Below, piece by piece: positions 1-37,027 of a stretch of DNA of 37,027 nucleotides. The notes below the pieces were generated by a model. The model was not told where the DNA came from. It saw only the letters and a program-made list of their open reading frames with translations, and did not search any database. This stretch comes from Campylobacteraceae bacterium (GTDB lineage: Bacteria; Campylobacterota; Campylobacteria; Campylobacterales; Arcobacteraceae): contig JABSON010000005.1 of the NCBI GenBank assembly GCA_013215915.1, forward strand, positions 1-37,027. The letters are read 5' to 3'. The translations under genes were made by a program, and so were the position numbers. How positions within the stretch are numbered: the stretch's first letter is position 1; each line of letters opens with the position of its first letter.

Positions 1-123
1 TTTCCATCCATTTATGATAAAAAGGTGCTAAAAAAGACAAGAAATAGTTGAAATTATTTAAATAATAACGAAAAGGATAAATTAAATACTTTTGCAATTA
101 ATGAAATAGAACCTGAACTTTAG
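1..123 (+). pseudogene. Partial reading frame entering from the left edge, interrupted by TGA
   Basis: Frame 1 is open from the edge to a TGA at 49-51 and then open again to a TAG at 121-123. The second part ends in 'INEIEPEL', and its stop lies inside a weak hairpin (GAACCT/AGGCTC) resembling the terminator of the next gene. Several real genes in this window also have their stop in the terminator, so the frame may once have run to 123. The alternative is that a real gene simply ends at 51. Too little is present to name a family. The ending is loosely like that of the following TIR gene ('INIEPEVS'), but that could be chance. Confidence 0.25.
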
Positions 124-239
124 GCTCTTTATTTACTTCCTTAAATTACTTTAATTTTTTTATTTTTATATATATTTTTATAATATATAATATGAATATA
201 AATGTTTAAATGAAAAGAATATTTCTTAAGGAGTATATT

Positions 240-752
240 ATGTCAAATAAACAAAATGTATTTATCTCTTATCATCATGATAAAGATGCTTCAAATAAAA
301 ATGATACACAATATAAAGAAGACTTTATTAAAATGTATCTTATGAACGAAGATATTTCAATTTCAACATCCTTGCATGGAAATGATGAGAAATCTTCTAC
401 TGTAACCGTTGTTTTAATTGGAAATGATAGCTGGCAAAAAAAATATATTGATTCAGAAATATCTTTTTCTTTAGAAGAAAGTATTACAAAAGCAAGAAGT
501 GGATTGATAGGAATTGTTCTTCCAAGTTATAAAGAAAAAATGGCACAAGGTTCTTTTCCTTATTATGGACAAATTAATTTAGAAAATTCTTCTTATTGTA
601 TTGATGAAAAAATTATTCCGGAGCGATTATCAATGAATATAAAAAATGGTTTTGTGAAAATATATGATTGGTCTAATAATCCAGATGAAGTTGAAACATG
701 GATACAAGAAGCTTATCAAAGAAGTATAAATATAGAACCAGAAGTTTCTTAA
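240..752 (+). CDS. ThsB-like TIR-fold protein (DUF1863/MTH538 family), internally shortened
   Basis: 170-aa cytosolic protein. The track starts it at 210, but AAGGAG at 228-233 points to the ATG at 240. The first beta strand and box 1 read 'VFISYHHDKD' (about residues 7-16). The core strand and following helix read 'TVTVVLIGNDSW' and 'DSEISFSLEE', the position where this family carries its catalytic glutamate. The C-terminal part has the typical 'KIYDWSNNPDEVETWIQEA'. Family members with these motifs (MTH538, ThsB of Thoeris defence) produce NAD-derived signals or act in phage sensing. From memory of the family, roughly 20 residues between box 1 and the 'STVTVVLIG' strand (usually a helix of 'IRDEYLRDS' type) are absent. 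No ThsA or other effector gene is adjacent on the visible side. It could be a functional minimal TIR, a decayed defence gene, or half of a system lying left of the window. Confidence 0.8.
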   Translation: MSNKQNVFISYHHDKDASNKNDTQYKEDFIKMYLMNEDISISTSLHGNDEKSSTVTVVLIGNDSWQKKYIDSEISFSLEESITKARSGLIGIVLPSYKEKMAQGSFPYYGQINLENSSYCIDEKIIPERLSMNIKNGFVKIYDWSNNPDEVETWIQEAYQRSINIEPEVS

Positions 753-811
753 TTGACAATTGATTTTGAAGAATTATTAAAGATATTATATGTTTTAATC
801 ATTGAATAAGT

Positions 812-834
812 AGAGCCTGATATTAGGCTCTTTT
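812..834 (+). terminator. Intrinsic terminator of the TIR gene
   Basis: AGAGCCT and AGGCTCT form a 7-bp stem around a 6-nt loop and are followed by TTTT. The stop codon of the convergent DUF89 gene lies in the loop. Confidence 0.7.
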
Positions 835-1680
835 AAATATTATTTCACCAATATCTTCTTTTATATGCTTTGAAACAACATTACATTTAACTTTAAATAA
901 GAAAAATATTCTTTTATCTCTTGTATCTTCTAAACATTCAAAATTTCCCATTCCTTTTGCAAGAATTAATGGAGATTGATGATATAAAGATTTAAATTCA
1001 TCACTAGCTAACTCAAGCTCTAAGCCTGGAGTTGGAACTCCAGAACTAACAACTTTTGCATATTTATCAATGCCAATTTGTAAAGCTTCTTTTACTGTTA
1101 TATCATTTATAATTGCTTTACCTCTTGTTGCATAAGTAATAGATAATTTTGGGTATAAAGATTTAAGTGTTTTTATCAAAATTTTATCAAATACATTTTC
1201 ACCTGCATTATCAGATAAGATTAATAATTCATTATTATTTTCTAGAATCTTTAAAAATATTTCATAATCATTTATCGCAAAATCTTTGTCAAATATCTTT
1301 TTAATTTCATTTTCAAGAGTAAATTGTTCTTTTGATGCAAAATCTATTACATTTCCAGCAACTGCTGCTTTAATTGCAGTAAAAAGTTTATCTTTTGATT
1401 CATTAATTTTATCTTCTACAAAAGGTACAAAAGTCAAAGCTTCTTTTATTGATTCTTGTTTAATTCTTTCTAAAGGATCAATTAATTTTGTTTTTTCAGC
1501 CAACAGTTCATATACTTCTTTAGATACAAAGGGCGGCGACTTTTTTAAATCAAATTTTTTCGACTTTTTTAATACTTCTAGATTAATTTCTTTTTTTAGT
1601 CTTTCATTTAATCCTAAAGTATTACAAGCTTTCTTTATTTGATCTTTAATACATTCAATACACTCATTAGTAATATTCAT
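823..1680 (-). CDS. DUF89 (ARMT1-like) damage-control phosphatase family protein
   Basis: 285-aa soluble protein of the DUF89 fold, prokaryotic subfamily. Visible family marks are the N-terminal Cys pair 'CIEC' (residues 8-11), 'AGNVIDF' near residue 110, the metal-binding 'LSDNAGEN' near 155, and 'AKGMGNFECL' near 245 followed by 'LFKVKCNVV'. DUF89 enzymes are metal-dependent phosphatases proposed to remove harmful phosphorylated metabolites; the substrate of this subfamily is not settled and nothing here resolves it. The gene stands alone, convergent to the TIR gene and divergent from azgA. Length and motifs look complete. The Shine-Dalgarno is weak. Confidence 0.85.
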   Translation of the reverse strand: MNITNECIECIKDQIKKACNTLGLNERLKKEINLEVLKKSKKFDLKKSPPFVSKEVYELLAEKTKLIDPLERIKQESIKEALTFVPFVEDKINESKDKLFTAIKAAVAGNVIDFASKEQFTLENEIKKIFDKDFAINDYEIFLKILENNNELLILSDNAGENVFDKILIKTLKSLYPKLSITYATRGKAIINDITVKEALQIGIDKYAKVVSSGVPTPGLELELASDEFKSLYHQSPLILAKGMGNFECLEDTRDKRIFFLFKVKCNVVSKHIKEDIGEIIFKRA

Positions 1681-1764
1681 TTTTCTATCTTTTTATTATT
1701 TATTGTTGTTTCTATTATAAAGTTAATGTACTTAGCAAGTAGTTAAACAGATTAAATTTAGCTT

Positions 1765-1784
1765 ATTAAAAAGTATTAAAAAGT
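1765..1784. repeat. Two tandem 10-bp repeats upstream of the purine permease
   Basis: 'ATTAAAAAGT' occurs twice back to back, so the AAAAAGT cores lie one helical turn apart. The copies sit about 160 bp upstream of azgA in the 263-bp divergent intergenic region. This could be a regulator site, but in such AT-rich DNA it may be chance. Apart from promoter-like AT-rich sequence I see nothing else between 1681 and 1943, and no purine riboswitch core. Confidence 0.35.
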
Positions 1785-1943
1785 ATTTTATATCAATAAG
1801 TAAAATTTAATATTATTTTCTGATTGTGTGATTTACGCAAGTTCTTATATTCTTAAGAAATACTAAATCTTTTTATATCTTTTTTATAAAATTTTGGTTA
1901 CTATTCGTCCTTATTTAAATCAAATAATACAAAGGGTTTCTTA

Positions 1944-3242
1944 ATGGATCTTTTTAAACTTAACGCACACGGGACAACCGTGAAAACAGAGTTTACTGCT
2001 GGCTTTACAACATTTTTAACAATGATGTATATCATTCCTGTAAATGGATTTATTCTTGCTGATGCAGGACTACCTATGGATGCAGTTGTTACCGCAACTG
2101 CCATAATTACTATTTTAGCTACACTTTTTTCTGGTCTTTGGTCTAATACACCAATTGCTATGAGTGTTGGTATGGGATTAAATGCTTATTTTTCTTACGG
2201 TTTAGTACTTGGAATGAAAATTCCTTGGGAAACTGCACTTGGAATTGTATTTATATCTGGTTTCTTATTCGTTCTTCTGTCTTTTACAAACTTCCGGGTT
2301 TGGATAATGACTTCAATTCCATTAAATCTAAGACGAGCAATTTCTGCTGGTATTGGTACTTTTATTGCTTTTATTGGGCTTAAAAATATGGGAATGATTG
2401 TTGATCATCCAGTAACTTTAGTAACTTTAGGTGATTTTTCAAATCCTAATGTTTTAATCGGAGCTCTAGGTTTAGTTTTAGCATTTTCTTTTTATGCATA
2501 TAGACTAAAAGGTGCATTTATATTCTCAATTCTAATAACATCATGTGTTGCTTGGTTTTTTGGATTATCTCCAGTACCTACTGAAATTATTTCGCTTCCA
2601 GCGTCAATTGCTCCTATTGCTATGAAACTAGATATAATGAGTGCATTAACTTTATCATTATTCCCTGTAGTTATTACTTTTTTAATTACAGATATGTTTG
2701 ATACTTTAGGTACTTTAACAGGTGTTGGAACAAGAGCTAATCTTTTTCAAGAAAATGACAAAAATGATAAAGCTTTACAAAAAACTTTAGAAGCAGATGC
2801 AATTGCAACTGTTGGTGGAAGTTTATTAGGTGTATCTACTACTACTTCATTTATTGAAAGTGCATCAGGTGTAGAAGCCGGTGGAAGAACAGGACTAACA
2901 GCTGTGTTTACAGCAGGATTTTTTGTTTTAACACTATTTATGTTACCACTTTTTAAATCAATACCTGGTAATGCAATTTACCCTGTATTAGTTGTTGTTG
3001 GAGTGTTAATGTTTACAGAATTAGGTAAAATTAATTTTGAGAAAGCTGGTTTCGCAACTGGAGCAGCGGCATTTTTTATTGTTATATTAATGCCATTAAC
3101 TTTCTCAATTACAAATGGTATTGCCGCAGGTTTTATGATTTATACTATAATTAAATTAGCAAGAAGAAAATTTGAAGACTTAAATGTTGGTATTTTATTA
3201 ATAACAGCAATTTCGTGTTTAGTTTTCGTATTACAAGGATAG
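1944..3242 (+). CDS. AzgA-type NCS2 guanine/hypoxanthine permease
   Basis: 432-aa inner-membrane proton symporter of purine bases. The N-terminus has the AzgA signature: 'TEFTAGFTTFLTMMYI' (about residues 15-30), then 'MSVGMGLNAYF' near 75 in the region of the first half-helices. 'ITDMFDTLGTLTGVG' near 250 and 'LLGVSTTTSFIESASG' near 295 are the substrate- and proton-site segments of this subfamily. Length is normal for AzgA/PbuG. The ATG has AAAGGG about 8 nt upstream. A phosphoribosyltransferase gene starts 4 nt after the stop, so imported base is presumably trapped as nucleotide at once. Guanine, hypoxanthine or adenine specificity cannot be read from the sequence. Confidence 0.92.
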   Translation: MDLFKLNAHGTTVKTEFTAGFTTFLTMMYIIPVNGFILADAGLPMDAVVTATAIITILATLFSGLWSNTPIAMSVGMGLNAYFSYGLVLGMKIPWETALGIVFISGFLFVLLSFTNFRVWIMTSIPLNLRRAISAGIGTFIAFIGLKNMGMIVDHPVTLVTLGDFSNPNVLIGALGLVLAFSFYAYRLKGAFIFSILITSCVAWFFGLSPVPTEIISLPASIAPIAMKLDIMSALTLSLFPVVITFLITDMFDTLGTLTGVGTRANLFQENDKNDKALQKTLEADAIATVGGSLLGVSTTTSFIESASGVEAGGRTGLTAVFTAGFFVLTLFMLPLFKSIPGNAIYPVLVVVGVLMFTELGKINFEKAGFATGAAAFFIVILMPLTFSITNGIAAGFMIYTIIKLARRKFEDLNVGILLITAISCLVFVLQG

Positions 3243-3245
3243 ATT

Positions 3246-3698
3246 TTGGAAATAGAAAAATATTATTACTCATATGATGAGTTTAGAGAAGATACACAAA
3301 TATTAGCAGACAAATGTAGAACATTTAACCCTGATGTTGTTTTAGGTGTTGCTAGAGGTGGATTAACTTTATGTCATCTAATTGCACAAGCATATAATTT
3401 AAGAAATGCGTTTACAATAAACTCAATTCATTATAATGGAACTCAAAAGTTAGATACTTTTGATATTTTTAACATTCCTGATATGTCTACTGCCAAAAGA
3501 GTTTTAATTCTTGATGATATTGTTGATTCTGGTGAAACTATGAGAGAAATTATAAAAGTTTTATGTGCTAAATTTCCAGAAACGGAATTTAAATTAGCTA
3601 CAATCTTTTATAAACCATCTGCTTGTATCCAACCTGATTATACAGTTAAAGAAGCAAATAAATGGATCGACTTTTTTTGGGAAGTTGACATCAAATAA
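3246..3698 (+). CDS. Purine phosphoribosyltransferase (xanthine/guanine/hypoxanthine type)
   Basis: 150-aa cytosolic type I phosphoribosyltransferase. The PRPP-binding loop is 'RVLILDDIVDSGET' (about residues 85-98) and the upstream loop is 'VVLGVARGG' near 33. It transfers ribose-5-phosphate from PRPP to a purine base. Size and the 'GVARGGL' segment resemble Gpt-like xanthine-guanine enzymes. The start is a TTG four bases after the permease stop, with AAGGA overlapping the end of that gene, so the pair is translationally coupled. The C-terminal 'WIDFFWEVD' is typical of this group. The exact base (xanthine, guanine or hypoxanthine) is inferred only from the neighbour. Confidence 0.88.
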   Translation: MEIEKYYYSYDEFREDTQILADKCRTFNPDVVLGVARGGLTLCHLIAQAYNLRNAFTINSIHYNGTQKLDTFDIFNIPDMSTAKRVLILDDIVDSGETMREIIKVLCAKFPETEFKLATIFYKPSACIQPDYTVKEANKWIDFFWEVDIK

Positions 3699-3708
3699 TT
3701 TATTCTTA

Positions 3709-3739
3709 AAGGCAAACTATTTTTAGTTTGCCTTTTTTT
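3709..3739 (+). terminator. Intrinsic terminator of the purine salvage operon
   Basis: AAGGCAAACTA and TAGTTTGCCTT form a perfect 11-bp stem with a 4-nt loop and are followed by a T run ending just before 3740. Confidence 0.9.
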
Positions 3740-3814
3740 ATGCTCAAAAATCATAATTTAACTTCATTTTTATTAGATATTGAATATACTTATAAAAAAC
3801 ATAATTGGAAAAAT

Positions 3815-4120
3815 ATGACATTCATAGATTTTAAAAAACTACTACTAGATGCAGAACTTACAATACCTAAATTTACTAACCTTATTAAAGTAAGTGAGAA
3901 AAATATTCAAGCTTATAAAAAGAAAAAAGAAGTTCCAAATGCAATTGCTGCAATTGCCGCTTGTTTTGCACAAATGAATAAAGAAGGAAAAGATTTTAGA
4001 ACTTTAATTACAGATTTAGAATTAAAACAAAAAGAAAAAAAAGGTTCTGGTTTTTCTGCTAAAAAGAAAGAAAAAGATAAAGATAAAAAAGAAAAGAAAA
4101 AAGAGAAAAAAGAATTATAA
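3815..4120 (+). CDS. Small putative HTH protein with lysine-rich tail
   Basis: The track starts this frame at 3728 inside the terminator hairpin, which is unlikely. An ATG at 3740 is possible, but the ATG at 3815, preceded by TTGGAA, gives a compact protein of 101 aa starting 'MTFIDFKKLLLDAELTIPKF'. Residues 1-60 read like a short helix-turn-helix ('LTIPKFTNLIKVSEKNIQAYKKK', then 'EVPNAIAAIAACFAQM'), a pattern I associate with small XRE-like proteins in Arcobacter relatives. The last 30 residues are nearly all Lys, Glu and Asp ('KKKEKDKDKKEKKKEKKEL'), encoded by long A-runs prone to slippage. It is probably a nucleic-acid-binding protein; targets are unknown. Confidence 0.65.
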   Translation: MTFIDFKKLLLDAELTIPKFTNLIKVSEKNIQAYKKKKEVPNAIAAIAACFAQMNKEGKDFRTLITDLELKQKEKKGSGFSAKKKEKDKDKKEKKKEKKEL

Positions 4121-4166
4121 GCCTTAGCTCTTTTTAGATATACTTCCTAAATTTTAAGGAGTATAT

Positions 4167-4571
4167 TTGAAAACTACACATACCACAAAACTTATACTAT
4201 TAACTGCCTCTTTTATGATGGCTCTTACAACTATTTTAGGCGCTTTTGGTGCACATGCTTTAAAAACTATTTTAGACGATTATTCATTAAATGTATTTGA
4301 ATTAGCTATTAGATATTCTTTTTATAATACTATTGCTTTATTTGCTTTAGCTTTTATATCAACACTATTAATAAATCAAAAAAAGATCAAGATTTCATTT
4401 TATTTAATATTTATAGGAACATTAGTTTTTACTTGTTCTTTATATGCTTTAGCTCTTTTAGGAAAACCAATTCTAGGAGCAATTACTCCAATAGGTGGAG
4501 CGTTAATAATTATTGGATGGATAATAACATTTTATGTAATTTACAAGGATTTAAAAGTTGACTGTGATTAA
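4167..4571 (+). CDS. DUF423 family inner-membrane protein
   Basis: 134-aa protein with four predicted membrane helices. The family mark 'GAFGAHALK' is at residues 26-34, followed by 'FELAIRYSFYNTIALFALAF' and a glycine-rich last part 'GAITPIGGALIIIGW'. DUF423 (YgdD-like) proteins are widespread and of unknown function. It begins with TTG, with TTTAAGGAG 6 nt upstream. Its 3' end overlaps the channel gene by 14 bp, so the two are probably co-transcribed and coupled. There is no evidence that it works with the channel. Confidence 0.85.
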   Translation: MKTTHTTKLILLTASFMMALTTILGAFGAHALKTILDDYSLNVFELAIRYSFYNTIALFALAFISTLLINQKKIKISFYLIFIGTLVFTCSLYALALLGKPILGAITPIGGALIIIGWIITFYVIYKDLKVDCD

Positions 4572-5358
4572 AAGAATTGAAGTAATTAGAGATTCATCTT
4601 TATTCTCAAATATTACAACATTTATCATATTATTTTATGCCTGTGTATTAGGATTTAAAACAGTAGATGAAGTAGAAACGCAGTATTCTTTTCTTCTATT
4701 ATTAAGTGATTATTTTGTAACAATATATTTTGTATTTGAATTAGCAATTAAAATGATTGCTGAGAAAAAGTTCAAAAACTTTTTTAAATCATCTTGGAAT
4801 ATATTTGATTTTGCAATTGTATTTATTACTCTTTTACCTTTAGAGAGTTCAGGTTTTGCAGCAATTGCAAGACTTCTAAGAGTATTTAGAGTTTTAAGAG
4901 TATTTACTTCACGGCCTGAGCTTAAAAAAATAATTGATATGTTAGTTAAAGCAATACCTTCTATTATTGATATTGTAATTTTAATGTTTATAATATTTTA
5001 TATTTATGCAATTATTGGAAACTTTTATTTTAGAGATTTACCTTCTGGTCTTTGGGAGAACTTTTTAATTTCAATGCTTACACTTTTTAGAGTTCTTACT
5101 TTTGAGGATTGGACTGATGTAATGTATGAAGCTATGGAAGTATATCCTTGGGCTTGGACATACTTTGTATCATTTATCATAATTGCTGCTTTTGTATTCT
5201 TTAATTTATTTGTAGCTGTAATTATTGGAGAAATGCAAAAACTTCAAGATGAAGAATTAAAAGAAGAAATTCATGAAGATTCAAAAAAATTAGATTTAAT
5301 TTTAGAAGAAATGAAAAGTCTTAAAAAAGAAATCAATGAATTAAAGTCTAATAAATAA
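4558..5358 (+). CDS. One-domain voltage-gated cation channel (BacNav/NavAb-like) with acidic TFEDWTD filter
   Basis: 266-aa protein with S1-S6 topology, acting as a tetramer in the inner membrane. S2 has 'FVFELAIK' (Glu61) and S3 has 'NIFDF' (Asp84). S4 has four arginines at every third position (105, 108, 111, 114). The pore loop 'TLFRVLTFEDWTD' is at 175-187, S6 ends 'NLFVAVIIGEM', and a charged coiled-coil tail occupies about 228-264. Residues 179-223 align well with NavAb, except that the filter is T-F-E-D-W-T-D instead of T-L-E-S-W-S-M. The TTG start has AAGGA 7 nt upstream and lies within the DUF423 gene; an in-frame GTG at 4564 is the alternative. Ion selectivity may be shifted toward calcium (see findings). 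Annotation pipelines often mislabel such proteins as potassium channels. Confidence 0.93.
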   Translation: MTVIKRIEVIRDSSLFSNITTFIILFYACVLGFKTVDEVETQYSFLLLLSDYFVTIYFVFELAIKMIAEKKFKNFFKSSWNIFDFAIVFITLLPLESSGFAAIARLLRVFRVLRVFTSRPELKKIIDMLVKAIPSIIDIVILMFIIFYIYAIIGNFYFRDLPSGLWENFLISMLTLFRVLTFEDWTDVMYEAMEVYPWAWTYFVSFIIIAAFVFFNLFVAVIIGEMQKLQDEELKEEIHEDSKKLDLILEEMKSLKKEINELKSNK

Positions 5359-6083
5359 AAACTTTTTCAATTATTGGATCTGGATATTTAGGATATGCAT
5401 TAGCACAATATATTAAAATTAAGTACTAGGTCTTCTTCATTTACTAGTTTAAATGAAGAAGGTTTAACTGTACATTTTTTAAATGAAGATATCTTAGAAA
5501 ACTTATCTTCTTTATTAAACTGTGATATCTTATTAATAAACTTACCACCTTTAAAATCAAAAAATTATTTACTTTTTTAGAAAATATATATAATAAAATA
5601 CAAATTAATACTAAAGTAATATTTATTTTTTCTACCTCTGTTTATTCAAAAGATGAAAATACGTATGATGAAAGTTTTTCTCTTAATGAAAGTTTGGTTT
5701 CTTTGGCTGAAAAGCAAGTAGAATATAAAACTTCTGTAATATTTAGATGTGCAGGTCTTATGGGATATGAAAGAATTTCTGGTAAGCATTTTTCATCTAA
5801 AACGCTAACTTATGCAAAAGAAAAAACAAATTACGTTCATAGAGATGATGTAATTAGAGCTATTTTATTTGTTATTGATAATAAGATAAAAGGGATTTAT
5901 AATTTATGTTCAAGCAAACACTTAGATAAAAAAGATAATTATGATTTTAATGCTTTAAAACATAATTATGAAAAAAGTATATATAAAGATAATAACGTAA
6001 GTATTAATAGAATAATAAATGCAAAGAAACTTAAGAATAAAGGTTTTAAATATTTATATGAATCTGCTAAAGAGTATATATAA
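5355..6083 (+). pseudogene. Broken NAD(P)-dependent epimerase/SDR family gene
   Basis: Three frames are needed to read this gene. Frame A from 5355 gives the Rossmann start 'TFSIIGSGYLGYALAQ' and stops at TAG 5427. Frame B gives 'TRSSSFTSLNEEGLTVHFLNEDILENLSSLL...LLINLPP' and stops at TAG 5578 after a T6 run. Frame C gives 'STSVYSKDENTYDE', 'FRCAGLMGYERISGKHF', 'YVHRDDVIRAI' and continues to 6083. These are consecutive parts of one SDR protein of about 240 aa (YeeZ-like). The track reports only the last piece, from 5694. The expected start codon is also lost: ATA at 5355-5357 sits where an ATGA overlap with the channel stop would be expected. At least two frameshifts plus the start change indicate a pseudogene; assembly errors in homopolymers are the alternative for the second shift. 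Confidence 0.88.
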
Positions 6084-6112
6084 AAGAGTTAAGGCATAGC
6101 CTTAACTTTTTT
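6082..6112. terminator. Bidirectional terminator between epimerase remnant and upp
   Basis: GTTAAGGC and GCCTTAAC form an 8-bp core stem with a 3-nt loop, flanked by AAAAGA on the left and TTTTTT on the right, so it works in both directions. Confidence 0.88.
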
Positions 6113-6734
6113 AATCGTTTGTATTAAACGCTCTATCACCTGCATCACCAAGACCAGGTCTAATGTAATCATTCTCGTCAAGTCTTTCATCAATTTGTGC
6201 AATATAAATATCAACATCTGGATGAGCATCTTGAACTTTTTTAATACCTTCAGGAGAACCTAAAACGTTTAAAGAAATAATTCTTTTAGGATTTTTAGTT
6301 TTTAAAAAATCAATACCATCAATTAATGAACCACCAGTTGCTACCATTGGATCTAATAATAATACTGTTCTACCTTCTAAGTTTGGAATATTTTCATAAA
6401 ATAGTTTTGATAAAGAAGTTTCTTCATCTCTTTTCATAGCTAAGAATCCAGATCTTGCATATGGTAAAGTTTGTAAAATACCTGTCAGCATTGGCTCACC
6501 AGCTCTTAAAATTGGAACTAAAACTAATTTTTGTACTTCAATCATTTGTACATCTAAACTACCTTGCCAAGTATTTATATTTTGAGTTACTGTCTCAAAA
6601 TTCTCTAATGCTTCAGATGCAATAATTCTTGAAATCTCTTCAATCGTCATTCTAAATTCATTAGATGCAGTTCTTGTATCTCTTAACCTATTTACTAAAT
6701 GTTTTACAACAACATTTGTGCTTTCTTTGTACAT
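6111..6734 (-). CDS. upp: Uracil phosphoribosyltransferase
   Basis: 207-aa cytosolic enzyme making UMP from uracil and PRPP. The PRPP loop 'VLLLDPMVATGGSLI' is at about residues 124-138, the base-binding end is 'YIRPGLGDAGDRAF' at the C-terminus, and 'VPILRAGEPML' is near 77. All are diagnostic of Upp, and length is normal. It is transcribed divergently from uraA across 118 bp. A TATAAT-like box on the minus strand (6768-6773) lies about 35 bp upstream of the start. Together with uraA it forms a uracil salvage unit. Confidence 0.97.
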   Translation of the reverse strand: MYKESTNVVVKHLVNRLRDTRTASNEFRMTIEEISRIIASEALENFETVTQNINTWQGSLDVQMIEVQKLVLVPILRAGEPMLTGILQTLPYARSGFLAMKRDEETSLSKLFYENIPNLEGRTVLLLDPMVATGGSLIDGIDFLKTKNPKRIISLNVLGSPEGIKKVQDAHPDVDIYIAQIDERLDENDYIRPGLGDAGDRAFNTND

Positions 6735-6767
6735 AATCTATCCTATTTATAAAAATTCAAACCTCTT

Positions 6768-6773
6768 ATTATA
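6768..6773 (-). promoter_or_regulatory. Probable -10 box of upp
   Basis: On the minus strand this reads TATAAT, preceded by 'ATACAG' and followed by a short leader to the upp ATG. No clear -35 box is seen, as is usual for AT-rich Campylobacterota promoters. Confidence 0.45.
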
Positions 6774-6852
6774 CTGTATAAATAATTAGGATTCAATTGT
6801 TTTTAACATTAAATTAGCTAGAATTCCAAAATTTATAAAAATAAGGTCCTAT

Positions 6853-8088
6853 ATGAAAAAAACTACGTATAATTTTAGGCTGAAAGACTCTCTTGTTGGT
6901 CTTCAATTTCTTTTTGTTGCATTTGGTGCACTAGTTCTTGTACCAATCTTGACTGGGCTTGATCCAAATGTTGCATTATTTACAGCAGGTTTAGGAACAT
7001 TAATATTCCAACTTGTAAATAAAAAGAATGTTCCTCCAATCTTTTTAGCTTCTTCTTTTGCATTTATTGCACCAATTTCTTATGGTGTGCAAACTTGGGG
7101 AATTGCTGGGACTATGTCAGGTCTTATTGCAGCTGGTATATTTTATGTATTATTATCATTTTTAATTAGAATACGAGGTTCTGGATTTTTACATAAATTA
7201 TTGCCAGCTGTAGTAGTTGGTCCTGTAATTATGAGTATTGGATTAATTCTTTCACCAGTTGCTGTTAATTTAGCAATGGGTAAATCAGGTGATGGTTCAC
7301 TTATTCTAATTCCTCAAGAACAAGCTATGGTTATTTCAATGGTAGCTTTATTTGTAACTGTATTTGCTTCATTAATTGGAAAAGGGTTTTTAAAATTAAT
7401 TCCAATTTTACTAGGAATAATTTCTGGTTATATTGTTGCATTATTTTATGGTTTAGTTGATTTTACAATTGTAGCAAACGCAGCTTGGTTTGCTATACCT
7501 TCATTTGTTGCACCTGAACTTAATTGGCATGCAATTATATTCATTTTACCAATTGCTATTGCTCCTGCAATTGAGCACATTGGTGATATGTTAGCTATTT
7601 CTAATGTTACAAAAGAAGATTATTTACAAAATCCAGGTTTAGAAAATACTCTTTTGGGTGACGGACTTGCGACTTGTGCTGCATCAGTATTAGGTGGACC
7701 TCCTAATACTACGTATTCAGAAGTAACAGGTGCAGTAACTCTAACAAAAGCATTTAATCCAGCAATTATGACTTGGGCAGCACTTTGTGCAATTGTTTTA
7801 GCATTTGTTGGGAAACTAGGTGGTTTATTAGCAACTATTCCAACTCCAGTAATGGGTGGAATTATGTTATTACTATTTGGTATGATCGCTTCAATTGGTA
7901 TTTCAACTCTTGTAAAAGAAAAACCAGACTTCTCTTGTCCTAGAAATATGGCAATTATTTCAATGATTTTAGTATTCTCAATTGGTGGAATGACTTTTAA
8001 TTTTGCAGGAGTAGGTTTCTCTGGAATTGGACTTGGTGCAATTGTAGGAATTTTATTAAATCTAATTTTACCACAGCCTAAATCATAA
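6853..8088 (+). CDS. uraA: Uracil permease (NCS2 family)
   Basis: 411-aa inner-membrane uracil:proton symporter. The substrate- and proton-binding region reads 'IEHIGDMLAIS' (about residues 240-250), and 'LLGDGLATCAASVLGGPPNTTYSE' (about 265-288) is the UraA signature that separates pyrimidine from AzgA-type purine carriers. The N-terminal part has 'LQFLFVAFGALVLVPIL'. Length is normal. It is divergent from upp and followed by a strong terminator, so it is probably monocistronic. The ATG is preceded by AAGG. Confidence 0.95.
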   Translation: MKKTTYNFRLKDSLVGLQFLFVAFGALVLVPILTGLDPNVALFTAGLGTLIFQLVNKKNVPPIFLASSFAFIAPISYGVQTWGIAGTMSGLIAAGIFYVLLSFLIRIRGSGFLHKLLPAVVVGPVIMSIGLILSPVAVNLAMGKSGDGSLILIPQEQAMVISMVALFVTVFASLIGKGFLKLIPILLGIISGYIVALFYGLVDFTIVANAAWFAIPSFVAPELNWHAIIFILPIAIAPAIEHIGDMLAISNVTKEDYLQNPGLENTLLGDGLATCAASVLGGPPNTTYSEVTGAVTLTKAFNPAIMTWAALCAIVLAFVGKLGGLLATIPTPVMGGIMLLLFGMIASIGISTLVKEKPDFSCPRNMAIISMILVFSIGGMTFNFAGVGFSGIGLGAIVGILLNLILPQPKS

Positions 8089-8114
8089 ACAAAAGAGCTT
8101 TTGCTCTTTTGTTT
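8087..8114 (+). terminator. Terminator of uraA
   Basis: AAACAAAAGAGC and GCTCTTTTGTTT form a 12-bp stem with a TTTT loop; the right arm is itself T-rich. The 261 bp that follow up to the TolC gene hold only AT-rich promoter-like sequence; I see no gene in them. Confidence 0.85.
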
Positions 8115-8375
8115 AGACTTATTAAAAAAACAATTCTTGTATTTACTCTTCTAAAATTTAATACTATATATAATATTATTTATTAAAATATAAATACTTA
8201 TTATTATTTCAAAATTATAGTTATAATCCTTTAAAGTATGGCAATTTAAGGTGAAAAGTGCTATCATTTTTTATTAAAAAATCTAGTTTATATATAAATA
8301 ATACTTATAAAACAATTCTAATATTTATTACTTTTAAAAGGATATTTAGAAAATATACTAAAAATGAGATGACAA

Positions 8376-9722
8376 ATGAGATCACTACTAATATTTTTCC
8401 TGTTAATTACTTTTTCAAATGCTAATATTTCAATTGAAAATGCTTGGAAAAAAGTTCTTCTACTTAATGAAGGATTAAAAGCTTCAAATGCTGATGTTTT
8501 ATATGCAGATGAACTAAATAAAGCTACAAGTTCATTTTATTTACCAGAGTTAAATTTAAATACTTCGTATACGAGATTAGAAAAAGATATACAAATGTCT
8601 AATCCTCTTATTCCTATACAAGGTCTTTTGGGAACTCTTGCTGGTAAACCAATACCCATGCCTGATAAAATAACACTACAAGAAAAAGATATATTTTCTT
8701 CATCTTTATCTTTATTGTGGCCAATTTACACAGGTGGAAAAATAGATGCTGCAAGTGATTTCTTTAAAGCAAAAAAAGAAGAAGCACAAGCAAAATATAA
8801 ACTTAATAAAGATAAAGTTTTTTTGAAACTAATTAAATCTTATTATGGTGTTTTACTTGCAAAAGAGTTATTAAATACAAGAGAAGAAGCTAGAAATTCT
8901 TTAGAATTACATTTAAATAATTCAAAGATTTTAAAATCTCAAGGTCAAATTGCAAGTATTGATTTATTAAATGCAAAAGTTAAATTAGATTCTGCAAATA
9001 TAGAAAATACTAAAGCAAAACATAAATATGAGATTACAAAACTTTCACTTAAAAATTTGATTAATTCTAACGATTTGCCATCTTCATCTTTATTTATTTC
9101 ATCAAAAATTGAAGATAAAGAAGTTTATGAAAAACAAATGTTAGATTCATATTCAGCATTAGATATTATTAAAGCAAAACAAAAACAAGTTGATTCAAAT
9201 ATTTTAATTAAAAAATCAGAATATTTTCCAAAAATTGTAGCATTTGGGAATTATACTTTATATAAAGATGATTCAATTAATAGTCAAAGCAAAGCAAATT
9301 GGAATGCTGGTCTTGCATTAAAGTTTAATTTGTTTTCACGCAAGGGCAAAGCAGAGAACTTAAAAGCTGCAAGAATTATGAAAAGTAGATTATCTTATAC
9401 ATTAAATCAATCAAAAAGTGATTTATCTCTTTTAATTGAAAAAACATATAAAGAAATGCTTCAATTTAAAAGTGAGTATGAAGATTTAGATTCTTCTTTA
9501 TCTTTAGCGCATGAAAATTTAAGATTAAGATCTTTGGCTTTTAAAGAAGGTATATCTACTTCAATTGAGGTAGTTGATGCTCAAACTTTTTTAACAGCGG
9601 CTAAAACAAAAAGATTAAATGCAATATATAATTATGTTAAAAAAGTTTCACAGCTTTGTGTTTTATCTGGGACGCGTGAAATGTTTTTTAAATTACAGTC
9701 TAGTTCAATGGAGATCAAATGA
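8376..9722 (+). CDS. TolC-family outer-membrane efflux protein
   Basis: 448-aa protein with an N-terminal Sec signal ('LLIFFLLITFSNA', cut near residue 17). Two OEP repeats follow: 'ISIENAWKKVLLLNEGLKAS' opens the first and long amphipathic helices around 120-230 and 320-440 form the periplasmic tunnel. 'LSLLWPIYTGGKIDAA' and 'LALKFNLFSRKGKAEN' are the paired outer-membrane strand/helix entries typical of TolC proteins. It is the first gene of a four-gene operon and overlaps the adaptor gene by 4 bp (ATGA). An in-frame TGA directly upstream limits start choice to 8376; the Shine-Dalgarno is weak. The substrate is unknown. Confidence 0.92.
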   Translation: MRSLLIFFLLITFSNANISIENAWKKVLLLNEGLKASNADVLYADELNKATSSFYLPELNLNTSYTRLEKDIQMSNPLIPIQGLLGTLAGKPIPMPDKITLQEKDIFSSSLSLLWPIYTGGKIDAASDFFKAKKEEAQAKYKLNKDKVFLKLIKSYYGVLLAKELLNTREEARNSLELHLNNSKILKSQGQIASIDLLNAKVKLDSANIENTKAKHKYEITKLSLKNLINSNDLPSSSLFISSKIEDKEVYEKQMLDSYSALDIIKAKQKQVDSNILIKKSEYFPKIVAFGNYTLYKDDSINSQSKANWNAGLALKFNLFSRKGKAENLKAARIMKSRLSYTLNQSKSDLSLLIEKTYKEMLQFKSEYEDLDSSLSLAHENLRLRSLAFKEGISTSIEVVDAQTFLTAAKTKRLNAIYNYVKKVSQLCVLSGTREMFFKLQSSSMEIK

Positions 9723-10693
9723 ATAAAATATTAATATTTATAATAGCTTTAATAGCTGCTATTATTTTGTGGGTAGGCAGTACTTTTTACCAAGCATACC
9801 AACCAAAACCTTTAAGTATTCAAGGTGAGATAGATGCTCAATCTTATAATATTTCTTCAAAAGTAGCAGGTAGAATAAGTAAAATATCTGTTAAAAAAGG
9901 TGATATTGTTAAAAAAGGTGATTATATTTTTTCAATTACATCTGATGAAGTAAAAGCTAAATTAAAACAAGCACAAGCTTCTAAAGAAGTTGCAGAGGCT
10001 ATTAAAAATAAAGCTGATAAAGGTGCAAGAGTTCAAGAAATAGCAGCTTCAAAAAGTCAATATCAAAAAGCATTAGTAGCTCAAAAACTTATGAATACTA
10101 CATATAAAAGAATTAAAAAATTATATGATGAGGGTGTAATATCTCAACAAAAACACGATGAAGTATATGCAAAACTTGAAGCTTCAAAATATACATCTTC
10201 TTCTGCAAAACAGTTATATTTAATGTCAAAAGTAGGCGCTCGTATTGAAGATAAAAATGCAGCAAGAGCTAAAGAAAAAGTTTATGCTGGAAAAATTGAT
10301 GAAGTTGAAGCATATATCAAAGAGTTAGATATTTATTCTTTCCAAAGAGGTGAAGTTACTTCTGTTTTAATTCAAGAAGGAGAATTATCACCTAGTGGTT
10401 TTCCAATTGTTACTTTAACTGATATGAATAATTCTTGGGCTCGGTTTACTATTAGAGAAGATTTACTTCCAAGCTTTAAAAAAGGCACTATTTTTAAAGT
10501 TAAAATACCTGGTTTAGGAAATCTGTCATATGAATATAAAGTAAGTTTTATATCTGTAATGGGAAACTATGCAATTTGGAAAGCATCTCAAGCTGGAAAA
10601 GGTTTTGATATGAAAAGTTTTGAAGTTCATATGGAAGCTGTTGATAAAATTAAAGACTTAAGAGTTGGAATGAGTGTATTACTAGAATTATGA
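9719..10693 (+). CDS. HlyD/YhiI-type periplasmic adaptor (membrane fusion protein)
   Basis: 324-aa protein anchored by one N-terminal helix ('ILIFIIALIAAIILWVG', residues 4-20). The first lipoyl half reads 'YNISSKVAGRISKISVKKGDIVKKGDYIF' (about 43-71). An alpha-helical hairpin covers about 75-190, and the second lipoyl half includes 'GEVTSVLIQEGELSPSGFPIVTL'. It links the ABC-2 permeases of the inner membrane to the TolC-like channel. It overlaps both neighbours by 4 bp, showing tight coupling. The class is the one found with YhhJ/YbhS-like ABC-2 permeases. Confidence 0.9.
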   Translation: MNKILIFIIALIAAIILWVGSTFYQAYQPKPLSIQGEIDAQSYNISSKVAGRISKISVKKGDIVKKGDYIFSITSDEVKAKLKQAQASKEVAEAIKNKADKGARVQEIAASKSQYQKALVAQKLMNTTYKRIKKLYDEGVISQQKHDEVYAKLEASKYTSSSAKQLYLMSKVGARIEDKNAARAKEKVYAGKIDEVEAYIKELDIYSFQRGEVTSVLIQEGELSPSGFPIVTLTDMNNSWARFTIREDLLPSFKKGTIFKVKIPGLGNLSYEYKVSFISVMGNYAIWKASQAGKGFDMKSFEVHMEAVDKIKDLRVGMSVLLEL

Positions 10694-11811
10694 TTAATGC
10701 ATTAAAACTAGAATTAAAAGAGATTAAAAATTCATTTTATCTCTTTTCTTTACTTACTTGGCTTCCTTTGTTAAACTTTTTTCTAATTATAATGATTTTT
10801 CATGGAGGTACTGCTCAGAACTTAGCTATCTCTATCGTTGATTATGACCAAAGCGCACTTTCAAGAAAAATAATACAAGATATTAATGCAACTTCAACCT
10901 TAAGAGTTAAATATATTCATTCAAATGTAAAAGAAGCAGCAAGAGATATATCTGCTAATAATATTTATGCAACTTTAGTTATTCCTAATCATTTTGAAAA
11001 AGATGTATTGTTAGATAAAAATCCAAAACTTACTGCTTTTATAAATGCTCAATATTTATTAATTGCAAAAATGGTGAAGTCAACTTTATCAGGAACACTA
11101 AGAGAAAGTTCAGTAAAAATAGATTTTTTAAATGCCTTAAAAAACAAATCTGCAGTCTCTGAGTCAAAATCTGCAGCAAATCCTATTAATATCCAAGTTA
11201 CAGCTTTTTATAATACTTATAAAAACTATTTCTTATTTTTAGTATCAGCAATTATTCCAAGTATTTGGCAAATATTTATAGCAATAGCAATTGTAGCTTC
11301 TATATCTCATACTTTTAAACAAAAAAAAGAAAAAGAGTTTTTTAAAGATGGAGTTATAAAAGGACTTATTGGAAAAACTTTACCATATACTTTAGTTTAT
11401 TTAGCCTGGGGAATTGTATTTTTACTTTATATGTATGGATATGAATCCTGGGTATTTAAAGGATCAATACCACTTACAATATTAGCTATGTTTTTAACAA
11501 TATTAGCATATCAAGCAATATCTTTATCTTTCTTTTGTATAAGTTTTCATCCCCTTCGTGCTCTTAGTATGACAGCTTTATATACAGCTCCTGCTTTAGC
11601 TTTTGTGGGAATTACTTTTCCAACTGAGAGTATGTCTGGTTTTGCAACATTTTGGCATAACATATTACCAATTTCACATTATTTAAAAATACAAATATTA
11701 GAATCATCAAGAGAAATAGACTTTTTACTTGTTTGGCCTATGTTTAAATCTTTATTATATTTTTTACCTATGTGGTTATTTGTTATTTATAAACTTAGGA
11801 AAATTAAATGA
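10690..11811 (+). CDS. ABC-2 type permease, first of two
   Basis: 373-aa inner-membrane protein. One helix near residues 17-38 is followed by a periplasmic domain (about 40-175, with 'LSIVDYDQSALSRKIIQDI' and 'IYATLVIPNHFEKDVLL') and then about five helices, ending in a cytosolic 'YKLRKIK'. This is the ABC2_membrane_3 layout of YhhJ/YbhR-type exporters. The last helices contain 'SFFCISFHPLRALSM' and 'FPTESMSGFATFWHNILPISHYL', typical of the family. It is paralogous to the next gene, so the pair probably forms a heterodimer. No nucleotide-binding protein is encoded next to it. Confidence 0.88.
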   Translation: MINALKLELKEIKNSFYLFSLLTWLPLLNFFLIIMIFHGGTAQNLAISIVDYDQSALSRKIIQDINATSTLRVKYIHSNVKEAARDISANNIYATLVIPNHFEKDVLLDKNPKLTAFINAQYLLIAKMVKSTLSGTLRESSVKIDFLNALKNKSAVSESKSAANPINIQVTAFYNTYKNYFLFLVSAIIPSIWQIFIAIAIVASISHTFKQKKEKEFFKDGVIKGLIGKTLPYTLVYLAWGIVFLLYMYGYESWVFKGSIPLTILAMFLTILAYQAISLSFFCISFHPLRALSMTALYTAPALAFVGITFPTESMSGFATFWHNILPISHYLKIQILESSREIDFLLVWPMFKSLLYFLPMWLFVIYKLRKIK

Positions 11812-12941
11812 CTTTTTTAGAAGTATTAAAATTTGAGTTTAATAATGTTATAAAAAATATTCCTATTCTTATGACATCAATTGGTGCAGTTATACTGTAT
11901 TCATTCTTTTATCCACAACCTTATACAAATGAAGTTGTTCAAACATTAAGAGTTTCTGTTGTTGATTTAGATAAAAGTGATCTTTCAAGAAAACTAATAT
12001 TCTCACTTAACTCAAGCCCCCAAATAGAAGTGTATAGACAAGATTTATCTTCAAATGATGCAAAAAAAGCCTTGTTAGAGAATAAAGTATCTGGACTTAT
12101 TATAATTCCAGCTCATTTTAAAAAAGACCTGCTTTTAAAAAAGAGTCCTACAATTGCTCTTGGAGCTGATGCTAATTATTTTTTAATTTATGGAAGTATA
12201 GTTGAGGGAGCTTTAAAAAGTATACTAACAAAAGCTGCTAGTATTAAAGTATCAAATTTACTTTTAAATGACGTACCTTTAGAATCTGCAAAAGAATCAT
12301 TTACATCTTTTTCTCTAAAATCTATATATTTATTTAATCCAGATATGTCTTATACCTATTATATCATTCCTGCTGTTTTTGTACTAATCCTGCAACAAAC
12401 TATACTAATGGGATTAGGTATGCTTGGAGCTTCTTATAATGAGAATAAATATAAAGTTGATGCATCTATTTGGATGAAAATATCTTCAAGAGTAATAATT
12501 TTTGGATCTTTGTTATTTATTAATACTTTATATTATTTTGGATTTACATTTGAGTTCTTTCATATACCTCATTTAGCAAATCTTACAGATATGCTTACAT
12601 TAATGATTCCTTTTATTTTATCAACAGTTTTTTTAGGAATATTATTTGGAGCACTTTTAAAAACTCAAGAACTAGTAACTCCTATTATTCTTTTTACATC
12701 TTTACCTATTATGTTTTCAGCAGGTTTTGTATGGCCAATAGAAGCGATACCTGAATTTATTACTTATTTGTCTTTATTTTTCCCTTGTACTCCTGCTATT
12801 CAAGGATTTCTAAAACTAAATCAAATGGGTGCAGATTTCGAATCTGTATTAGTTCAATATGGTATTTTATGGCTTCAAGCTATTTTATATTTACTTTTAA
12901 CTATATATGTTTTAAGAAGAAAAAAAGATTATTATAATTAA
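11808..12941 (+). CDS. ABC-2 type permease, second of two
   Basis: 377-aa paralogue of the preceding protein with the same layout: first helix near 20-33, periplasmic domain with 'VSVVDLDKSDLSRKLIFSL' and 'VSGLIIIPAHFKKDLLLKK', then a C-terminal bundle of about five helices including 'GFVWPIEAIPEFITYLSLFFP'. It overlaps the upstream gene by 4 bp and ends the operon. The missing ATPase must be supplied from elsewhere, if the pair is ATP-driven at all. Confidence 0.88.
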   Translation: MTFLEVLKFEFNNVIKNIPILMTSIGAVILYSFFYPQPYTNEVVQTLRVSVVDLDKSDLSRKLIFSLNSSPQIEVYRQDLSSNDAKKALLENKVSGLIIIPAHFKKDLLLKKSPTIALGADANYFLIYGSIVEGALKSILTKAASIKVSNLLLNDVPLESAKESFTSFSLKSIYLFNPDMSYTYYIIPAVFVLILQQTILMGLGMLGASYNENKYKVDASIWMKISSRVIIFGSLLFINTLYYFGFTFEFFHIPHLANLTDMLTLMIPFILSTVFLGILFGALLKTQELVTPIILFTSLPIMFSAGFVWPIEAIPEFITYLSLFFPCTPAIQGFLKLNQMGADFESVLVQYGILWLQAILYLLLTIYVLRRKKDYYN

Positions 12942-12960
12942 ATCAATAATTATAAAATAG

Positions 12961-12993
12961 TTATGAGTAAGATAGTATCTATTTTACTCATAA
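12961..12993. terminator. Long hairpin after the efflux operon
   Basis: TTATGAGTAAGATAG and CTATTTTACTCATAA form a 15-bp stem (one G-T pair) with a TAT loop. It is placed like a terminator but no T run follows on the plus strand, so it may instead protect the 3' end. Confidence 0.55.
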
Positions 12994-13085
12994 AAATTAA
13001 AATAGTAAATAAGTAAAAATAATTTCATTAAATTTAATATAAAGTCAGTAGCATATAAATAAAAATATTAAAGAATAGGATATTT

Positions 13086-13976
13086 ATGAATAAACTAAAG
13101 GCTGAATTTATACTGATTTATGTTGCATTTTCTTGGGGAATTGGTTTTCCACTTATGAAACTTGTACTTGATGAAAATGATACATTTACAATATTATGGT
13201 TACGTTTTTCTTTAGCCGCATTAGTATTTGCACCTTTTTTAATTAAATCAAAAGCTATATTTAAAATAAAAACATTATTAATTGGTTTAATTTTAGGTGT
13301 TTTTCTTTTTCTCACTTTTTCATTTTTTATAGTAGGCCTAAACTACACATCAGCTTCAAATACTGGTTTCTTAGCAGGACTTGGTATTATTTTTGTACCT
13401 ATTTTCTTATCAATTATTAAACAAAAACTACCTAGTATAGATAGTAGTATAAGTGCTTTCTTAGGAATTACAGGAATAATTATAATTAGTGGTGTGAGTA
13501 TGGGTGAAGTTAATAAGGGAGATATATTCGTTATTCTTGGAGCAATAACAAGTTCTATACATATAATAATTCTTGACCAATTTGTTAAAGAAGAAGATTG
13601 TATTCCTTTAACTTTCCTTCAATTATTAGTAATGGCTATTTTAGCAATGATAGTTGCATTTTATAATGATAACTTATTACCAAATGAATTTTCTTCTGAC
13701 CTTATACTTAGTATTGGTATCACGGCAATATTATCTACTGCAATAGCTTTTTGGTTACAAACTAAGTATCAATCTCAAACAAGTGCAAATCGAGCAGTAC
13801 TAATTTTTAGCCTAGAGCCAATATTTGCAGTGTTTTTTGCAGCTATATTATTAAATGAAAAAATCACAGTATCACTTTTTATTGGTGGTGGAATAATAGT
13901 ATTAGCAATGATTTATCCTTTGATTCATTCTAAAATTACGAGAAAAGATATTGATTTATCTTCTTGTGAAAATTAA
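13086..13976 (+). CDS. DMT superfamily (EamA) transporter
   Basis: 296-aa protein with ten predicted helices in two EamA repeats. The first begins 'FILIYVAFSWGIGFPLMKLVL' and contains 'LWLRFSLAALVFAPF'; the second begins near residue 146 ('GDIFVILGAITSSIHIIILD') and contains 'QTSANRAVLIFSLEPIFAVFFAAIL', the usual last motif. It is a metabolite or drug exporter of unknown substrate. The ATG has AGGA 7 nt upstream. It stands alone between a hairpin and the DUF1800 gene. Confidence 0.9.
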   Translation: MNKLKAEFILIYVAFSWGIGFPLMKLVLDENDTFTILWLRFSLAALVFAPFLIKSKAIFKIKTLLIGLILGVFLFLTFSFFIVGLNYTSASNTGFLAGLGIIFVPIFLSIIKQKLPSIDSSISAFLGITGIIIISGVSMGEVNKGDIFVILGAITSSIHIIILDQFVKEEDCIPLTFLQLLVMAILAMIVAFYNDNLLPNEFSSDLILSIGITAILSTAIAFWLQTKYQSQTSANRAVLIFSLEPIFAVFFAAILLNEKITVSLFIGGGIIVLAMIYPLIHSKITRKDIDLSSCEN

Positions 13977-14148
13977 AATAAATTTATAAATCAAGTAGTT
14001 TTGAAAGAATTAAATTTTAATAAGGAATCAAAACTCAATGATTACTTCAATTTTTTTTCTGGTGCTTATACAAGTATATTCAAATAATATATTCATATTC
14101 ACTACAGATATAAATTATGATGTTAAGATTAAGTTAATATTCACATCA

Positions 14149-14154
14149 TATAAT
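14149..14154 (+). promoter_or_regulatory. Probable -10 box of the DUF1800/DUF1501 operon
   Basis: A perfect TATAAT lies 20 bp before the ATG at 14174, leaving a very short leader that still contains AAGGA. No clear -35 is visible. Confidence 0.45.
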
Positions 14155-14173
14155 TTCTATATAAAGGAATTAT

Positions 14174-15526
14174 ATGAAAATCTTATTATTACTGTTTTTA
14201 TTTTTTAATCTATTAAATGCTTTAAGTATAAATGAAACAAAACATTTATTAAATAAAACTTCCTTTTCTTATTCTAAAAATGATCTTAAAATATATTCTA
14301 AATTCTCAAAAGAAGAAGCTATTGAATATTTAATTAATCAATCTAAAAATCAAAATATTCTTGATCTTCCAAAAAATATAAAAAAAGTATCAATTATTGA
14401 TAAAAAATATAAAAAATTATCAAGAACCGAAAAAAAAGAAATAAGAAAAAGTCAAAAAATAAAAATAAAAGAATTGCAAATTTGGTGGATGAAAATGATG
14501 TTAAATCCATCTTTTTCATTTAGAGAAAAAATGACTCTGTTTTGGCATAATCATTTTGTATCATCTTATGATGTTGTAAAGAATCCTTTCTTTATGTTAA
14601 AACAAAATGAACTATACAGAATAAACTCACTTGGAAACTACAAGAACCTTGTTCATAAGTCTTCTAAAGATTTAGCTATGTTAATATTTTTAGATAACAA
14701 CTCAAATAAAAAATCATCTCCTAATGAAAACTACGCCAGAGAGCTCTTAGAGCTTTTTACTTTAGGTGAGGGCAATTACTCAGAAAAAGATGTAAAAGAG
14801 GCTGCAAGAGCATTTACAGGTTGGAGAGTTAATAAAAGAAAAGCTTTATTTAAAAAAGCTAAAAAACATCATGACTATGAAACAAAAATCTTTTTAAAAC
14901 AAAAAGGAAACTTTGATGGTGAAGATATAATTAATATTATATTCCAACAAAAACAAACATCAATTTTTATTATTTCAAAACTATATAAAGAATTTATATC
15001 AGAAGATTTAAATATGAGTTTAATAGCTACTTTAGCAGATGATTTTATAAAATCAAACTATGATATTTCTTTTTTGATGAAAAATCTTTTATTATCAAAA
15101 GACTTTTGGGATAATAAAACAAATCTAATTAAAAGTCCAATTGAATTTATGATTTCATTATATAAAAACATTAATATAGACTTAAGAGAAAAAGATTATA
15201 AATATTTCCTAAAAACTTCAAAAGCTTTAAATATGCAATTATTTAATCCTCCTGGTGTAAAAGGGTGGAGAGGGAATAAATATTGGATTGATAGTACTTC
15301 TATAATATTAAGACAAGAGTTTTTAAATAGAACAATAAGAAGACATTTAAATAAAAAGAAAATAAATGAATTAAATATATCTTCACTATTAGAGTTTGAA
15401 GAATATTTTTATCCAAAATTCTTAAATATTAAAAATGAGAAAATAAATAAAAGTTTTAAAAAACATAAACATTTGAAAAAAACATATATGTATTTATTAA
15501 ATAATTCAATATATCAGTTAAAATAA
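14174..15526 (+). CDS. DUF1800 family secreted protein
   Basis: 450-aa protein with a short Sec-type signal ('ILLLLFLFFNLLNAL', residues 2-16). DUF1800 marks are 'WWMKMMLNPSFSFREKMTLFWHNHF' near 100 (longer here than quoted in full elsewhere), 'ENYARELLELFTLGEGNYSEKD' near 190, 'ARAFTGWRV' near 215, and 'NPPGVKGWRGN' near 360. Function is unknown. The family nearly always sits beside DUF1501, as here (8-bp gap). The protein is very lysine-rich. Length is at the low end for the family but all blocks are present. Confidence 0.9.
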   Translation: MKILLLLFLFFNLLNALSINETKHLLNKTSFSYSKNDLKIYSKFSKEEAIEYLINQSKNQNILDLPKNIKKVSIIDKKYKKLSRTEKKEIRKSQKIKIKELQIWWMKMMLNPSFSFREKMTLFWHNHFVSSYDVVKNPFFMLKQNELYRINSLGNYKNLVHKSSKDLAMLIFLDNNSNKKSSPNENYARELLELFTLGEGNYSEKDVKEAARAFTGWRVNKRKALFKKAKKHHDYETKIFLKQKGNFDGEDIINIIFQQKQTSIFIISKLYKEFISEDLNMSLIATLADDFIKSNYDISFLMKNLLLSKDFWDNKTNLIKSPIEFMISLYKNINIDLREKDYKYFLKTSKALNMQLFNPPGVKGWRGNKYWIDSTSIILRQEFLNRTIRRHLNKKKINELNISSLLEFEEYFYPKFLNIKNEKINKSFKKHKHLKKTYMYLLNNSIYQLK

Positions 15527-15534
15527 GGAATAAA

Positions 15535-16695
15535 ATGAAAAGAAGAAATTTTATAAAAACATCAATTTTAACAGCTTTATATTTAATCGCACCTCTTAAT
15601 TTAAGTGCAAAAGAGAATAAAAAGAATAAAGATAAAACATTAATTTTAATAGAATTAAATGGAGGAGTAGATTATTTAAATACTATTATTCCACATAAAG
15701 AAAAAAACTATTATTCCTTAAGACCAAATTTAGCTTTAAATTCAGATGAATATAATATTTTAGATAAAAACTTAGCTTTAAATTCATCTTTGCCTTTTTT
15801 ATATAAAACATATAAAAACAAAAACTTAGCAATTATAAATGGTCTAGGATATAAAAAACCTAATTTATCTCATTTTAGAGCTATTCAAATAGTTGAAACA
15901 GCAAGCGAATCAGATGAGTATTTAAGTAAAGGATGGTTAAGTTATCTTGAAAATATAGATCTTTCAAAGCAAAGACCTGCACAAGCTATAGTAATTGGTA
16001 AAAGGAAAAAACCTTATTTGTTTTCATCAAATATAGATATTCTTCAAATAAAAAATGTAAAAGATTTTATTAAGAAGTCATCATATTTAAAAAATGAAAC
16101 TTATTCTTTAAATAATTCTTCTGAGCTAAACTTTTTATCAAAACAAAAAGAATCAATTATAAGAGCTAATAAAAGTTTATCATTATATATAAAAGAAGAT
16201 TTTAAAAGTAGCAAAGATTTTGAATTCTGTTCATTATCTAAATCATTTAAAGAAGCTTTAATTTTATTAGACTCAAAACTTTCAATTCCAGTAATAAAAG
16301 TATCTCAAAAATCTTATGATACTCATTCAAATCAAAAAGAAAGATTATCTTCTTTACTAAAAGATTTAGATAAAAGTTTAGAGTCTTTTGTATATGAGCT
16401 AAAAAGAAGAGATTTATATGAGAATGTATTAATTATGACTTATAGTGAATTTGGAAGAAGAGTTAAAGAAAATGGATCTAGCGGGACGGATCACGGAACA
16501 GCAACTTTTTCTTTTATTTTAGGAGGAGATGTAAAAGGTGGAATGTATGGTGAGTATCCATCTTTAAATAATTTAGAGAAAAATAACCTAATTTATACTC
16601 TTGAGTACAAAACTTTATACAATACTATTCTTTCTAGGTGGTTTTTACTAAAAACTAACAAATTTAATACTTATGACATATTAAATTTCATATAA
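15535..16695 (+). CDS. DUF1501 family Tat-exported protein
   Basis: 386-aa protein whose N-terminus 'MKRRNFIKTSILTALYLIAP' is a twin-arginine signal, so it is probably folded, perhaps with metal, before export. The core has 'LILIELNGGVDYLNTI' near 36 and 'MTYSEFGRRVKENGSSGTDHG' near 300, the conserved DUF1501 blocks that place it in the alkaline-phosphatase/sulfatase-like superfamily. It pairs with the upstream DUF1800 gene. Substrate and role are unknown; such pairs are proposed to act in the periplasm or on the cell surface. Confidence 0.9.
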   Translation: MKRRNFIKTSILTALYLIAPLNLSAKENKKNKDKTLILIELNGGVDYLNTIIPHKEKNYYSLRPNLALNSDEYNILDKNLALNSSLPFLYKTYKNKNLAIINGLGYKKPNLSHFRAIQIVETASESDEYLSKGWLSYLENIDLSKQRPAQAIVIGKRKKPYLFSSNIDILQIKNVKDFIKKSSYLKNETYSLNNSSELNFLSKQKESIIRANKSLSLYIKEDFKSSKDFEFCSLSKSFKEALILLDSKLSIPVIKVSQKSYDTHSNQKERLSSLLKDLDKSLESFVYELKRRDLYENVLIMTYSEFGRRVKENGSSGTDHGTATFSFILGGDVKGGMYGEYPSLNNLEKNNLIYTLEYKTLYNTILSRWFLLKTNKFNTYDILNFI

Positions 16696-16696
16696 T
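16691..16696 (+). promoter_or_regulatory. Probable -10 box of yajQ
   Basis: TATAAT overlaps the DUF1501 stop codon. A start about 7 nt on would give a leader with TAGGA before the yajQ ATG, so yajQ may be transcribed independently. Confidence 0.4.
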
Positions 16697-16721
16697 AGAT
16701 AAAAAATATATAGGATTAATT

Positions 16722-17219
16722 ATGGCAAAAGAACACCAATTTGATATTTCAGCAAAATTAGATTTTCAAGAACTTAAGAATGCAATCGTTCAAGCTCAAA
16801 AAGAGTGTAATACTAGATACGATTTTAAAGGTATGGACAAAGAAATTAATTTTAATGAAGGAGCTAAAACAATTACTATTATTTCTGCAAGTGATAATAA
16901 AGTAGATGCAATTTATGATGTTTTACTTTCAAAACTAAATAAAAGAGGAATTCCTATTAATTCGCTTGATGAAGCAAAAATGGAAGATTCTTCAGGTGGA
17001 AATAGAAAATATACTTATCCTTTAATTGATACAATTCAAAAAGATGAAGCTAAAACTATTCAAAATGAAATTAAAAAATTAAAATTAAAAGTAAAATCAG
17101 TGAATCAAGGTGACGAAATTAGAGTTACTGGTAAGAATTTAGATGATTTACAAACTGTAATGGCTCACTTAAGAGGCTTAGATTTAAAATCACCTTTAGT
17201 ATTTGATAACTTTAGATAG
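16722..17219 (+). CDS. yajQ: YajQ family nucleotide-binding protein
   Basis: 165-aa cytosolic protein, full length. It starts with the family hallmark 'EHQFDISAKLDFQELKNA', has 'TRYDFKGMDKEI' near 35, and ends 'LRGLDLKSPLVFDNFR'. YajQ proteins have two ferredoxin-like folds; some bind cyclic di-GMP and act with transcription factors, others are reported to bind tRNA or GTP. The role here is not shown. It ends at a terminator shared with the convergent helicase gene. Confidence 0.95.
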   Translation: MAKEHQFDISAKLDFQELKNAIVQAQKECNTRYDFKGMDKEINFNEGAKTITIISASDNKVDAIYDVLLSKLNKRGIPINSLDEAKMEDSSGGNRKYTYPLIDTIQKDEAKTIQNEIKKLKLKVKSVNQGDEIRVTGKNLDDLQTVMAHLRGLDLKSPLVFDNFR

Positions 17220-17230
17220 ATTTAGCATAT

Positions 17231-17260
17231 AGAAAAACTAGCCTTTGGCTAGTCTTTTCT
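17231..17260. terminator. Bidirectional terminator between yajQ and the helicase
   Basis: ACTAGCC and GGCTAGT pair around a TTT loop, flanked by AGAAAA and CTTTTCT. The helicase stop codon lies within the right arm. Confidence 0.85.
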
Positions 17261-18571
17261 AAACTTTCTGTTTGCATCTCTTTTAGTCGTTTTTTTAGAC
17301 TTAAGAGCTGGTTTAACATAAGGTCTTTTTTTAGGCATCTTCATACCTTTTTTCTCAGCTAGAGAAACTCTTTTAAATCTTGCAACTCTATGCTCTTTTT
17401 CAGTTAACTCAAAACCATCTAATTGCTCTTTATTAATTTCAAGCATTAAATCTTTTTGAATTTCAGCAAATTGTTTGTAATCTTTTACTGTTAATAAAGT
17501 AATTTCACAACCTCTATTTCCAGCTCTTCCTGTTCTTCCAATTCTATGAGTAAAATCATCAGTTGTTTCAGGTAGTGAGTAATTCACAACTATTGGTAAT
17601 TGAGGAATATCTATTCCACGTGCAGCAATATCAGTAGCAATTAAAACTCTAATTTCACCAGCTTTAAATTTTCTCATAGCTCTTGCTCGTGCTGGTTGTT
17701 TAATATCACCATGAATACAAAGTGAAGTTAAACCATCTAAATTTAAATGTTCAGTTAAAGTATCTGCCATTTTTTTAGTATTTACAAATACTAATAATTG
17801 AGAATAGTTTTTAGATCCAATTAAAAATGATAACATCTCTTTTTTCTGTTCTGAATCTACAGAATAAGCAATATGATCAATTAATTTAACTGTTTGTCTT
17901 CTATTTGTAACTTCTACAACAACAGGTCTGTTTAAAAATTCTTTTGCAAGTTTTTTAACATTCTGAGAAATTGTTGCCGAAAACATCATAATTTGTCTTT
18001 GAGGAGAAATTAAAGAAATAATACTTTCAATTTCTTTTACAAATCCTAATTCAAGCATAGTATCAGCTTCATCAACAACCATCATATTAACAGAAGATAA
18101 ATCTAAACCTTTGTTTACAATATGATCTTGTAATCTACCAGCTGTTGCTACAATAATATCTACACCTTTTTGTAGTTTGATTTGTTGAAGTTTATTTGAA
18201 ACTCCACCAAAGATTTCAGCATGTACAATATTCAAGTGTCTTGAATAATGTGAAATTGCTTTTGAAATTTGTTTTGCTAGTTCTCTTGTAGGAACTAAAA
18301 TTACACATCTAAGTGTTTTTACTTCATGGTGTTGAGTATCTTTAAGTTTCTCTAAAATTGGTAATACAAAAGCAGCAGTTTTACCTGTACCACTTTTTGC
18401 AGCTCCAATTACATCTAAACCTTTTAATAAAATAGGTATAGTTTTTTTTTGTATTTCCGTAGGATTTTCATATCCTTCTTCTACTAGTGCTTTTAGAATC
18501 TCATCACATAGTGCTATTGAACCAAATGTTTTGATAGTATGTCCTTCTTTTGCCTCTTTATTAGAGGTCAA
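17249..18571 (-). CDS. DEAD-box RNA helicase
   Basis: Up to 440-aa ATP-dependent RNA helicase for ribosome assembly or mRNA turnover. All motifs are present: Q motif 'GYENPTEIQ', I 'AKSGTGKT', Ia 'PTRELAK', II 'VDEADTM', III 'MFSAT', IV 'LLVFVNTK', V 'ATDIAARGID', VI 'HRIGRTGRAG'. A basic tail ('KKRPYVKPALKSKKTTKRDANRKFRKD') should bind RNA. The subfamily is RhlE-like, but I would not name it. The start is doubtful: the only conventional codon is TTG at 18571, with no Shine-Dalgarno and a TATAAT only 9 bp upstream. An ATC at 18535 has AAGGA at ideal distance and would give a protein starting 'IKTFGSIALCDEIL' (see findings). Confidence 0.95.
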   Translation of the reverse strand: MTSNKEAKEGHTIKTFGSIALCDEILKALVEEGYENPTEIQKKTIPILLKGLDVIGAAKSGTGKTAAFVLPILEKLKDTQHHEVKTLRCVILVPTRELAKQISKAISHYSRHLNIVHAEIFGGVSNKLQQIKLQKGVDIIVATAGRLQDHIVNKGLDLSSVNMMVVDEADTMLELGFVKEIESIISLISPQRQIMMFSATISQNVKKLAKEFLNRPVVVEVTNRRQTVKLIDHIAYSVDSEQKKEMLSFLIGSKNYSQLLVFVNTKKMADTLTEHLNLDGLTSLCIHGDIKQPARARAMRKFKAGEIRVLIATDIAARGIDIPQLPIVVNYSLPETTDDFTHRIGRTGRAGNRGCEITLLTVKDYKQFAEIQKDLMLEINKEQLDGFELTEKEHRVARFKRVSLAEKKGMKMPKKRPYVKPALKSKKTTKRDANRKFRKD

Positions 18572-18580
18572 TTTTTTTGC

Positions 18581-18586
18581 ATTATA
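18581..18586 (-). promoter_or_regulatory. Probable -10 box of the helicase gene
   Basis: Minus strand reads GCTATAATGC. Transcription should begin about 7 nt downstream, essentially at the annotated TTG, which argues that the real start codon is further inside the gene. Confidence 0.5.
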
Positions 18587-18630
18587 GCATAAAAACTAAA
18601 CAAATTACCCTAAGGGTAAATTGTTGTTTT

Positions 18631-18945
18631 TTATCCTAATTCATCATTTAAATAATCATCAATTAATTTAACTAAATCTTCGAATTTTTTATCACCTTGT
18701 TTATTAAATAAAACAATCTCTTCACCATGATCATCGTGAATAAAATGCTCTTCTTTTATAATATGTGAATATAATTCTTTTACATCATCAGTTGATTCTA
18801 TTTTATTAAAAAGAAACCAGAATACTGTTGTTTCTTCATGCCGCAATAAACCATAAGTTTTTTCTTCATTAATATAATCTTGAATAGTACCGTTTGTAAA
18901 ACTAGCACCAACAACAATATCATTTTCGTTTAATAACATTTCCAT
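18631..18945 (-). CDS. Small acidic protein of unknown function
   Basis: 104-aa soluble acidic protein that I do not recognise. It begins 'MEMLLNENDIVVGASF' and ends 'FEDLVKLIDDYLNDELG', with a central 'TTVFWFLFNKIESTDD' that suggests a beta strand followed by helices. The ATG at 18945 has AAAGG 8 nt upstream; Met3 is an alternative. It lies 59 bp upstream of the helicase on the same strand, but the helicase has its own -10 box. There is no membrane segment and no known motif. Confidence 0.75.
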   Translation of the reverse strand: MEMLLNENDIVVGASFTNGTIQDYINEEKTYGLLRHEETTVFWFLFNKIESTDDVKELYSHIIKEEHFIHDDHGEEIVLFNKQGDKKFEDLVKLIDDYLNDELG

Positions 18946-19041
18946 TTTTTCTACCTTTGTTTTTCAAATGGAATAATAACAAGTTTTCCTTAAAAACATT
19001 AACTAGTTTAAATATTTTTATTCTTTTAATATAAATAAATT

Positions 19042-19047
19042 TATAAT
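19042..19047 (+). promoter_or_regulatory. Probable -10 box of the 19.1-kb mini-gene
   Basis: TATAAT followed about 7 nt later by an A-rich start region and then a strong AAGGAGG. Confidence 0.45.
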
Positions 19048-19077
19048 AAGAGATATAAAAATACAAGGAGGTAATTA

Positions 19078-19164
19078 GTGAATATGAGTATAAACTATTT
19101 TATCGACGTTATTGTAAAGGTTGCAAATAAAAGGTCGAATGTATTTGTAAATTTCAATAATTAA
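19078..19164 (+). CDS. Candidate 28-aa small protein with very strong Shine-Dalgarno
   Basis: GTG start (or ATG at 19084) preceded by a perfect AAGGAGG, the strongest ribosome site noticed in the window. It encodes 'VNMSINYFIDVIVKVANKRS' and 8 further residues, ending in Asn-rich sequence. It is below the size cut of the ORF track. A TATAAT lies 31 bp upstream and an intrinsic terminator 38 bp downstream, so promoter, ribosome site, frame and terminator form a complete small transcription unit of roughly 180 nt. It could be a small protein, a leader-type peptide or an sRNA with an accidental frame. No family is recognised. The rest of 18946-19325 is AT-rich sequence with the EI24 gene's ribosome site at its end. 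Confidence 0.5.
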   Translation: MNMSINYFIDVIVKVANKRSNVFVNFNN

Positions 19165-19202
19165 ATATTTAAAATTTTAGACAAATTTTACCCAATCCGT
19201 AA

Positions 19203-19233
19203 AACGCCTACAAACTCCTTGTAGGTGTTTTTA
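19203..19233 (+). terminator. Terminator of the mini-gene
   Basis: AACGCCTACAA and TTGTAGGTGTT form an 11-bp stem (one G-T pair) with loop ACTCC, followed by TTTT. Its loop and right arm contain CTCCTTGTA, complementary to the mini-gene's Shine-Dalgarno region. Confidence 0.85.
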
Positions 19234-19325
19234 TTTATTTAGATATAATCTTTCTAATTATATATCAAATATTTTAATTTAAAATGTTCATTAATAAATT
19301 GATTTTATAATAAATAAGGATAAAA

Positions 19326-20150
19326 ATGAATGAATTTTCACTAATTGCTCGAAGTATAAATGACTTTTTCTCAAAACCCATGTTAAAAATAGCTTTTATA
19401 CCTTTACTTGTAGTAATTATTTTAATGTATGTAATATTTTTTATGGCAGCTGATTTTGGGTTTTCTGCTTTACAAGATGTTATTGCTGCTGCTCAAAATG
19501 GTGATGAAATAATTGTTGATGATAATGCACCTATATTTTTTATATGCTTTGTTTATCTTGCAGTATTTTTTTCTAAATACGCAATTACTTCTTGGTTAGT
19601 AGGATTCCTATTTTATACTGTAGGTAGTATTTTTATAATGATGTTTTCTGTATTTTTAACTTTAATAATAGTAGGCTTTTTAACACCTTTAATTTTAAAG
19701 ATTTTGCATAAAAAACATTATTCTCATTTAGAATTTTATGATAGATCAACTATTTCAGGTGCCCTGTATATGTTAATTAAATCTATTTTAATTATGTTTG
19801 GTCTTTTTATATTATTAATTCCTGTATATTTTATTCCTATACTTAATATAATAGCTTTTAATATACCTTTTTATTATCTATTTCATAAACTATTAAATTA
19901 TGATGTTTCATCTACTATTATGAGTAAAGAAGATTATTTAATTATTAATGATAAAAATACAACAAGTTTTAGACTTCGAACATTGTTTTTATATTTTGTA
20001 TCAATGATTCCATTTATTACTCTATTTTCTGCTGTATTTTATATTATATATATTGGAAATGCTTATTTTAAAGCTTTAGAGAGATTTAAAGGTGTCAAAA
20101 GTTCAAAAGAGAATATAGATATGATTAAAAATGAGACTTTAATCAAATAA
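19326..20150 (+). CDS. EI24 domain (CysZ-like) membrane protein
   Basis: 274-aa inner-membrane protein. Helices lie at about 20-45, 68-85, 92-125, 150-185 and 220-245. 'FLTPLILKILHKKHYSHLE' after the third segment and 'NIPFYYLFHKLLNYDVSSTI' are typical EI24/CysZ-like features. CysZ members move sulfate, but distant EI24 proteins such as this have no proven substrate, and no sulfur genes are nearby. ATG with AAGGA 7 nt upstream. Convergent with the response regulator gene. Confidence 0.8.
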   Translation: MNEFSLIARSINDFFSKPMLKIAFIPLLVVIILMYVIFFMAADFGFSALQDVIAAAQNGDEIIVDDNAPIFFICFVYLAVFFSKYAITSWLVGFLFYTVGSIFIMMFSVFLTLIIVGFLTPLILKILHKKHYSHLEFYDRSTISGALYMLIKSILIMFGLFILLIPVYFIPILNIIAFNIPFYYLFHKLLNYDVSSTIMSKEDYLIINDKNTTSFRLRTLFLYFVSMIPFITLFSAVFYIIYIGNAYFKALERFKGVKSSKENIDMIKNETLIK

Positions 20151-20153
20151 GAG

Positions 20154-20184
20154 AATACAAATTATGAAAATCATAATTTGTATT
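20154..20184. terminator. Perfect 14-bp inverted repeat between convergent genes
   Basis: AATACAAATTATGA and TCATAATTTGTATT pair with an AAA loop. It overlaps the 3' end of the response regulator gene. It is AT-rich and lacks a T run, so termination is plausible but not certain. Confidence 0.55.
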
Positions 20185-20866
20185 AGATTAAGAGTTTATA
20201 TCCTGTTCCTTGAACATTTTTTAAAATCTTAGCTGGTAGTTTTTTTCTGAAGTTTTTAATAAATAATCTTAGAGCATTTTGAGTCATAACAGAATTCTCA
20301 TCCCATAAAATATTCTCAATTTCAGTATAATTTATAATTCTATTTTTTTGTAATAATAGTTTTAAAAATATATTCTCTTTTTTTGTTAATAAATATTCTT
20401 CATCTGGACCTTTTACCAGTGATAAGCTTTCATCATAAGACCAAGATGGAATTATATTATAAATGCTAGAACCTTCATAACTTTTAATAAAGTTTTCTAA
20501 AGCATCTTTGATTTTTGATTCAGTAATTGGTTTTACAATATATTTCACTAAGTGTAATTCTGTAGCTTCTAACATATATTCTAAATCAGTATGTGCAGAT
20601 GTAATAATAACTCTTGTTTTACTATCTCTTTTTCTTACTTGTTTTAATAATTCAATTCCAGTTAGTTTTGGCATTTGAATATCAGTAATAATTAAATCAG
20701 GTTTTTTTTCATGATAAAGTTTTAAAGCTTCTTCACCATTTGAAGCTAAATAAATTTCTTTAAATAAACATTGAAAGATTTCATTTAGGTTATTTTGAAT
20801 ACCTGCTTCATCTTCTGCGTACAGTAAAGTAAAGCTTTTAAGTTTATTTACTAAGTCTTGTGTCAT
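20183..20866 (-). CDS. OmpR-family-like response regulator
   Basis: 227-aa DNA-binding regulator. The receiver domain (1-125) has the acidic pair 'AEDE', the phosphoacceptor Asp62 in 'LIITDIQMPK', a Thr/Ser in 'VIITSAHTD' and the conserved Lys in 'YIVKPI'. Residues about 140-227 form a winged-helix domain ('LLTKKENIFLKLLLQKNRIINYTEIENILW', ending 'NVQGTGYKLL'). The divergent gene 63 bp away encodes the matching kinase. The nearby TRAP importer is the most likely target, with direct repeats upstream of dctP as the candidate operator. Confidence 0.92.
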   Translation of the reverse strand: MTQDLVNKLKSFTLLYAEDEAGIQNNLNEIFQCLFKEIYLASNGEEALKLYHEKKPDLIITDIQMPKLTGIELLKQVRKRDSKTRVIITSAHTDLEYMLEATELHLVKYIVKPITESKIKDALENFIKSYEGSSIYNIIPSWSYDESLSLVKGPDEEYLLTKKENIFLKLLLQKNRIINYTEIENILWDENSVMTQNALRLFIKNFRKKLPAKILKNVQGTGYKLLI

Positions 20867-20929
20867 ATATGAACCTTCTTAAAAAACATTTATGCTATGA
20901 TATCGAAAATTAGTTAAATAGGGATATAA

Positions 20930-22501
20930 GTGACCTTTATTACAGAAAAGAATGTATCAAAATCAATAATTTACTTATTTGTATTTATTATGACAGCAAT
21001 GATTTGTTTAATAACGTATTTTTATGTTAAAAATACTAATGCAGATTTTGATGTTGAAATGAAAAAATTTATTGACTCATATTATTTACAAGAAAAAAGA
21101 CTATTAAAAAAAGAAATTGATATTATTATTGATATTATAAAATATAATGCTACGATATCTGAAAAACCTTTAGATGATTTAAAAAAAGAAACTGTATCAA
21201 TGTTAAACAACATTACTTTTGAAGAGCGCCGAAGTAATTATATTTTTGTATATGATATTTTAGATATAAAGGGTGGAAAAGACTTTGCAAGATTATTAGT
21301 TAACCCTAATAGAGCTGATTTAGTAGGTAGAGTTTTATCAACTCATTATAAAGATTTAAATGGTAAAAAATTTAGAGAAGCATTTTTAAAAGACATTAGA
21401 GAAAAAGGTGAGTCATATACACAGTATGCATATACAAAAATCTCATCTGGAAAAGTTAATCAGAAGCTGTCATATTTTAAATACTTTCCTCAATGGAACT
21501 GGGTTATTTGTGTTGGAGTATATTTAGATGATATTGAAAATGATATTGCATCTAAAAAAAGAGAATTACATATTAAATTAAAAGTGCAGTTAGTACAAAC
21601 AGTACTTTTATTCTTTTTCTTTTTATCTTTAGGAATATTTTCTACAATATTTGTATCTGAAAGAATTGATGAGTTTTTCTCAAACTATAGAAAAAAAGTA
21701 AAAGTAAAATCTGAAGCTTTATGGGATTTAAATCAAACCTTAGAAAAAAGAGTTTTATTAGAAATTGAAAAGAATAGGGATAAAGAACAGTTTTTAGTTG
21801 AAAAAGCTAGGTTTATTTCTATGGGTGAAATGATTTCACATATAGCTCACCAATGGAGACAACCTTTATCTGAATTATCATCTATTTTAATGGGACTTAA
21901 GTTCAAACATTTAATGGGTAAATTAGACTCGGAATGTATGGATACAAAAGCTAAAGAAGCTGAAAAAGTTATTGATTATATGTCTCATACTATTGATGAT
22001 TTTAGAAACTTTTTTATGCCAAGAAAAGAGAAACAAGAGTTTGTATTATTAGCTGCTTTATCTTCTATTTCAACTATTATTTCATCAACACTTACAAACT
22101 ATAAAATTGATTTAATAATAAGTATCGAAGAAGAAGTGAAAATATATACTTATCTTAATGAATTTGAACAAGTAGTTTTAAATATTATATCTAATGCAAA
22201 AGATGTACTTATTTCAAATAATATAAAAGATCCTTATATTAAAATAACAGTTAAAAATGAAGTAGATTTTATTATTTTATATATTGAAGATAATGGTGGT
22301 GGTGTTCAAGTTGAGCCTAAATCAAAAATATTTGATCCATATTTCACTACAAAAAGTGATAGTGAAGGAACAGGTATTGGATTATATATGAGTAAAATTA
22401 TTGTTGAAAAAAATATGAATGGTAAATTAGATGTTAAAAATTCCAATGAAGGTGCTATTTTTTCTATTTATTTAAAAAAAGAATATTCTTGTGATATATA
22501 A
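20930..22501 (+). CDS. Cache-domain sensor histidine kinase
   Basis: 523-aa membrane kinase. A first helix (about 12-30) and a second (about 218-245) flank a periplasmic single Cache domain whose marks are 'GKDFARLLVNPNRADLVGR' and 'SYFKYFPQWNWVICVGVYLDDIE'. After a coiled linker come the H-box 'MGEMISHIAHQWRQPLSEL' (His near residue 306), N-box 'NIISNAKDVL', G1 'IEDNGGGV', F 'FDPYFTTK' and G2 'GTGIGLYMSK'. sCache_2 domains of this type bind small organic acids. GTG start with AGGGA upstream. Divergent from its regulator and upstream of a TRAP dicarboxylate importer, so it probably senses the imported acid. Confidence 0.93.
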   Translation: MTFITEKNVSKSIIYLFVFIMTAMICLITYFYVKNTNADFDVEMKKFIDSYYLQEKRLLKKEIDIIIDIIKYNATISEKPLDDLKKETVSMLNNITFEERRSNYIFVYDILDIKGGKDFARLLVNPNRADLVGRVLSTHYKDLNGKKFREAFLKDIREKGESYTQYAYTKISSGKVNQKLSYFKYFPQWNWVICVGVYLDDIENDIASKKRELHIKLKVQLVQTVLLFFFFLSLGIFSTIFVSERIDEFFSNYRKKVKVKSEALWDLNQTLEKRVLLEIEKNRDKEQFLVEKARFISMGEMISHIAHQWRQPLSELSSILMGLKFKHLMGKLDSECMDTKAKEAEKVIDYMSHTIDDFRNFFMPRKEKQEFVLLAALSSISTIISSTLTNYKIDLIISIEEEVKIYTYLNEFEQVVLNIISNAKDVLISNNIKDPYIKITVKNEVDFIILYIEDNGGGVQVEPKSKIFDPYFTTKSDSEGTGIGLYMSKIIVEKNMNGKLDVKNSNEGAIFSIYLKKEYSCDI

Positions 22502-22528
22502 AGAAAAAAGATTTTAATCTTTTTTCTT
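22501..22528. terminator. Bidirectional terminator after the kinase
   Basis: AAGAAAAAAGATT and AATCTTTTTTCTT are exact inverted copies separated by TT. The A/T-rich arms supply T runs in both directions, serving the kinase and the small minus-strand gene. Confidence 0.7.
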
Positions 22529-22687
22529 AGTTTTATTAATTCTATCTTGTTCTTCTAATTCTTTATTCATTTTTTTAAATTGTTCTTCTTTTCTTTTTGT
22601 ATAATATGCAAGCATTAAAATAACTGCTGTAACTATACTAAATCCTAGTATTTCATTAATTATATTTTCCATTTGAAATTGTATCAT
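22514..22687 (-). CDS. 57-aa single-pass membrane protein (absent from ORF track)
   Basis: The minus strand encodes 'MIQFQMENIINEILGFSIVT' then 'AVILMLAYYTKRKEEQFKKM' and a charged tail ending 'INKTKKKD'. One hydrophobic helix (about residues 13-30) is followed by positive residues, predicting N-out/C-in topology, and then a short basic-acidic coiled helix. AGGA lies 12 nt before the ATG, further than usual; Met6 (22672) has no ribosome site. Its stop is inside the terminator hairpin shared with the kinase gene. No family is recognised. Such small anchors often accompany sensor or respiratory complexes, but there is no direct evidence here. Confidence 0.55.
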   Translation of the reverse strand: MIQFQMENIINEILGFSIVTAVILMLAYYTKRKEEQFKKMNKELEEQDRINKTKKKD

Positions 22688-22753
22688 AATCTTTATTTTC
22701 CTAAAACTAAGTACTTTGAAGTTATAATAGATTATTAAAACAAGGATACACTA

Positions 22754-22981
22754 ATGAAAAAAGCTATTTTACTTCTATTATTTATGTCAACATCTATTTT
22801 TGCAAATAAAATGATTTTAAAATCTTGTGTAAAAACAGACATAAGTTCTGATGCAAGTATTTTTACATGTTATACAGGAGATTATAAAGTTACATATCAA
22901 TCTAAAAGAAAAAAATATATTAAAGACTTTGAAAAAATAGGTACTCCTCCTAAAATCATTCAATATATTACAAACAAGTAA
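22754..22981 (+). CDS. Small exported protein of unknown function
   Basis: 75-aa precursor with a clear Sec signal ('KKAILLLLFMSTSIFA', cut after residue 17), leaving a mature domain of about 58 residues with two Cys ('LKSCVKTD' and 'FTCYTGD') that could form a disulfide in the periplasm. The end is basic ('YQSKRKKYIKDF'). ATG with AAGGA 8 nt upstream. It is followed by a terminator at 23048. I do not recognise the family. Confidence 0.75.
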   Translation: MKKAILLLLFMSTSIFANKMILKSCVKTDISSDASIFTCYTGDYKVTYQSKRKKYIKDFEKIGTPPKIIQYITNK

Positions 22982-23047
22982 GATTATAATTCTAAAAATT
23001 ATTTATTAACTCTAGTTAATTATTTTTATTCTATAATTATAAAAGAT

Positions 23048-23074
23048 AGTTGATGGTATATCAAACTCTTTTTT
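23048..23074 (+). terminator. Terminator of the small exported protein gene
   Basis: AGTTGAT and ATCAAACT pair with one bulged A around a GGTAT loop and are followed by CTTTTTT. Confidence 0.6.
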
Positions 23075-23166
23075 GACATGCTAGAAGGCTGTCGAGAAAG
23101 AGGATCGCAAGCAAGCCCTAACGGAGACCTAATTAATGGTTTTATGTACTCTTGTCCTCTTTCACC
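23075..23166 (+). ncRNA. Candidate structured RNA in the gap between the small exported protein and dctM
   Basis: This stretch is markedly richer in G and C than its AT-rich surroundings and has no reading frame. GAAAGAGGA (23096-23104) and TCCTCTTTC (23155-23163) form a perfect 9-bp stem, extended by CAAG/CTTG across a 3-nt bulge. GGCT (23087-23090) can pair with AGCC (23114-23117) inside that stem, which would be a pseudoknot, and GACC/GGTT forms a small inner hairpin. GACA/TGTC near the 5' end competes with the pseudoknot. The core 'CGCAAGCAAGCCCTAACGGA' looks like an RNA rather than protein-coding DNA. It matches no riboswitch consensus that I can recall completely. Strand is uncertain; the plus strand is chosen because TTGACA precedes it. 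The remainder of 22982-23358 is AT-rich. Confidence 0.4.
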
Positions 23167-23308
23167 TTTTATGTATATTCCAATTTTATTATTCCTAAAA
23201 CTCACATAATACTTTTATTTGAACATTATTTAAAACTTTAATACTGTTTATTTATATAAAGAAAAAGATTTGATTCTTATGCGACTAATATATAATAGTT
23301 TATAAAGT

Positions 23309-23342
23309 AAAATAGGCTAGAAATAAATTCCTAGCCTATTTT
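23309..23342. terminator. Terminator of the dctPQM operon
   Basis: AAAATAGGCTAG and CTAGCCTATTTT form a perfect 12-bp stem around a 10-nt loop, located just past the dctM stop on the minus strand. Confidence 0.85.
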
Positions 23343-23358
23343 ATATCTAATTTGCTTT

Positions 23359-24639
23359 TTATCCAAACATTAAATTTGGAAGCCACAGTGCTATGGCAGG
23401 GATATACGTAACTAGTATTAGTCCTACAAATATTGTCATAGTCCATGGGAATGCTGCTACAATAACATCTTTGATTGACATTCCTGTTAATCCGGACGTT
23501 ACAAATAAGTTAAGTCCTACAGGAGGAGATACCATTCCTAATTCCATATTAATTGTAATTACAATACCAAAGTGAATTGGATCAATTCCAAGTGCAATTG
23601 CAACTGGAAGTAATAAAGGTACCATAATCATAATAATTGCAGATGGTTCCATAAATGATCCAGCTACTATTAGTAAAATATTTACAAATAATAAGAACAT
23701 ATATTTATCAACATTTGCTTCTATTAATGCTTCTGTAATTCCTTGTGGAATATTTTCAATTGTAAGAAAATGTGCAAATAACATAGCATTTGCAATAATA
23801 AACATAATCATAGCAGTAGTTTTTGCAGAATCTAAAGATACTGAATAAAACTCTCTAAGATTAATATCTTTATATACAAATACTGCAATAATAAATGCCC
23901 ATACAGCTGCTACTGCTGCTGCTTCTGTTGGTGTAAATATACCACCATAAATACCACCAATAACAATTACAATTGTCATAAGTCCCCAAGAAGCATCTTT
24001 CATCTTCTGAAATCTTACTTTCCAAGATTCTGGTTCACTTCTTTTAAAACCTAATCTAACAGCTCCAATATAAGTAACAACCATCATCATAATACCTAAC
24101 ATAATACCAGGAACAACTCCTGCCATGAAAAGCCTACCAATTGAAACTTCAGCAGTAACTCCATATACAATTAAAACAATTGAAGGTGGAATTAAAATAC
24201 CTAGAGAACCTGCAGTTGCAATAGTTCCAACTGCATATTTTTTAGGATATCCAGCTTGTATAATTGCACCAAACATAATTGATCCAATTGCTACTACTGT
24301 TGCTGGTGATGAACCTGATACTGCTGCAAATATAATAGATGCAAAAATAGCAGATATTGGAAGTCCACCTGGTAAGTGTCCTACAATAGATTTTGCAAAT
24401 TCAATAATTCTTTGAGCTGCACTTCCTTTTGAAAGTAAGTTACCAGCTAAAATGAACATTGGAATTGCCATTAATGAATAATGCTCAATTTTATCAAACA
24501 TAAGTCCTGATATTTCAACAGGAGAGATATCTGTAAATAACATTAATGTTGTAAATGTAGCTGCTCCTAAACAAATAGCAATAGGTGCACCTAAAATTAC
24601 TAGGAAAAAGAATATACCAAATAAAACAGCTACACTCAT
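23359..24639 (-). CDS. dctM: TRAP transporter large permease DctM
   Basis: 426-aa inner-membrane protein with about 12 helices, the sodium-coupled translocation subunit. DctM features are 'FFFLVILGAPIAICLGAAT' at the N-terminus, 'PMFILAGNLLSKGSAAQRII' near 60, 'GSSPATVVAIGSIM' near 110, 'GSLGILIPPSIVLIVYG' near 148, 'FTPTEAAAVAAVWA' near 230 and 'MVSPPVGLNLFVTSGL' near 370. Full length. Its ATG overlaps the dctQ stop by 4 bp. Last gene of the operon. Confidence 0.96.
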   Translation of the reverse strand: MSVAVLFGIFFFLVILGAPIAICLGAATFTTLMLFTDISPVEISGLMFDKIEHYSLMAIPMFILAGNLLSKGSAAQRIIEFAKSIVGHLPGGLPISAIFASIIFAAVSGSSPATVVAIGSIMFGAIIQAGYPKKYAVGTIATAGSLGILIPPSIVLIVYGVTAEVSIGRLFMAGVVPGIMLGIMMMVVTYIGAVRLGFKRSEPESWKVRFQKMKDASWGLMTIVIVIGGIYGGIFTPTEAAAVAAVWAFIIAVFVYKDINLREFYSVSLDSAKTTAMIMFIIANAMLFAHFLTIENIPQGITEALIEANVDKYMFLLFVNILLIVAGSFMEPSAIIMIMVPLLLPVAIALGIDPIHFGIVITINMELGMVSPPVGLNLFVTSGLTGMSIKDVIVAAFPWTMTIFVGLILVTYIPAIALWLPNLMFG

Positions 24640-25253
24640 AACATTCCTCCTGTTTTCTTCTCTACTTCTTTAACCATATCATTTAACTCTTTTACATTTT
24701 TATTTGAATTATCTTTAGATTTAACACCTAATTCTGCTAGAACCATTTCAGCTTCACTCTCTTTTAAAATCTTGTCATGCGGAGTTCTTAAAATTTCGTG
24801 AATTCTCTCAGCAACTCTATATGCTCCAAAAGCAAAAGAAATTGGAATAACTGAATATACATATTCCATTGGTAAATTCCATAAATCAATAGATTTTTCA
24901 CCAAGATCATTAACTAATAACATATAGTGATAACCATAATAAGAAATTGCACATAAAAATATAAATGTTATTAAATGTGAAGCCAATAACATGATTTTTG
25001 CAACTCGAGAAGGAACAATATCTAAAACTACTGTTACTGCAATATGTGCATCTTTTTTAAAACAGTATGCTGCTCCAAAGAATACAGACCATAAGAATAA
25101 AAATATTGTAAGTTCAGTCGCCCATACTAAAGAGGCATCAAAAGCATATCGGGCAACAACATTTGTAAAAGCAATAGCAACACCTGCGGAAATTCCGAAG
25201 GCTGCTATTTTTTGGTTAATATGACCAATTATTTTACTTATAATTCTAAACAT
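24636..25253 (-). CDS. dctQ: TRAP transporter small permease DctQ
   Basis: 205-aa membrane protein with four helices. Family marks are 'ARYAFDASLVWATELTIFLFLW' (near 50) and 'CFKKDAHIAVTVVLD' (near 82). After the last helix (about 150) an unusually long, charged cytosolic tail of about 45 residues follows ('ESEAEMVLAELGVKSKD...'), beyond the usual DctQ length. The gene starts 2 nt after dctP and overlaps dctM, so the three are one operon. Confidence 0.93.
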   Translation of the reverse strand: MFRIISKIIGHINQKIAAFGISAGVAIAFTNVVARYAFDASLVWATELTIFLFLWSVFFGAAYCFKKDAHIAVTVVLDIVPSRVAKIMLLASHLITFIFLCAISYYGYHYMLLVNDLGEKSIDLWNLPMEYVYSVIPISFAFGAYRVAERIHEILRTPHDKILKESEAEMVLAELGVKSKDNSNKNVKELNDMVKEVEKKTGGML

Positions 25254-25255
25254 AA

Positions 25256-26305
25256 TTATTTCGTATTTAAGGCTGCTTTGATAAGCTCTTCACCAATTAC
25301 AGAAGTATCATAAAACTCAGGATAAATTTTACTTACAGCTGATTTCCATGCATCTTTTTGATCTTGTGTTAAAGTAAAGATTTCTAATTTACCTGTTTTT
25401 TCTGCATATGCTTGTAATTCTTTTAATTGAGAATTATTTAACTCTTCTGCATATTCTCGCTCTTTTTTAGTTGCATCATTAATAGCAGTTGTTACATGTG
25501 CTTGTAAATCAGCAGGTAATGAATTCCAGAATTTATCACTCATTACTACTAAATAACCTAAGTAACCATGATTAGTAATAGTTAAGTATTTTTGAACTTC
25601 ATAAAACTTTTTAGTATAGATATTTGAAATTGTATTTTCTTGACCATCAATTACACCTTGTTGTAATCCTGAATATACTTCAGAAAAAGGCATCATTTGA
25701 GGATTAGCATCAAGCGCATGAAATTGTGCTTCTAGAACTTTTGAAGACATAATTCTAAACTTTTGACCTTTTGCATCTGCAGGAACAATTAAAGCTTTTT
25801 TAGCTGATGATAATTGTTTAAAATGATTATCCCAGAAATTTAAAGCAATATAACCTTTATCAGATACTAGTTTTTTAAGTTTTTCACCAACAATACCATC
25901 TTGAACTCTATGTAATTGATCTATATCTTTAAATAAAAATGGTAAATCAAATAATGCTAACTGAGGTACAATTTTACCAAATTTTGAGAAACTTGGTGCT
26001 GCCATTTGAACTGAATTTAATTTAATTGCTTTTAATACAGCATTATCTTTATATAACTGAGAAGAAGGGTAGATTTGAACATCAATTTGTTTATTTGTTA
26101 ATTCTTCTAATCTTTTTTCAAAATAAACTGCTGCTTTCCCTTTTGGAGTATTAGCCGATACTACATGTGAGAATTTTAAAACATAAGTTTTTTTAACTTC
26201 TTTTTCTATCTTTTGTTCATCACTTGCTTTTTTATCACCACAACCTGTAAATAAAACTGATGCAAGTGCTACACTTGAAACTAAACCTGTAAGTATTTTT
26301 TTCAT
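25256..26305 (-). CDS. dctP: TRAP transporter substrate-binding protein DctP, lipoprotein form
   Basis: 349-aa solute-binding protein. The signal ends in a lipobox 'VLFTGC' with Cys22, so it should be a lipid-anchored protein rather than the usual free periplasmic DctP. The mature part has 'LKFSHVVSANTPKGKAAVYF', the carboxylate-binding Arg in 'GQKFRIMSSKVLEAQF', 'MPFSEVYSGLQQGVIDGQEN' and 'NHGYLGYLVVMSDKFW'. These match the C4-dicarboxylate subfamily (succinate, fumarate, malate), although the exact ligand is not certain. AGGAG lies 6 nt before the ATG. First gene of dctPQM. Confidence 0.95.
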   Translation of the reverse strand: MKKILTGLVSSVALASVLFTGCGDKKASDEQKIEKEVKKTYVLKFSHVVSANTPKGKAAVYFEKRLEELTNKQIDVQIYPSSQLYKDNAVLKAIKLNSVQMAAPSFSKFGKIVPQLALFDLPFLFKDIDQLHRVQDGIVGEKLKKLVSDKGYIALNFWDNHFKQLSSAKKALIVPADAKGQKFRIMSSKVLEAQFHALDANPQMMPFSEVYSGLQQGVIDGQENTISNIYTKKFYEVQKYLTITNHGYLGYLVVMSDKFWNSLPADLQAHVTTAINDATKKEREYAEELNNSQLKELQAYAEKTGKLEIFTLTQDQKDAWKSAVSKIYPEFYDTSVIGEELIKAALNTK

Positions 26306-26670
26306 ATTAACTCCTCTTAATTTTTGTTAAATAAGTATAATAAAATCTTATGTATCTATTATGTAGCTAAAACTTATTATTATTAATTAATTAATTATCT
26401 TAATATAATAATCAGAATATATAGAGAATAATCATATTTTATATTAAAAGAAGTACTTTGTTAAGTAGTCTAAAAAGTAGTACTAAAATCTTCATTAACT
26501 TTTATAAAATAATTTAAAAGACCTAAAAATAGGGGTAAAAATGTATATTTTAGTTGCTTAAAAGTGCAGTATATTACACAATTTATACATTTTAACCAAT
26601 ATTTAATCTTTCTTTAGTTATCTTTTATACACTTAAGGTAGAAAGTAAATAAGTATAGAAAAGGATAAGA
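26306..26670. promoter_or_regulatory. 365-bp divergent control region between dctP and gltB
   Basis: No gene is seen. It contains the dctP ribosome site (AAGAGGAG on the minus strand), a stretch of AATT repeats near 26383-26398, the three direct repeats at 26451-26486, and AT-rich sequence with GGATAAG before gltB. Promoters for both directions must lie here, but I cannot place them with confidence. Confidence 0.6.
26451..26486. repeat. Three 12-bp direct repeats, AAGTA(C/G)T core
   Basis: AAGTACTTTGTT, AAGTAGTCTAAA and AAGTAGTACTAA follow one another without a gap. Spacing of exactly 12 bp puts all cores on nearly the same face of the helix, as in operators of OmpR-type regulators. The array lies about 146 bp upstream of dctP and 185 bp upstream of gltB. 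Confidence 0.55.
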
Positions 26671-29600
26671 ATGGCTAGTAATTTAGATTTACTTACTTCT
26701 TTTAAAGATAACTGTGGGTTCGGGCTTGTTGCTGATTTAAAGAACAGACCAAGTCACAGAAATTTAGAAGATGCTATAGAATCACTTGAAAGAATGATGC
26801 ACAGAGGAGCTGTTGCAGCAGATGGAAAAACAGGTGATGGTTCAGGTTTATTAATGTCTATTCCTGATCAGTTTATGAGAAAAGTAACAAGTGAAGAAGG
26901 TATTGAATTACCTGAGACTTATGGTGTTGCTATGATATTTACAAAAGATTTAGAAGATATTGAAGTATTTAAACAGTTTTGTGAAAAAAATGATTTAAAA
27001 ACTATTTATACAAGAGAAGTTCCATTAAACAAAGATGCTTTAGGAGCACAAGCTTTAGAGTCATTACCAAATATAATACAAGTATTTGTAAGAGCTAATT
27101 CTTTAATGTCATCAAAACGATTTGATGCTATGTTATATTTAACACGTAAAGAGTGTGAACATGAATTAATTGAGCAAAAAGAATTTTATATTTCATCATT
27201 TTCATCAAAAGTTATTTCATATAAAGGTCTTGTTATGCCTACGCATATCAAACTTTTTTATAATGATTTATCAGATGAAGATTTTAAAATTACATTTTCA
27301 CTGTTTCATCAAAGATTTTCAACAAATACTCTTCCTAAATGGAGATTAGCTCAACCTTTTAGAACAATTGCTCATAATGGTGAGATTAACTCAATTGAAG
27401 CTAATAGAATTAATGTTGTAATTAAATCAGAAAGAATTAAATCAGAAGTATTCTCACAAGAAGAACTAAATAGATTATTTCCTATTTTACAAAAAGGTGG
27501 GTCGGATTCTGCTTCTTTAGATAATATGTTTGAATTTTTACTTGTTAATGGAAGTGATTTCTTTAAAGCAGCAAGGGCTTTAGTTCCTGCACCTTGGCAA
27601 AATGCACCACATATGGATTCAGAACTTAGATCATTTTATGAATATACTTCAACTGCTATGGAAGCTTGGGATGGTCCTGCTGCTTTATCTTTAACAGATG
27701 GAAGATATATTGCCTGTTTAATTGATAGAAATGGTTTAAGACCTTCTAAATATGTAATTACTAAAAATCATAAACTATATATTACTTCTGAGTATGGAAC
27801 AGTATCTTTAAATGAAGAAGACATACTTGAGCGTGGAAGACTTAAATCAGGTGAAATGATTGGACTTGATTTAAAATATGGAAAAGTATTAAAAGAAGAT
27901 GATATTAATGATTATTTAAAAACATCTCAAAATTATACTAAGTGGTTAAATGATGATATGGAATACTTACAAGAGTATATAGATGAATCATTTATAGACA
28001 CTGAAGATTATAAGTTTTCTGATTTAGATCAAAGACAAAAATATTATAATATTACTTATGAAGCATTAGATCAAATGATTGAGCCTATGAGTAAAGATGG
28101 AAAAGAACCAGTAGGATCTATGGGTGATGATACACCATTAGCCTGTTTCTCAAAAGTAAATAGAAATTTTACTGACTTTTTTAAACAAAAATTCGCACAA
28201 GTAACTAATCCACCAATTGATCCTTATAGAGAAAAAGTAGTTATGTCTTTAGAGACTGGATTTGGACAAATTCATAATATTTTAGATGAAAAATCTTCTT
28301 ATGCTAAAAGATTAAAAGTAACATCTCCTATATTAATGCAAGAGAAGTTTAATGTATTAGTATCATTTGGAAATAAGACTTCACCTAGATATGACGAGTA
28401 CTATAAAAATGAAACATTTAGCACAACATTTACTCATGACTTAAAAAAATCATTAGAAATATTAGCTTTAAAAGTTATTGATTCAATTAATAATAACAAT
28501 GTATGTTTAGTAATATTAGATGATAGAGATTTAAACAAAGATAAAAAACTAATTCCTATGTTATTAGCAGTTGGTTATTTAAATCAAGCATTGTTAAAAG
28601 CAGGTATTAGACACTGTGCTTCAATTGTAGCTGTAACAGGAGAAGTCTATGATCCTCATATGGCTGCTACATTAATTGGATATGGAGTTACTGCTATATA
28701 CCCATATATGATGTATGCTTCAACTATTGCTTTACATGAAAGACGAATTAAGTCTAAGTATGAAATGCAAAGAAAACTGAAAAATACTCAAAAAGCTTTA
28801 AATGGCGGATTATTAAAAATAATGTCAAAAATGGGTATTTGTACAGTAGCATCATATAGAAACTCTAGCTTATTTGATGTAATTGGATTAAGTGATGAAA
28901 TTGTAACAGACTGTTTTGAGGGAAGTTTTTCTGATTTAAATGGTTTAGGTTATGACGAAATTGAAAAAAGAATTGAAAAATCACATTTTAATGCATTTTA
29001 TGATGATTCACATATGTTTCCTTTAGACCTTGGTGGTTTTTATAAATATATTGATGGTGGTGAGTATCATGATTATGGTCCAGATACTACATATGCTATG
29101 CATAATAAAAAAGCTAAAAATAAAGAAGATATTAGTGATTTTGATGCTTTAAGAGAATTAGTTGAAACTAGAGATAAAAAGTTTATTAGAGATTTTTTTG
29201 AGTTTAACTCAGATAAAGAAAAAATAGATTTAGCTGAGGTAGAACCTTTAGAACTTATTTTTAAAAGATTCGCTTCAGCTGCAATGAGCTGTGGATCAAT
29301 TTCACCAGAAGCTCACGAAGCAATAGCAATTGCTATGAATACTATTGGTGGTATGTCAAACTCAGGTGAGGGTGGAGAAGATCCAAAAAGATTTGGAACT
29401 ATTAAAAACTCTAAAATTAAGCAAGTTGCATCTGGAAGATTTGGAGTTACACCTGCTTATTTAAGAAGCGCTGAAGAAATTCAAATTAAAGTAGCACAAG
29501 GTGCGAAACCTGGTGAAGGTGGACAATTAGCAGGACATAAAGTTACAGCTTATATTGCTTCTTTACGACATACAGTTGAAGGAGTTACTTTAATTTCTCC

Positions 29601-31107
29601 TCCTCCTCATCATGATATTTATTCAATTGAAGATTTAGCTCAATTAATTTTTGATCTTAAACAAATTAATCCAGAAGCTAAAATTACAGTTAAACTAGTA
29701 TCAACTGTTGGTGTTGGAACAATTGCTGCTGGGGTTGCTAAAGCCTATGCTGATAGAATCGTAATTTCAGGTGCTGATGGTGGAACTGGAGCTGCTCCTT
29801 TAACATCTTTAAAACATACAGGTAATCCTTGGGAAATGGGGCTTAGTGAAGCACATAATGCTCTTAAAGCTAACTCACTTAGAGCATCTGTTCATTTACA
29901 AACAGATGGTGGTTTAAAAACTGGTTTAGATGTAGTTAAAGCTGCTATGTTAGGTGCTGAATCTTATGCATTTGGAACATCTGCTTTAACGCTTTTAGGA
30001 TGTAAAATTTTAAGAATTTGTCATACTAATAAATGTTCAGTTGGAGTTGCTACTCAAGATGAAGAATTAAGAGGATACTTTACAGGTACAGTTGAGAGAT
30101 TAGTTTCTTACTTTACATTTATTGCCTGTGACGTTAGAGATATTTTGGCATCATTAGGTTACAAATCTATAGAAGAAATTGTAGGAAGAAGTGATTTATT
30201 AAAAGTAATAGATGATGATTTCGCACAAAAGTTTGATTTCTCAAATATATTAAGACGAATTGATGGAATTGATACTTGTCAAAAAGAGTTTAATGAACCA
30301 TTTGATAAAAACAAGTTTGAAAAAGCTTTATTAAAAAAAGTTCATAGAACAATTGAAAAACCATCTAATCCTATTAAAATTAAAGAAAATATTTCAAATT
30401 TAAATAGATCATTCGGAACACTTATTTCTGGCGAAATTGCTAAATATTATGGAGATGCAGGTTTACCTGATAATTCAATGAATATTCATTTAAAAGGTAT
30501 TGCAGGTCAGAGTTTTGGGGCATTTTTATCTAAGGGTATGAATCTATTTTTAGATGGTGCTGCTAATGATTATGTTGGAAAAGGTATGAATGGTGGTAAA
30601 ATCATTATTAATCCTATGCATCAAGGTGAAGAGTTCACAGGTGCTGGGAATACTTGTTTATATGGAGCAACTGGCGGAAAACTATACATTCGTGCAAATG
30701 TAGGTGAAAGATTTGCTGTAAGAAACTCAGGAACAACAGCAGTAGTTGAAGGAACAGGTGATAATGCTTGTGAATATATGACTGGCGGAATTGTTGTTAT
30801 TTTAGGTAATACTGGATTTAACTTTGGAGCTGGAATGACTGGTGGTTTAGCATTTGTTTATGATCCTGAAAAATCTTTTGTAGATAAAATGAATCAAGAA
30901 TTAGTTGAAGCTTTAAGAATTGATACTGATGATACTGAGCGTGAAAGACTTTATTTAAAAAGACTTTTATTAGATTATATTAATGAAACTGAGAGTATTA
31001 AAGCTCAAAGTGTATTAGATAATTACAGATCAGAAATCAGAAACTTTTGGATGGTTAAACCAAAAAATATGACGGTTCTTCCATTAGATCCGGACGAAGG
31101 AGATTAG
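26671..31107 (+). CDS. gltB: Glutamate synthase (NADPH) large subunit
   Basis: 1478-aa cytosolic enzyme, full length. Ammonia is released from glutamine at the N-terminal amidotransferase domain and passed to 2-oxoglutarate at the FMN site. The catalytic Cys15 ('DNCGFGLVA') follows a 14-residue propeptide that must be removed. The glutaminase domain extends to about 430 and includes 'FRTIAHNGEINSI'. The FMN/synthase domain is about 850-1190, with 'QVASGRFGVTPAYL', 'KPGEGGQLAG' and 'ISGADGGTGAAPL'. The 3Fe-4S cysteines are 1111, 1117 and 1122 ('CKILRICHTNKC'). The last 230 residues are the GXGXG beta-helix domain. It lies 1 bp from gltD. Confidence 0.98.
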   Translation: MASNLDLLTSFKDNCGFGLVADLKNRPSHRNLEDAIESLERMMHRGAVAADGKTGDGSGLLMSIPDQFMRKVTSEEGIELPETYGVAMIFTKDLEDIEVFKQFCEKNDLKTIYTREVPLNKDALGAQALESLPNIIQVFVRANSLMSSKRFDAMLYLTRKECEHELIEQKEFYISSFSSKVISYKGLVMPTHIKLFYNDLSDEDFKITFSLFHQRFSTNTLPKWRLAQPFRTIAHNGEINSIEANRINVVIKSERIKSEVFSQEELNRLFPILQKGGSDSASLDNMFEFLLVNGSDFFKAARALVPAPWQNAPHMDSELRSFYEYTSTAMEAWDGPAALSLTDGRYIACLIDRNGLRPSKYVITKNHKLYITSEYGTVSLNEEDILERGRLKSGEMIGLDLKYGKVLKEDDINDYLKTSQNYTKWLNDDMEYLQEYIDESFIDTEDYKFSDLDQRQKYYNITYEALDQMIEPMSKDGKEPVGSMGDDTPLACFSKVNRNFTDFFKQKFAQVTNPPIDPYREKVVMSLETGFGQIHNILDEKSSYAKRLKVTSPILMQEKFNVLVSFGNKTSPRYDEYYKNETFSTTFTHDLKKSLEILALKVIDSINNNNVCLVILDDRDLNKDKKLIPMLLAVGYLNQALLKAGIRHCASIVAVTGEVYDPHMAATLIGYGVTAIYPYMMYASTIALHERRIKSKYEMQRKLKNTQKALNGGLLKIMSKMGICTVASYRNSSLFDVIGLSDEIVTDCFEGSFSDLNGLGYDEIEKRIEKSHFNAFYDDSHMFPLDLGGFYKYIDGGEYHDYGPDTTYAMHNKKAKNKEDISDFDALRELVETRDKKFIRDFFEFNSDKEKIDLAEVEPLELIFKRFASAAMSCGSISPEAHEAIAIAMNTIGGMSNSGEGGEDPKRFGTIKNSKIKQVASGRFGVTPAYLRSAEEIQIKVAQGAKPGEGGQLAGHKVTAYIASLRHTVEGVTLISPPPHHDIYSIEDLAQLIFDLKQINPEAKITVKLVSTVGVGTIAAGVAKAYADRIVISGADGGTGAAPLTSLKHTGNPWEMGLSEAHNALKANSLRASVHLQTDGGLKTGLDVVKAAMLGAESYAFGTSALTLLGCKILRICHTNKCSVGVATQDEELRGYFTGTVERLVSYFTFIACDVRDILASLGYKSIEEIVGRSDLLKVIDDDFAQKFDFSNILRRIDGIDTCQKEFNEPFDKNKFEKALLKKVHRTIEKPSNPIKIKENISNLNRSFGTLISGEIAKYYGDAGLPDNSMNIHLKGIAGQSFGAFLSKGMNLFLDGAANDYVGKGMNGGKIIINPMHQGEEFTGAGNTCLYGATGGKLYIRANVGERFAVRNSGTTAVVEGTGDNACEYMTGGIVVILGNTGFNFGAGMTGGLAFVYDPEKSFVDKMNQELVEALRIDTDDTERERLYLKRLLLDYINETESIKAQSVLDNYRSEIRNFWMVKPKNMTVLPLDPDEGD

Positions 31108-31108
31108 A

Positions 31109-32485
31109 ATGATAAACTTTACTAAATTTGAAAGAATTAATCCTGAAAAAAGAGATGTGTTACAAAGGCTTAAAGATTATACAGAAGTTTATCAAGTATT
31201 TGAAAAAACAAGAGCAAAAGAACAATCTGATAGATGTATGCAATGTGGTGTTCCATATTGTCATACAGGTTGTCCTTTACATAACTTTATTCCTTCTTGG
31301 TTAAAACAAACTGCAAATAAAAACCCTGATTTAGCTTTTGCTTTATCTAATGAAACATCACCTTTTCCAGAAATCTTAGGGCGAATTTGTCCTCAAGATG
31401 TTTTATGTGAAGGTGCATGTTCTTTAAATACTGGTCATGGTGCTATTTCAATTGGAGCAGTTGAAACTCATATTTCAGAATCTGCATTTGAGAGAGGACT
31501 TAAACCTAAGTTTCCTGGAATTACATCTGATAAGAAAGTAGCAGTTATTGGATCAGGTCCTTCAGGAATTGCAGCTGCTACATATCTTTTGCGAAAAGGT
31601 ATTCAAGTATCAATGTTTGAGAGAGATGGTAGAGCAGGGGGATTATTAACATATGGAATTCCAGGATTTAAACTTAATAAAGATGTAGTTCAAAGAAGAA
31701 TTGACTGGTTAATTGAAGCTGGTATGGAACTTAATTTAAAATGTGAAATTGGAAAAGATAAAAAAGTTCAAGATTTAGAAAATGAATTTGATTCTATTTA
31801 TGTGGCAATTGGTGCTACAAAAGGTAGATCATCTGGACTAGAAGGAGAAGATTCTTCAAATGTTTATTTTGCAATGGAATTTTTAAAAAATATTCAAAAA
31901 AGAAACTTTGGCGATAAACTTGATAACTTTATAGATGTTAAAGATAAAAAAGTACTTGTAATTGGAGGAGGAGATACCGCAATGGATTGTCTTAGAACTT
32001 CAGTTAGAGAAGGAGCCTTAAGTGTTAAATGTTTATATAGAAGAGATGAAGATAATATGCCAGGATCTAAAAAAGAAGTTGTAAATTCTAAAGAAGAAGG
32101 TGTTGAATTTGTATTTAATGTAAGTCCTAAACAAATACTTTCTGAAAATAATAAAGCAAAATCTATTTTACTAGAGAAAACTACCTTAATTGAATCTGAT
32201 ACAAATGAAAGAGCTAAAATTCAAATTATTGAAAACTCTGAATATGAAGAAGAAGCTGATATTATTATTTTAGCTTTAGGTTTTTCTTGTGAAAAACCAG
32301 ATTTTTTGAATGAATTAAAAGTAGATTTAAATTCTTGGGGTGGGGTGGAAACTTATAATTTTCAAACATCAAATAAAAATGTATACTCAGGTGGAGATTG
32401 CCAAAGAGGTGCTCACTTAGCTGTAACTGCTGCTGCAGATGGTAGAGATGCTGCAAGAAGAATAATTAAATCATTTAATTTATAA
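31109..32485 (+). CDS. gltD: Glutamate synthase small subunit
   Basis: 458-aa NADPH-oxidising flavoprotein partner of GltB. The N-terminal Fe-S region has 'CMQCGVPYCHTGCPLHNFIP' near residue 43 and a second set 'CPQDVLCEGAC'. FAD binding is by 'VAVIGSGPSGIAAATYL' near 145, NADPH by 'VLVIGGGDTAMDC' near 285, and the FAD closing segment is 'GGDCQRGAHLAVTAAADG'. Length is normal. Electrons flow NADPH to FAD to Fe-S to FMN in GltB. Co-transcribed with gltB, followed by a terminator. Confidence 0.97.
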   Translation: MINFTKFERINPEKRDVLQRLKDYTEVYQVFEKTRAKEQSDRCMQCGVPYCHTGCPLHNFIPSWLKQTANKNPDLAFALSNETSPFPEILGRICPQDVLCEGACSLNTGHGAISIGAVETHISESAFERGLKPKFPGITSDKKVAVIGSGPSGIAAATYLLRKGIQVSMFERDGRAGGLLTYGIPGFKLNKDVVQRRIDWLIEAGMELNLKCEIGKDKKVQDLENEFDSIYVAIGATKGRSSGLEGEDSSNVYFAMEFLKNIQKRNFGDKLDNFIDVKDKKVLVIGGGDTAMDCLRTSVREGALSVKCLYRRDEDNMPGSKKEVVNSKEEGVEFVFNVSPKQILSENNKAKSILLEKTTLIESDTNERAKIQIIENSEYEEEADIIILALGFSCEKPDFLNELKVDLNSWGGVETYNFQTSNKNVYSGGDCQRGAHLAVTAAADGRDAARRIIKSFNL

Positions 32486-32488
32486 AAT

Positions 32489-32520
32489 AAACATATGAGC
32501 CTAGCTCATATGTTTTATTT
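32489..32520 (+). terminator. Terminator of gltBD
   Basis: AAACATATGAGC and GCTCATATGTTT form a 12-bp stem with a CTA loop, followed by TATTTTTCTTTT. Confidence 0.85.
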
Positions 32521-32646
32521 TTCTTTTATAAAGTTTATTCTTATATTTCAAACTTAACATAAACTAAAAATTTATATATCTTTTTGAGATTTAAAGACAT
32601 TATTAAAGAGAAATAGGCTATAAACAGTAAATTAATTTATAAATAG

Positions 32647-32910
<264 letters not shown>

Positions 32911-34395
32911 ATGGCAAAAGTTACCACTATTATAGATATAGGTTCTAACTCAATGAGAATGGTTGTTTTAGAAAAAAGTTCAAGGTTTGCGTTTCACTTA
33001 ATTAATGAAACAAAAGCAAAAGTAAAGATTTCTGAAGGTACTTATGAAAACCAAGGAAATTTACAAGAACTTCCAATGAAGAGAACCTTTTCTGCTTTAA
33101 AATCTTTTTTAAGTATTTCTTCTGCTTTAAAAGCTAGAAAAATTATTTGTGTTGCTACATCTGCTTTAAGAGATGCTCCTAATTCAAATGTTTTTTTAAA
33201 CAAAGTTAAAAATGAACTTGGAATTAATATTAAAATCATTGATGGTGAAAAAGAGGCATATTATGGAGCTTTAGCTGCCTCTAATCTTTTATCTTTAAGT
33301 GATTTTATAACTGTTGATATTGGTGGTGGTTCTACTGAATTTTCAATTGTAAAAGATAAAAAAATAATTCATTGCCTTTCGTTAAAAATGGGAACAGTTA
33401 GAATGAGTGAACTTTATTTTAAAGATAATAAAATTGATGAAGCTAGAGAATATATCTTAGCAGAGTTAAAAAAACTTAAATCTTGTGGATTTGAAATACC
33501 TTCAACTGTTGTGGGTATTGGTGGAACAATAAGAACTTTAAGTAAAAAAATAATGAAAAAACAACACTACTCTTTAGATGTAATTCATGGCTTTGATTAT
33601 ATTGTTGAAGATAAAGAATATGTTTTTGATAAAGTATTAGCGGCATCTGATAAATGTGCTTTAAAAGAAATGGGAATCAAAAAAGATAGATTTGATACTA
33701 TTAAAGAAGGTACTTTTATTTTTAAAACTATTTTAAAAGAACTTGATACTAAAAATGTTGTAAGTTCAGGAGCAGGTGTAAGAGAAGGTGTCTACTTACA
33801 TGATCTCTTACGAAACTCTAATTTTAAATTTCCATCTAATTATAATGTATCTGTAAGATCTTTATTAGATAGATTTAATGTAAACCCTAAACAAAGTGCA
33901 TACTTAGGTTCAAATGCTAGAAAAATATTTGATGCTTTAAGTGGTGAACATAATTTAGATATTAAATATAGAAAATTATTAGTACTTGCTTCTAAACTAC
34001 ATTCAATTGGAATTTTACTAAACTTCTATAAATCAAATGATACAGCTTACGATGTAATTTTATCTTCATTGAATTATGATATTACTCATGAAGAAAGAGT
34101 AACAATTGCATTTTTAATTAAGTTTTCTAAAAAATCATTAATTAAAGAAAAAGATATGTATGAGTTTGAAGAACTTTTACCATCTTTAGAAACTATGAAA
34201 TATTTATCATTTATGATTTCTTTAAACTTAACTATAAACCAAGATTTTTCTTGTCCAAAAGTTGAATATAAAACAAAAGATAATAAATTAAAATTAGAAT
34301 TTGAAGAAGATATATTTTTAATTCAAAATGAAATTGAAAAAATAGAAACACCAAATGAATTAAAAGTAAAAATACAAAATAATATTAAGGCTTAG
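32911..34395 (+). CDS. ppx: Ppx/GppA family phosphatase
   Basis: 494-aa exopolyphosphatase or guanosine pentaphosphatase of the ASKHA fold. Phosphate loops are 'IIDIGSNSMRMVV' (7-19) and 'VDIGGGSTEFSI' (about 136-147), with 'GIGGTIRTLSKK' near 207. A C-terminal HD-like helical domain from about 310 ('KYRKLLVLASKLHSIGILLNFYKS') completes the long form. It hydrolyses polyphosphate and/or pppGpp; sequence alone does not separate the two. It follows the ferredoxin directly and is 2 bp from waaC, so it is transcribed into the LOS genes. Confidence 0.93.
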   Translation: MAKVTTIIDIGSNSMRMVVLEKSSRFAFHLINETKAKVKISEGTYENQGNLQELPMKRTFSALKSFLSISSALKARKIICVATSALRDAPNSNVFLNKVKNELGINIKIIDGEKEAYYGALAASNLLSLSDFITVDIGGGSTEFSIVKDKKIIHCLSLKMGTVRMSELYFKDNKIDEAREYILAELKKLKSCGFEIPSTVVGIGGTIRTLSKKIMKKQHYSLDVIHGFDYIVEDKEYVFDKVLAASDKCALKEMGIKKDRFDTIKEGTFIFKTILKELDTKNVVSSGAGVREGVYLHDLLRNSNFKFPSNYNVSVRSLLDRFNVNPKQSAYLGSNARKIFDALSGEHNLDIKYRKLLVLASKLHSIGILLNFYKSNDTAYDVILSSLNYDITHEERVTIAFLIKFSKKSLIKEKDMYEFEELLPSLETMKYLSFMISLNLTINQDFSCPKVEYKTKDNKLKLEFEEDIFLIQNEIEKIETPNELKVKIQNNIKA

Positions 34396-34397
34396 CA

Positions 34398-35393
34398 ATG
34401 AGAATAGCTATAATTAAACTCTCAGCCATGGGTGACATTATTCACGCCATGGTAGCATTACAATATATTAAAAAATATGATAAAAATATAATAATTGATT
34501 GGTTCGTAGAAAAAGCATTTAAAGCTGTTTTAGATAATAATCCAGATATAGATAATATTATTGAAATAAATTTAAAACAAATAAAAAAAGAAAAACTTTC
34601 AATATTTTCAGAAATAAAAAAAATAAAATCATATAGGAAAAATAATTATGATTTAGTTATTGATGCCCAAGGTTTAATTAAATCGGCATTCGTAGCAAAA
34701 CTTTTAGCTAAAAATATTGCAGGTTTTTCAAAAACATCAATTAGAGAAGGATTAGCTTCTTATTTTTATACTAAAAAAGTCGAAATAGCTTATGATGAAA
34801 ATACTATTGATAGAAATACAAAAGTATTATCAAATCCTTTAGGTTTTGAAATTACTTCAAAAGATATATTAGACAAAAAGTCTTTTTTATTCTACAAAAA
34901 TGAAGATAAAATTATTTATGATTATTTAGATAAAGATAAAAAGAATATCATTTTCATAATTTCTTCAACATGGGAAAGTAGAAATTACCCAAAAGAAAAG
35001 TTTGCTAATTTAGCTAATAAACTAAAAGAAAATATATTAGTAGTTTGGGCTAATGAAGAAGAAAAAGAAAAAGCATTGTGGATTGAAGATAATTCTTCTT
35101 ATGTTAAAGTAATGCCAAGAATAAACTTAAATTCTTTAAAAGCCTTAATTGGTAAATCTGATTTATTAATAGGTAATGATACAGGGCCTACCCATATGGC
35201 TTGGGCATTAAATATACCATCTATTACTATTTTTGGACCAACTCCAATAAATAGAGTTTATATAACAGATATAAATAAAGTTATAAAATCATCTTCAAAA
35301 GTAAATCATTATAAATTAAATAAAAATGATTTCTCAATTAATGAAATTAAAGAAGAGAATATACTAAAAATAGCAAAGGATATACTTGATTGA
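34398..35393 (+). CDS. waaC: Lipopolysaccharide heptosyltransferase I
   Basis: 331-aa GT9 family enzyme adding the first heptose to Kdo of the inner core on the cytosolic face of the inner membrane. N-terminus 'RIAIIKLSAMGDIIHAMVAL' carries the acceptor/catalytic 'SAMGD' Asp13 region, and the donor site is 'GNDTGPTHMAWALNIPSIT' (near 260) followed by 'FGPTPINRV'. Length is normal. The 3' end overlaps lpxL by 8 bp. The 'SAMGDIIHA' form marks WaaC rather than WaaF. Confidence 0.95.
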   Translation: MRIAIIKLSAMGDIIHAMVALQYIKKYDKNIIIDWFVEKAFKAVLDNNPDIDNIIEINLKQIKKEKLSIFSEIKKIKSYRKNNYDLVIDAQGLIKSAFVAKLLAKNIAGFSKTSIREGLASYFYTKKVEIAYDENTIDRNTKVLSNPLGFEITSKDILDKKSFLFYKNEDKIIYDYLDKDKKNIIFIISSTWESRNYPKEKFANLANKLKENILVVWANEEEKEKALWIEDNSSYVKVMPRINLNSLKALIGKSDLLIGNDTGPTHMAWALNIPSITIFGPTPINRVYITDINKVIKSSSKVNHYKLNKNDFSINEIKEENILKIAKDILD

Positions 35394-36276
35394 TTATTTA
35401 GTATTTATAATATACAAATCTTTGAATTTACTTTTTAGGTTATGCCCTAAATTTATTCTTAAGTTTATTCTTAATTTATTAGCTGGATTTGTATTTTTAA
35501 TTAATAAAAAACATAAAAAGATTGCAAAGTTAAACTTAGACTTAGCATTTAAAGATGAAAAAAATGATAAAGAAAAAAATGAGATTATTAAAGCATCGTA
35601 CAAAAGTTTAATTTATAATATGTATGAATTTATTGATAATCAATATGCTTCAAAAGAAGAAATCTTTTCAAAAGCAGAAATGATTGGTCAAAGATATGTT
35701 GAAGATGCAATAAAAGATAATAGAAAAATTATCTTTATCGCATCTCATTTTGGAGCCTGGGAATTAGCAGTACCTTATACAGCATTAAAATATGGAACTG
35801 TTGCAATAGTTAATAGAAGAATGAATAATAAGTTTATTAATAAAGAATACGTAAAAGCAAGAGATAAAAATAACATTATCATGATTGAAAAAAGAGAAGC
35901 TGCAAAGGGTATGATAAAAGCATTAAGAAATGGTTATCATGTTGCAGTTGCGGTTGATCAAAATACTCCAGCAGGTATTGAAATATCTTTTTTTGGTAAT
36001 AAAACAAAAGCTACAGATAGTACATCTAGATTAGCAGTTAAATTTGATGCACTTTTAATTCCTGTTTTTGGAAGAATTAATAAATTAGGTGAGTATGTCG
36101 TTGAGTTTAAAGAGCCTATTGATCATCAGCTTTTAGAAGATGATAATAAGATTCACAAACTGACTCAAATGCAAGCAGATGTTATTGAAAATGAGATAAG
36201 ACTTTATCCAAAACAATGGTTTTGGCAACATAAAAGATGGAAATTTTATTATTCTGACTCATATGATAAACTTTAA
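35386..36276 (+). CDS. lpxL: Lipid A biosynthesis acyltransferase (LpxL/HtrB family)
   Basis: 296-aa membrane-anchored acyltransferase that adds a secondary acyl chain to Kdo-lipid A. An N-terminal helix region (about 3-37) is followed by the catalytic HX4E motif in 'ASHFGAWELA' (His near 122), 'VAVDQNTPAGIEISFFGNKTKAT' and the C-terminal 'PKQWFWQHKRWK', all hallmarks of the family. TTG start with AAAGGA 5 nt upstream, within the end of waaC, so translation is coupled. Confidence 0.95.
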   Translation: MIDYLVFIIYKSLNLLFRLCPKFILKFILNLLAGFVFLINKKHKKIAKLNLDLAFKDEKNDKEKNEIIKASYKSLIYNMYEFIDNQYASKEEIFSKAEMIGQRYVEDAIKDNRKIIFIASHFGAWELAVPYTALKYGTVAIVNRRMNNKFINKEYVKARDKNNIIMIEKREAAKGMIKALRNGYHVAVAVDQNTPAGIEISFFGNKTKATDSTSRLAVKFDALLIPVFGRINKLGEYVVEFKEPIDHQLLEDDNKIHKLTQMQADVIENEIRLYPKQWFWQHKRWKFYYSDSYDKL

Positions 36277-36300
36277 TTTTTAGATATAATCACAAATTAA

Positions 36301-36633
36301 AAATATAAATTAAATAATAAACCAAGATACCAGCTACTAAAAAATACTAAATATGCGCTAGAAGGCTTAGTTCATGTAGTTAAAACAGAAAGTTTTTTTA
36401 AATTAGAGCTTTTTTGTGCAATATTTATTTTTGTAGGAATTATATTTATTGATATTAGTTTAAGTCTTAAATTAATTTTACTAATTACAGGATTCTTAGT
36501 TTTAATTGTGGAGTTGACAAATTCTGCAATAGAAAATACAGTAGATTTAATAATAAAAGATATAGGCTCAACTGCTATTATGTTTTCTATTATACTACAT
36601 CTATTTTGTTGGTTTTTTATTTTACTAAATTAA
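36301..36633 (+). pseudogene. dgkA: Diacylglycerol kinase (dgkA) remnant without start codon and with internal deletion
   Basis: The frame after lpxL reads 'NKPRYQLLKNTKYALEGLVH', 'VKTESFFKLELF', three membrane helices, 'LVLIVELTNSAIENTVDLI' and 'DIGSTAIMFSIILHLFCWFF', clearly DgkA. No ATG, GTG or TTG lies between the TAA at 36298 and this sequence, and no Shine-Dalgarno precedes it. About 11-12 residues that normally separate 'AIExVVD' from 'KDxGSAA' (the 'EYHELSGRA' part of E. coli DgkA) are gone in frame. The two glutamates and the Lys-Asp survive. Stop at 36631. Most likely an inactive gene; initiation at a non-standard codon is the less likely alternative. It is missing from the ORF track. 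Confidence 0.8.
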
Positions 36634-36646
36634 TACAGGGAATATA

Positions 36647-37027
36647 ATGAATATAATAATAAAAACTCCTAATTTTATTGGTGATACAATAATGATGATG
36701 TCTGCACTTGAACTTGTGAAAATGGAATATCCAACTGCTGAAATTACTATAGTATGTAAAGAATATTCTAAAGATTTATTTAGATCGAAGAATATTAATA
36801 AAATCATTATTGATAACTGCAAGGGTAAAAATAGATTTAAAAAAACACTTAACTTATTAGCTGAAATTAAAAAAGAGAATTATGATTTAGGAATACTATT
36901 CCACAATACCTTCTTAGATGCTTTAATTTTTAAACTTTCAAATATAAATAAAATAATAGGTTATGATAAAGAGAATAGAAAGATTCTTTTAGATTTTCAT
37001 TTAAAAATAGATAGAACAAGACATTAT
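36647..37027 (+). CDS. waaF: GT9 family heptosyltransferase (WaaF-like), cut by window edge
   Basis: The first 127 residues are visible. 'NIIIKTPNFIGDTIMMMSAL' matches the 'PNWVGD' start of heptosyltransferase II, 'YPTAEITIVCK' the next strand, and 'LGILFHNTFLDALIFKL' with 'IIGYDKENRKILLDFHLK' the middle of the acceptor domain. It would add the second heptose to the WaaC product. ATG with AGGGA 7 nt upstream. Names within GT9 are not fully certain without the C-terminus. Confidence 0.85.
   Translation, partial: MNIIIKTPNFIGDTIMMMSALELVKMEYPTAEITIVCKEYSKDLFRSKNINKIIIDNCKGKNRFKKTLNLLAEIKKENYDLGILFHNTFLDALIFKLSNINKIIGYDKENRKILLDFHLKIDRTRHY

What the first reader, a model, noticed from the sequence alone, without database searches (positions are those of the whole stretch)
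5098..5118. Voltage-gated channel with Cav-like selectivity filter TFEDWTD
NavAb from Arcobacter butzleri has TLESWSM at this position. The engineered calcium-selective CavAb carries acidic residues at the third, fourth and seventh positions of this stretch (TLDDWSD). The protein here has acids at exactly those three positions (Glu183, Asp184, Asp187), so it may be a natural calcium-permeable one-domain channel or an evolutionary intermediate.
Basis: partly seen in the sequence, partly recalled or inferred. Interest (0 to 1): 0.75.

Follow-up and report, generated by a model that had tools for sequence, protein, structure and literature searches.

The report
Arcobacteraceae channel with calcium-binding-type filter
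The gene encodes a real bacterial voltage-gated cation channel with a natural, strongly conserved, acid-rich pore filter, but it belongs to an already described group in which the tested channel with almost the same filter passes sodium and is blocked by calcium, so calcium selectivity cannot be read from the sequence.

Summary
Window 4558-5358 (+, TTG start, 266 aa) encodes a six-helix voltage-gated channel with TFEDWTD at residues 181-187 (nt 5098-5118). The filter is not a local oddity: 138 of 209 aligned relatives (Campylobacterota and Gammaproteobacteria) carry T[FL]EDWTD. It fits the published AnclNav group (Shimomura 2020). NavPp in that group has native TLEDWTD, yet PCa/PNa is 0.31 and calcium blocks it. 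So 'acids at positions 3, 4, 7, therefore CavAb-like' is not supported. 'Intermediate' is not supported either: the gene is a deep paralogue of NavAb, and 23 of 104 Arcobacteraceae genomes carry both. The P2 helix is one residue shorter than NavAb's, with the W-to-Y spacing of eukaryotic Cav domains, and profile alignment pairs Asp187 with Gly182, not Met181. New here: the two aspartates travel with Arg178 (NavAb Gln172), Tyr190 and the short P2 (138/138), against Gln178 in 68/71 others. A Halomonas-type group nested inside the clade has Gln178, both aspartates lost, P2 length restored and a P2 proline. Best reading: a depolarisation-activated channel with a Ca2+-binding, weakly Na+/Ca2+-discriminating or Ca2+-blocked pore. 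New member of a known kind.

The parts
4558..5358 (+). Voltage-gated cation channel gene, 266 aa, TTG start, stop TAA
   Evidence: homologues begin at the same place, many with ATG
4870..4899 (+). S4 voltage sensor, Arg105/108/111/114 (RxxRxxRxxR); with Glu61 and Asp84 of S2/S3
   Evidence: These residues align with NavAb R99/R102/R105/R108, E59 and D80, and all are 100% conserved in the clade
5062..5097 (+). P1 pore helix (residues 169-180)
   Evidence: AlphaFold2 model, pLDDT above 90 in this block
5089..5091 (+). Arg178 codon, position of NavAb Gln172; invariant with the EDWTD filter
   Evidence: Arg in 138/138 EDWTD channels, Gln in 68/71 others
5098..5118 (+). Selectivity filter TFEDWTD (residues 181-187)
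5110..5142 (+). P2 helix WTDVMYEAMEV (residues 185-195), one residue shorter than NavAb, W-to-Y spacing as in eukaryotic Cav
5152..5349 (+). S6 and C-terminal helix (residues 199-264); Ala211 and Ala220 align with NaChBac Thr220 and Gly229
4167..4571 (+). DUF423 membrane protein gene overlapping the channel start by 14 nt; conserved neighbour in Arcobacteraceae

Best explanation
The gene encodes an ancestor-like BacNav (AnclNav-type) channel. It is a homotetramer opened by depolarisation (inferred from the intact S4 and conserved counter-charges). Its filter carries three rings of carboxylates and so binds Ca2+ (inferred). It does not reproduce CavAb's geometry: the P2 helix has the shorter, eukaryotic-Cav-like register, and the scaffold behind the filter (NavAb Gln172-Arg185) is replaced by Arg178 and Tyr190. 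The most likely behaviour is weak Na+/Ca2+ discrimination: Na+ permeation with Ca2+ block, or mixed Na+/Ca2+ permeation, as in NavPp and CavMr-Pp, not high Ca2+ selectivity. Shown here: gene, filter, conservation, tree position and the linked residues. Inferred: tetramer, gating, ion selectivity, and the role of Arg178.
For: Filter equals that of NavPp except Leu2 to Phe; NavPp PCa/PNa is 0.308 with Ca2+ block; CavMr with the NavPp filter gives 13.8 with PK/PNa 0.95 (PMC7041947). L176F in NavAb does not cause Ca2+ block (PMC10349818), so Phe2 is not expected to change the class. NavAb M181A is non-selective with about 10-fold Ca2+ preference (PMC12919392), and the window lacks Met there on any alignment. 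Gating residues are 100% conserved. The model matches NaChBac (6vwx, TM-score 0.76 by target length), NavAb, CavAb and NavMs chains best. D184, D187, Arg178, Tyr190 and the short P2 go together in 138/138 sequences.
Against: No recording of a TFEDWTD channel was found: the H. elongata and T. turnerae AnclNavs, with NavPp-like filters, gave no current. In a NavAb background an Asp at position 4 raises Ca2+ permeability strongly, and the beacon rule classes an Asp there as Ca2+-selective or strongly Ca2+-blocked. NavPp and CavMr sequences could not be fetched, so direct clade membership with them was not tested.
Confidence: 0.6

Rival explanations
1. One reading: a native, highly Ca2+-selective one-domain channel working like CavAb, with three carboxylate rings coordinating Ca2+ at the filter mouth.
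For: Acids at filter positions 3, 4 and 7. Asp at position 4 of NavAb strongly raises Ca2+ permeability. P2 register and TDVMY resemble eukaryotic Cav domains, and phmmer's highest-scoring PDB sequences are Cav3 and Cav2 (summed over four domains). CavMr shows that native Cavs exist in bacteria.
Against: NavPp with TLEDWTD is Na+-preferring and Ca2+-blocked, and NavPp with TLEDWSD is still Ca2+-blocked. In CavMr, Gly4 and Val6 are needed and Asp7 is not. Profile alignment takes Asp187 out of the Met181 position. The filter has Glu at position 3 and Asp at position 4, not Asp-Asp or Glu-Gly.
Confidence: 0.2
2. An ordinary Na+-selective BacNav whose extra aspartates are neutralised by Arg178 and structural displacement, with no special relation to Ca2+.
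For: Arg178 is invariant with the aspartates. NavPp is nearer Na+ than Ca2+.
Against: NavPp still lets Ca2+ in (0.31) and is blocked by it, unlike canonical BacNavs. The two aspartates are kept in 138 sequences across two phyla, and both were lost together in every lineage of the clade that changed, which suggests the charge matters.
Confidence: 0.12
3. Evolutionary intermediate between NavAb-type and Cav-type filters in Campylobacterota.
For: The filter is mixed: canonical Glu at position 3 with Cav-like residues at positions 4 and 7.
Against: Tree without filter columns: the window clade and NavAb are separated by a 99% supported branch. 23 of 104 Arcobacteraceae genomes hold both types. The filter is uniform in the Campylobacterota clade and shared with Gammaproteobacteria. 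Published ancestral reconstruction gives TLE(D/S)WTD as ancestral, not intermediate.
Confidence: 0.04

Closest known systems
NavPp (Plesiocystis pacifica AnclNav, TLEDWTD; PMC7041947)
   Same: One-domain channel; filter identical at positions 1 and 3-7
   Different: Leu instead of Phe at filter position 2; its full sequence could not be fetched, so Arg178, Tyr190 and P2 length in NavPp are unknown here
AnclNavs of Halomonas elongata and Teredinibacter turnerae (PMC7041947)
   Same: Reported filters similar to NavPp's; relatives from Halomonas, Gilvimarinus and Marinimicrobium fall in the same TFEDWTD clade
   Different: Gammaproteobacterial clade members are about 40-46% identical to the window; no current recorded; those two sequences were not fetched
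CavMr (Meiothermus ruber, TLEGWVD; PMC7041947)
   Same: AnclNav group, one-domain, Asp at filter position 7
   Different: Gly4 and Val6, the determinants of its Ca2+ selectivity, are Asp and Thr here; CavMr has a disulfide-bearing L6 extension, and the window has only one Cys (Cys29)
NavAb and the engineered CavAb
   Same: Fold, S4 arginines, acid at the high-field site
   Different: 33-40% identity to NavAb-type channels; P2 one residue longer in NavAb; NavAb has Gln172/Arg185 where this has Arg178/Tyr190; CavAb has Asp at filter position 3
Eukaryotic Cav domains I and II
   Same: W-T/V-D-x-x-Y spacing (domain I) and E-D-W (domain II) alignments
   Different: Homotetramer instead of four unlike domains; Arg178 where Cav domains I and II have Gln

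Membership tests
BacNav (one-domain prokaryotic voltage-gated cation channels) | Single Ion_trans domain, about 270 aa, RxxR S4, P1-filter-P2, C-terminal helix | tested here: met
BacNav (one-domain prokaryotic voltage-gated cation channels) | Voltage-dependent opening as a tetramer | not testable with these tools
   Monomer model only; gating residues conserved
AnclNav (Shimomura 2020) | TLESW-like filter with extra negative charges | tested here: met
   TFEDWTD
AnclNav (Shimomura 2020) | Separate clade from NavAb-like channels | tested here: met
   99% SH-aLRT branch, filter columns excluded
AnclNav (Shimomura 2020) | Groups with CavMr and NavPp themselves | not tested
   Those sequences were not in reach; Halomonas- and Cellvibrio-type relatives used as stand-ins
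CavAb-type calcium channel | Asp at filter positions 3, 4 and 7 (TLDDWSD) | tested here: not met
   Position 3 is Glu; positions 4 and 7 are Asp
CavAb-type calcium channel | Position-7 Asp at the NavAb Met181 site | tested here: inconclusive
   hhalign and MAFFT put a gap at or beside Met181; Asp187 pairs with Gly182
CavMr-type native calcium channel | Gly at filter position 4 | tested here: not met
   Asp184
Calcium-selective channel (functional) | PCa/PNa well above 1 | not testable with these tools
   Needs electrophysiology; NavPp precedent points the other way
NavAb orthologue | Falls in the NavAb clade with TLESWSM | tested here: not met

The most novel reading that the evidence does not exclude
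The acidic filter in these bacterial channels is one part of a linked module: Arg178 in P1, Asp184, Asp187, Tyr190 and a P2 helix one residue shorter, in Cav-like register. It replaces NavAb's Gln172-Arg185 scaffold, sets Ca2+ binding or block, and explains why the same acidic letters give Ca2+ selectivity in NavAb but not in NavPp. A Halomonas-type lineage has switched most of the module (all but Tyr190) to a NaChBac-like Na+ filter, a natural experiment in Ca2+/Na+ selectivity.
Probability: 0.35. Interest if true: 0.65.

Novelty: new member of a known kind. Interest (0 to 1): 0.42.

Why it matters
How Ca2+ and Na+ channels tell the two ions apart is an old question, and bacterial one-domain channels are the cleanest models for it. 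This gene adds a well-populated, uncharacterised Campylobacterota branch of the AnclNav group, often in the same genome as a NavAb-type channel. The linked residues found here (Arg178, Tyr190, P2 length) give concrete positions to mutate in order to explain why an identical acidic filter is Ca2+-selective in one backbone and Ca2+-blocked in another.

Tried and rejected
Checked whether the genome has a NavAb-type paralogue: the second Ion_trans hit (C200, L002) reads as a potassium-channel-type pore and is broken near a contig problem, so it is not relevant. Searched the literature for FEDWTD: no paper holds that string; LEDWTD occurs for NavPp. Tang 2014 is not held, so its mutants are cited through reviews. 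The gene neighbourhood is conserved in Arcobacteraceae (purine permease, phosphoribosyltransferase, DUF423, channel, epimerase, upp, uracil permease) but absent around the Sulfurospirillum and Sulfurimonas copies, so it gives no functional clue. A sign test on independent pairs for D4/D7 linkage was too small to be decisive (same direction in 4-5 of 6 supported pairs, opposite in none, p about 0.06). An in-silico selectivity calculation was not attempted: only a monomer model was available and no coordinates.

Full report
Observation. The window holds an ORF at 4558-5358 (+), with a TTG start that overlaps the upstream DUF423 gene by 14 nt. It encodes 266 aa with TFEDWTD at residues 181-187, exactly nt 5098-5118. 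Pfam Ion_trans scores E=5.5e-45. The AlphaFold2 model (mean pLDDT 80.8, above 90 over the pore) gives S1-S6, a P1 helix 169-180, a filter loop and a P2 helix 185-195. Foldseek's best PDB matches are CavAb, NavAb, NaChBac and NavMs chains. The S4 arginines 105/108/111/114 and the counter-charges Glu61 and Asp84 align with NavAb R99/R102/R105/R108, E59 and D80 and never vary in the clade, so the voltage sensor looks intact.

Relatives. One collection scan and three unnamed-genome surveys (Arcobacteraceae, Campylobacterota, Gammaproteobacteria) gave 209 usable non-identical sequences. The collection scan used FEDWTDVM among its seeds and is biased towards this filter; the genome surveys are not. 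On a tree built without the filter columns, the window lies in a 99% supported Campylobacterota group. That group lies inside a 99% supported clade of 70 representative rows with Gammaproteobacteria such as Halomonas, Marinobacterium, Gilvimarinus and Colwellia. NavAb-like channels (TLESWSM) and NaChBac lie across a 99% branch. A smaller gammaproteobacterial set carries TLEDWTD. Of 104 Arcobacteraceae genomes, 51 have the window type, 39 a NavAb type and 23 both (counted). The window's own assembly (93% complete) has only this one. The gene is therefore a deep paralogue of NavAb, not a step between Nav and Cav in this family.

What is known. Shimomura et al. 2020 (PMC7041947) described this kind of channel as ancestor-like BacNavs (AnclNavs), with extra acids in the filter, spread over many phyla. 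Two were characterised. CavMr (TLEGWVD) is highly Ca2+-selective (218). NavPp (TLEDWTD) prefers Na+ (PCa/PNa 0.308) and is blocked by Ca2+. Two more, from H. elongata and T. turnerae, with NavPp-like filters, gave no current. Changing NavPp to TLEDWSD, the Ca2+-selective NavAb mutant filter, left it Ca2+-blocked, and CavMr with the NavPp filter dropped to 13.8. The authors concluded that acidic count alone does not set Ca2+ selectivity in this group. Irie et al. 2023 (PMC10349818) note Phe at filter position 2 in some BacNavs and AnclNavs and find that L176F does not cause Ca2+ block.

Register of Asp187. From Trp185 to Met193 the window has 9 residues; NavAb has 10 from Trp179 to Met188. MAFFT places the gap directly after Trp or Thr, and hhalign with the 56-sequence profile pairs Asp187 with NavAb Gly182, leaving Met181 unmatched. 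A gap later in P2 cannot be excluded from sequence. The window's W-T-D-V-M-Y spacing is that of eukaryotic Cav domains (Cav3.2 domain I W-V-D-I-M-Y, domain II E-D-W-N-V-V-L-Y; alignments). In Cav1.1 domains I and III the position-7 side chain is shifted outward, according to PMC7041947, and in CavMr Asp7 is dispensable (D7M still 144). So the CavAb analogy for Asp187 is weak.

A linked set of residues. All 138 channels with E-D-W-T-D also have Arg at 178, Tyr at 190 and the short P2. Of the 71 others, 68 have Gln at 178 and 58 have Arg at the 190 position; 66 of the 71 have the long P2 (counted). In NavAb, Gln172 bonds to the Glu177 main chain and Arg185 fixes Gln172. Q172N abolishes current, and M181A makes the channel non-selective with about 10-fold Ca2+ preference (PMC12919392). 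The window group has replaced this support, which is a plausible reason why the same acidic letters behave differently in the two backbones. This is a hypothesis from co-variation, not a demonstration: the association is largely carried by one deep split plus a few later changes.

Later changes inside the clade. Idiomarina-type channels have TFESWT(S/A/Q) with Arg178 and the short P2 kept. Eight Halomonas-type channels have QVATFESWATAVLYP, which restores Gln178, the P2 length and a P2 proline together, next to NaChBac's QVVTLESWASGVMRP; they keep the clade's Tyr at 190. One has TFDNWAH. In the clade no member has lost only one of the two aspartates: 129 keep both and 13 lack both. Tests on independent pairs point the same way but are too few to be significant.

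Mechanism. Best supported: depolarisation moves S4 and opens a homotetrameric pore (inferred from homology); cations meet carboxylate rings at Glu183 and Asp184, with Asp187 at the first turn of P2; Ca2+ binds there and either blocks Na+ current or passes with it. High selectivity for Ca2+ is possible (20%) but has the NavPp precedent against it. Native Ala at the NaChBac T220 and G229 positions predicts slow inactivation (inference). The physiological role is unknown; many of the named carriers are marine or halophilic, which fits Na+ or Ca2+ influx on depolarisation but does not separate the two.

Verdict. Real, correctly located, strongly conserved; a new Campylobacterota member of the AnclNav kind. 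The calcium-channel interpretation is unproven and the tested precedent leans against it. The co-varying scaffold residues and the natural switch in Halomonas-type channels are the parts worth following.

Noticed in passing
L062, L066, L073, L075, L076, L079, L176 (TFESWAT channels): Halomonas-type channels nested in the TFEDWTD clade have Gln178, Ser at filter position 4, no position-7 Asp, an extra P2 residue and a P2 proline, close to the NaChBac filter: a natural switch back to a Na+-type filter.
   Followed up: partly
L034, L035, L037 (Aliidiomarina/Idiomarina): TFESWTS/A/Q filters with both aspartates lost but Arg178 and the short P2 kept: a second, different neutralisation.
   Followed up: partly
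L030 (Aliagarivorans taiwanensis): Two diverged TFEDWTD channels lie on opposite strands about 360 bases apart.
   Followed up: no
window 5359-6083: The reading frame directly downstream, an epimerase-like gene that is intact in relatives such as L092, appears frame-broken here.
   Followed up: partly
window 1944-8088: Conserved Arcobacteraceae block: purine permease, phosphoribosyltransferase, small conserved protein, DUF423, channel, (epimerase), upp, uracil permease.
   Followed up: partly
L027 (UBA1877): A relative whose channel gene is not matched in one piece, perhaps a frameshift or assembly error.
   Followed up: no
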